Source: an uncultured Ardenticatenia bacterium | GTDB lineage: Bacteria; Chloroflexota; Anaerolineae; 4572-78; NAK82 | Length of the DNA: 37,307 nucleotides | Direction of reading: 5' to 3' | Assembly: GCA_937127125.1 (NCBI GenBank) | Contig: CAKZLO010000022.1 | Coordinates: 1 to 37,307 of the forward strand | In this document: positions 1-37,307 of the stretch, piece after piece | Position numbering within the stretch: position 1 is the stretch's first letter | Layout: each line of letters begins with the position of its first letter | Notes under the pieces: generated by a model | Databases searched by the model: none | What the model saw: the letters and a program-made list of their open reading frames with translations, nothing else | Told to the model about the DNA's origin: nothing | Position numbers and translations under genes: made by a program

Positions 1-215
1 ATCTGGTCGCCGGGGCGGATGGGGGGCGGGTACGGGCGCAATGTATTGCGCCCCTACGCACGGTCGCGGCGCGGATCTGGTCGCCGGGGCGGATGGGGGG
101 CGGGTACGGGCGCAATGTATTGCGCCCCTACGCACGGTCGCGGCGCGGATCCAGTCGTGGCGCGGATCTGTTGGGGCGCGGGTTCGGTTGGGCGCGGATC
201 AAACAGGCGCCGTCG
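1..215. repeat. Tandem 74-bp units of the GC-rich palindromic repeat family
   Basis: Two near-identical 74-bp units begin at 1 and 75, followed by a degenerate third stretch to about 215. Each unit contains a perfect palindrome, GGGCGCAATGTATTGCGCCC (34-53 and 108-127), and a CACGGTCGCGGCGCGGAT tail. The same family recurs near 6850, 13590, 17650, 21700, 23070, 23830 and 29800. It lies just beyond the stop codon of the aldo/keto reductase gene. The short reading frames crossing it are repeat translations, not genes. Confidence 0.9.
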
Positions 216-223
216 GCTGTGGC

Positions 224-1231
224 TTACGCCTCGCGCTTGCGCGTGTAGCGCGCAATAAAGTTATACGGCGAAGGCAGCGGAATCTGACTCGCCGCATCCA
301 GCTGTGCCAGTTCCTCCGCTGAAAGCGCCCAGCCCACGCTGCCCAGATTCTCCTCCAGCTGCTCCAGCGTGCGCGCACCGATGATCGGCGCAGTGACGCC
401 CGGCTGCTGCAACAGCCAGTTCAGCGCCACCTGCGCCGGCGTCTTGCCGCGCACTGCCGCAACCTCGCGCAGTACATCAATGATGCGCCACGTGCGCTCG
501 CTCTCGCGCTGTTCCGGCAGATCGTCCCAGCGGTCGGCGCGCCCGACGCGGCTGTCGGGGGGTGGTGGCGCGCCACGATGATACTTGCCGCTCAACCAGC
601 CACCCGCTAGTGGCGACCAACAGATCACACCGATCCCCTCAGCGCGGCAGAGCGGCAAGAGTTCCCACTCCGTACTGCGCACCAGCAGGCTGTATTCCGG
701 CTGCAGGCAGTCGAAGCGGGCCCAGCCGTGCATGGCGCTCAGCATGATGGCGCGCATCAGCTGGGAGGGCGTGTAGTTGGAAGCGCCAATGTAGCGCACT
801 TTGCCGGCGCGCACCAGGTCGTCCAGCGCGCGCAACGTCTCCTCCAGCGGCGTGGAGGCATCCCAGCAGTGCGTCTGATACAGGTCGACATAGTCGGTCT
901 GCAGGCGGCGCAAGCTGGCATCGATCTGCTCCATAATGTGCTTGCGCGAGAGGCCGGTGTCGTTGGGGCCGTCGCCGGTGGGGAAGAAAACCTTGGTCGC
1001 GATGACCATCTGCGCGCGGTGGCCCCGCTTCTTGAGCCAGCTGCCGAGCATCAGCTCGGATTGGCCCTGGTTGTAGATGTTGGATGTGTCGAAAAAATTG
1101 CCTCCTGCGGCGACGAAGCGATCCGCCAGCGCGTGGGCAGTCGCCTCGTCAGCACCCCAGCCAAAGGTCTGCGTGCCCAGACAGATCTCCGAGACTTTGA
1201 GACCTGTGCGACCCAGAAAACGATATTGCAT
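224..1231 (-). CDS. Aldo/keto reductase
   Basis: A 335-residue NADPH-dependent aldo/keto reductase, expected to be cytoplasmic and to reduce a sugar-derived aldehyde or ketone. The start [19 protein letters not shown] is typical of the family. The catalytic tetrad is visible as Asp48, Tyr53 (NFFDTSNIY), Lys80 (ATK) and His121 (LYQTH). I chose the ATG at 1231 because GGAGGG lies just upstream and the family alignment begins there; an in-frame extension to 1378 would run into the kinase gene. It is the last gene of the sugar operon, 40 bp after the kinase stop, so it probably acts on the imported sugar or a product of it. The exact substrate cannot be read from sequence. Its 3' end abuts the palindromic repeat block. 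Confidence 0.9.
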
Positions 1232-1271
1232 TGTGTCCCTCCACTGGTCTGAGATGGTGTGTGAACGCGTG

Positions 1272-2813
1272 TTATGCGCGTTGAGTGCCCAGCGCGTGCA
1301 GCTGATCGAAGACGGGCACCAAGGCATCGTAGGCGGCCAGGAAGATGGGATAAAGGCGTTCGTATTCCGCTTGGGCATCTGGACGGGGAGTGTGGCGGTC
1401 GACGATCTCGATCAGATCGTTTACGATGCCGAAATTGCGGAAGAGGCCCACGCCGACTCCGGCGGCGACCGCGGCGCCCAATGAGGTTGCCTCCTCCAGC
1501 AGGCGCGGCCGCAGCACAGGCCGCCCGTACACGTCCGCCAGAATCTGCCGCCACAGCTTCCCCTTCGCCCCGCCGCCGATCAGGGTCACCTCCTCGATGC
1601 GCGCCCCCGCGTCCAGGAAGGAGAAGAGGATGGTGCGCAGGTTCATGCTAATGCCCTCCAGCACGGCGCGAATTATGTCGGCGCGGGTGTGGGTGATTTG
1701 CAAACCGATGAAGCCGCCGCGCGCTTTGGGATTCCAATGTGGGCTGCGTTCGCCCTGCAGGTAGGGCAGGAAGAGCAACCCATTCGCGCCCGGCGGGCTC
1801 TGCTCGGCACGTTGGTTCATGACCTCGTACACATCGATGCGACGCTGTTCCGCCTCTTTGGCCTCATACCAACAGACCTGCCGCCGCAGCCACTGATAGG
1901 AGCCGCCGGCCGCCTGCATCGTGCCGCAGGGCAGGAACATGCCGGGCACCATGTGCGCCCAGTTGAAAATGCGCCGCCCGGCATCGTAGATGGGGCGCGG
2001 GCTGGCAAAAGAAATCCACGACGAGGCGCCGATGTAATTGTAGGCAGGGCCCTCTGCAATGGCGCCGGCACCCACCGCCGCGCTGGCACCGTCACCGCCT
2101 CCGATCACCACCGGGATGCCCGCCACCAGGCCCAGCGCTTCCGCGGCGGGGCCGCTCAACTCGCCCACCACATCGGTCGAATCGTGCACCTCGGGCAACA
2201 GATGTTCATCCAGGCACACCGCCTCCAGAATCTCGCGCGACCAGCTGCCCCCCTCGAGATGGTAGAGATTCATGCCGCTGGCGTCGGAGCGGTCGGTGAC
2301 GAAGGCGCCCGTCATGCGCATGGCGATGAAATCCTTGACATGCAGGAACTTGTGCGCCTGGGCGAACACGTCCGGCTCGTGATCGCGCACCCACATGATC
2401 TTCGCCAAACTGTAGGTGGGGCTGATGCGGTGGCCGGTGACGCGGTAGACGTACTCTTCGCCCAGCGCGGCGGCCAGCTGATTCGCCTGTTCCACGGCGC
2501 GCTGGTCGGCCCAGATGATGCAGCGGCGCAATGGGCGTCCGCTCACGTCCACTGGCAGGCAGCCCATCATCTGGCCACTGAAGCCGATCACGGCGACGTC
2601 CTGGGGCGCGACGCGCGCTTCCGCCAGCAGGCGTTGCGTCGTCTCGATCACGGCGCGCCACCAGTCTTCGGGATCCTGCTCTGCCCAGTGGCCGAAGGGG
2701 TGAGCGGTCTCATAGGCGCTGAAGGCACTGACCAGCATAATGCCTTCCGCGTCAAAGAGGGTCGCTTTATTACCCGTGGTACCTAAGTCGTGGGCGAGGA
2801 TATAGCGCTTCAT
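1272..2813 (-). CDS. FGGY-family carbohydrate kinase, xylulokinase-like
   Basis: A 513-residue sugar kinase of the FGGY family, which phosphorylates a pentulose or related polyol with ATP in the cytoplasm. The N-terminal phosphate-binding loop [12 protein letters not shown] is at 9-20, a substrate-side SGQMMG at 79-84, the catalytic-base Asp241 in [11 protein letters not shown], and the C-terminal ATPase motif [15 protein letters not shown] near 420. Classical xylulokinases carry GQMHG where this has GQMMG, so the sugar may be xylulose or a near relative; I therefore give no symbol. A GAGG ribosome site precedes the ATG. It follows the permease gene by 39 bp in the same operon, which fits phosphorylation of the imported sugar on entry. 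Length is normal for the family. Confidence 0.9.
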
Positions 2814-2852
2814 CGGGATACCTCGTGCGTAGAGTGTGCTCGCGGATAGCGT

Positions 2853-3737
2853 TCACTTGATGGCGCCGACGATCAGACCGCGCGTAATATAGCGTTCGAT
2901 CAGCAGGGCAATCACGATCATCGGGGCGATGGTGAGCAGGGCCAGCGCCGACAGGAACCACCACTGCGGGCCATAGGACTGGGTGCCGAAGCCGGCCACG
3001 AACATCGGCATCGTGGTTGCCCGGCTGAAAGTCAACATCAACGCGAACAGGTAGTCGTTCCACGAGAACATCATACAGAACAGGAAAGTCGCAATCAGCC
3101 CGGGTGAGGAGAGCGGCAGCACAATGAGGCGGAAAGCCTGCAGCCGCGAGGCGCCGTCAATCAGGGCGCTCTCCTCCAGGTCGCGCGGCAGGTTGGCAAA
3201 GAAGTCGCGCATAATCCACACCGCAAAGGGCAGGTTGAACACAGTGTAGATCAGAATCATGCCGGCGTGGGTGTCCACCAGCCCCAGCACACGGTACATA
3301 ATCAGATAGGGCAGAATCACCACCACAGGCGGCAACATACGTTGCGAGATGATCCAGAAGGCAAGGTCGTTGTTGCGCCACTTTAGGATGGGAATGTAAT
3401 ACTGAAAACGGGTGAGCGCATAGCCAGCCAGCGAGCCAATGGCGACGGCCAACACAGCGCTGGTGGGCGCCATCACAGCACTGTTGAACCAGCTGCGCAA
3501 CACTTGATTCTGCATCGGCCCGACCAACAGGTGCTTCCAAGCGTTGAGCGTCGGCTGGAAGTCGATCCATGGGAAGTAGGTCGGCCCCTGGAAGACGGCG
3601 ACGGGCAGCTTCACCGACGTGATGATCAGCCAGTAGATGGGAAAGAGACAGATGATCGTCCAGATCACCAGAAGCAGGTAGGTGATGCCCAACTTTAGGC
3701 GTCGTGTCTGTCGCATCGTCAGATACATTGTTGCCAC
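2853..3737 (-). CDS. Carbohydrate ABC transporter permease, MalG type
   Basis: A 294-residue inner-membrane permease of the binding-protein-dependent sugar ABC family (CUT1). It has six predicted membrane segments, beginning with LGITYLLLVIWTIICLFPIYW. The cytoplasmic EAA loop that docks the ATPase is visible as ESALIDGASRLQAFRLIVLP, with the expected DGA and a P at its end. It follows the partner permease by one base (stop at 3739, start at 3737), which implies translational coupling. No ATP-binding subunit is encoded in this operon, so a shared MsmK/UgpC-type ATPase elsewhere in the genome is likely. Confidence 0.93.
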   Translation of the reverse strand: MATMYLTMRQTRRLKLGITYLLLVIWTIICLFPIYWLIITSVKLPVAVFQGPTYFPWIDFQPTLNAWKHLLVGPMQNQVLRSWFNSAVMAPTSAVLAVAIGSLAGYALTRFQYYIPILKWRNNDLAFWIISQRMLPPVVVILPYLIMYRVLGLVDTHAGMILIYTVFNLPFAVWIMRDFFANLPRDLEESALIDGASRLQAFRLIVLPLSSPGLIATFLFCMMFSWNDYLFALMLTFSRATTMPMFVAGFGTQSYGPQWWFLSALALLTIAPMIVIALLIERYITRGLIVGAIK

Positions 3738-3738
3738 C

Positions 3739-4686
3739 TCACTCCGCTGCCTGCACGGCGCGCTGCCGCACGAGTTTCAAGAACAGGGTCGAGCTGATGA
3801 TCACCATAATCAGCAAGGAATAGGCAATCGCCGAGGCATAACCCAAGTTGCCGTTTTTCATCCCCACCAGGTAGGCATAGAGCGTGACCGGTTCGGTGGC
3901 GGTGCCGGGCCCGCCGCCGGTCATCACGGTGACGATGTCAAACAGCTTGAACGCCTCCAGCGCGCGGATCAGGATGATGGTGACCGAGACCGGCGCCAGC
4001 ATGGGAAAGGTGATGTGGCGGAACGTCTGCCAATCGTTGGCACCGTCCACGCGCGCCGCCTCATATACTTCGGGCGGCAGGGATTGCAGGCCGGCGAGCA
4101 GCACGATCATCATGAAAGGTGTCCACTCCCACGTATCCACCAGGATCAGGGAAGGGAGCGCCAGCGAAGAGTTGCTGAACCAAGGTATCTGTGGCCCGCC
4201 CAGCAGCTTGATGATATGATTGATCGGTCCCTGCCCTTCGTTAAACAGCATGCGGCCGGCGTAGGCCACCGCGGCCGGGGTCAGCATCATCGGCATCAGG
4301 AAGACCACCCGGAAGAAGCGGCGGAAGCGGATGTCCTGGTTGAGCAACAAGGCCACCCCCAGGCCCACCAGGTACTCGAGCGACACCGCGCCCAGGACGA
4401 ACGTGAGCGTGACGCGCGCCGTGTTCCAGAAGCGTGCATCATTGACCAGGGTGATGAAGTTCTCCAGGCCGATGAAACGCACACCGCCTGTCAGCCGACT
4501 TAGATCCCAGCTCAGAAAGGCAAGCGCCAAGGAAAAGAACAAAGGGAAGAGCGAAAAGAGCAGGATGAGGATCACGGCCGGCAACAGGAAGATGTGCTTG
4601 CTGGGGTCGGAGCTGATCCCCCTTGGGCGTGCTGCTTCCTGCGGTGCGGACACTTTGGCCAACTGACCAGCTAGATTAGTGGACAT
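3739..4686 (-). CDS. Carbohydrate ABC transporter permease, MalF type
   Basis: A 315-residue inner-membrane permease, the first of the two permeases of this CUT1 sugar transporter. A polar N-terminus of about 30 residues is followed by FLLPAVILILLFSLFPLFF and further hydrophobic segments. The EAA docking loop reads EVYEAARVDGANDWQTFRHI, followed by TFPMLAP. It pairs with the downstream MalG-type protein and with the solute-binding protein upstream. The gene lies 168 bp after the binding-protein stop, with a very strong stem-loop in that gap. The start at 4686 matches the family; a weak GAGGAT-like ribosome site precedes it. Confidence 0.93.
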   Translation of the reverse strand: MSTNLAGQLAKVSAPQEAARPRGISSDPSKHIFLLPAVILILLFSLFPLFFSLALAFLSWDLSRLTGGVRFIGLENFITLVNDARFWNTARVTLTFVLGAVSLEYLVGLGVALLLNQDIRFRRFFRVVFLMPMMLTPAAVAYAGRMLFNEGQGPINHIIKLLGGPQIPWFSNSSLALPSLILVDTWEWTPFMMIVLLAGLQSLPPEVYEAARVDGANDWQTFRHITFPMLAPVSVTIILIRALEAFKLFDIVTVMTGGGPGTATEPVTLYAYLVGMKNGNLGYASAIAYSLLIMVIISSTLFLKLVRQRAVQAAE

Positions 4687-4774
4687 AGGTATCCTCGCAC
4701 ATCAGACATTCTACACAACATAAGTGATACACGCTGTGACATCCTGCTTGTGTCACACCTCCAAATGATAAATA

Positions 4775-4807
4775 CATTCCCCCTCCCTTCCCAAGGGAGG
4801 GGGAATG
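4775..4807 (-). other. Perfect 15-bp stem-loop between binding-protein and permease genes
   Basis: CATTCCCCCTCCCTT pairs perfectly with AAGGGAGGGGGAATG around a 3-nt loop. No U-tract follows in the direction of the operon. Structures of this kind after a binding-protein gene commonly stabilise the upstream message or partly terminate transcription, so the binding protein is made in excess over the permeases. It also resembles the CCCCTT-n-AAGGGG palindromes found near 26400 and 28600. Confidence 0.75.
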
Positions 4808-4854
4808 AGACACAGCTTACCAACTACCGGAAGACACAGGCGTTTCGACCCTGT

Positions 4855-6432
<1,578 letters not shown>

Positions 6433-6716
6433 GGCAAAACCTCCTCTGCGAGTGCCAGTTGAATCCTTATCAAATGTTCAGCTTCGTTTGTATGTCATGA
6501 ACCTGTGATATGGGGAAGAACTTGAGCAGGCGGCCGCGCTGCACCTGCCGGCTGGCCTGCAGGAAAGCATAGGAGATCTTCGCTGGCCAGCGCCTTTCCC
6601 GTCACCCTTTCACGACGCGCGGCGCGAGTGCATCTGGTGCGATTCTCTCACCTCCTTTCCCACTCAGTTGCTAAGGATGCCTTGGTGAAAGCCCTGTCCT
6701 TGTTTCAGGCACAGAT
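6433..6716 (-). promoter_or_regulatory. Long 5' leader of the sugar ABC operon
   Basis: If transcription starts just after the -10 box at 6717-6722, about 275 nt of untranslated leader precede the binding-protein ATG. It holds a second Shine-Dalgarno-like AAAGGAGG near 6655 with no good long reading frame behind it, and several GC-rich inverted segments. I did not recognise a known riboswitch. The ribosome site that decides the start is AGGAGG, about 6-8 bp before 6432. Confidence 0.45.
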
Positions 6717-6745
6717 ATTATATCACAAGATGAGGAGCGAGGCAA
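6717..6745 (-). promoter_or_regulatory. Sigma70-type promoter of the sugar operon
   Basis: On the minus strand TTGCCT (6745-6740) is separated by 17 bp from a perfect TATAAT (6722-6717). It faces the binding-protein gene. No operator or regulator gene could be identified nearby. Confidence 0.7.
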
Positions 6746-6789
6746 GTAGTGACAGGGTTGTTGGAATGCGGATGCACCCCGGATCGGCG

Positions 6790-6945
6790 CCGCGCGTGTG
6801 AATCCGAGCCGCGCGCGTTAGCAAGCGGCAATGTGGGGGCACTTCCCAAACCGACCCACACGCGCCCGTAGGGGCACTTAAATTGCGCCCGCAAACAATC
6901 CGCTCCCGCACGGTCGCGGCGCGGATGCGGTCGCGGGGCGGATTC
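6790..6945. repeat. Dispersed palindromic repeat, variant with CAAACAATCCGCTCCC
   Basis: This block carries the element CGTAGGGGCAC-TTAAATTGCGCCCGC followed by AAACAATCCGCTCCCGCACG and GTCGCGGCGCGGAT. The same arrangement recurs at 13560-13675 almost base for base. It separates the divergent sugar and cytochrome operons. No gene is supported here. Confidence 0.85.
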
Positions 6946-7074
6946 ATTTTTGCCAAACGTTAACACACCGTAAATATTCCCTTAGCTGAGCCGCATTATA
7001 TTCATTCGGTGACAAATCATTGCCCGGTGCACGCCATCCATACCATGCGCCGGGGCCTCAGAGGGGGAACAGCG

Positions 7075-7683
7075 GTGACAACACAGAATGTCTCCGGGCC
7101 GTTGCAGGAGCAGCGCCATCTGTCGCGACGTGAGATGTTGCATTACATCTGGTTGGCATCGTTGGGCATTCTGACGGCTGAGATCGCCTATGTGAACCTT
7201 CGTTATGCCCTGCCGCGCGCGCGGCCAGGTGAGTTCGGCGGCGTCATTCCCTGCGGGCCGATCAGCGATCTGCCGGCGCCGGGCAGCGCACCACTCAACA
7301 TCCCGGCAGGCAAGTTGTGGCTGGTGCACACGGTCGATGGCCTGCTGGCGTTGCACAAGGTGTGCACCCATCTGGACTGCCTGTTCAACTGGGACAGGTC
7401 GCAACAACGCTTCGTCTGCCCCTGCCACGGTTCGCAGTTTGCGGTCGACGGAACATTTCTCAGCGGCCCGGCGCCGCGTTCGCTTGACCGCTTCGTTGTG
7501 CAGGTGGTAGATCGGGATGGTCAGGTCCTGGCCGAGACCGATCCGATCAGCGGTGCACCTCTGCCCGTAGTCAAGCCAGGTGCCGACGCCGAGGACGCAC
7601 TGGTCAGCCTCTTCGGCGATGATGCTCGAGTGCAGGTTGACACTGCACGCAAGATACCTGGTCGTAGCGCGCTCGCTCTATGA
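7075..7683 (+). CDS. Rieske [2Fe-2S] protein of a cytochrome bc/b6f-type complex
   Basis: A 202-residue Rieske iron-sulfur subunit, which takes one electron from quinol at the outer face of the membrane and passes it to cytochrome c. One membrane anchor is at about 22-43 (LHYIWLASLGILTAEIAYV). The cluster motifs are CTHLDC (Cys97, His99) and CPCHGSQF (Cys115, His118); Cys102 and Cys117 would form the conserved disulfide. The usual CTHLGC has Asp in place of Gly. I prefer the GTG at 7075 because GAGGGGGA precedes it; an in-frame GTG at 7009 and an ATG at 7045 lack such a site. Its stop overlaps the cytochrome b start (ATGA), so the two are coupled. Confidence 0.92.
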   Translation: MTTQNVSGPLQEQRHLSRREMLHYIWLASLGILTAEIAYVNLRYALPRARPGEFGGVIPCGPISDLPAPGSAPLNIPAGKLWLVHTVDGLLALHKVCTHLDCLFNWDRSQQRFVCPCHGSQFAVDGTFLSGPAPRSLDRFVVQVVDRDGQVLAETDPISGAPLPVVKPGADAEDALVSLFGDDARVQVDTARKIPGRSALAL

Positions 7684-9341
7684 GCGGAGACGAACACGCA
7701 ATCCACTCTCCTTCGCGAGAGCGCTCGTACGTTGTGCGTGCATGGCTCGACCGACGGGTGCGTGCGCTGGCGGCCGGCCTGAGCCTAACCGAGCTGCGCG
7801 CCATCGTGCGCGGTGAGCCGCCCACTGAGAGGCCCAATCCGCGCTACCTGGCCCACACCCTCAGCCTGATTCTGCACATTCGACCGCGCTACTACCCTCA
7901 AGCGAGTACGCGTTTCACGCATACTTTTCGCCTCGGCTACTTCACCGTCTTCTTCTTCGTCGTGGAGATCATCACTGGCCTTTACCTGATGGTGCACTAC
8001 GTCCCGACTCCGGAAGGGGCATATGAGTCGATTCAGTATCTAATGCGTGCGGTGCCGTTTGGAGAGCTGGTGAGAGATGTCCACCGTCTGGCAGCCGAGG
8101 CGATGGTGGGATGCGCCTTTCTGCACATGGTGCGCACTTTCGTGACGGCGTCCTACAAGGGTGAGCGCGCCTTCATCTGGTTGACCGGTGTGGTGTTGCT
8201 CGCCCTCACCATGGGGATGGCTTTCAGCGGCTATCTTCTGCCGTGGGACCAACTGGCCTACTGGGCAGTGACGATCGGCACCAGCATGGCGGAGGCGGTG
8301 CCGCTGGTGGGACGCGAGGTCAACCTGTTGTTACGGGGTGCGCCCGAGATCGGTGGAGCAGGGCTGTTGCGATTCTATCTGCTGCACGTCATCCTCCTGC
8401 CGCTGGCGAGCATCTTGTTTATCAGCGCCCATTACTATCGAATCGCTCGCCGTTGCGGCATCTCGCTGCCTGCCGATGTGGAGGAAGGTGATATGCCGGA
8501 AGCGCTGAGACAGGCAGCTCGCCAGCCCGTCAGCTTCATCCCCGACCTGCTCAGACATGAGATCGTGCTGGCGAGCGTTGCGACCTTGGCGTTGATCGCG
8601 GCCAGCTGGCTGGTGTACGACGCACCGCTGGAGCATCACGCCGACCCACGCCACACCCCGGTGCACACACAAGCCCCATGGTTCTTTCTGTGGGCGCAGG
8701 GATTGCTGAAGCTGGGTGACAAGACGCTGATGGGTGTTATTGTCCCGGTGACATTGTTCGCGCTTCTGCTTGCCCTGCCCTACCTGGACCGCAATCCGCA
8801 TCGGCGGGCGCGGCGACGCCCAGTCATCCTCTCGATCGGAGGAGTGGCTATCCTCGCTCTGATCGTGTTGAGCTATGTGGGCACCTATCACGTTGGTATT
8901 GAGATGCCCGCCGCCACACACATCATTGAGAATCTGGCACCCGAGGAGGGGGTCGGTCCCCTGCGCGCTCTGTCCTATGATGAGCTGGCCGTCGGGGTCT
9001 ACGCGCTAAACAAGAGCGACCACACCGCGCTGCCACCGGGACTGGCACGCGTGCTCGCTGATTACGAGCATCAGGTGAATCAGGCAGCCGCCCAGGGCGA
9101 CCTGCCTCAGGCACGTGCGTGGCTGATCATCGAAGAACGCCAGCGCGACCTGAAGCGTGTGACGTTGCGCATCGTGTGGTTCGATGCGGCCCATAATAGC
9201 AACCTGACGCAGGAGCGCGTGTTGCACGTGCACCGCCAGCGCTTTGGTACTTCCCCGTCAGCTCCGGAATCAATCCCAACGAATCAGGCTGCGTCGGCTG
9301 AGCCGGCCACCGCGCCAACGAGCGACCAGATGACGCCATGA
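7680..9341 (+). CDS. Cytochrome b, b6-type, fused N- and C-terminal halves
   Basis: A 553-residue membrane protein, the quinol-oxidising core of the complex. After a hydrophilic N-terminus of about 75 residues come the four-helix heme-binding part and further helices corresponding to subunit IV. Heme ligands are His135/His149 (13 residues apart) and His236/His251 (14 residues apart); the 14-residue gap is the b6f pattern, whereas bc1 has 13. The Qo-site PEWY motif is replaced by APWF (332-335), so the usual Glu is missing, as in some two-subunit bacterial Rieske/cytb complexes. A hydrophilic tail of about 130 residues follows the last helix (SYVGTYHVGIEMP) and is not part of the standard fold. 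It overlaps both neighbours by 4 bp. Confidence 0.92.
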   Translation: MSGDEHAIHSPSRERSYVVRAWLDRRVRALAAGLSLTELRAIVRGEPPTERPNPRYLAHTLSLILHIRPRYYPQASTRFTHTFRLGYFTVFFFVVEIITGLYLMVHYVPTPEGAYESIQYLMRAVPFGELVRDVHRLAAEAMVGCAFLHMVRTFVTASYKGERAFIWLTGVVLLALTMGMAFSGYLLPWDQLAYWAVTIGTSMAEAVPLVGREVNLLLRGAPEIGGAGLLRFYLLHVILLPLASILFISAHYYRIARRCGISLPADVEEGDMPEALRQAARQPVSFIPDLLRHEIVLASVATLALIAASWLVYDAPLEHHADPRHTPVHTQAPWFFLWAQGLLKLGDKTLMGVIVPVTLFALLLALPYLDRNPHRRARRRPVILSIGGVAILALIVLSYVGTYHVGIEMPAATHIIENLAPEEGVGPLRALSYDELAVGVYALNKSDHTALPPGLARVLADYEHQVNQAAAQGDLPQARAWLIIEERQRDLKRVTLRIVWFDAAHNSNLTQERVLHVHRQRFGTSPSAPESIPTNQAASAEPATAPTSDQMTP

Positions 9342-10141
9342 GTCGTTCCAGCATAGAGACTGTGGTGGGCTTGCTGGCGGTTGTGTGCAGCGTTGGCCTG
9401 TTGACCGGTGTGGCGATTTTCGAGGAGTCGCGCATGGCGCGCGAGGCTCAGGCCCAACGGGCACAGGCCATCGAAGTCGGTGCTGACCTGTACGACCTGC
9501 ACTGTCGGTCCTGTCATGGTGCCGACGGGAAAGGCATGGGGCAGCTGGGGCCAGCGCTGAACGACACCCACTTCTTCACTCGACGTTTGGCAGAAGTCGG
9601 CTGGCAGGGAACGCTGGAGGAGTATGTCATCGCCACGATCGAGCTGGGGCGCGTGGTGGCAACGCGGCCTCTGTATGCTGGCGATGGCGTGGTCGCTATG
9701 ACAGGGTGGTCCGAGCGCATTGGCGGTCCCCTGCGCCCGGATCAGATTCAAGACCTGGCCGCCTTTGTGTTGAACTGGCAGGCCACCGCGCTAGGTGAGT
9801 TCGAGCCGCAGCCCCTTGCCATCCCCCGAGTAAGTCTGGACGATCCGGATGTCATCGCCCGCGGCCAGATGTTGTTCAGCGAAGTCGGGTGTGTGGGCTG
9901 TCACACTGTCGCTGGTGTGAGCACGGCGGAGGTGGGGCCCGACCTGAGCCAGGTGGCCAGTGTGGCGGCCACACGTCGACCAGGGCTGACGGCCGAGGAA
10001 TATCTGCGCGAGTCGGTTTTGATCCCGAATGCCTACTTCGTGGAGGGATTCGAGCAGGTTGCCCGGTCGGCCATGTGTGGTGGAATTGTGAGCGAGGAAC
10101 AGCTCGATGCGCTGGTGGTGTTCTTGCTCACCCTCAAGTGA
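9338..10141 (+). CDS. Di-heme cytochrome c, membrane anchored
   Basis: A 267-residue c-type cytochrome with an uncleaved N-terminal helix (VVGLLAVVCSVGLLTGVAIF) and two heme-attachment sites, CRSCH (56-60) and CVGCH (185-189). Likely distal ligands are Met121 and Met246. Two tandem cytochrome c domains are joined by a short linker near 155-175. It overlaps the cytochrome b gene by 4 bp, so it is very probably the cytochrome subunit that accepts electrons from the Rieske protein. The dual-domain form differs from cytochrome f and from the single-heme cytochrome c1. Confidence 0.92.
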   Translation: MSRSSIETVVGLLAVVCSVGLLTGVAIFEESRMAREAQAQRAQAIEVGADLYDLHCRSCHGADGKGMGQLGPALNDTHFFTRRLAEVGWQGTLEEYVIATIELGRVVATRPLYAGDGVVAMTGWSERIGGPLRPDQIQDLAAFVLNWQATALGEFEPQPLAIPRVSLDDPDVIARGQMLFSEVGCVGCHTVAGVSTAEVGPDLSQVASVAATRRPGLTAEEYLRESVLIPNAYFVEGFEQVARSAMCGGIVSEEQLDALVVFLLTLK

Positions 10142-10165
10142 GGAGCCATTAGTAAAGGTTGAGCT

Positions 10166-11386
10166 ATGAGTGATTGGCAACGCAGCGCGCTGGTGGCTGC
10201 AGCAGTCTGTGTTCTGGGCGGGCTGGTGTTGGCAAATGCTGCCACCGCTCAGAACCCGACTCCACAGGCACTCAAGGATCCCGTAGCGTTAGGCGCTTGG
10301 CTGTATCAGGGCCAATGCGTGCGCTGCCATGGCCCCTATGAACAGGAACGCATAGGGCGGGGCAAAAGTGAAGACGCCCTGGCGGCGGAGATCGCCGGGG
10401 GCGGTTGTCAGATTCGCTGGGCGCGCGATCAAGGCGGCCCGTTGACGCGCCGCGAGATCAAGGCGCTGACAGCATACATAATGACCTGGGAAGAGCTGGG
10501 CGGGCCGCCCTCTCTGCCTGAGTTGCCACCCCAACCCACGCCGACGCCAACACCGACGCCTGTCCAGTCGGCGGCTGCTGTCCGACCATCCCCCACTCCC
10601 ACGCCTATCGCACCCGTGATGGACGAACGCATCCAACTGATCGTCGCCGCCAATGAGGTGGCGCACGGTGCCTGGCTTTACACGCACTATTGCTATCGCT
10701 GCCATCAAGCCTACGCAGAGACGCGCATGGGCCGTGGCGCGCGCATGGTCGACATCAAGAGGGTAGTCGAGAACGGCAAGACATCCACCCAAATGACCGC
10801 TTTCAGCCGTACGAAGGGCGGTCCGCTCAGAACGCGCGAGATAGCAGCTATCTTGGCCTATATTGGGGCCTGGGAGCGCCTGGACGCAGCGCCGGCGCTG
10901 CCCGAGGGAGTGCTCGTGCCGCCCACACCCGACCCGGCCGCTCTGATACCAATCGCGCTGCCGACAGTGCCACCGGTTACAGGTGACGTCACAACGGGCG
11001 CGGCACTGTATGCGGCATACTGCCAGCGATGCCATGGCGAAGACGGTCATGGTGGCATTGGGCCACGGCTGCAGCGCAACTGGCCGATGGTGCGTGCCGA
11101 CCTGCGCATCCGGTCAACGGTGGCGCAAGGCGTGGCCGGTTCACTCATGCGCGCCTGGGCGCAGGACAACGATGGACCCCTCTCCGCGCAGTCGGTAGAC
11201 GACCTCACAGCGCTGATTATGGCGTGGTCATCCGGTCGGCCTGTGTCCACCGCCGATGGCCGATCGTCCGATCTGCCACAATCGGACTGGCAAGGTATGT
11301 GGGGCATACTGCTCCTGATGGCACTACTGGCGCTGGTGGGAGGCATAGCACTGATCAATGCAGACAACCGGCCGCCGCGCTGTTGA
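10166..11386 (+). CDS. Tri-heme cytochrome c with Pro-Thr linkers and C-terminal anchor
   Basis: A 406-residue secreted cytochrome with an N-terminal signal sequence (to about residue 28, NAATAQ) and three CxxCH sites: CVRCH (51-55), CYRCH (176-180) and CQRCH (286-290). The first two domains are joined by PTPTPTPTP-type linkers (about 121-150), and a C-terminal helix (378-397, MWGILLLMALLALVGGIALI) anchors it. The three domains look like repeats of one module: GAWLY/GAALY before each heme and GGPLxxRE or DGPLS after it. It starts 24 bp after the di-heme gene and ends the operon. I infer a flexible electron wire from the Rieske/cytb complex to a terminal acceptor; no oxidase is encoded here. 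Confidence 0.9.
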   Translation: MSDWQRSALVAAAVCVLGGLVLANAATAQNPTPQALKDPVALGAWLYQGQCVRCHGPYEQERIGRGKSEDALAAEIAGGGCQIRWARDQGGPLTRREIKALTAYIMTWEELGGPPSLPELPPQPTPTPTPTPVQSAAAVRPSPTPTPIAPVMDERIQLIVAANEVAHGAWLYTHYCYRCHQAYAETRMGRGARMVDIKRVVENGKTSTQMTAFSRTKGGPLRTREIAAILAYIGAWERLDAAPALPEGVLVPPTPDPAALIPIALPTVPPVTGDVTTGAALYAAYCQRCHGEDGHGGIGPRLQRNWPMVRADLRIRSTVAQGVAGSLMRAWAQDNDGPLSAQSVDDLTALIMAWSSGRPVSTADGRSSDLPQSDWQGMWGILLLMALLALVGGIALINADNRPPRC

Positions 11387-11769
11387 TTCCTCATCTGTGC
11401 CAACGCAGCGATTTCGAAGAATTGCCAATCCATCATCGACCCCCTGGGTGAATTTCGCGGTCTGCGTTGACACGCTTCCACGCAGTCCAGACCCAGCCGG
11501 GGGCTGATGCGTACCCCGGACCCGGTGTCACGCGCCCAACGTGAAGTCCTGCGCATGGCAAGCAAGCGGATGTGTTGGACTTTATAGCGATCGAACCCTA
11601 CAGCAATCTTCCAGCCGCTGGTACCTACCAGCTCGGTTACCTGATGTGTTAAACCTTACAGCGATCGAATCCTACAGCAATCCCCCAATCCATCCCAGCG
11701 AAAGATTCTTTGCAGATGGCTTGTCACTGTGACCCGTTTCGCGCTGACCCGTTTTCCGTCTTCGCCCAA
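11387..11769. other. Intergenic region: imperfect hairpin and a short direct repeat
   Basis: A long imperfect inverted repeat spans 11439-11503: ACCCCCTGGGT pairs with ACCCAG-CC-GGGGG, and inside it GGTCTGCGT pairs with ACGCAGTCC. There is no T-tract, so it is not a standard terminator. Further on, AGCGATCGAACCCTACAGCA (11586) recurs with one change at 11660, 74 bp away. No reading frame here resembles a protein. Function unknown. Confidence 0.5.
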
Positions 11770-11773
11770 CAAC

Positions 11774-11808
11774 CAAAACACAAAACCTCCCGACGCTGGG
11801 AGGTCTTG
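11774..11808 (-). terminator. Rho-independent terminator of the phosphatase gene
   Basis: Read on the minus strand, ACCTCCC-AGCGTC-GGGAGGT is followed by a T-rich tract TTTTGTGTTTTGG. It begins about 40 bp after the phosphatase stop at 11846. Confidence 0.85.
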
Positions 11809-11845
11809 TCACATTTCGGTTGGGGAGCGTTGCTGAGCGCTTGGA

Positions 11846-13348
11846 TTACTCGGGCAGGGTCACGCTGCGGATGGCGTCGTAGATCTCGTCATCGCTGGCT
11901 TTGCCCAGCTCGATCCACTCGATGCTCAGGCTCTCATCGGCATTCTGGGTGATCTTGGCTGCGTAGAGCGTGGCGACGCTCAGATCGCCAGGTGTTTCAG
12001 CCACCGACTTGAACAGGACGACACCCGTTCCGTCGTCGCCGTGGTAGACCGTCTTGCGGTCAGGCATCACGATAGCCATCTCGTGGCTGAAGCGGCCAAG
12101 GGTGTAGCGCTTGGTGACCTGCGACTCGATGAAGTCACCCATCTTGTCGGGGCCGATCTCCACGTTCCAGCCATAGTCGTACGGGTTCGCCTGGGCGCCG
12201 AGGTAGGCGGTCATATCCTTGACGTTGGCCTTCCAGTCGGCCACGGTGGCTAGGGGTTCGTACTCCTCACCCGAGAGAACTGTGCCCCACGGTGTCATGC
12301 TGGTGCCGCAGTTGTTCCAGGTGCCGTGCACCGAGGTGAAGTCAACCTGCTCACCCTCGAGGACCTCCCAGCGGTTGTCGGCCTTGCGGATGTACATCTT
12401 GCCGACCGTGCCGGGGCGACACTCGTAGTTGGTGTAGAGATAGCCCTCTGTGCCGGCGGCGTTGATCGGGATGAAGACGTTGCCATCGGGATGGTTGCAG
12501 ACCAACTGCCGCTGGCCGGCCACGTTGTTGACCTGGCCCCAGACCATACCGCGGGCATCGTTGGGGATCGCCCCACCGACGCGCGCCAGCACCTGTGGCT
12601 CGCCGGCGGCCACGGTGAGAGTGAGCATGGCGTCACCGGTCGGCACGGGCAGATCAGCGAAGTCCTGGGCGGTGTTGAAGCCGTTGATCACGACCACTGC
12701 CGCGCGGTTGTAGGGGTAGGTGCTCAGCGAGCTGGGGTGTTGCACGCTGAAGATCAGGTCGCCGTTCGGCGTGACCAACACACCGGTCGTCTCGGCCATG
12801 ATAGGCATCGCCGCGAAGCGGTGTAACTTGTTGCCGTCCCACTTCCAAAGGAAGTTGTTGACGTGGTAGACCGTGTCCTCCCCGATCCACAGATTGCCCT
12901 GCGGGTCGACAAAGAGGCCGTCAGGATTGGATATGTTGTCGAGGGCGCACTGATTTTCTTGGGCATCTGGGTTGAAGGGGCCACCGACGATCAGAGGCTT
13001 GAGGGCGCTGATGTTATAGTCCGCGTCGAGGTCAGCCTGGTAGACGATGCCGCAGTGGTTCTCCGGCAGGTTGATGTCGCCCTTCCCATCGCTCATCGTC
13101 TTGTTGATCTCGGTCATCGAGAGGTAGAGCTTGTTGTTGACGGCATCCACAGCTACCCACTCCATCTTGCGGAACTCAGCCGTGGCGCCCATCTTGGCGG
13201 CGTAAGCGCGACTCTCCAAGAAAGCGGCCATCGGGTCATCCAGCGAGATAAGGAAGGTGGGTTCCTCTGCCAGTGCCTGCATGGGCAGGGCGGCCACAAT
13301 GGCCAGGACGAAGGTGACTAGAAGCAGGGTGGTTCTTAAGCTAGACAT
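11846..13348 (-). CDS. PhoX-family (DUF839) alkaline phosphatase-like protein
   Basis: A 500-residue secreted protein with a signal peptide (hydrophobic LLLVTFVLAIVAALPMQALA, cleavage near residue 27). Family features include GKGDINLPENHCGIVYQADL, NPDGLFVDPQGNLWIGED, the Trp-rich GTWNNCGTSMTPWGTVLSGE and YTLGRFSHEMAIVMPDRKT, followed by YHGDDGTG. These match the beta-propeller PhoX family of Ca/Fe-dependent phosphatases that release phosphate from organic esters outside the cell. AAGGAGG lies 11 bp before the ATG. A terminator follows the gene and Pho-box-like direct repeats lie upstream, which fits phosphate-starvation control. Some DUF839 members have no shown phosphatase activity, so the activity is inferred. 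Confidence 0.88.
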   Translation of the reverse strand: MSSLRTTLLLVTFVLAIVAALPMQALAEEPTFLISLDDPMAAFLESRAYAAKMGATAEFRKMEWVAVDAVNNKLYLSMTEINKTMSDGKGDINLPENHCGIVYQADLDADYNISALKPLIVGGPFNPDAQENQCALDNISNPDGLFVDPQGNLWIGEDTVYHVNNFLWKWDGNKLHRFAAMPIMAETTGVLVTPNGDLIFSVQHPSSLSTYPYNRAAVVVINGFNTAQDFADLPVPTGDAMLTLTVAAGEPQVLARVGGAIPNDARGMVWGQVNNVAGQRQLVCNHPDGNVFIPINAAGTEGYLYTNYECRPGTVGKMYIRKADNRWEVLEGEQVDFTSVHGTWNNCGTSMTPWGTVLSGEEYEPLATVADWKANVKDMTAYLGAQANPYDYGWNVEIGPDKMGDFIESQVTKRYTLGRFSHEMAIVMPDRKTVYHGDDGTGVVLFKSVAETPGDLSVATLYAAKITQNADESLSIEWIELGKASDDEIYDAIRSVTLPE

Positions 13349-13459
13349 CTTTTCTTTTGTCCTCCTTCTTTACATTTTTCTATACACTTTGGGATTTTTG
13401 GCGCTTCCACGCCATGCGTTGTGGCGTGTTCCGCAGCCACTTCCCAGGCTAAGTCGGTA

Positions 13460-13511
13460 GGTTTAAGCCCATATCAAGGGGAAGCTAACAAGAAGTTAAG
13501 GTGAAGTAAAC
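13460..13511 (-). promoter_or_regulatory. Five Pho-box-like direct repeats with 11-bp period
   Basis: Read on the minus strand toward the phosphatase gene, 8-bp units recur exactly every 11 bp: GTTTACTT, CTTAACTT, GTTAGCTT, CTTGATAT, CTTAAACC, each followed by a 3-bp spacer. The 11-bp phasing and the (C/G)TTAAC-like core match PHO boxes bound by PhoB/PhoP/SphR-type regulators. The array ends about 110 bp before the start codon. I see no convincing -35 box, as expected for an activator-dependent promoter. Confidence 0.7.
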
Positions 13512-13556
13512 GAATGCATATAGAGACAGAGCGGGCAGACGGCCTAGCATACACCC

Positions 13557-13675
13557 ATCCGAGCCGCGCGCGTCCGTAGGGGCACATTAAATTGCGCCCG
13601 CAAACAATCCGCTCCCGCACGGTCGCGGCTCGGATGCGGTCGCGGAGCGGATTTGGGCGCGGACCAGGCAGCGAA
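13557..13675. repeat. Dispersed palindromic repeat, second copy of the CAAACAATCCGCTCCC variant
   Basis: It is almost identical to 6840-6945: GTAGGGGCACATTAAATTGC, GCCCGCAAACAATCCGCTCC, CGCACGGTCGCGGCTCGG and a GCGGAGCGGATT tail. It lies between the Pho boxes and the DnaA boxes. Confidence 0.85.
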
Positions 13676-13694
13676 AATATCCACTGAGCATTTG

Positions 13695-13975
13695 TTCAGC
13701 TGTGGATAACCCCACTAAGGGTGTGGATAACTGCATATCGTTGTGGATAAGCTGTGCCCAATTGTGGGGAAAACCCATCCCACCCTGTGGCTTGCCGGGC
13801 CAGCCCGCAGCCATCCGTCTCACGCTATCCCCACCGCCTTTTCTCCCTTTCCACACCCCTATATGGCCATCCCCACAAGACATGGTAGCCGACACGCACA
13901 CAGTGCACGACATATCGCACTGCCCACGAGTTGTCCACATATCCCCAGCCCCTACTACTAATAATATAAATACAT
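13695..13975. other. oriC: Putative replication origin (oriC): DnaA boxes plus DnaA-trio
   Basis: Three perfect DnaA boxes TGTGGATAA lie at 13701, 13722 and 13742, about 20-21 bp (two helical turns) apart, and a weak fourth, TGTGGGGAA, is in phase at 13763. Looser boxes follow (TTTCCACA near 13848). An opposite-orientation box TTGTCCACA is at 13931-13939. After it come a GC-rich spacer (TATCCCCAGCCC) and CTACTACTAATAATA (13952-13966) running into TATAAATA. Box, GC-rich spacer, then trinucleotides with 3'-GAT-5' on the other strand is the basal unwinding architecture described for bacterial origins. dnaA is not in the window, so a DnaA-titration site or a plasmid-type origin remains possible. 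Confidence 0.72.
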
Positions 13976-13981
13976 GACTCG

Positions 13982-14001
13982 TGAGCTATGAGGATAGCTC
14001 A
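13982..14001. promoter_or_regulatory. Perfect 8-bp inverted repeat beside the putative origin
   Basis: TGAGCTAT-GAGG-ATAGCTCA is a perfect inverted repeat with a 4-nt loop. It lies between the AT-rich end of the putative origin and the transketolase promoter, 26 bp upstream of the -35 box. It could be an operator or an origin-binding site; neither is established. Confidence 0.5.
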
Positions 14002-14026
14002 TGTTGATAGTCCATGGGGCGATTGA

Positions 14027-14055
14027 TTGACCCCTCTGCCATCCCGTGCTACAAT
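14027..14055 (+). promoter_or_regulatory. Sigma70-type promoter of the transketolase operon
   Basis: TTGACC and TACAAT are separated by exactly 17 bp. Transcription would start near 14062, leaving a leader of about 100 nt before the ATG at 14164. Confidence 0.75.
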
Positions 14056-14163
14056 AGTAACTAATTGCACAAAGCAGCACACGCACAAAGGTGTCCCGCG
14101 CCACGCTTATCCTGCGCCGCGGTTGTATCCCATTGCCTGCCACATCTTCACACGAGGTGAACA

Positions 14164-16167
14164 ATGTCCAAAGAACTCGATCAATTGTGTGTCAACACCA
14201 TCCGCTTCCTGGCCGTGGACGGGGTGCAAAAAGCCAAATCGGGCCATCCCGGCATGCCCATGGGCATGGCCGACGCCGCCTATGTGCTCTGGACACAATT
14301 CCTGCGCCACAATCCGGCCAATCCCCGCTGGCCCAATCGCGACCGCTTCGTGCTCTCCGCCGGCCACGGCTCCATGCTGCTCTACAGCCTGCTCTTCCTC
14401 ACCGGCTACGATATGCCGATCACCGAGCTGATGCGCTTCCGTCAGTGGGGCAGCCACACGCCGGGCCATCCAGAGTACGACCCCGATCGCGGCGTCGAGA
14501 TGACCACGGGTCCGCTGGGGCAGGGCTTCGCTACCGGCGTCGGCATGGCGATTGCCGAGCGCTTCCTGGCGGCCACCTTCAACCGCCCCGGCTACAACCT
14601 GGTTGACCATTACGTCTATGCCATTGTCAGCGACGGTGACCTGATGGAGGGCATCAGCCACGAGGCAGCTTCGCTGGCTGGCCACCTCAGGCTGGGCAAT
14701 CTCATCTACCTGTACGATGACAACCACATCTCGATCGACGGGCCGACCGAGATCACCTTCACCGAGGATCGCGCTGCGCGCTTCGTCGCCTACAACTGGC
14801 ATGTACAGCGCATCAATGGCCATGATCGGGCCGCCGTGGCGGCTGCCATCCGCGCCGCCCAGGCGGAGACGGGACGTCCCTCGCTCATCTGCTGCCGCAC
14901 ACACATCGGCTACGGCAGCCCCAACCGCCAGGATACCGCCAAGGCGCACGGCGAACCGCTGGGCGAGGAGGAAGTGCGCTTGACCAAGCAGAACCTGGGC
15001 TGGCCGGAGGATCAGACCTTCTACGTGCCCACCGAGGCGTTGCAGGTCTTCCGCCAGGCGGTGCCACGTGGCGAGCAGCTCGAGCAGGAGTGGCGCGCAA
15101 TGTTCCAGCGCTACGCCGCCGAGTATCCCGATCTGGCCGAGCTGTGGCAGCGCGTCTGGTCCGGCGAGGTGACGCTGGACTGGGAGGAGGTGTTGCCCGT
15201 CTTTGCGCCCTCGGAGAGCGGCGAGGCCACCCGCGTCGCCTCGGGCCAGGTGCTCAACGCGCTGGCGCCTGTGCTGCCGACGCTCATTGGTGGCTCAGCC
15301 GACCTGACCCCATCCAACAACACCGAGCTGAAGGGCATCCCATGGATGGAGCCGGGCAAATACGCCGGCCGCAACATCCACTTCGGCGTGCGCGAGCATG
15401 CTATGGGGGCCATCCTCAACGGCATGGCGCTGCACGGCGGCGTCATCCCCTACGGCGGCACCTTCTTGGTCTTCTCCGACTACATGCGCCCGGCGATCCG
15501 TCTGGCGGCGATGATGGAGGTGCCGGTCGTGTACGTCTTCACCCACGACAGCATCGGCCTGGGCGAGGATGGGCCGACCCATCAGCCGGTGGAACATCTG
15601 CCGGCGCTGCGTGCCATCCCCAACTTGGTGGTCATCCGGCCGGCAGACGCAAACGAGACGAGCCAGGCGTGGCGCGTGGCGCTGGAACGGCGCCACGGGC
15701 CGACCGCCCTCTTGCTGACGCGCCAGAAGATCCCCATCTTCGACCGCACGACGTTGGCGCCGGCAAGCGGCTTGCGGCAGGGCGCTTATGTGCTGGCCGA
15801 CTCGGACGGCCAGCCCGACATCATCCTGATCGCCAGCGGCTCCGAGGTAGCTTTGGTGCTGGGCGCGCGTGAGGCACTGGCACAGCGAGGTGTGCGGGCG
15901 CGCGTTGTCAGCATGCCCAGCTGGGAGCTTTTCGAAGCGCAGCCGGCGGAATATCGCGCGCAGGTGTTGCCGCCGCAGGTGACGGCACGCTTGGCAGTCG
16001 AGGCGGCCATCCCGCTGGGCTGGGAGCGCTATGTAGGCGATCGGGGCGCCGTCATCGGGATGGAACGCTTTGGCGCCTCGGCGCCGTATCAGGTGCTGTT
16101 GGAGAAGTTTGGCTTCACCGTCGAGAATGTGACGCAGCGCGCGCTGCAATTGCTCGGCAAGGCATAA
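14164..16167 (+). CDS. tkt: Transketolase
   Basis: A 667-residue thiamine-diphosphate enzyme that moves two-carbon units between ketose and aldose phosphates in the pentose phosphate or Calvin pathway. Substrate and cofactor residues are visible: His28 (KSGHPG), His68 (SAGHGS), GPLGQG (116-121), the ThDP/metal motif SDGDLMEG (156-163) with Asn187, and the Pyr-domain [18 protein letters not shown]. Length is normal and all three domains are present. GAGGTGA precedes the ATG by a few bases. It is the first gene of a plus-strand cluster with rpiA, 17 bp downstream, and reads away from the putative origin. Confidence 0.97.
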
Positions 16168-16184
16168 TCCAAGCGGCAGGCGGC

Positions 16185-16883
16185 ATGATGAATCTCAAGC
16201 AACAGGCAGCCGTCTATGCCGTGGACATGGTGGAAGATGGCATGGTGCTGGGGCTGGGCACCGGCTCGACCTTCGCCTATGCCCTGGAGGAGCTGGGGGC
16301 GCGCGTTGCCGCCGGACGGTTGCGCGCCGTCGTCGGGGTGCCCACCTCGGAAGCGACCGCCCGCCGAGCGCGCGAGCTGGGCATCCCGCTGACCACCCTG
16401 GCCGAGCACCCCGAGCTGGACATGGTGATCGATGGCGCGGATGAGGTGGATCCCCAGCTCGACCTGATCAAGGGGCTGGGAGGTGCCCTGCTGCGCGAGA
16501 AGATCGTCGCCTTCGCCAGCAGGCGCTTCGTCACCATCGTTGACGAGTCGAAGCTGGTGCAGCGGCTGGGCACGCGCGGGCCGCTGCCGGTGGAGGTGGT
16601 GCCGTTTGCCTGGGAGGTGCACATGCGCTGGCTGACCACGCTGGGCTGCCGCGCCGAACTGCGCCACAATCCCGACGGCACCCCCTATGTGACGGACAAT
16701 CACAATTATATAGTCCACTGCACCTTTCCGCAGGGCATCACCGATGCCTACGCGCTCGACCAGACGCTGCACGCGCGGCCGGGCGTCGTTGAGCATGGCC
16801 TTTTTCTGGGCGTCGCCAGCGAGGTGGTCGTCGCCGGCGCCGAGGGGGTGCGCGTCCTGAAACGCACGCTGTCACCGACATAA
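16185..16883 (+). CDS. rpiA: Ribose-5-phosphate isomerase A
   Basis: A 232-residue cytoplasmic isomerase interconverting ribose-5-phosphate and ribulose-5-phosphate. Family motifs are GLGTGST (23-29), the catalytic DGADEVD (83-89) and KGLGGALLREKI (96-107). Length is typical. Two adjacent ATGs (16185, 16188) are possible; no strong ribosome site distinguishes them. It lies 17 bp after transketolase, whose substrate it supplies, and 2 bp before the phosphatase gene, so the three are probably co-transcribed. Confidence 0.96.
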   Translation: MMNLKQQAAVYAVDMVEDGMVLGLGTGSTFAYALEELGARVAAGRLRAVVGVPTSEATARRARELGIPLTTLAEHPELDMVIDGADEVDPQLDLIKGLGGALLREKIVAFASRRFVTIVDESKLVQRLGTRGPLPVEVVPFAWEVHMRWLTTLGCRAELRHNPDGTPYVTDNHNYIVHCTFPQGITDAYALDQTLHARPGVVEHGLFLGVASEVVVAGAEGVRVLKRTLSPT

Positions 16884-16885
16884 CC

Positions 16886-17563
16886 ATGGAGCTCTACCTG
16901 ATTCGCCACGCCCAATCCACCAACAACATCCTCGAGGATGAGCGCCTGCGCACCATGGATCCGCTGTTGACCGAGCTGGGGGTGCGTCAGGCGGAACGGC
17001 TGGCAGACCATCTGGCGCGCACCCTGCCGCTGCACGATGGGAAGCCCACCCACCTGTATTGCAGTGCCATGTGGCGCGCACTGCACACGGCCAGCATCAT
17101 CGGGCATGCCACCGGCCTGCGGCCTGAGGTGTGGGTGGACATTCACGAGCATGGCGGCATCTACATGGACTACGGCGAGGATGGCGGCGTGGTGGGCTAT
17201 CCCGGCAAGACGCGTGCGCAGATCCTGAGGGCTTTCCCCGAGGTGATCCTGCCGCCCGAGGTGACGGAAGAGGGCTGGTGGCATGGCGGCCGCGAGGATC
17301 TGGATGCCTGTTATGCGCGTGCCGCGCGCGTCGTGGCAGCGTTGCGCGCCCGATTGCCCAGCGAGGAGCGCATCCTGATGGTCTCGCACGGGGGCTTTCT
17401 CAATTCCTTCCTCAAGATGCTGTTCGAGCAGGAGGTGGAGTGGCCCATCTTCTATCACCATGCCAACACGGCGGTGACCCATTTGACTTTTGGTGCAGAG
17501 GGCTATTTGGATGTATGCTATCTCAATCGGGTGGATCATCTTCCGCCCGAGTGGGTTTCGTGA
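16886..17563 (+). CDS. Histidine phosphatase family protein (phosphoglycerate mutase-like)
   Basis: A 225-residue member of the histidine phosphatase superfamily. The phospho-acceptor His8 is in LIRHAQSTNN, a second Arg in CSAMWRALHTA (Arg64), and the second catalytic His168 in LMVSHGG. An insert around 85-135 (HEHGGIYMDYGEDG and following residues) is longer than in simple phosphatases. It could be a cofactor-dependent phosphoglycerate mutase or a sugar-phosphate phosphatase; the sequence does not decide. Its place directly behind rpiA (2 bp) favours a sugar-phosphate role. Confidence 0.9.
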   Translation: MELYLIRHAQSTNNILEDERLRTMDPLLTELGVRQAERLADHLARTLPLHDGKPTHLYCSAMWRALHTASIIGHATGLRPEVWVDIHEHGGIYMDYGEDGGVVGYPGKTRAQILRAFPEVILPPEVTEEGWWHGGREDLDACYARAARVVAALRARLPSEERILMVSHGGFLNSFLKMLFEQEVEWPIFYHHANTAVTHLTFGAEGYLDVCYLNRVDHLPPEWVS

Positions 17564-17589
17564 GCATATGTGCGCCGGCCGATTGGGCC

Positions 17590-17750
17590 GCTGGCTGACG
17601 TGTGCGGCGCGGTTAAATTGATCCGAGCCGCGACCGTGCGTAGGGGCGCAATACATTGCGCCCGTACCCGCCCCCGGCCAACACACACGAGTGCGGGTAC
17701 AATGCCATTGTGCCCCTGCGGACGCGCGCGGCCGAGTGTGCGCATAAGGC
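17590..17750. repeat. Composite palindromic repeat (two palindromes around a GGCCGG core)
   Basis: In reverse orientation relative to the copy at position 1, it shows GCGTAGGGGCGCAATACATT with GCGCCCGTAC, a CCCGCCCCCGGCCAACAC core and a second diverged palindrome GTACAATGCCATTGTGCCCC, then GCGGACGCGCGCGG. The same composite occurs at 23030-23150 and 29755-29862. It fills the gap before the aldolase gene. Confidence 0.85.
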
Positions 17751-17816
17751 ATAACCGGTAGTGATGAAACTTTAGCTCTCGGTTGGGAGTTTCAGCAGCC
17801 TGGAAAGGAGCTCAGG

Positions 17817-18770
17817 ATGATTGTCACAACCAAACAGCTGTTCGAGGTCGCGTATGGGCGCTTTGCCATTGGTGCCTATAACATCAACAATATGGAGCAG
17901 GCGCTGGGGCTTTTTCGCGGCAGCCTGGAGGCACAGGCGCCGTTGATCATCCAGATCTCGCGCGGCGCGCGCAAGTATGCCGGCGTCACCATGATCGAAG
18001 CGATCATCCGCGCTTGTGACGCCATGTTCCCCGAGGCGATCTTCGCCGTGCACCTGGATCACGGCGACGAGCAGACCTGTTACGACTGCATCGAATCCGG
18101 CTTCTACAGCTCGGTGATGATCGACGCCTCGCATCTCCCCTTTGAGGAGAACATTGCCGTCACCCGGCGTGTGGTGGAGCGTGCCCACGCCAAAGGCATC
18201 AGCGTGGAGGCCGAGCTGGGTCAGCTGGGCGGCGTCGAAGAGGACATCAAGGTGGATGAGAAGCATGCCCGTCTGACCGACCCGGACGAAGCGGCCGAGT
18301 TTGTGCGCCGCACCGGTTGCGACAGTCTGGCGGTGGCGATCGGCACCAGCCATGGCGCCTACAAGTTCAAGGGGGCGCAGCGTGTGCACATCGAGCGGCT
18401 GACCGAGATTCAGCAGCGCCTGCCCGGCTTCCCGCTGGTCATGCATGGCGCGTCCTCGGTGCCGCGCGAGGAGGTGGAACGCATCAATGCTGCCGGTGGG
18501 GCGCTGGATCCCTCGGCGCGCGGGGTGGACGAGGAGGACTACGCGCGCGCCTATCCGCTGGGGGTGTGCAAGGTCAACATCGACACCGACTGTCGGCTGG
18601 TGTGGATGCGTGCGTATCGCGAGCACTTCCGCGACCATCCGGAGAACTTTGACTTTCGCAAGCCGGGCGAGGTGTTCATGAGCGAATTTGCCCACTTTAT
18701 TGCGCAGCGCAGTCAGAAGCTGGGCTGTGCCGGGCGGCTGGAAGGAGTGCGCGCTGCACTGCGCCGCTGA
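17817..18770 (+). CDS. fba: Class II fructose-bisphosphate aldolase
   Basis: A 317-residue zinc-dependent aldolase that splits fructose-1,6-bisphosphate, or joins triose phosphates (with sedoheptulose bisphosphate also possible). Metal and catalytic residues are visible in HLDHGD (79-84, Asp81/His82), the Glu of EAELGQLGG (133), the His of GTSHGAYK (179) and VMHGASS (near 213). AAGGAG precedes the ATG by a few bases. Close relatives are sometimes annotated as ketose-bisphosphate or tagatose-bisphosphate aldolases, but the transketolase/rpiA neighbourhood fits fructose- or sedoheptulose-bisphosphate chemistry. Confidence 0.94.
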   Translation: MIVTTKQLFEVAYGRFAIGAYNINNMEQALGLFRGSLEAQAPLIIQISRGARKYAGVTMIEAIIRACDAMFPEAIFAVHLDHGDEQTCYDCIESGFYSSVMIDASHLPFEENIAVTRRVVERAHAKGISVEAELGQLGGVEEDIKVDEKHARLTDPDEAAEFVRRTGCDSLAVAIGTSHGAYKFKGAQRVHIERLTEIQQRLPGFPLVMHGASSVPREEVERINAAGGALDPSARGVDEEDYARAYPLGVCKVNIDTDCRLVWMRAYREHFRDHPENFDFRKPGEVFMSEFAHFIAQRSQKLGCAGRLEGVRAALRR

Positions 18771-18792
18771 GAAGACATCTCGTTCCTGCCAG

Positions 18793-20229
18793 ATGGGCAA
18801 GAGCCTGGAACGCCTGACGCAGCCGCTCAGCGGGCCGCGCGTGCACCTTCCCGCGCTGCCGGATTACAGCGTGTTGCGCCATTGCGTGCGCTGCGCGCGT
18901 TGCCTGCCCGTCTGCCCCACCTACCAGGAGACAACCCTCGAGGTACAATCTCCCCGCGGCCGGCTGGCTCTGCTCAAGGCGGTCGCCGACGGCGTGTTGC
19001 CCGTGGCCGCTGAGGTGGAGGCCCACCTCTACCACTGCCTGGACTGTCGCATGTGCAACACGGTCTGCCCGGCCAACGTGCCCATTGGTGAGTGCATCGT
19101 GGCCGGTCGTGCCGCCTTTGCGCAGCAGCGTGGGCTGGCCTGGTGGCGGCGCCTGGTCTTCCGCCACGCGCTCATCTCGGCGGAGCGGTTGGGACTGGTG
19201 CTGGCGCCGTTGCGGCTGTATCAACGCAGCGGCCTGGCGCGCCTGGTGCGGTTGCTCTTGCGCGCGTTGCCCGCGCCGTTCGCACGTCTGCGCACGCTGG
19301 AAGCGTTGTTGCCGCCGCTGCCAGCCCATCCATTGCACGCGACGCTGGATGTCATCACTCCGCCACGTGGGGTGCGCCGCTATCGCGTGGGTTTCTTCCT
19401 GGGCTGCATGATGAGCCAGCTCTTCGCCGCGGAAAGTCGCGCCACGGTGGAGATTCTGACGGCCGCCGGCTGTGAGGTGGTCACGCCGCGCGGTCAGGTG
19501 TGTTGTGGCGCGCCGCAGGACGATCAGGGCGATCGCGTCCAGTTGCGCCGCCTGGCGCGGGCTAACATTGCCCTCTTCGAGGGCCTGGGCGCGCTGGATG
19601 CCATCGTGACCGACTGCGCCGCCTGCAGTCACATGCTCAAGGAGTACGGCGCGTTGCTGGCCGACGAACCTGCCTTTGCTGCGCGTGCCGCCGCCTTCAG
19701 TGCCCTGGTGCGCGACATCTACGAGTGGTACGACGCCATCCTGCCCGCGACGCTGGGCCGCCCGCGCACGCCCCCGTTGCGCGTCACCATCCACGACGCC
19801 TGTCACCTGGCCAATGCGCAAGGGGTACGCCAGCCGCAACGGCGCCTGTTGGGGCGCATCCGCGGCATCGAGGTGGTCGAGATGACGGCGCCGTCGGCGT
19901 GCTGTGGCAGCGCAGGCATCTACAACATCACCCATCCCGCCATGGCGGCGCAGCGCCTGGAGCGCAAGCTGCAAGACATCGCCTCCACCGGCGCCGCGGT
20001 CGTCGTCACCAATGGGCCGGGCTGCCTGTTGCAATTGCGTGCCGCGGTGCGCGAACGCCAGCTGCCCTGGCGCATCTGCCACATCTCGGAGCTGCTGGCC
20101 GCGTGGGGCGATCTGGCGGCGGAGGAAGAGCCGACGGCTTGGGAAGGTGCGGACGTGGTCACGCCGGCGGAGGCGCTGGCCACGGGAAGCATCCCGTCCG
20201 ATTGTGCCGGGATGCCGCTGAAGGAGTGA
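18793..20229 (+). CDS. glcF: (Fe-S)-binding oxidoreductase subunit, glycolate oxidase GlcF-like
   Basis: A 478-residue iron-sulfur subunit that carries electrons from a flavin dehydrogenase toward the quinone pool. Two 4Fe-4S ferredoxin motifs are near the N-terminus, CVRCARCLPVC (Cys31/34/37/41) and CLDCRMCNTVC (Cys82/85/88/92). Two cysteine-rich CCG domains follow, with VCCGAPQ and SACCGSAGIYN. I place the start at the ATG at 18793; the open frame extends upstream into the aldolase gene, but no start there gives family-like sequence. No clear ribosome site was found for 18793. It precedes the FAD subunit with overlapping stop and start region, so the two form one enzyme. Glycolate, D-lactate or another 2-hydroxy acid is the likely substrate. 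Confidence 0.88.
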   Translation: MGKSLERLTQPLSGPRVHLPALPDYSVLRHCVRCARCLPVCPTYQETTLEVQSPRGRLALLKAVADGVLPVAAEVEAHLYHCLDCRMCNTVCPANVPIGECIVAGRAAFAQQRGLAWWRRLVFRHALISAERLGLVLAPLRLYQRSGLARLVRLLLRALPAPFARLRTLEALLPPLPAHPLHATLDVITPPRGVRRYRVGFFLGCMMSQLFAAESRATVEILTAAGCEVVTPRGQVCCGAPQDDQGDRVQLRRLARANIALFEGLGALDAIVTDCAACSHMLKEYGALLADEPAFAARAAAFSALVRDIYEWYDAILPATLGRPRTPPLRVTIHDACHLANAQGVRQPQRRLLGRIRGIEVVEMTAPSACCGSAGIYNITHPAMAAQRLERKLQDIASTGAAVVVTNGPGCLLQLRAAVRERQLPWRICHISELLAAWGDLAAEEEPTAWEGADVVTPAEALATGSIPSDCAGMPLKE

Positions 20230-20234
20230 TGAGG

Positions 20235-21632
20235 ATGATCGACGCGCGCATTATCAAGGAACTCAAACAGACGCTCGGCGCGGAGCGCGTGCTGGACAGC
20301 CCGGTCGATCGGGTGGCCTATTCCTACGACGCCACGTGGGCCGAGGCGCTGCCCGACGTGGTGGTGTTGCCGCTCAGCACGGCCGAGGTATCCGCCACGC
20401 TGCGCATTGCCCATCGCGAACGCATTGCGGTGGTGCCGCGCGGGGCTGCCAGCGGCCTCTCGGGCGGCGCCGTGCCGATTATGGGGGGCATCTGCCTCTG
20501 CCTGACGCGCATGAACCGCATCCTGGAGATCAACCCGGAGGAGCTGGTCGCGGTGGTGCAGCCCGGCGTGGTCAACATGGACCTACAACAGGCGGTGGGG
20601 CGTTACGGTCTCTTCTTCCCGCCCGACCCGGCATCGTGGGACATGGCCACGTTGGGCGGCAACGTGGCGGAGAACGCGGGGGGGCCGCGTTGCCTCAAGT
20701 ATGGCGTGACCAAGGACTACGTACTGGGGCTCGAGGTGGTGCTGGCGGATGGCAGCGTCATGCGCACCGGCGGGCGCACCATCAAGAACGTGACCGGCTA
20801 CGACCTGACCGGTCTGATCATCGGGTCGGAGGGGACGCTGGGCGTGGTGACCGAGATCACGCTGAAGTTGCTCCCTAAGCCGGCGGCGCGCAGCACTGTG
20901 CTGGCGATTTTCGACCACATCGAGGCGGCCTGTCAGGCGGTCAACCGCGTCATCACCTCGGGGGTGTTGCCGCTCACCACTGAGCTGATGGATGGCGATT
21001 GCATTCGCGCGGTGCAGCGTCAGCGCGATTACGGCCTGCCCGAGGATGCAGATGCCGTGCTGCTCATTGATGTGGAGGGCTGGCCGGAGGCGTTGCAGCG
21101 CGAGGTGGATTTGGTGCAGGCGGCGTGTGAGGCGGCCGGCGCGCGTGCCGTGCATTGTGCCCACGGAGAGGCGGAGGCGGAGCGGCTGTGGGCGGCGCGG
21201 CGTGCCATCTCCCCTGCCCTGGCCGAGCTGGGCGATAAGCTGGGCGAAGACATCGCCGTGCCGCGCAGTCGCATCCCCGAGATGGTCATGCGCATCCGTG
21301 CCATCGGGCGCAAGTTTGACCTGCGCACTCCCATCTTCGGTCACATTGGCGATGGCAACTTGCACCCCTACCTGATCTGCGACCGCAGCGACGCGGCCAT
21401 GATGGCGCGTGTGCGTCAGGCGGCTGAGGAGATCTTCCTGGCCGCGATCGAGCTGGGCGGCACGTTGAGTGGCGAGCATGGCATCGGGCTGGCCAAGCGT
21501 GACTATCTGGAGCGTGCGCTGGATCCTGTGGCGCGCGCGCAGATGCTGCGCCTGAAGCGCTTGTTCGACCCGCACAACATCCTCAATCCGGGCAAGCTCT
21601 TCGCCGAGACGGAAACCGCATCCGCGCCGTGA
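20235..21632 (+). CDS. glcD: FAD-linked 2-hydroxyacid dehydrogenase, glycolate oxidase GlcD-like
   Basis: A 465-residue flavoprotein of the FAD-binding type 4 (VAO) family that oxidises glycolate, D-lactate or a similar acid. FAD-binding motifs are PRGAASGLSGGAVP, NVAENAGGPRCLKYG, GYDLTGL and GSEGTLG. The C-terminal half holds the family HIGDGNLHP and SGEHGIG metal and substrate motifs. AAGGAG lies 8 bp before the ATG at 20235; an ATG at 20229, overlapping the GlcF stop, is too close to that site. The last codons, ending ASAP, fall inside a copy of the GC-rich repeat GCATCCGCGCCGTGACC, so the native C-terminus may have been replaced by repeat sequence. Confidence 0.92.
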   Translation: MIDARIIKELKQTLGAERVLDSPVDRVAYSYDATWAEALPDVVVLPLSTAEVSATLRIAHRERIAVVPRGAASGLSGGAVPIMGGICLCLTRMNRILEINPEELVAVVQPGVVNMDLQQAVGRYGLFFPPDPASWDMATLGGNVAENAGGPRCLKYGVTKDYVLGLEVVLADGSVMRTGGRTIKNVTGYDLTGLIIGSEGTLGVVTEITLKLLPKPAARSTVLAIFDHIEAACQAVNRVITSGVLPLTTELMDGDCIRAVQRQRDYGLPEDADAVLLIDVEGWPEALQREVDLVQAACEAAGARAVHCAHGEAEAERLWAARRAISPALAELGDKLGEDIAVPRSRIPEMVMRIRAIGRKFDLRTPIFGHIGDGNLHPYLICDRSDAAMMARVRQAAEEIFLAAIELGGTLSGEHGIGLAKRDYLERALDPVARAQMLRLKRLFDPHNILNPGKLFAETETASAP

Positions 21633-21740
21633 CCGAGCGGGTCCACCCCGCGACCGCATCCGCGCCGTGACCAAATCTGAGCCGCGACCGTGCGTAGGGG
21701 CGCAATAAATTGCGCCCGTACACGCGCCGCGACCGCCGGG
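21612..21740. repeat. Palindromic repeat block overlapping the glcD stop codon
   Basis: ACCGCATCCGCGCCGTGACC occurs twice (from 21617 and from 21655), and the first copy supplies the glcD stop. It is followed by GAGCCGCGACCGTGCGTAGG and the palindrome GGGCGCAATAAATTGCGCCC (about 21699-21718). Confidence 0.85.
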
Positions 21741-21760
21741 CACTGCCCGGGCTGTGTTCT

Positions 21761-22165
21761 CTACTGTACCGTGAACTCGAGCGTCTTGGCCAGCTTGTCC
21801 TCCAGGTAGATGTCAACCTTATACGTGCCGGCTGGCCATGGGTTGGAATTGCTCAGCGTGAAGTGCAGCACAGCGCTGCCGGAGGTCGTCTCCGTCTCGT
21901 TGATCAGGGTGTTGGGCTCTGCGCCCTCCACGTTCACGGCAGTCCAGACCGCTTTGAGTTTGGTGTCGTCCGACGCGTTGCGCAGGTCCACCTGGGCGTA
22001 GAAGACGGCGTCCGGGGCGAAGGTGGTGGTGCGATTGTTGCCTTCCTCATCCGCAGACATCCATGTCTCGGCGATGTTGGCCGTGCTGAAGCTGAAATTA
22101 CACGCCAGCACGAGGGCGAAGAGGGCGAGCAGGCTGGCCAGAATGAACGGTTTGTGCTTGATCAT
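21761..22165 (-). CDS. Small secreted lipoprotein of unknown function
   Basis: A 134-residue predicted lipoprotein. The signal peptide ends in a lipobox, LALFALVLAC (Cys22). The mature part is a single beta-rich domain resembling an Ig-like fold: it contains FYAQVDLRNASDDTKLKAVW, HFTLSNSNPWPAGTYKVDIY and ends LEFTVQ, a pattern seen in extracellular beta-sandwich domains that modify cell-surface proteins. I do not recognise a specific family. AAGGAG lies upstream but rather far from the ATG. It stands alone, convergent with glcD and divergent from the DoxX-like gene. Confidence 0.8.
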   Translation of the reverse strand: MIKHKPFILASLLALFALVLACNFSFSTANIAETWMSADEEGNNRTTTFAPDAVFYAQVDLRNASDDTKLKAVWTAVNVEGAEPNTLINETETTSGSAVLHFTLSNSNPWPAGTYKVDIYLEDKLAKTLEFTVQ

Positions 22166-22503
22166 TTTGGATGGGTTTCCTTTCTCCTTTTAGGATAACC
22201 AATGTAGATTGCGCCCAGCAAAAGCGATGGACCCGTCGCGGCGGCGCGCCGTGTGCCGTGTTGCGGTAAGGCATAGGGCGTATTGTGCGCGATGCCAGAT
22301 GTTCTGTCAAAATCTCTTCGCTCGCCGTGGCCGAATCCTCATCACGTTCCCCGGTTAACGCCTACCTGCCCACTACATCCTGCGCGCGATGATGAAGCCG
22401 GCGCGGCGTGCCACGCGTGCGCGCCCTAGGGCGACCACGCGATGCCACACGAGGCATCCCCTGTGGCGCTACAACCGAAGTGTCCCCCATGCTGTCCATA
22501 TAT
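22166..22503. other. Intergenic region with a possible methyltransferase 3' remnant
   Basis: No intact gene was found. On the minus strand a short frame ending at 22373 reads RRAGFIIARRM followed by a stop, which resembles the C-terminus of many class I methyltransferases, but the upstream frame is not recognisable. It may be a decayed gene end or coincidence. Confidence 0.25.
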
Positions 22504-22551
22504 TTGCCTCACGGCGGGTAATGGTGTATCATATTATTGACTAATATGATA
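22504..22551 (+). promoter_or_regulatory. Promoter with a perfect palindromic operator for the DoxX-like gene
   Basis: TTGCCT (22504-22509) and TATCAT (22527-22532) are 17 bp apart. The -10 box is the left end of a perfect 10-bp inverted repeat, TATCATATTA-TTGAC-TAATATGATA (22527-22551). A repressor bound there would block polymerase, so the downstream gene is probably controlled by a dimeric regulator not present in this window. Confidence 0.7.
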
Positions 22552-22580
22552 TATCATTCAAATTTAGGAGGTGATGGAGG

Positions 22581-22988
22581 ATGAAGATCGCCTTTCTAGT
22601 TGGACGCATTGTCGTGGGGCTATTTTACCTGTTCAGCGGGGTCAACCTCCTGCTGCAGCTCGGGGCCATGGTGGCGTTTGTGGGATCGCGCAATGTCCCG
22701 TTCCCTGAGGTGGCCGTGCCCGTCAGCGCCATCTTGTTGCTGATCGCCGGGCTGAGCATTTTGACCGGCATCTGGCCCGTGATCGGCGTGGTCGCGCTGG
22801 TGGTCTTTTTGCTGCCGGTCTCGGTGATAATACACAACTTCTGGGCTGTGGCGGACCCGATGCAGCGCGCGGAGGAGATGTACAGCTTTCTGCTGAACAT
22901 GGGGCTTTTGGGTAGCGGGCTGATGTTCCTGGCCATTCCGCGACCGTGGCCCTACAGCCTTAAGTTCCCCGGTCGTACGCCGGCCTGA
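22581..22988 (+). CDS. DoxX-like integral membrane protein
   Basis: A 135-residue protein with four hydrophobic segments and the DoxX-type pattern: an N-terminal RIVVGLFYLFSGVNLLLQLG, then AILLLIAGLSILTGIWPVIG, a polar turn HNFWAVADP, and a last helix LLNMGLLGSGLMFL. DoxX-family proteins are small membrane proteins linked to thiol or oxidative stress and quinol chemistry in other bacteria; the exact role here is unknown. A strong AGGAGGTGATGGAGG lies right before the ATG. It is a single-gene unit with a palindromic operator over its -10 box, consistent with a stress-induced gene. Confidence 0.85.
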   Translation: MKIAFLVGRIVVGLFYLFSGVNLLLQLGAMVAFVGSRNVPFPEVAVPVSAILLLIAGLSILTGIWPVIGVVALVVFLLPVSVIIHNFWAVADPMQRAEEMYSFLLNMGLLGSGLMFLAIPRPWPYSLKFPGRTPA

Positions 22989-23029
22989 CCCCGCGCGCAA
23001 CCCGGTTTGTGCCGCTGGCTGACGCGTGC

Positions 23030-23160
23030 AAATTTGATCCGCGCCGCGACCGTGCGTAGGGGCGCAATCCATTGCGCCCGTACCCGCCCCCGGCCAACAC
23101 GCGCGCGCGGGTGCAACTTATTGCGCCCCTACGGACGCGCGCGGGTCGGTTTGGCCGCTT
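23030..23160. repeat. Composite palindromic repeat after the DoxX-like gene
   Basis: GCCGCGACCGTGCGTAGGGG with CGCAATCCATTGCGCCCGTA, the CCGCCCCCGGCCAACACG core, then GGGTGCAACTTATTGCGCCC and CTACGGACGCGCGCGGGTCG. It matches the 17590-17750 composite in order and orientation. GCGCGCGGGTCGGT-like pieces recur down to 23205. Confidence 0.85.
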
Positions 23161-23256
23161 GCTGACGCGCGCGGCTCGGATAACGACGCGCGCGGGTCGG
23201 TCAAATCAATCTGGGCCGTGACTGTCAGGCAGCAGACGCTTCCATGCCGGCAGCCA

Positions 23257-23286
23257 TTGCATCTTGGGGTGCATCTGTGATATGAT
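23257..23286 (+). promoter_or_regulatory. Probable promoter of the 78-residue gene pair
   Basis: TTGCAT and TATGAT are separated by 18 bp. A transcription start near 23293 would leave the ATG at 23313 as the first usable start and exclude the GTG at 23289. Confidence 0.55.
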
Positions 23287-23312
23287 GAGTGGGCATCTGC
23301 GGGCGACGTGCC

Positions 23313-23549
23313 ATGCCAGACTTCGCAATCCTGAGCGAGATCCGAGACGTTGAGACCATCGCGACAGGCCGCGGTGTGACCATACGGGCCCGTTTGGAAC
23401 GTGTGTATGGGCGAGGCCGTTGGCGCAAGATGAAAGGCATCGCGACGGTGCGCCTGGCCGATGGCACCGTCTGTGAGGCAGAACTCCACTGGTATGAGGC
23501 GCACGGTATCGGCCGCAGAGATTTTAAGATCAAGCGCGTGTTGCGATGA
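23313..23549 (+). CDS. Conserved small protein, first of a coupled pair
   Basis: A 78-residue basic protein (MPDFAILSEIRDVETIATGR and onward) with GRWRKMKGIATVRLADGT and ELHWYEAHGIGRRDFKIK as its most distinctive parts. From memory, similar small proteins occur next to a partner like the following gene in cyanobacteria and other Chloroflexota, but no function is known to me. I start at the ATG at 23313 rather than the GTG at 23289 because the promoter at 23257-23286 would start transcription inside the longer version. Its stop overlaps the next start by 4 bp. Confidence 0.75.
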   Translation: MPDFAILSEIRDVETIATGRGVTIRARLERVYGRGRWRKMKGIATVRLADGTVCEAELHWYEAHGIGRRDFKIKRVLR

Positions 23550-23782
23550 GCGAGTTTGTCATTTGCATTGATAATCGGAGCAACCCGGCCAGCCTGATTG
23601 TGGGCAAGGTGTACCAGCGCCTGCCCGACCCGGAGGCGGAGGCGCATCATATGCTGCGCATCGTGGACGAGGACAGCGCGGAGGCGGAGGGTTATCTGTA
23701 TCCCGCTGCGCTGTTTGTCCCGGTCGAGCTGCCGGAAGCGGCAAGGCGGGCACTGTTTGCTGCCAGGACCCCCACGCCGTAA
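23546..23782 (+). CDS. Conserved small acidic protein, second of a coupled pair
   Basis: A 78-residue acidic protein (MSEFVICIDNRSNPASLIVG and onward) with VYQRLPDPEAEAHHMLRIVD and GYLYPAALFVPVELP as recognisable blocks. The first protein is basic and this one acidic, their genes overlap by 4 bp (ATGA), and both are 78 residues long, so they may form a complex or a toxin-antitoxin-like pair. No catalytic motif is visible. A repeat block follows immediately after the stop. Confidence 0.75.
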   Translation: MSEFVICIDNRSNPASLIVGKVYQRLPDPEAEAHHMLRIVDEDSAEAEGYLYPAALFVPVELPEAARRALFAARTPTP

Positions 23783-23794
23783 CAAACGAGTTAA

Positions 23795-23872
23795 CCGCGC
23801 CGCGACCGTGCTGCGTAGGGGCGCAATCCATTGCGCCCCTACCCGCCCCCGGCCAACACGCGCGCGGCGGTG
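23795..23872. repeat. Palindromic repeat overlapping the 3' end of panE
   Basis: GCGTAGGGGCGCAATCCATT with GCGCCCCTACCCGCCCCCGG and CCAACACGCGCGCGG. The panE stop (TAG, read on minus at 23841-23839) and its last codons (ARVLAGGG) lie inside this copy. Confidence 0.85.
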
Positions 23873-24780
23873 GTCGCCTCCAACGCCTGCACCAGCCACA
23901 CCAGCGTCTGGTTCACCGGCGTGGGAATGCCCAGCCGGGCACCCTCGCGCACAATCGCCCCGTTGATCACCCCGATCTCAGTGGGAAATCCTCGCAGCAC
24001 ATCCGCCAGCATGGACGAACGGTTCGCCGCCGTGGCGAGGGCCACCTCACGTGTGCGGGCGCGCGCATCCGCATAGGGCAGCGTCACGCCCAGCGCCTGT
24101 GCCACCGCCACCGCTTCGTCCACCGCGGCATCCATCAGCGCCCGCGCCGGTGCCACCTCCGCCAGCACCCCATTGCGCACGCGCAGAATGGCGGTCAACG
24201 CATTGATGCCCACGTTGATGACCAACTTGCCCCACAGCAGGCTGTCCAGGTTGTCGGAGAGATGGGTCTCGAAGCCGGCACGCGTGAACAGCTCGGCAAT
24301 GCGGCGCACCCGCGCATCAATGCTCGGACGCGTGGCGAGATAGGTCGCTGCCGCGCCGGCATGGCGCACCTGACCCGGCCCCAGCAACGTCGCACCGTGC
24401 GAGGTGACGCCCTGCACACAGCGCTCCGCGCCCAACACCTCGGCCATCACCTCCAGGTTGCCCAACCCGTTCTGCATAGTGAGCGCCAGACCGTCCGCCC
24501 CGAGCATGGGCGCCGCCCAGGCCGCCGCCTGCGCCGTCTGGTACGACTTGACGAAGATGATCGCCAGGTCGACCGGGTCATCCACCGCCGCGGGGTCGGT
24601 CGTGGCCTTCACCGACACCTGCCATATGCTGCCGTCCAAGTTGATCAGCCGCAAGCCGTCGCGACGGATGGCCTCGATGTGCTCAGCCCAGGCGTCCACC
24701 AGCCACACCTCAGCCAAGGAGGCCAGACGCGCCCCGAACAGGCTGCCCATCGCGCCGGCGCCGATGATGGCAATCTTCAT
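23839..24780 (-). CDS. panE: 2-dehydropantoate 2-reductase
   Basis: A 313-residue NADPH-dependent reductase that turns ketopantoate into pantoate, the second step of pantothenate (and CoA) synthesis. The nucleotide-binding GAGAMG (7-12) follows MKIAII; the catalytic region includes FVKSYQT and MQNGLGN, and GKLVINVGINALTAI holds the second conserved Lys. I choose the ATG at 24780 because the 30-bp sequence around it is duplicated at the panB stop (26696-26667), where TGATG gives the panB stop and this same start. A second ATG directly upstream (24783) exists only in the present arrangement. The C-terminal GGG comes from a repeat copy. Function should be intact. Confidence 0.92.
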   Translation of the reverse strand: MKIAIIGAGAMGSLFGARLASLAEVWLVDAWAEHIEAIRRDGLRLINLDGSIWQVSVKATTDPAAVDDPVDLAIIFVKSYQTAQAAAWAAPMLGADGLALTMQNGLGNLEVMAEVLGAERCVQGVTSHGATLLGPGQVRHAGAAATYLATRPSIDARVRRIAELFTRAGFETHLSDNLDSLLWGKLVINVGINALTAILRVRNGVLAEVAPARALMDAAVDEAVAVAQALGVTLPYADARARTREVALATAANRSSMLADVLRGFPTEIGVINGAIVREGARLGIPTPVNQTLVWLVQALEATTAARVLAGGG

Positions 24781-24782
24781 CA
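24753..24782. repeat. 30-bp direct repeat, left copy (panE start)
   Basis: Identical over 30 bp to 26667-26696. It contains the first codons of panE and, read on minus, begins TGATGAAGATTGCC. It marks the left edge of the segment inserted between panB and panE. Confidence 0.95.
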
Positions 24783-24787
24783 TTTCT

Positions 24788-25407
24788 TTACGGGTTTGTC
24801 GAAAAGACGAGGTTGATGAAGTAGTCACGATGTCCACTAAATCCCTCTCTGCCTATGAGTTGTCCAACTTCCACTTCGGAGGATTGAAACCCATATTGCC
24901 CTGCGCTTAAACCGTCGACGGACTTATCGTCAAGGTTGAGCGGTATTGCGCCACTGAGACCGTCTTGCCAGTGCGCAAAAATATCCCCTTTTTGAACTGC
25001 CAGCGGCGCGGGAAGGGGGACCACTGTCATGCCCGTCTGAGTGGGAGGCGTGTCGTCAGACATACGAACGCGGTACAAAACCTGCCATCTGTTCTCCGTG
25101 GGGCGCAGGATCAACAGGTCAAACATATTTCGACCGCTCCATCCGGGTCATTCAAGTAGGTGACTGCGGTGATAAACCCATCTGACGGCATCGGGTATTG
25201 GTGGAGGAACAGGTGATGCCTCGCAGTGGTATCCCCTTGAGGAGACGAGGGAACGTGCCCTGAAAAGTCGAAACCAATTCGCCGGGTTAACCTTCCGGAT
25301 TCAGATGCCGCTGCGGAGTCGTCCATATTTATGGAGATTGTCACGCCCCGGCAAGCCAATGCCAAAGCCATCAGTGCGATGAACAGGATGATATGAACGG
25401 CGCGCAT
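24788..25407 (-). pseudogene. Frameshifted secreted lipoprotein gene
   Basis: Two overlapping frames form one apparent gene. The first (start 25407) encodes a lipoprotein signal, MRAVHIILFIALMALALAC, and continues to YPMPSDGFITAVTYLNDPDG before an early stop at 25111. The second frame resumes at once (MFDLLILRPTENRWQVLYRV and on) to 24788 with sensible beta-rich sequence ending DYFINLVFSTNP. The switch occurs near 25120-25130, consistent with loss or gain of a single base. It could be a true pseudogene, a sequencing error or, less likely, programmed frameshifting. Family not recognised. It lies inside the inserted segment. Confidence 0.65.
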
Positions 25408-25651
25408 AGCGGAGCGCGCCGGAGCGGCGTCGGGTGTTGGCGCTGATCCGGCGGCGCAGGTACCCTCTAGCTCATCACCAGGGCGTAATCCCATATGCTG
25501 CTAACCTGGCATCGCTGCGCACAAGTGCTTCTGTTCGACTGAGGCCTGTGCCACTACGCTCCACATCCAGAACTGGAATGCGCCCAAACCAATCTGACAG
25601 GCAGGCCATCGAACGGGATAGCGTCCACCATCTCTTCCAGATGAACGTGGC

Positions 25652-26005
25652 TTACTGCTCTTCCCTTTCCACTTCTTGAAGAACCCGTTCGATGAGAGGC
25701 TTGAGCGCGGGGATGCGGTCTCTGACTACCAGCCACACCGTTTCTATATCTACACCCATGTAATCATGGATCAACTTGTCGCGCATCCCCGCCATCTCTT
25801 TCCAAGGGATGCCAGGATACCGCGAACGAATCTCATCAGGGATATTCTTGGCTGCTTCGCCGATCACCTCAACTGAACGCAAAACTGCGTTTAGCGTCTT
25901 TTTGTCGGCCTCGAACTGCTCGCGTGAAATGCCCTGGATAAACTCCTCTGCGTCTTGCATGTTCTGGAGGATGTCCCGGATGTAGAGTGCGATCTTGCGT
26001 TTCAC
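25652..26005 (-). CDS. hepT: HepT-like HEPN toxin (DUF86)
   Basis: A 117-residue all-helical HEPN protein. The ribonuclease-type motif RX4HDY is visible as RDKLIHDY, followed by MGVDIETVW, which is typical of DUF86/HepT. In known HepT/MntA pairs the HEPN protein is the toxin, and the partner nucleotidyltransferase silences it by adding AMP to the Tyr of this motif. It starts with GTG, overlapping the stop of the upstream antitoxin gene (GTGA), so synthesis is coupled. It lies in the segment inserted between panB and panE, as expected for a mobile stabilising module. Confidence 0.93.
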   Translation of the reverse strand: MKRKIALYIRDILQNMQDAEEFIQGISREQFEADKKTLNAVLRSVEVIGEAAKNIPDEIRSRYPGIPWKEMAGMRDKLIHDYMGVDIETVWLVVRDRIPALKPLIERVLQEVEREEQ

Positions 26006-26295
26006 GGAACGATCGCCTCCTTGAGGATGCTCTCTCTGAGTTCTTCGCGGAGACTGCGCTTGGGCACAAGGTCCACCTTCATCCCCAACACTTCGCTCAA
26101 ATACAGCTCCGCACCGACTAGCTCAAGAAGGCTGATAGGGCGCAGGATCTCTGCCAGCAGGTCCAGGTCGCTATCACCACCTGCCTCGCCACGAAGCCAA
26201 GAGCCAAAGATGCCCACGATAGCCACCCCATATCGCTCGGCCAGCAGGTCGCGATGGTCTCTGAGGATTTGCCTGATTTCGTCCAACGTTCTCAT
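26002..26295 (-). CDS. mntA: MntA-like nucleotidyltransferase antitoxin
   Basis: A 97-residue minimal nucleotidyltransferase. The family active site GSX10DXD reads GSWLRGEAGGDSDLDLL, and a third Asp is in MKVDLVPK. These are the metal-binding acidic residues of MNT antitoxins that AMPylate HepT. A strong GGGAGGTGA precedes the ATG. It overlaps hepT by 4 bp and is the first gene of the pair, the usual order for this system. Confidence 0.93.
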   Translation of the reverse strand: MRTLDEIRQILRDHRDLLAERYGVAIVGIFGSWLRGEAGGDSDLDLLAEILRPISLLELVGAELYLSEVLGMKVDLVPKRSLREELRESILKEAIVP

Positions 26296-26349
26296 CGGCT
26301 CACCTCCCGATCAGCGGGTTGATGTGCTTCCGGTCCGGGTTCTCTTGTC

Positions 26350-26480
26350 TCCTCATCCCCCCACCCCCTTGCTAGGGGGACGAAAGAAGGATTACCCCTT
26401 ACTAGGGAGGGCGAGGGGGAATCACCCCAGTCCCCCCCAATCCTATTCCCTCTTACTAAGGGGCGAGGGAGATGTACAGG
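26350..26480. repeat. Cluster of CCCCTTACTAAGGGG-type short palindromes
   Basis: Three related palindromes lie close together: CCCCCTTGCTAGGGGG (26364), CCCCTTACTAGGG (26395) and CCCTCTTACTAAGGGG (26448), with GGGCGAGGGG-like flanks. They are unequally spaced, so this is not a CRISPR array. The region 26296-26666 has no supported gene. Related sequences occur near 4790, 28480 and 28610. Confidence 0.7.
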
Positions 26481-26666
26481 GACGCAGAGCGTGATGCCCC
26501 GCCACCCGATGCGATCATCATCCCCCTGTGGTTTCATCCCCAAGCGGCACCAAGTTAGGTTATCCCTTTCCCTAATTACCCCAGCCTGTGAAAGGCATCA
26601 GCCTTCGTAAAGCATTGATTTCGGCCTGATAGATGGGTCTATTGCCCTCAAACCAACCATCATACC

Positions 26667-26696
26667 CGCCGGCGCCGATGATGGCAATCTTCATCA
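26667..26696. repeat. 30-bp direct repeat, right copy (panB stop and panE start remnant)
   Basis: Identical to 24753-24782. On the minus strand it reads the panB stop overlapping ATG AAG ATT GCC, then codons for MKIAIIGAG before diverging; the remnant frame continues for about 30 codons of unrelated sequence and stops. This is the original panE start, left behind when a segment entered the operon. Confidence 0.93.
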
Positions 26697-27530
26697 GTAC
26701 AACCGCTCCAGCACGTCGTCCTTGATGGTGAAGCAGTGTTCCGGCCCGGGGAAGGTGTGATTTTCCACCTCGGCCTTGAATTGGCGCAGCGCCTCAACCA
26801 TCTGGTCGTGCACATTGATGTAGCGCTTGACAAACTTGGGCACAAAGCGGTCGAAGAGGCCCACCATGTCGTGCGTCACCAGCACCTGACCGTCGCAGTG
26901 CGGCCCGGCGCCGATGCCGATGGTGGGAATGGACAGCCGCTCGGTGATCAGCTTGGCAACGCGGTCGGGGATCGCTTCCAGCACGATGGCGAAGCAGCCG
27001 GCGTCCTGCAAGGCCATGGCATCGTCAATCACTTGCTGCGCGGCGGCGGCATCCTTGCCCTGCACCTTGAAGCCACCCAGCGCCGAGATGGTCTGCGGCG
27101 TCAGACCAATGTGACCCATCACCGGGATGCCGGCATCAACGATCGCGCGCGCCATCGGCGCCATCTTCACCCCACCTTCCAGCTTGACCACGTCCATGCC
27201 GCCTTCCTTGAGGAAACGCCCCGCATTGCGCACCGCGTCGGTCACGCCGGTCTGATAGGACATGAAGGGCATATCGCCCACCAGCAGCGGATGCTGCGCG
27301 CCACGTGCGACGGCACGACAGTGATGCAACATCTCTTCCATCGTCACCGAGACCGTGTTGGGCAGGCCGAGCACCACCATAGCCAGCGAATCACCCACCA
27401 GGATGACGTCGATGCCAGCCTTGTCGACAATGACAGCGGTGGGATAGTCGTAGGCCGTCACCATGGTGAAAGGCTCGCCGCGCTCTTTCTTGGCCTGGAG
27501 ATCGTGGATGGTCACCTTCTTACGTTCCAT
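26694..27530 (-). CDS. panB: 3-methyl-2-oxobutanoate hydroxymethyltransferase
   Basis: A 278-residue enzyme that adds a hydroxymethyl group from methylene-tetrahydrofolate to 2-oxoisovalerate, giving ketopantoate, the first committed step of pantothenate synthesis. Family motifs are MVTAYDYPTA, ILVGDSLAMVVLG, the metal-binding GDMPFMSYQ, KLEGG and GHIGLTPQ. I start at the ATG at 27530 (MERKKVTIHDLQAKKERG); the open frame upstream contains the promoter and is not coding. The stop TGA overlaps a remnant panE start, showing that panB and panE were once directly coupled. Confidence 0.95.
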   Translation of the reverse strand: MERKKVTIHDLQAKKERGEPFTMVTAYDYPTAVIVDKAGIDVILVGDSLAMVVLGLPNTVSVTMEEMLHHCRAVARGAQHPLLVGDMPFMSYQTGVTDAVRNAGRFLKEGGMDVVKLEGGVKMAPMARAIVDAGIPVMGHIGLTPQTISALGGFKVQGKDAAAAQQVIDDAMALQDAGCFAIVLEAIPDRVAKLITERLSIPTIGIGAGPHCDGQVLVTHDMVGLFDRFVPKFVKRYINVHDQMVEALRQFKAEVENHTFPGPEHCFTIKDDVLERLY

Positions 27531-27597
27531 AGTTGGAGTAATCCCTTCTATCGTGTTCGTGAGTGATGATGTGGCAACAGAGCGCTGATGACCCCGA

Positions 27598-27626
27598 ATC
27601 ATAGGGGGAGGCGCATCACATGTCAA
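27598..27626 (-). promoter_or_regulatory. Consensus sigma70 promoter of panB
   Basis: On the minus strand TTGACA (27626-27621) and TATGAT (27603-27598) are separated by 17 bp. It points toward panB, with a leader of about 60 nt. Confidence 0.8.
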
Positions 27627-27687
27627 AACGGGAACGCATACCCCGTCCGCTGGCAGCAATGCCTGGCGCGCGGACGTGTGGTCATCT

Positions 27688-27715
27688 TGACTCTGCGCGC
27701 GCACCAGTTATACTA
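27688..27715 (+). promoter_or_regulatory. Promoter of the superoxide dismutase gene
   Basis: TTGACT and TATACT are separated by 16 bp. It is divergent from the panB promoter and faces the superoxide dismutase gene. Confidence 0.7.
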
Positions 27716-27732
27716 GAGAATAATGACCTAGC

Positions 27733-27774
27733 CGGTCGGGTTGTCTCGCGTTGACGAGAGAGCTCACCCGGCCG
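27733..27774 (+). promoter_or_regulatory. Two-tier hairpin in the superoxide dismutase 5' leader
   Basis: A 9-bp outer stem (CGGTCGGGT with ACCCGGCCG, one G-U pair) encloses an inner 5-bp stem TCTCG-CGTTGA-CGAGA with an internal loop. It lies within the roughly 100-nt leader, 50 nt before the ATG. It does not match a riboswitch I know. It could protect the message or be a protein-binding site. Confidence 0.55.
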
Positions 27775-27823
27775 TCAGCGTCACAGCGGAGACTTCAGTA
27801 GTTGGAAGAGTAAGGAGGAATCG

Positions 27824-28438
27824 ATGAGCAGTCAGAGTAATGTCCATGTGCTACCCCCTCTACCCTACGCCGAAAACGCCCTGGAGCCGGTCATCTCAGC
27901 CAACACGCTCAGCTTCCACTACGGCAAGCACCATCGTGCCTACGTGGACAACACCAACAAGCTGATCGCGGGCACCGACCTGGTCAACCTGAGCCTGGAG
28001 GAGCTCATCCGCGCGGTGGCCGGCAAGCCGGACAAAGCAGGTATCTTCAACAATGCGGCGCAGACGTGGAACCACACCTTCTACTGGCACAGCCTGCGCC
28101 CCAATGGTGGTGGCGAGCCGCCGGCCGCGCTGAAGCAGGCGATCGAAGCCGCTTTCGGCAGCTTTCAGAAATTCAAGGAGGAGCTTGCCAACGCGGCGGT
28201 GACCCAATTCGGCAGCGGTTGGGCCTGGTTGGTGCGCGATGGCGAGACGCTCAAGGTGGTCAAGACGGGCAACGCCGAGACACCCCTGGTCACCGGCATG
28301 CAGCCATTGCTCACCATTGACGTGTGGGAGCATGCCTATTACTTGGATTATCAGAATCGGCGCGCCGACTACGTCAACGCTGTCATCGACAAGCTGCTGA
28401 ACTGGGAGTTTGCGCTGCAGAACTGGAGCGCACGCTGA
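27824..28438 (+). CDS. sodB: Superoxide dismutase, Fe/Mn family, probably Fe type
   Basis: A 204-residue cytoplasmic enzyme converting superoxide to peroxide and oxygen. Metal ligands are His32 ([13 protein letters not shown]), His84 (TWNHTFYW), Asp165 and His169 ([11 protein letters not shown]). The Gln in NNAAQTWNH, together with GGGEPP and FGSGWAWLV, favours the iron form over the manganese form, although cambialistic enzymes exist. AAGGAGG lies shortly before the ATG. It has its own promoter, a structured leader and a terminator, so it is a single-gene unit. Confidence 0.95.
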
Positions 28439-28472
28439 CGCAGCGCGTGGCTATCCCCCTCACCCCTTCCTC

Positions 28473-28492
28473 CTCTCCCTAGTCGGGGAGAG
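28473..28492. repeat. Short palindrome CTCTCCC-TAGTC-GGGGAGAG
   Basis: It lies 35 bp after the superoxide dismutase stop, in a CCCCTCACCCCTTCC context shared with 28596-28624. It has no T-tract, so it is probably a member of the short palindrome family, not a terminator. Confidence 0.6.
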
Positions 28493-28602
28493 GGATGGCC
28501 AAGTGTCATCCATCAGAGATAGGGACGACGCGGCGCGTCGCCTGTAGGTGAATCGGCGCGGCATGGCGACGTTCGGCGCGGTCGTAGGAAGTAACCCCTC
28601 AC

Positions 28603-28631
28603 CCCTTCCCCACTTGGGGGAGGGTTTTTTT
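28603..28631 (+). terminator. Rho-independent terminator of the superoxide dismutase gene
   Basis: CCCTTCCCC-ACTT-GGGGGAGGG forms a 9-bp stem with one G-U pair and is followed by seven T. It is about 165 bp after the stop, and 17 bp beyond it the convergent SDR gene ends. Confidence 0.85.
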
Positions 28632-28647
28632 ATCTCCCCAATGGGGG

Positions 28648-29634
28648 TCACAGCATCCTGTGCGCGCGATACCATTCCCAGGCATCCGCCACCGCCTGCC
28701 AGAAGGGGGTTTGGGACAAGCCCAGCTCGCGGATCGCCTTGGCACTGCTGTAATAGAAGAACTTGTCGCCCAGGCGCACTTGATCGCCACTGACGAGCGG
28801 ATCGCGCGTGCGCGTCAGGGCGTTAAAGGCGTCGATCAGGCGTGCCACGAAGGGCAGACACCACGCCGGCAGGGTGAGCAATGGCGGCGGCGCGCCGGTC
28901 ACCTCGGCGATGATCTCGGCGGCGCGTCGATGGGTGAGGTTCTCGCCACCCAGGATGTAACGCTCGCCGGTGCGTCCGCGTTCGGCGGCGGCAATGTGGC
29001 CGGCTACCACATCCTGCACATGCACCAGGTTGCTTCCACCCGGCGGCAGGATGCGCAACTGGCCACGCACTGCGGCGCGAATGGCGCTGCCCGAGACAAA
29101 GTTGACGTCGCGCGGGCCGAGCACAATCGTCGGATTGACGATCACGGCCGAGAGCCCCTGCGCCACAGCACGTTGCACCTCCTGCTCGGCGAGATGCTTG
29201 CTGTGGCCGTAGACAAACCAGCGCAACGACTCGGGGAAGTGCTGCGTCTCATCCGCCGGCGCGTCAGGACGTGGCGCCGGGCCGATGGCAGCCGAGGAAC
29301 TGGTGAAGACCAGCCGTTCCACGCCACATTGCAAAGCGGCCTGCACCACATTGCGCGTTCCCGTGACGTTGATGCGATAGACCTCATCGGCGTGGTTGCG
29401 CCAGTACTGGGCCGCGGCGGCGACGTGGAAAACGAGCGCACAGCCCTGCATAGCGGCACACAGTGCGTCCAGGTCGAGGATGTCACCGAGGGCGTGTTCG
29501 ACCGGCAGACCTTCGAGTGCGTCCAAGCGTGAGGTGGGACGGCGTAGCACGCGCACCTGTTCCCCGCGTGCGACGAGCGCGCGCGCCAGGTTGGCGCCGA
29601 TGAAGCCAGTTGCGCCAGTGATGAGCACACGCAT
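28648..29634 (-). CDS. NAD-dependent epimerase/dehydratase (extended SDR)
   Basis: A 328-residue extended short-chain dehydrogenase/reductase. The Rossmann glycine motif GATGFIG is at 7-13, the catalytic Ser lies in VFTSSSAAIGP, and the active-site YxxxK is YGHSK. Substrate-domain features (DVVAGHIAAAERGRTGERYI, then LGGEN) match the dihydroflavonol-reductase-like or hopanoid-associated sugar epimerase group. The real substrate (sugar nucleotide, steroid-like or isoprenoid alcohol) cannot be decided. It is monocistronic and convergent with the superoxide dismutase gene. Confidence 0.88.
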   Translation of the reverse strand: MRVLITGATGFIGANLARALVARGEQVRVLRRPTSRLDALEGLPVEHALGDILDLDALCAAMQGCALVFHVAAAAQYWRNHADEVYRINVTGTRNVVQAALQCGVERLVFTSSSAAIGPAPRPDAPADETQHFPESLRWFVYGHSKHLAEQEVQRAVAQGLSAVIVNPTIVLGPRDVNFVSGSAIRAAVRGQLRILPPGGSNLVHVQDVVAGHIAAAERGRTGERYILGGENLTHRRAAEIIAEVTGAPPPLLTLPAWCLPFVARLIDAFNALTRTRDPLVSGDQVRLGDKFFYYSSAKAIRELGLSQTPFWQAVADAWEWYRAHRML

Positions 29635-29754
29635 AGCAAGTCTCCTGTGACGAGAGGATGAGTTGGGCGATGGGGATTATAACACGCTGGCTGCGCGCTG
29701 TCAGATGCTGGAGGATGCGTGGACGGGATCCAACCCATGCGCGTCGCTCCGATC

Positions 29755-29862
29755 CGCGCGCGTCCGTAGGGGCACATTCAATTGCGCCCACGCGCGTGTT
29801 GGCCGGCGGCGGGTACGGGCGCAATGTATTGCGCCCCTACGCACGGGCGCGGGGCGGAAACA
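29755..29862. repeat. Composite palindromic repeat, forward orientation
   Basis: CGTCCGTAGGGGCACATTCA with ATTGCGCCCACGCGCGTGTT, the GGCCGGCGGCGGGTAC core, then GGGCGCAATGTATTGCGCCC and CCTACGCACGGGCGCGGG. It is the inverse of the composites at 17590-17750 and 23030-23160. The rest of 29635-29873 holds no gene I can support. Confidence 0.85.
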
Positions 29863-29873
29863 GCCGCACCCAC

Positions 29874-29902
29874 TTGACAGACACCCCTTTTGCGCATATC
29901 AT
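29874..29902 (+). promoter_or_regulatory. Consensus promoter of the cobalamin operon
   Basis: TTGACA and TATCAT are separated by 17 bp. Transcription would start near 29909, about 20 nt before the riboswitch P1 stem. Confidence 0.85.
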
Positions 29903-29930
29903 GAAACATGACAATTGAATACGTGTTCAG

Positions 29931-30077
29931 CGACACAGGTGCCCGTCGCCCCGGATGGCACGGGTGGTAACGGTGAAGTTGGTGACTCGCGCGTCGGATG
30001 ACGCCGAGAAGTCCAACGCTGTCCCGCAACTGTAGGGCGGTGTGTCCACCGCCGAGCCAGGTCATCCACCTGTGTCG
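29931..30077 (+). ncRNA. Cobalamin (B12) riboswitch aptamer
   Basis: A perfect 11-bp P1 stem is formed by CGACACAGGTG (29931-29941) and CACCTGTGTCG (30067-30077). Conserved blocks lie between them in the right order: GGTGCCC, GGTAACGGTGAAGTTGGTG, TCCAACGCTGTCCCGCAACT and the B12-box-like GAGCCAGGTCATCC. The aptamer binds adenosylcobalamin or a related corrinoid. It lies just behind a consensus promoter and before an attenuator, so it should repress the operon when B12 is plentiful. It places the DUF4430-like proteins and the ECF transporter in corrinoid metabolism. Confidence 0.93.
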
Positions 30078-30078
30078 T

Positions 30079-30115
30079 GCACCACGGTACGCCTTCGCGG
30101 TAAAGGGTGTGGTGC
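30079..30115 (+). promoter_or_regulatory. Anti-antiterminator hairpin of the riboswitch
   Basis: GCACCAC (30079-30085) pairs with GTGGTGC (30109-30115). The right arm overlaps GGGTGTG (30105-30111), which could instead pair with CACACCC (30133-30139) and open the terminator. The two pairings exclude each other. Confidence 0.6.
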
Positions 30116-30133
30116 GGTGCGCCAGATGAGATC

Positions 30134-30171
30134 ACACCCCCCAAAGGTCAGCCCGAGGGGGGTGTATTTTT
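30134..30171 (+). terminator. Riboswitch attenuator terminator
   Basis: ACACCCCCC and GGGGGGTGT form a perfect 9-bp stem around a 14-nt loop, followed by ATTTTT. It lies between the aptamer and the first gene, so it should stop transcription when the ligand is bound. Confidence 0.85.
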
Positions 30172-30312
30172 CCTAGAGCGGCCTGCCGCCCTACGCAGCG
30201 AAGGCATGGACCGTGCAGGCGCATCGCACTCGCTGCCCCAGTGTGCCGCTTACCACGGCCTATGGGGCTGGCATATCAACACCCCAAGAAAGAGAGGAGA
30301 CCGCAAGCAAAG

Positions 30313-31719
30313 ATGACAGGAAGAACAACCGCGAGGCTGCTGGGATCGTTGGGATGGCCGCTGGCCCTCGGGCTGGCCATGGTTGCCGTGGTGCTGGGAA
30401 GTGTGGCTATGCTGGCGCCGCCGGAGGCGCACGCAAGCGGGCCCGTCAAGACAGGTTACGTGGTGGTGCGCTTCGGCGACCACGACTCGCTGGTGCGCGT
30501 GTTCACCTTTACAACGCCCATCTCCAGCTATGTCGCTCTGCAACGCGCCGGCCTCAACCCGGTGGCGGCCAACACGGCCTGGGGGCTGATGCTGTGTGGC
30601 ATTGCCGGCGTGGGGAAGACCAATCCAGCAGGCAACAGCTGCGACAATGGTGCTTTCTTCTGGCTTACTTACTATTGGGATCAGGGCAGCGCGCCACCGA
30701 GCTGGCAGGGGTACACGGTCGGCGTCGGCGACAGCGTGATCGCTCAGGACGGACACATCGATGGGTACGTGTGGACCAATAGGTGGCCTGGACCTCAGCC
30801 GCCCCACGGACCGGGCGCGGTGGCGGCCTACAAAGGGTTGGAGTGGCTGCGTCCTCGGCAGGATGCCAGCACGGGTGGCTACGGCACACCCAATGACACG
30901 CTGGAGGTGTTGCTGGCGGTGACGGCGAACCATTACGATGCCGATCAGTGGCGGCGCAACCCGGGCAGCCCGTCGCTGCGGACGGCTGGGATCTATGCGG
31001 CGTCCATCTCGCAGCGCGTCGACGGCGCGGGCAAGCTGGCGACGGCTATGGCGGCTGCCGAAGGCTGCTGGCCGTTCATCGCGAAGAACATCATGGCCTA
31101 CTACGACTCCAACACGGGCCGGTTTGACCCCAACCCGGGCTACCAGGCCTGGGCGATCATCGGCCTGCGCGCGCTGAGTCAGACCATCCCGGCCAAGGCG
31201 GTGCAGGCGCTCGAGGCGATGCAAACAGGCGATGGCAGCTGGCCGTATGGCTCCTGGAGCACCACCGGCGACACCAACGGCACCGCGCTCGCCATCCAGG
31301 CGCTCATCGCCGCGGGCAAGGTGCCCACCTCGACGGCGGTGACCGGGGGGCTGAACTACCTGGAGGATGCGCAGAACGCGGACGGCGGCTTCCCGTGGGA
31401 TCCGCAGTCGTCGTGGGGCACGGACAGCGACACCAACTCGACCGCTTATGTGGTGCAGGCGATCGTGGCAGCCGGCGAAGACCCCACCGCCGGGCGCTGG
31501 CTGAAGGACAGCAACCACCCCATCAGCTATTTGGTGAGCATGCAGTTGCCGGGGGGAGCGTTTGAATGGCAGCCGGGTCAGGGGGCGAACCAGCTGGCGA
31601 CGCAGCAGGCGATTCCGGCATTGCTGTACCGTCCGTTCCCCCTTGTCGCGGCGGAGATCCCTCCCTACTGTGAGGGGATATTGTTCCCGGCTGCGTACTT
31701 GCCCATCGTCGCGAAGTAG
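30313..31719 (+). CDS. Secreted intrinsic-factor-like protein: DUF4430-like plus alpha/alpha barrel
   Basis: A 468-residue secreted protein, first gene of the B12-riboswitch operon. A long signal peptide (about 1-43, ending PPEAHASG) is followed by a DUF4430-like domain at about 47-155, with Cys95 and Cys110 as a possible disulfide and DGHIDGYVW at its end. From about 169 come alpha/alpha-barrel repeats of the prenyltransferase/squalene-cyclase class (GYGTPNDTLE, GYQAWAIIGLRALSQ, GDGSWPYGSW, ADGGFPWDP). Animal intrinsic factor and transcobalamin use the same two modules in the opposite order. No cyclase DxDD motif is seen, so an enzyme role is unlikely. The C-terminus ends AAYLPIVAK. I use the ATG at 30313. 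I infer extracellular corrinoid capture. Confidence 0.85.
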   Translation: MTGRTTARLLGSLGWPLALGLAMVAVVLGSVAMLAPPEAHASGPVKTGYVVVRFGDHDSLVRVFTFTTPISSYVALQRAGLNPVAANTAWGLMLCGIAGVGKTNPAGNSCDNGAFFWLTYYWDQGSAPPSWQGYTVGVGDSVIAQDGHIDGYVWTNRWPGPQPPHGPGAVAAYKGLEWLRPRQDASTGGYGTPNDTLEVLLAVTANHYDADQWRRNPGSPSLRTAGIYAASISQRVDGAGKLATAMAAAEGCWPFIAKNIMAYYDSNTGRFDPNPGYQAWAIIGLRALSQTIPAKAVQALEAMQTGDGSWPYGSWSTTGDTNGTALAIQALIAAGKVPTSTAVTGGLNYLEDAQNADGGFPWDPQSSWGTDSDTNSTAYVVQAIVAAGEDPTAGRWLKDSNHPISYLVSMQLPGGAFEWQPGQGANQLATQQAIPALLYRPFPLVAAEIPPYCEGILFPAAYLPIVAK

Positions 31720-31845
31720 TGAGGGTATGCCGGGGACAGACAGGTTGTGGGGATGCTAAACGGGCCGCGCGCGGCTCGGACTGGGGTGCGGGGCAGATTG
31801 GATCACGGCGCGGATAACAGATTGAATCAAGGAGGTGCTTGGTGC

Positions 31846-33195
31846 GTGGGCGGAGGTGATATCCGCTGGCATGGTTGCTGGTCGGTGGGGCGCCTGGTGG
31901 CGCTCGTGTTGGTGTTGGTGCTGGTCACCTTCGCAGGGGCGACCCCCCACACGCAGGCGCAGGGCCCACACCGTGTCGCCCTGGTGGTGGTGTACGAGGG
32001 CAAGACGATCAAGAAATGCATCAGCTTCAGCGAGGAGCAGATCACAGGCTACGACGTGCTGGAGCGCTCGGGGCTGGCGCTGATTCCGATGGCCAGCGGG
32101 ATGGGCATCGCCATCTGCAGCATTGACAATCACGGCTGCAACTATCCGGCTGAGGATTGCTTCTGCCGATGTCAGGGCAGCCCGTGCGTCTACTGGTCCT
32201 ACTGGCACTTGAAGGATGGTGGCTGGCAATACTCCTCGCTGGGCGCGTCCAACTATTGGGTGCGCGACGGCGACGTGGAGGGCTGGGTGTGGGGCAAAGG
32301 CGAATACGGCCGCTCGGGAAGCAAGCCGCCCAACGTGCGCTTTGAGGACATCTGTCGGCCTGAGGCGCCGGCCCCCCCTGCGGACGTCCCGGCTCCCCCC
32401 GCAGATGATGAGGAGCCGGAGGCGCCTGCCGAGCAACCCGAGAGGAAGAAGAAGCTGCCCGTCATTGACTACTTCACCGCCGACCGCACCACTATTCTGC
32501 TGGGCGAGAGCGTTACGTTGTCCTGGGACCTGCACGGGGCCAAGGAGGCCTATTTGCGCGTGGGCGATCAGGAGCAGGGGGTGATCGCTCCCTATAGCAC
32601 GGTTGTGGCGCCGACGAGCACGACCGAGTACGTGCTGCTGGCGCGCAACAAAGATGGCGAGGTGCGCAAGAAGGTGCGCGTTGAGGTGGTGCCCATCACT
32701 GTGACGCCGACGCCGACGGAGACGCCCCTGCCGCCGACGCCGACGGACACACCGCGGCCACGGCCCACGCGCACGCCGACCCCGACCGACGTCCCGACTC
32801 CGACCGAGACCGCCACGCCGTCGGCGTTTGCTGTGACGGCGCAGGTGGTTGCGGCGGCGCCTGCTTTCCCGCGCCTGCCCACCATCACGCCCACGTCAAC
32901 GCGCACCCCAACACTGACGCCGACGCCGCTGGCGGTGGCCGTCCTGCGCGCCACGCCACTGCCGTTGCCGCTGGCCGGCGCCGACCTGCCCGTGCGCACT
33001 GTGCCACCAGCGGCGCATGGACTGGATGTCCCGCCAACCCTGCTGATGGTCATCGGTGTGCTGGCGCTTGTGGGGGGGCTGGCCAGCTTGGTGCTCGTCT
33101 GGCAGATCGCGCGCTGGGCGGACGACCGTCGGCGGACGGGGCAGGGACCGCGCCGTGATGCGCGCACGCGTCGCGAAGGTAGGGGGAACGCATAA
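31846..33195 (+). CDS. Membrane-anchored DUF4430-like protein on an Ig-like/Pro-Thr stalk
   Basis: A 449-residue surface protein. A signal peptide (VGRLVALVLVLVLVTFAGA) is followed by a DUF4430-like domain (about 43-163) similar to that of the upstream protein: both have DVLxRxGL or VALQRAGL, a Cys-containing central block and a closing DGxxxGxVW. Then come an Ig-like domain (about 203-281), a stalk of PTPT repeats (about 285-364), one membrane helix (about 397-420) and a short basic tail. I chose the GTG at 31846, 10 bp after AAGGAGG; the open frame upstream has no ribosome site and crosses repeat-like sequence. Its stop overlaps the S-component start (TAATG). I infer a tethered corrinoid receptor next to the transporter. 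Confidence 0.82.
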   Translation: MGGGDIRWHGCWSVGRLVALVLVLVLVTFAGATPHTQAQGPHRVALVVVYEGKTIKKCISFSEEQITGYDVLERSGLALIPMASGMGIAICSIDNHGCNYPAEDCFCRCQGSPCVYWSYWHLKDGGWQYSSLGASNYWVRDGDVEGWVWGKGEYGRSGSKPPNVRFEDICRPEAPAPPADVPAPPADDEEPEAPAEQPERKKKLPVIDYFTADRTTILLGESVTLSWDLHGAKEAYLRVGDQEQGVIAPYSTVVAPTSTTEYVLLARNKDGEVRKKVRVEVVPITVTPTPTETPLPPTPTDTPRPRPTRTPTPTDVPTPTETATPSAFAVTAQVVAAAPAFPRLPTITPTSTRTPTLTPTPLAVAVLRATPLPLPLAGADLPVRTVPPAAHGLDVPPTLLMVIGVLALVGGLASLVLVWQIARWADDRRRTGQGPRRDARTRREGRGNA

Positions 33196-34016
33196 TGCGC
33201 GACCGCTTGATCGGCTGGTCGATCCATCTGGCGAGTGTGGCGATCGGGGTGACCGCCTTTCTCTACCCCTTCTTCGCGCCGGCGCTGCCGCAGGAGTCGT
33301 TTGGAATGGCGCACGCCGAGGATGCGCCGCTGCTGCTGACCGTGTTGGTGGGTGTTTGTTTCGCCGCCCTGCTGGTGGAGGCGCAGCGACAGGCGGGCAG
33401 TGCCAAGCTGGTGGCGCTGCTCGGCGTGCTTGTCTCGCTCAACGCGTTGTTGCGCTTTGTGGAGGTGGCCGTGCCGGGGCCGGGCGGCTTCAGCCCCATC
33501 TTCTTCCTCATCGTGATGACGGGCTATGTGATGGGGGGCAGTTTCGGCTTCCTGATGGGGGCGCTGACCCTGCTGGTCTCGGCGCTGATCACGGCCGGCG
33601 TGGGGCCCTGGCTGCCCTATCAGATGATCACTGCCGGCTGGATCGGCCTGTCGGCGCCGGCCTGTCGCCCCCTCGTGCGTATGCTGGGCGGCGAGGGCAC
33701 CTGGCGCGAGGTCGTCGTGTTGGCCCTCTTCTCGGGCATCTGGGGGATGGTCTTCGGCGCGATCATGAATCTGTGGTTCTGGCCGTATGCCGTCGGGCCG
33801 CAGGAGCAACACTGGCAACCCGGCCTGCACTGGACGGGTGGGGTGTTGCGCTACGCCGCCTTCTACCTGGCGACCTCGCTGGTCTGGGATGCTATGCGGC
33901 TGGCGGGCAACTTCGTCCTGACGCTGGCCTTTGGCCTGCCTACGCTGCGCGTGTTGCGCCGCTTCCAGCAGCGTTTTCTTTTTGTCTATCGGCCGAGCGA
34001 GCAGGTGAGCGTATGA
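33195..34016 (+). CDS. ECF transporter S component, predicted cobalamin specific
   Basis: A 273-residue integral membrane protein with about six hydrophobic segments, the substrate-binding subunit of an energy-coupling-factor transporter. Family-like features are a central MTGYVMGGSFGFLMGALTLL, the loop GVGPWLPYQMITAGWIG and a short second half with W-rich FGAIMNLWFWPY. The sequence alone does not name the ligand; the B12 riboswitch and the two DUF4430-like genes upstream point to cobalamin or a precursor. The start overlaps the previous stop (TAATG) and the stop overlaps the T-component start (ATGA). Confidence 0.87.
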   Translation: MRDRLIGWSIHLASVAIGVTAFLYPFFAPALPQESFGMAHAEDAPLLLTVLVGVCFAALLVEAQRQAGSAKLVALLGVLVSLNALLRFVEVAVPGPGGFSPIFFLIVMTGYVMGGSFGFLMGALTLLVSALITAGVGPWLPYQMITAGWIGLSAPACRPLVRMLGGEGTWREVVVLALFSGIWGMVFGAIMNLWFWPYAVGPQEQHWQPGLHWTGGVLRYAAFYLATSLVWDAMRLAGNFVLTLAFGLPTLRVLRRFQQRFLFVYRPSEQVSV

Positions 34017-35224
34017 TTCACCCGGTGGCCTGGCTGATCTGGCTGGGGGCTGTGCTGGTCGTGCTGACGACGACGCGCAATCCCCTTTATCTGGCGGTGA
34101 TGCTGGCCGTGTTGGCTGCCGTGCTGACGCGTCTGCGGCGTGTCCATGCGGAGGAGACGCCCCGTGTGCCGCTCAGCCCGCTGCATTTTGCGCTCATCGT
34201 GCTGCCGCTCACCGCCCTGTTCAACGCGCTGACGGTGCATGTGGGGCGCACTGTGTTGCTGCGCCTGCCCGTCACGTGGCCACTCGTGGGCGGGCCGATC
34301 ACGCTCGAGGCGTTGACCTTCGGTGCGCTTAACGGACTGGCTTTGGTGGGCATTTACACCGCCTTCGTCGTGTTGGGCTATGCGGTGACGGTGCGCGCGC
34401 TGGTGGGGTTGATTCCACGCGCGTTCTTCCCTGTTGCCGTGATGACCTCGATCGCGCTCACGTTTGTGCCGGTGACGTTGCGCCACTGGCAGGCGATTCG
34501 CGAGGCGCAGGCGATCCGGGGCCACCGCGTTCGCGGCCTGCGCGACCATCTGCCCCTCTTCCTGCCCCTGTTGATCGGGGGGCTGGAACATGCCTTCCAA
34601 CTGGCCGAGGCGATGACGGCGCGCGGATTTGCCGCTGCCGCGGAGACGCCAAGTACACGCCGCGCCCGTGTGGTGGTGGCGAGCGGGCTGCTCACGCTGC
34701 TGGCAGGGTGGCTGTTGCAATTGGGCTGGGGCGAACGTGCCCTCGGCGGCGCGCTGATGCTGCTGGGCGGGGGAGAGGTGATCGGGGCGCTGTGGTATCT
34801 GGGCCGGCAGGTGCCGCGCATCACCTACCGCCACACCCCCTGGCGGGCGCGCGACCTGGCCATCGCCCTGGCGGCGGGTGTGACGGCGGCTGCTTTCTTG
34901 GTGCCGTGGCCCGGCCTGGAGCGCCATAGCATCTTCTTCTATCCCTATCCCGCGTTGCGCCTGCCCGAGGTGAGCGCATGGCTGCTGCTGGCGCTGACCG
35001 GGCTGGAGGTGCCCCTGGTGCTCATGCCGGCGGCACGGCGCCTCACCATCGCGCCGCGCATGTCGGCCGGCGACCACGCTGCACCACACGCCCCAGAGGA
35101 TGACCGGCGAGAGTGCTCCCGCACGGTCGCGGAGCGGGGCGATCTCACCGAGTCGCGCGGTATGGCGACACCGCGTCCGCTCGAGACGGCCACAGCACCC
35201 ATCGAAACCGGAGAACGGCTATGA
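34013..35224 (+). CDS. ECF transporter T component (EcfT-like permease)
   Basis: A 403-residue transmembrane coupling protein that links the S component to the ATPases. Both Ala-Arg-Gly-type coupling motifs are present: AQAIRG and, about 40 residues on, AMTARGF. Several hydrophobic segments surround them, and two or three extra helices follow. The hydrophilic tail after VLMPAARRL is long, and part of it ([11 protein letters not shown]) is encoded by a fragment of the dispersed repeat. The start at 34013 overlaps the S-component stop; an open frame continues upstream to 33056, but that is an antisense-phase artefact over the S gene. The stop overlaps the ATPase start. Confidence 0.9.
35112..35140. 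repeat. Repeat fragment inside the ecfT coding region
   Basis: GCTCCCGCACGGTCGCGGAG-CGGGGCG matches the CTCCCGCACGGTCGCGG part of the repeats at 6900 and 13610. It is in frame and encodes part of the hydrophilic C-terminal tail of the T component. Confidence 0.7.
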
Positions 35225-36846
35225 TCATCTTTCGCAATGTTTCCTACACCTACCCGGGCGCGGCGCGACCCGTCTTGCGCCATCTCGACTTCAGCCTGCC
35301 TGAGGCATCCTTTACCCTGGTGGTCGGGCGCTCGGGGACGGGCAAATCCACCATGTTGCGCTGCGTCAACGGGCTGGTGCCCCATTTCAGCGGTGGCACC
35401 TTTGCCGGTCGCATAGCGGTGGCCGGACTCGACCCGTTGGTGGCGGCACCGCGCGGGATAAGCCGCCATGTCGGCTTTGTCTTCCAGAATCCGGAGGCGC
35501 AGTTCGTCGTTGACCGCGTCGAGGATGAGATCGCCTTTGCGTTGGAGAGCGCGGCCATGCCCCGCCAAGAGATGCGCGTGCGCGTCGAGGAGGTGCTCGA
35601 CCTGCTCGACCTGGCCGCGCTGCGTGAGCGCAAGTTGGAGACGCTCTCGGGGGGCGAGCGTCAGCGCGTCGCCATTGCCGCCGCCTTGGCCTTCCGTCCG
35701 CGCGTGCTGGTTTTGGATGAGCCGACGTCGCAACTCGATCCGCAATCCGCCGAGGATGTCTTCAACGCGCTGGTGCGCCTCAATCACGACCTGGGCCTGA
35801 CCGTGCTGCTGGCGGAGCATCGCCTGGAGCGTGTGTTGCCCTATGCCGACCACATCATCGCCCTGTCCGACGCTTCTGACGGTCAGGCGAACTATGTCTA
35901 CGGGCCGACGCGGGAGGTGTTGCCCGAGTTGGCGCTGGTGCCGCCGTTGGTGGCGCTGGCGAAGGCGCTGAACTGGCAGCCGTTGCCGCTCACGACGAAG
36001 GAGGGGTTGCGCTTCAGCCAGCCGCTCGTCGCCCACATTCCGCCGAGCGTGCCCAAGGCCTCTCGGCAGCGTGGGGAGCCATGCCTGGCGCTGCGGCGCG
36101 TCACGGTGCGCTATGCGGATCGGCCCGTCCTGCGTGCGGTCAACCTGGAGGTAGCGCGCGGCGAGCTGGTGGTCCTGATGGGGCGCAACGGCTCGGGCAA
36201 GACCACCCTGCTCAAGACGCTGGTGGGGCTGGTGCGACCGCAGACGGGGCAGGTGTGGGTGGATGGGCGCGAGGTGACAGGCGAGGATGTGGCGAGCATC
36301 TGTCGTCGCGTGGGCTATCTGCCGCAGGAGGCGGATGCGTTGTTGTATGCCGACACGGCGCGCCAGGAACTGAGCATCACGTTGCGCAACCACGCGTTGC
36401 CCGCGGCAGACGACGTGATCGCGCGCCATCTGGAGCGTCTGGGCGTTGCTGCCTACGCCGAGCGTTATCCGCGCGACCTGAGCGTGGGGGAGCGTCAGCG
36501 CGTCGCCTTGGGCGCGGTGACCGTGGTGCAGCCGGTTGCCCTGCTCCTCGACGAGCCGACGCGCGGGCTGGACTATGCTGCCAAGGAGGCGCTGGGCGCC
36601 CTGTTGCGTGCTTGGCGGGATGCCGGCATGGCGATTCTGCTGGTGACGCACGATGTGGAGTTTGCGGCACGCACGGCGGATCGGGTGGTGTTGTTGAGTC
36701 AGGGTGAGGTCATAGCCGAGGGGAGTCCGGCGGAAGTGATGGGCAGTTCGCCCCTGTTTGCGCCGCAGATGGCGCGGCTGTTTCCGGGGCGTGGCTGGCT
36801 GACGGTGGAGGAGAGTTTGCGCGGTCTGGGGGTTGCGTCCGCCTGA
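35221..36846 (+). CDS. ECF transporter ATPase, two fused ABC domains
   Basis: A 541-residue protein with two complete ABC ATPase domains that power the ECF transporter. Domain 1 has Walker [10 protein letters not shown] (36-44), signature LSGGERQRV (from 142) and Walker [13 protein letters not shown] (about 162-173). Domain 2 has Walker [10 protein letters not shown] (from 321), signature LSVGERQRV (from 420) and Walker [13 protein letters not shown] (about 440-451). The fused EcfA-EcfA' form is common in such operons. The ATG at 35221 overlaps the T-component stop. The final residues GVASA run into a GC-rich repeat-like stretch. Confidence 0.94.
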
Positions 36847-36899
36847 TCCGCCGTGCGCCCGCATCCGCGCCGCGCCCGTGCGTGCCCGATGCGCGCCGC
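36847..36899. repeat. Degenerate GC-rich repeat remnant after the ATPase gene
   Basis: GCGCCCGCATCCGCGCCGCG and CCCGTGCGTGCC are pieces of the dispersed repeat (compare GACCGCATCCGCGCCGTGAC near 21655). No palindrome core is retained. Confidence 0.55.
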
Positions 36900-36928
36900 T
36901 TGCCATGGGGCGTGAAATGTGCTATCAT
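36900..36928 (+). promoter_or_regulatory. Possible promoter upstream of the CRISPR leader
   Basis: TTGCCA and TATCAT are separated by 17 bp, about 250 bp before the first CRISPR repeat. It faces the array and could transcribe the leader and pre-crRNA. Confidence 0.5.
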
Positions 36929-36934
36929 GGGTAT

Positions 36935-37174
36935 GACAAGTGCGCCTGGCGCGGGAACTTTAAAAAGTTACCCATGTTATCGAGGGCCTTCTGAGTTACC
37001 TGCTTTATGAGGTCTGTTTTTTAAACTTTCTGCGGGGGTGCTCGATAAAAATGTCAAGTGCCATGCTGGGTGGGGGGTGGTGCCCCACTGGGGTGGCAAA
37101 ATGGGGTGTCAAGTGGGCTTGGCGATCCACTGGAGTGTTCGATTGGGGGTCGTTTCCCATGGTGGCATGAGAGG
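36935..37174 (+). promoter_or_regulatory. Probable CRISPR leader
   Basis: A non-coding, locally AT-rich stretch (TTTAAAAAGTTA, GTTTTTTAAACTTT) leads into G-rich sequence and ends at the first repeat. TGTCAAGTG occurs at 37052 and 37107. Its position next to the first repeat, and the orientation of that repeat, support a leader. The short reading frames here have no family resemblance. Confidence 0.6.
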
Positions 37175-37307
37175 GTCCGAATCGCAGGAAAGCCCTTCGG
37201 GGCATTAAGACCCGATGTCCCGTTGTATCTCAGCATACCCGCTGATGTACGGTCCGAATCGCAGGAAAGCCCTTCGGGGCATTAAGACCAAATGGAAAAG
37301 AAGGAGA
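37175..37307 (+). CRISPR. CRISPR array, leader-proximal start, truncated by window end
   Basis: Two identical 37-nt repeats lie at 37175-37211 and 37252-37288, beginning GTCCGAATCGCAGG and ending GGGGCATTAAGAC, with a 40-nt spacer between them (37212-37251) and the first 19 nt of a second spacer at the window end. The repeat contains GCCC-TTCG-GGGC, a 4-bp stem closed by a TTCG tetraloop. The ATTAAGAC end resembles the 5'-handle side of many repeats, so I read transcription rightward. No cas gene is in the window, so the type is undetermined. Confidence 0.9.

Follow-up and report, generated by a model that had tools for sequence, protein, structure and literature searches.

The window (the whole 37,307-nucleotide stretch of DNA analysed) contains, on the plus strand, a regulatory leader followed by five genes. 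The leader begins with a sigma-70-type promoter (TTGACA-17-TATCAT, 29874..29902) with 11 of 12 consensus matches; two promoter-like sites were found in the region, compared with 0.2 expected. Downstream of it lies a cobalamin riboswitch aptamer (RF00174, 29920..30087), which is the sole Rfam match within the whole window and, with 55.7 bits (E 2.4e-11) against a gathering score of 31.5 and model positions 1–189 covered, represents the full aptamer. The adjoining segment (30100..30172) is a putative attenuator-like expression platform, for which ViennaRNA predicted a 9-bp G+C stem, ACACCCCCC...GGGGGGTGT, followed by ATTTTT (approximately 30134–30172, −20.3 kcal/mol), as well as a competing antiterminator-like pairing in the leader, GGGTGTGGTG/CACACCC. 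This attenuator was not picked up by a simple terminator scan because its loop is longer than 8 nt. An earlier sequence-only reading had placed a promoter, a cobalamin aptamer and an attenuator ahead of the genes, and all three were recovered there by the promoter scan, Rfam and ViennaRNA, respectively. When B12 is plentiful, the riboswitch would terminate transcription.

Five tightly packed open reading frames follow the aptamer in the order P1, P2, S, T and A (all on the plus strand), the last three junctions overlapping by 1–4 bases, in line with the proposed five-gene operon with mostly overlapping stop and start codons. According to profiles, homology and predicted fold, P1 (30313..31719) codes for a secreted protein composed of a beta domain and an alpha/alpha toroid, and P2 (about 31747..33195, start codon uncertain) for a stalked beta-domain protein with a transmembrane anchor. 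The remaining genes encode the parts of an ECF transporter: the substrate-binding membrane component S, identified as a CbrT relative by PDB profile search (33195..34016), a CbiQ/EcfT transmembrane component (T, 34013..35224; PF02361, E 4.2e-9) and two fused ECF ATPase domains (A, 35221..36846; TIGR04520, E 1.6e-105, two stretches). Pfam/NCBIfam matches were obtained for P1 (SQHop toroid), T (CbiQ) and A (two ECF ATPase domains); S and P2 had no Pfam match.

P1 of the window carries a signal sequence and no membrane anchor, and consists of an N-terminal transcobalamin-type beta domain (residues ~45–156) and an alpha/alpha toroid (~165–440). Its N-domain shows homology to the family of P2 domains (E 2.1e-14 to L131, 8.6e-6 to the window P2). 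By sequence and fold, the toroid comes closest to squalene-hopene and drimenyl diphosphate cyclases, and it is structurally closer to terpene cyclases than to transcobalamin, a resemblance from which P1 could be read as an enzyme akin to class II terpene/hopanoid cyclases, and P2 as a generic surface protein, with only the ECF unit being B12-related. We consider this highly improbable, as the cyclase acid motif DXDD is replaced by DTNG / N-S-T-A in the window P1 and is missing in 58 of the 59 P1-homologue toroids, P1 is a secreted protein, fusions of the toroid to a transcobalamin-type beta domain recur among the homologues, and binders and riboswitch are found together in 32 loci. P1 was rejected as a terpene cyclase because the acid motif is lost. 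Among the P1 homologues, 48 of 54 have the toroid without a beta domain; two genomes combine toroid and beta domain in a single anchored chain, and a barrel-first domain order was seen only in L039 and L043. The beta-first P1 thus departs from the intrinsic factor/transcobalamin family, in which an N-terminal alpha6/alpha6 barrel is followed by the beta domain in one chain. Given that transcobalamin is the more distant structural relative of the toroid, the term "intrinsic-factor-like" describes the parts of P1 and not a proven orthology.

P2 comprises a signal sequence, a beta domain (residues ~73–204), an Ig-like domain, a Pro/Thr stalk, a C-terminal transmembrane helix and a basic tail, a layout that together with the predicted fold agrees with the proposed beta-domain protein on an Ig-like/Pro-Thr stalk. 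When the beta-domain model (pLDDT 89) was compared with solved structures using VIA-align, the top 15 comprised 14 haptocorrin, transcobalamin and intrinsic factor entries and 3u7z (Z 11.2–12.7, several at an rmsd of ~2 over 95–100 residues). Model residues 17–131 aligned with 4kki, 7qbe, 3kq4, 2pmv and 5no0 at Z 11.9–12.7 and rmsd 1.8–3.3 over 97–101 residues, placing the predicted fold in the transcobalamin-like clade of SLBB domains. The comparison thus favours the proposed match of the beta domains to the transcobalamin type, with P1 included through homology of its N-domain. By sequence, the P2 profile gave only chance matches and no transcobalamin in the PDB, so that the link between P2 and transcobalamin rests on the predicted fold. 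Pfam DUF4430 (PF14478) membership was rejected for P1, P2 and their relatives, since none of those scanned reached the profile score and hhalign found no match between the P2 profile and a true Lactobacillales DUF4430 protein; the label "DUF4430-like" given to P1 and P2 is valid by predicted fold, not by Pfam profile. Vertebrate intrinsic factor, haptocorrin and transcobalamin share with this operon the beta-domain fold (P2 Z ~12 to all three) and an alpha/alpha toroid. Unlike in these carriers, the domain order is reversed in the window P1 (beta first), the domains are usually split between two proteins, the stalk has a transmembrane anchor, the toroid is nearer to terpene cyclases and there is no endocytic receptor.

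The S profile returned 6fnp_A as the best PDB chain (E 9.2e-6, positions 72–192; next E 1.6 or worse), which assigns S to the CbrT sequence family. 6FNP is CbrT, a cobalamin S component of Lactobacillus delbrueckii that binds cyanocobalamin at ~9 nM and transports cobinamide as well (PMC5997447). With the CbiQ match and the two ECF ATPase domains, this bears out the S, T and fused-ATPase subunits of the sequence-only reading, and it is well supported by these relationships that the CbrT-related S would import corrinoid across the membrane together with T and the ATPase subunits. The ECF-CbrT transporter likewise combines an S of this family with ECF-type T and A modules (PDB 6FNP, PMC5997447), whereas here a dedicated T and a fused A are encoded in the same operon, extracellular binders stand alongside and S is ~90 residues longer. 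The annotation of T as CbiQ "cobalt transport", the CbiO-like A and the B12 riboswitches that precede cobalt importers elsewhere (PMC2667541) would also fit a cobalt/nickel importer of the Cbi/Nik MNQO type under B12 end-product control. However, S had no CbiM/NikM match and its best solved relative is CbrT, the genome has no corrin-ring synthesis marker (see below) with which to use imported cobalt, and the large beta-domain/toroid proteins would be left without a role; we regard such an importer as scarcely credible.

The sequence-only reading had called for a survey of Chloroflexota, in which a cobalamin riboswitch repeatedly preceded the gene set: a co-oriented one lay within 7 kb upstream of 42 of 72 S genes, against ~0.11 expected by chance. 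With tens of genomes sharing it, this arrangement is not a product of chance. Among 61 mapped S loci, 32 had both binder and riboswitch, 22 had neither and seven were discordant, three of these consisting of riboswitch, T, A and S without a recognised binder and four having a binder without a riboswitch. As 22 S loci have neither a recognised binder nor a riboswitch, specificity for B12 may not be strict across the S family; no B12-related neighbours of solo S genes were seen in the four genomes checked. Of the independently found P2 loci, 30 of 39 had a cobalamin-class aptamer upstream and none of the 39 was preceded by another vitamin riboswitch, so homologous operons under the control of a different vitamin did not emerge. 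The operon was also found near cobalamin riboswitches in two Streptomyces plasmids and one Embleya, one of the Streptomyces operons adjoining metE, which has its own cobalamin riboswitch; a Lactobacillales relative is located near cobS.

CbiC, a marker of corrin-ring synthesis, is absent from the genome to which the window belongs and from 40 of 44 S-bearing genomes, and the host is apparently unable to synthesise vitamin B12 itself. Its genome has 13 B12-binding domain matches and two further cobalamin riboswitches: the second, near-identical to the window copy (96% over 250 bases), heads a P1 paralogue alone (64% identity), and the third heads a corrinoid methyltransferase operon. No TonB plug domain, the sign of an outer-membrane route, was found in this genome or in any of the nine searched, as anticipated for cells without a BtuB-type route. 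One BtuCDF-type transporter is encoded, comprising a FecCD permease and a binding protein linked to LysM. It was considered as the true B12 importer and set aside, its locus having no cobalamin riboswitch; with such a transporter present, the operon need not be the sole B12 route. Instead of cobalamin itself, the operon could also import a related corrinoid compound, for example a lower-ligand precursor, cobinamide or another cobamide, given that riboswitch control fits any pathway compound, that CbrT accepts cobinamide and that the Lactobacillales relative lies near cobS. The missing corrin-ring marker indicates that the ring must be imported but says nothing on the lower ligand, and we judge this alternative rather unlikely. 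It would refine, and does not contradict, the main explanation.

Corrinoid uptake by the operon is strongly supported. Considering the apparent lack of B12 synthesis, the B12-controlled operon and its recurrence in dozens of bacteria, the host very likely scavenges B12-like molecules from its surroundings, and the operon is probably a corrinoid (vitamin B12 family) scavenging system made up of a transcobalamin-like clamp and an ECF importer. In such a system, a two-domain clamp outside the membrane, formed by the alpha/alpha toroid of P1 and a beta domain, would capture corrinoid and release it to S for import with T and the ATPase subunits. The window P1 would bring its own beta domain, and P2 would present a second one on its Ig/Pro-Thr stalk, anchored beside the transporter. 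We infer ligand binding by P1 and P2, as well as any relay between them. The sequence-only reading had favoured a relay in which secreted P1 is a complete carrier that hands corrinoid to tethered P2 and on to S, a functional parallel to the pair of intrinsic factor and receptor. This is in keeping with both domains and a signal sequence in an unanchored P1, a tethered P2 and an additional P1 copy standing by itself behind a riboswitch, which would be expected of a capture protein that is released. With the toroid only in 48 of 54 cases, however, most P1 homologues could not be complete two-domain carriers, and the similarity of P2 is to the beta domain with which the carriers bind their ligand, not to receptors for the carriers such as CD320 or cubilin; the relay appears unlikely. 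Riboswitch control, corrinoid ECF import, beta domains and toroid thus stand from the earlier interpretation, and the simple relay is less favoured. As the toroid mostly comes without a beta domain, P2 supplies a stalked one and two genomes have a single anchored chain, a split two-part clamp fits better than a hand-off between complete carriers. We tentatively propose, at somewhat less than even probability, a split bacterial transcobalamin in which a secreted toroid and a tethered beta half close over corrinoid in trans and deliver it directly to the CbrT-related S.

Burroughs et al. (2007) predicted B12 scavenging in Firmicutes by operons combining the transcobalamin-like SLBB clade, an alpha/alpha toroid and CbiO/CbiQ (PMC1796856), and the present system therefore counts as a variant of a predicted kind. 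Common to both are a secreted beta-grasp domain, a toroid fused on either side, an additional SLBB paralogue encoded in the operon, partners with an Ig fold, genes for CbiO and CbiQ, and carriers usually without B12 synthesis (PMC1796856). That study covered low-GC Gram-positives, planctomycetes and euryarchaea, with Chloroflexi and riboswitches unmentioned (PMC1796856); by contrast, the operons described here occur in Chloroflexota and Actinomycetota, are controlled directly by a riboswitch and include a CbrT-related S. Their toroid and beta domain are mostly encoded as two proteins, and Pfam DUF4430 does not recognise their beta-domain sequences. A literature search, with most subscription papers outside its reach, found no experimental work on bacterial transcobalamin-like binders; systems of this kind apparently stand at the stage of prediction. 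The P1 toroid and the P2 domain also match, below cut-off, the SCO2321/SCO2322 families (NCBIfam NF053823, NF040672), and Streptomyces has an operon of like content. These families have no stated function; the present analysis suggests one. BtuFCD likewise couples a high-affinity external corrinoid binder to an ABC-type importer, but its binder and membrane component are unrelated to those found here.

Many B12-using bacteria must import the vitamin, and part of them have no recognised importer. If correct, our interpretation would assign a function to widespread unannotated secreted proteins, including the SCO2321/SCO2322-like families, and would explain how B12-dependent Chloroflexota and some actinomycetes could gather corrinoids without TonB receptors. 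It would also provide living bacterial proteins with which the origin of the animal carrier architecture could be tested. Since riboswitch control ties the binders to B12, the 2007 prediction is now directly testable. A split transcobalamin, if real, would give organisms lacking TonB receptors a counterpart to BtuB/BtuF, in Chloroflexota and Actinomycetota at the least, and the architecture of the animal carriers could plausibly have arisen from it.

The cobalamin-riboswitch operon proposed by the sequence-only reading was recovered in the window with its coordinates and gene content intact: a promoter (29874–29902), a cobalamin aptamer (29920–30087), an attenuator-like platform between aptamer and genes, and five closely packed genes. 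P1 (30313–31719) encodes a secreted protein whose signal sequence is followed by a beta domain and then an SQHop-type toroid, and P2 (31747–33195, start codon uncertain) a tethered protein with a signal sequence, beta domain, Ig-like domain, Pro/Thr stalk, C-terminal TM helix and basic tail; after P2 come the genes for the S (substrate-binding), T (transmembrane; CbiQ, PF02361) and A (two ECF ATPase domains fused in one chain) subunits of an ECF transporter. Directly upstream of the promoter lies one copy of a dispersed repeat with the palindrome GGGCGCAATGTATTGCGCCCCTACGCACGG, possibly a MITE-like element, of which the window holds several copies (~29750–29858, 23038–23149, 17622–17731 and others), with more in L095, a locus on another contig of the same genome. 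At the contig end (37174–37294), two copies of the 37–44 nt repeat GGTCCGAATCGCAGGAAAGCCCTTCGGGGCATTAAGACC, 77 bases apart, look like the beginning of a truncated CRISPR array.

The S protein was searched across 301 Chloroflexota genomes, and cobalamin aptamers were then located in the genomes with a homologue. Homologues were found in 71 genomes, and 42 of the 72 S genes lie ≤7 kb downstream of a co-oriented cobalamin aptamer (chance expectation ~0.11, given the number of aptamers and the size of the genomes); the sole cobalamin aptamer heads this operon in 26 of 32 single-aptamer genomes. Among 61 mapped loci, P1/P2-type genes and aptamer were both present in 32 and both absent in 22 (7 discordant). 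A second, independent search with the P2 domain yielded 39 named loci, nearly all from Anaerolineae or other Chloroflexota, plus one from Polyangium. In thirty of these a cobalamin-class aptamer lies upstream in the same orientation, four of the nine aptamer-less loci have a contig end within ~1.1 kb of P2, and none of the 39 yielded a riboswitch for another vitamin. Both surveys show that the cobalamin-riboswitch linkage is conserved, and control by a different vitamin, which would have counted against the original proposal, did not appear. Gene order is variable (S-T-A or T-A-S) and gene content nearly constant. P1, P2, T, A and S also occur near cobalamin aptamers in two Streptomyces plasmids and one Embleya, one of these operons adjoining a metE gene with its own cobalamin aptamer. 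Divergent to the Streptomyces plasmid operon is a second P1-type toroid gene (L139 4296–5870 and L140 599–2011, minus strand), in L140 preceded by its own cobalamin aptamer. The myxobacterium Polyangium carries a lone secreted P2-family beta-domain protein (L126 9815–10387), around which neither ECF genes nor a riboswitch were found. The S family also stands alone in some genomes: several families of Chloroflexota have S homologues with no T gene, binder or riboswitch recognised in their vicinity (L044–L045, L047–L056, L058–L061, L063, L065, L067, L071).

The window genome (95% complete) lacks CbiC, which marks the ability to make the corrin ring, as do 40 of 44 S-bearing genomes tested; the window genome has 13 matches to B12-binding domains. 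A search for the TonB plug domain found none in this genome, in line with the suggested lack of a BtuB-type outer-membrane route, and its one BtuCDF-type system, a possible further B12 route, has no cobalamin aptamer. Two further cobalamin aptamers are present. One heads a lone P1 paralogue with no transporter (L095 4719–6396, G000 contig 21), 64% identical to the window P1 and with a leader 96% identical over 250 bases, a duplication of leader and secreted binder without the transporter. The other heads a set whose genes read as a corrinoid protein (one of the 13 matches), a methyltransferase and a reductive activator, the last two named from sequence.

Burroughs et al. 2007 (PMC1796856) described toroid fusions of secreted transcobalamin-like proteins of the SLBB (beta-grasp) class, together with a further SLBB paralogue, Ig partners and operons containing CbiO and CbiQ, and suggested that they serve to scavenge B12; the operon type was therefore already predicted, and the Chloroflexota form is a variant of that kind. 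Neither Chloroflexi nor riboswitches appear in their text. The Firmicutes form is represented on a Lactobacillales plasmid, where T, A and S are accompanied by a protein annotated as a lectin and by a true DUF4430 protein, in the neighbourhood of cobS. In the literature searched, which covers only a minority of subscription papers, no experiment was found that demonstrates a bacterial binder of this sort.

AlphaFold2 models were built on alignments that combined the window proteins with those of related loci. The P2 model was confident (pLDDT 89), and its beta domain (model residues 17–131) best matched, among solved structures, those of haptocorrin, transcobalamin and intrinsic factor (Z 11.2–12.7; best superpositions rmsd ~2 over 95–100 residues), as the sequence-only reading had anticipated; the single bacterial structure among the matches was 3u7z (Z 11.9), other matches of the model fell on the Ig-like domain, and Foldseek alone likewise placed the transcobalamin beta domain first. 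Of the description "DUF4430-like", the transcobalamin-type fold thus holds in the model and the Pfam assignment does not, the P2 family falling below the DUF4430 profile threshold; 13 of 14 family members matched NCBIfam SCO2322 below cut-off. The N-domain of P1 is homologous to the P2 domain. Extra short beta-domain proteins with a PEP-CTERM-like end (IPEPTTLLLLG...RRR) are encoded in four operons (L109 4279–4830, L121 5066–5641, L125 6457–7215, L130 4584–5159), which suggests that exosortase anchoring replaces the TM stalk.

The P1 toroid, also modelled confidently, includes transcobalamin among its Foldseek matches, which agrees in part with the proposed transcobalamin-like barrel, but squalene-hopene cyclases are structurally closer (Z ~26). 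In place of the cyclase acid motif DXDD, P1 has DTNG in the window and N-S-T-A in the family; just 1 of 59 homologues has the motif, which makes catalysis by P1 unlikely. A C-terminal [YF][LIV]P tag (for example AYLPIVAK and TYLPLVLR; in the window at 31690–31719) ends 21 of the 59 P1 homologues versus 37 of 1514 other long ORFs, and may serve Chloroflexota as a signal for secretion or sorting.

In animal B12 carriers, the ligand lies between the two domains. The role of the toroid cavity is set out in PMC1796856. A sequential relay, in which P1 hands corrinoid to P2 and P2 to S, is compatible with the window P1, which has both domains and no anchor; however, among 54 P1 proteins 48 consist of a toroid without a beta domain and 6 have the two fused, in L039 and L043 with the toroid first, the beta domain second and an anchor, a pattern which indicates that toroid and beta domain act jointly. 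We therefore favour a split clamp, the two closing together on the corrinoid, over the relay. By profile comparison the best solved relative of S is CbrT (6FNP, E 9.2e-6), and at this level the operon transporter is shown to be homologous to known ECF/CbrT components; both cobalamin and cobinamide are ligands and transport substrates of CbrT (PMC5997447). Corrinoid would be caught outside the cell by the clamp of toroid and beta domain and would then be given to S.
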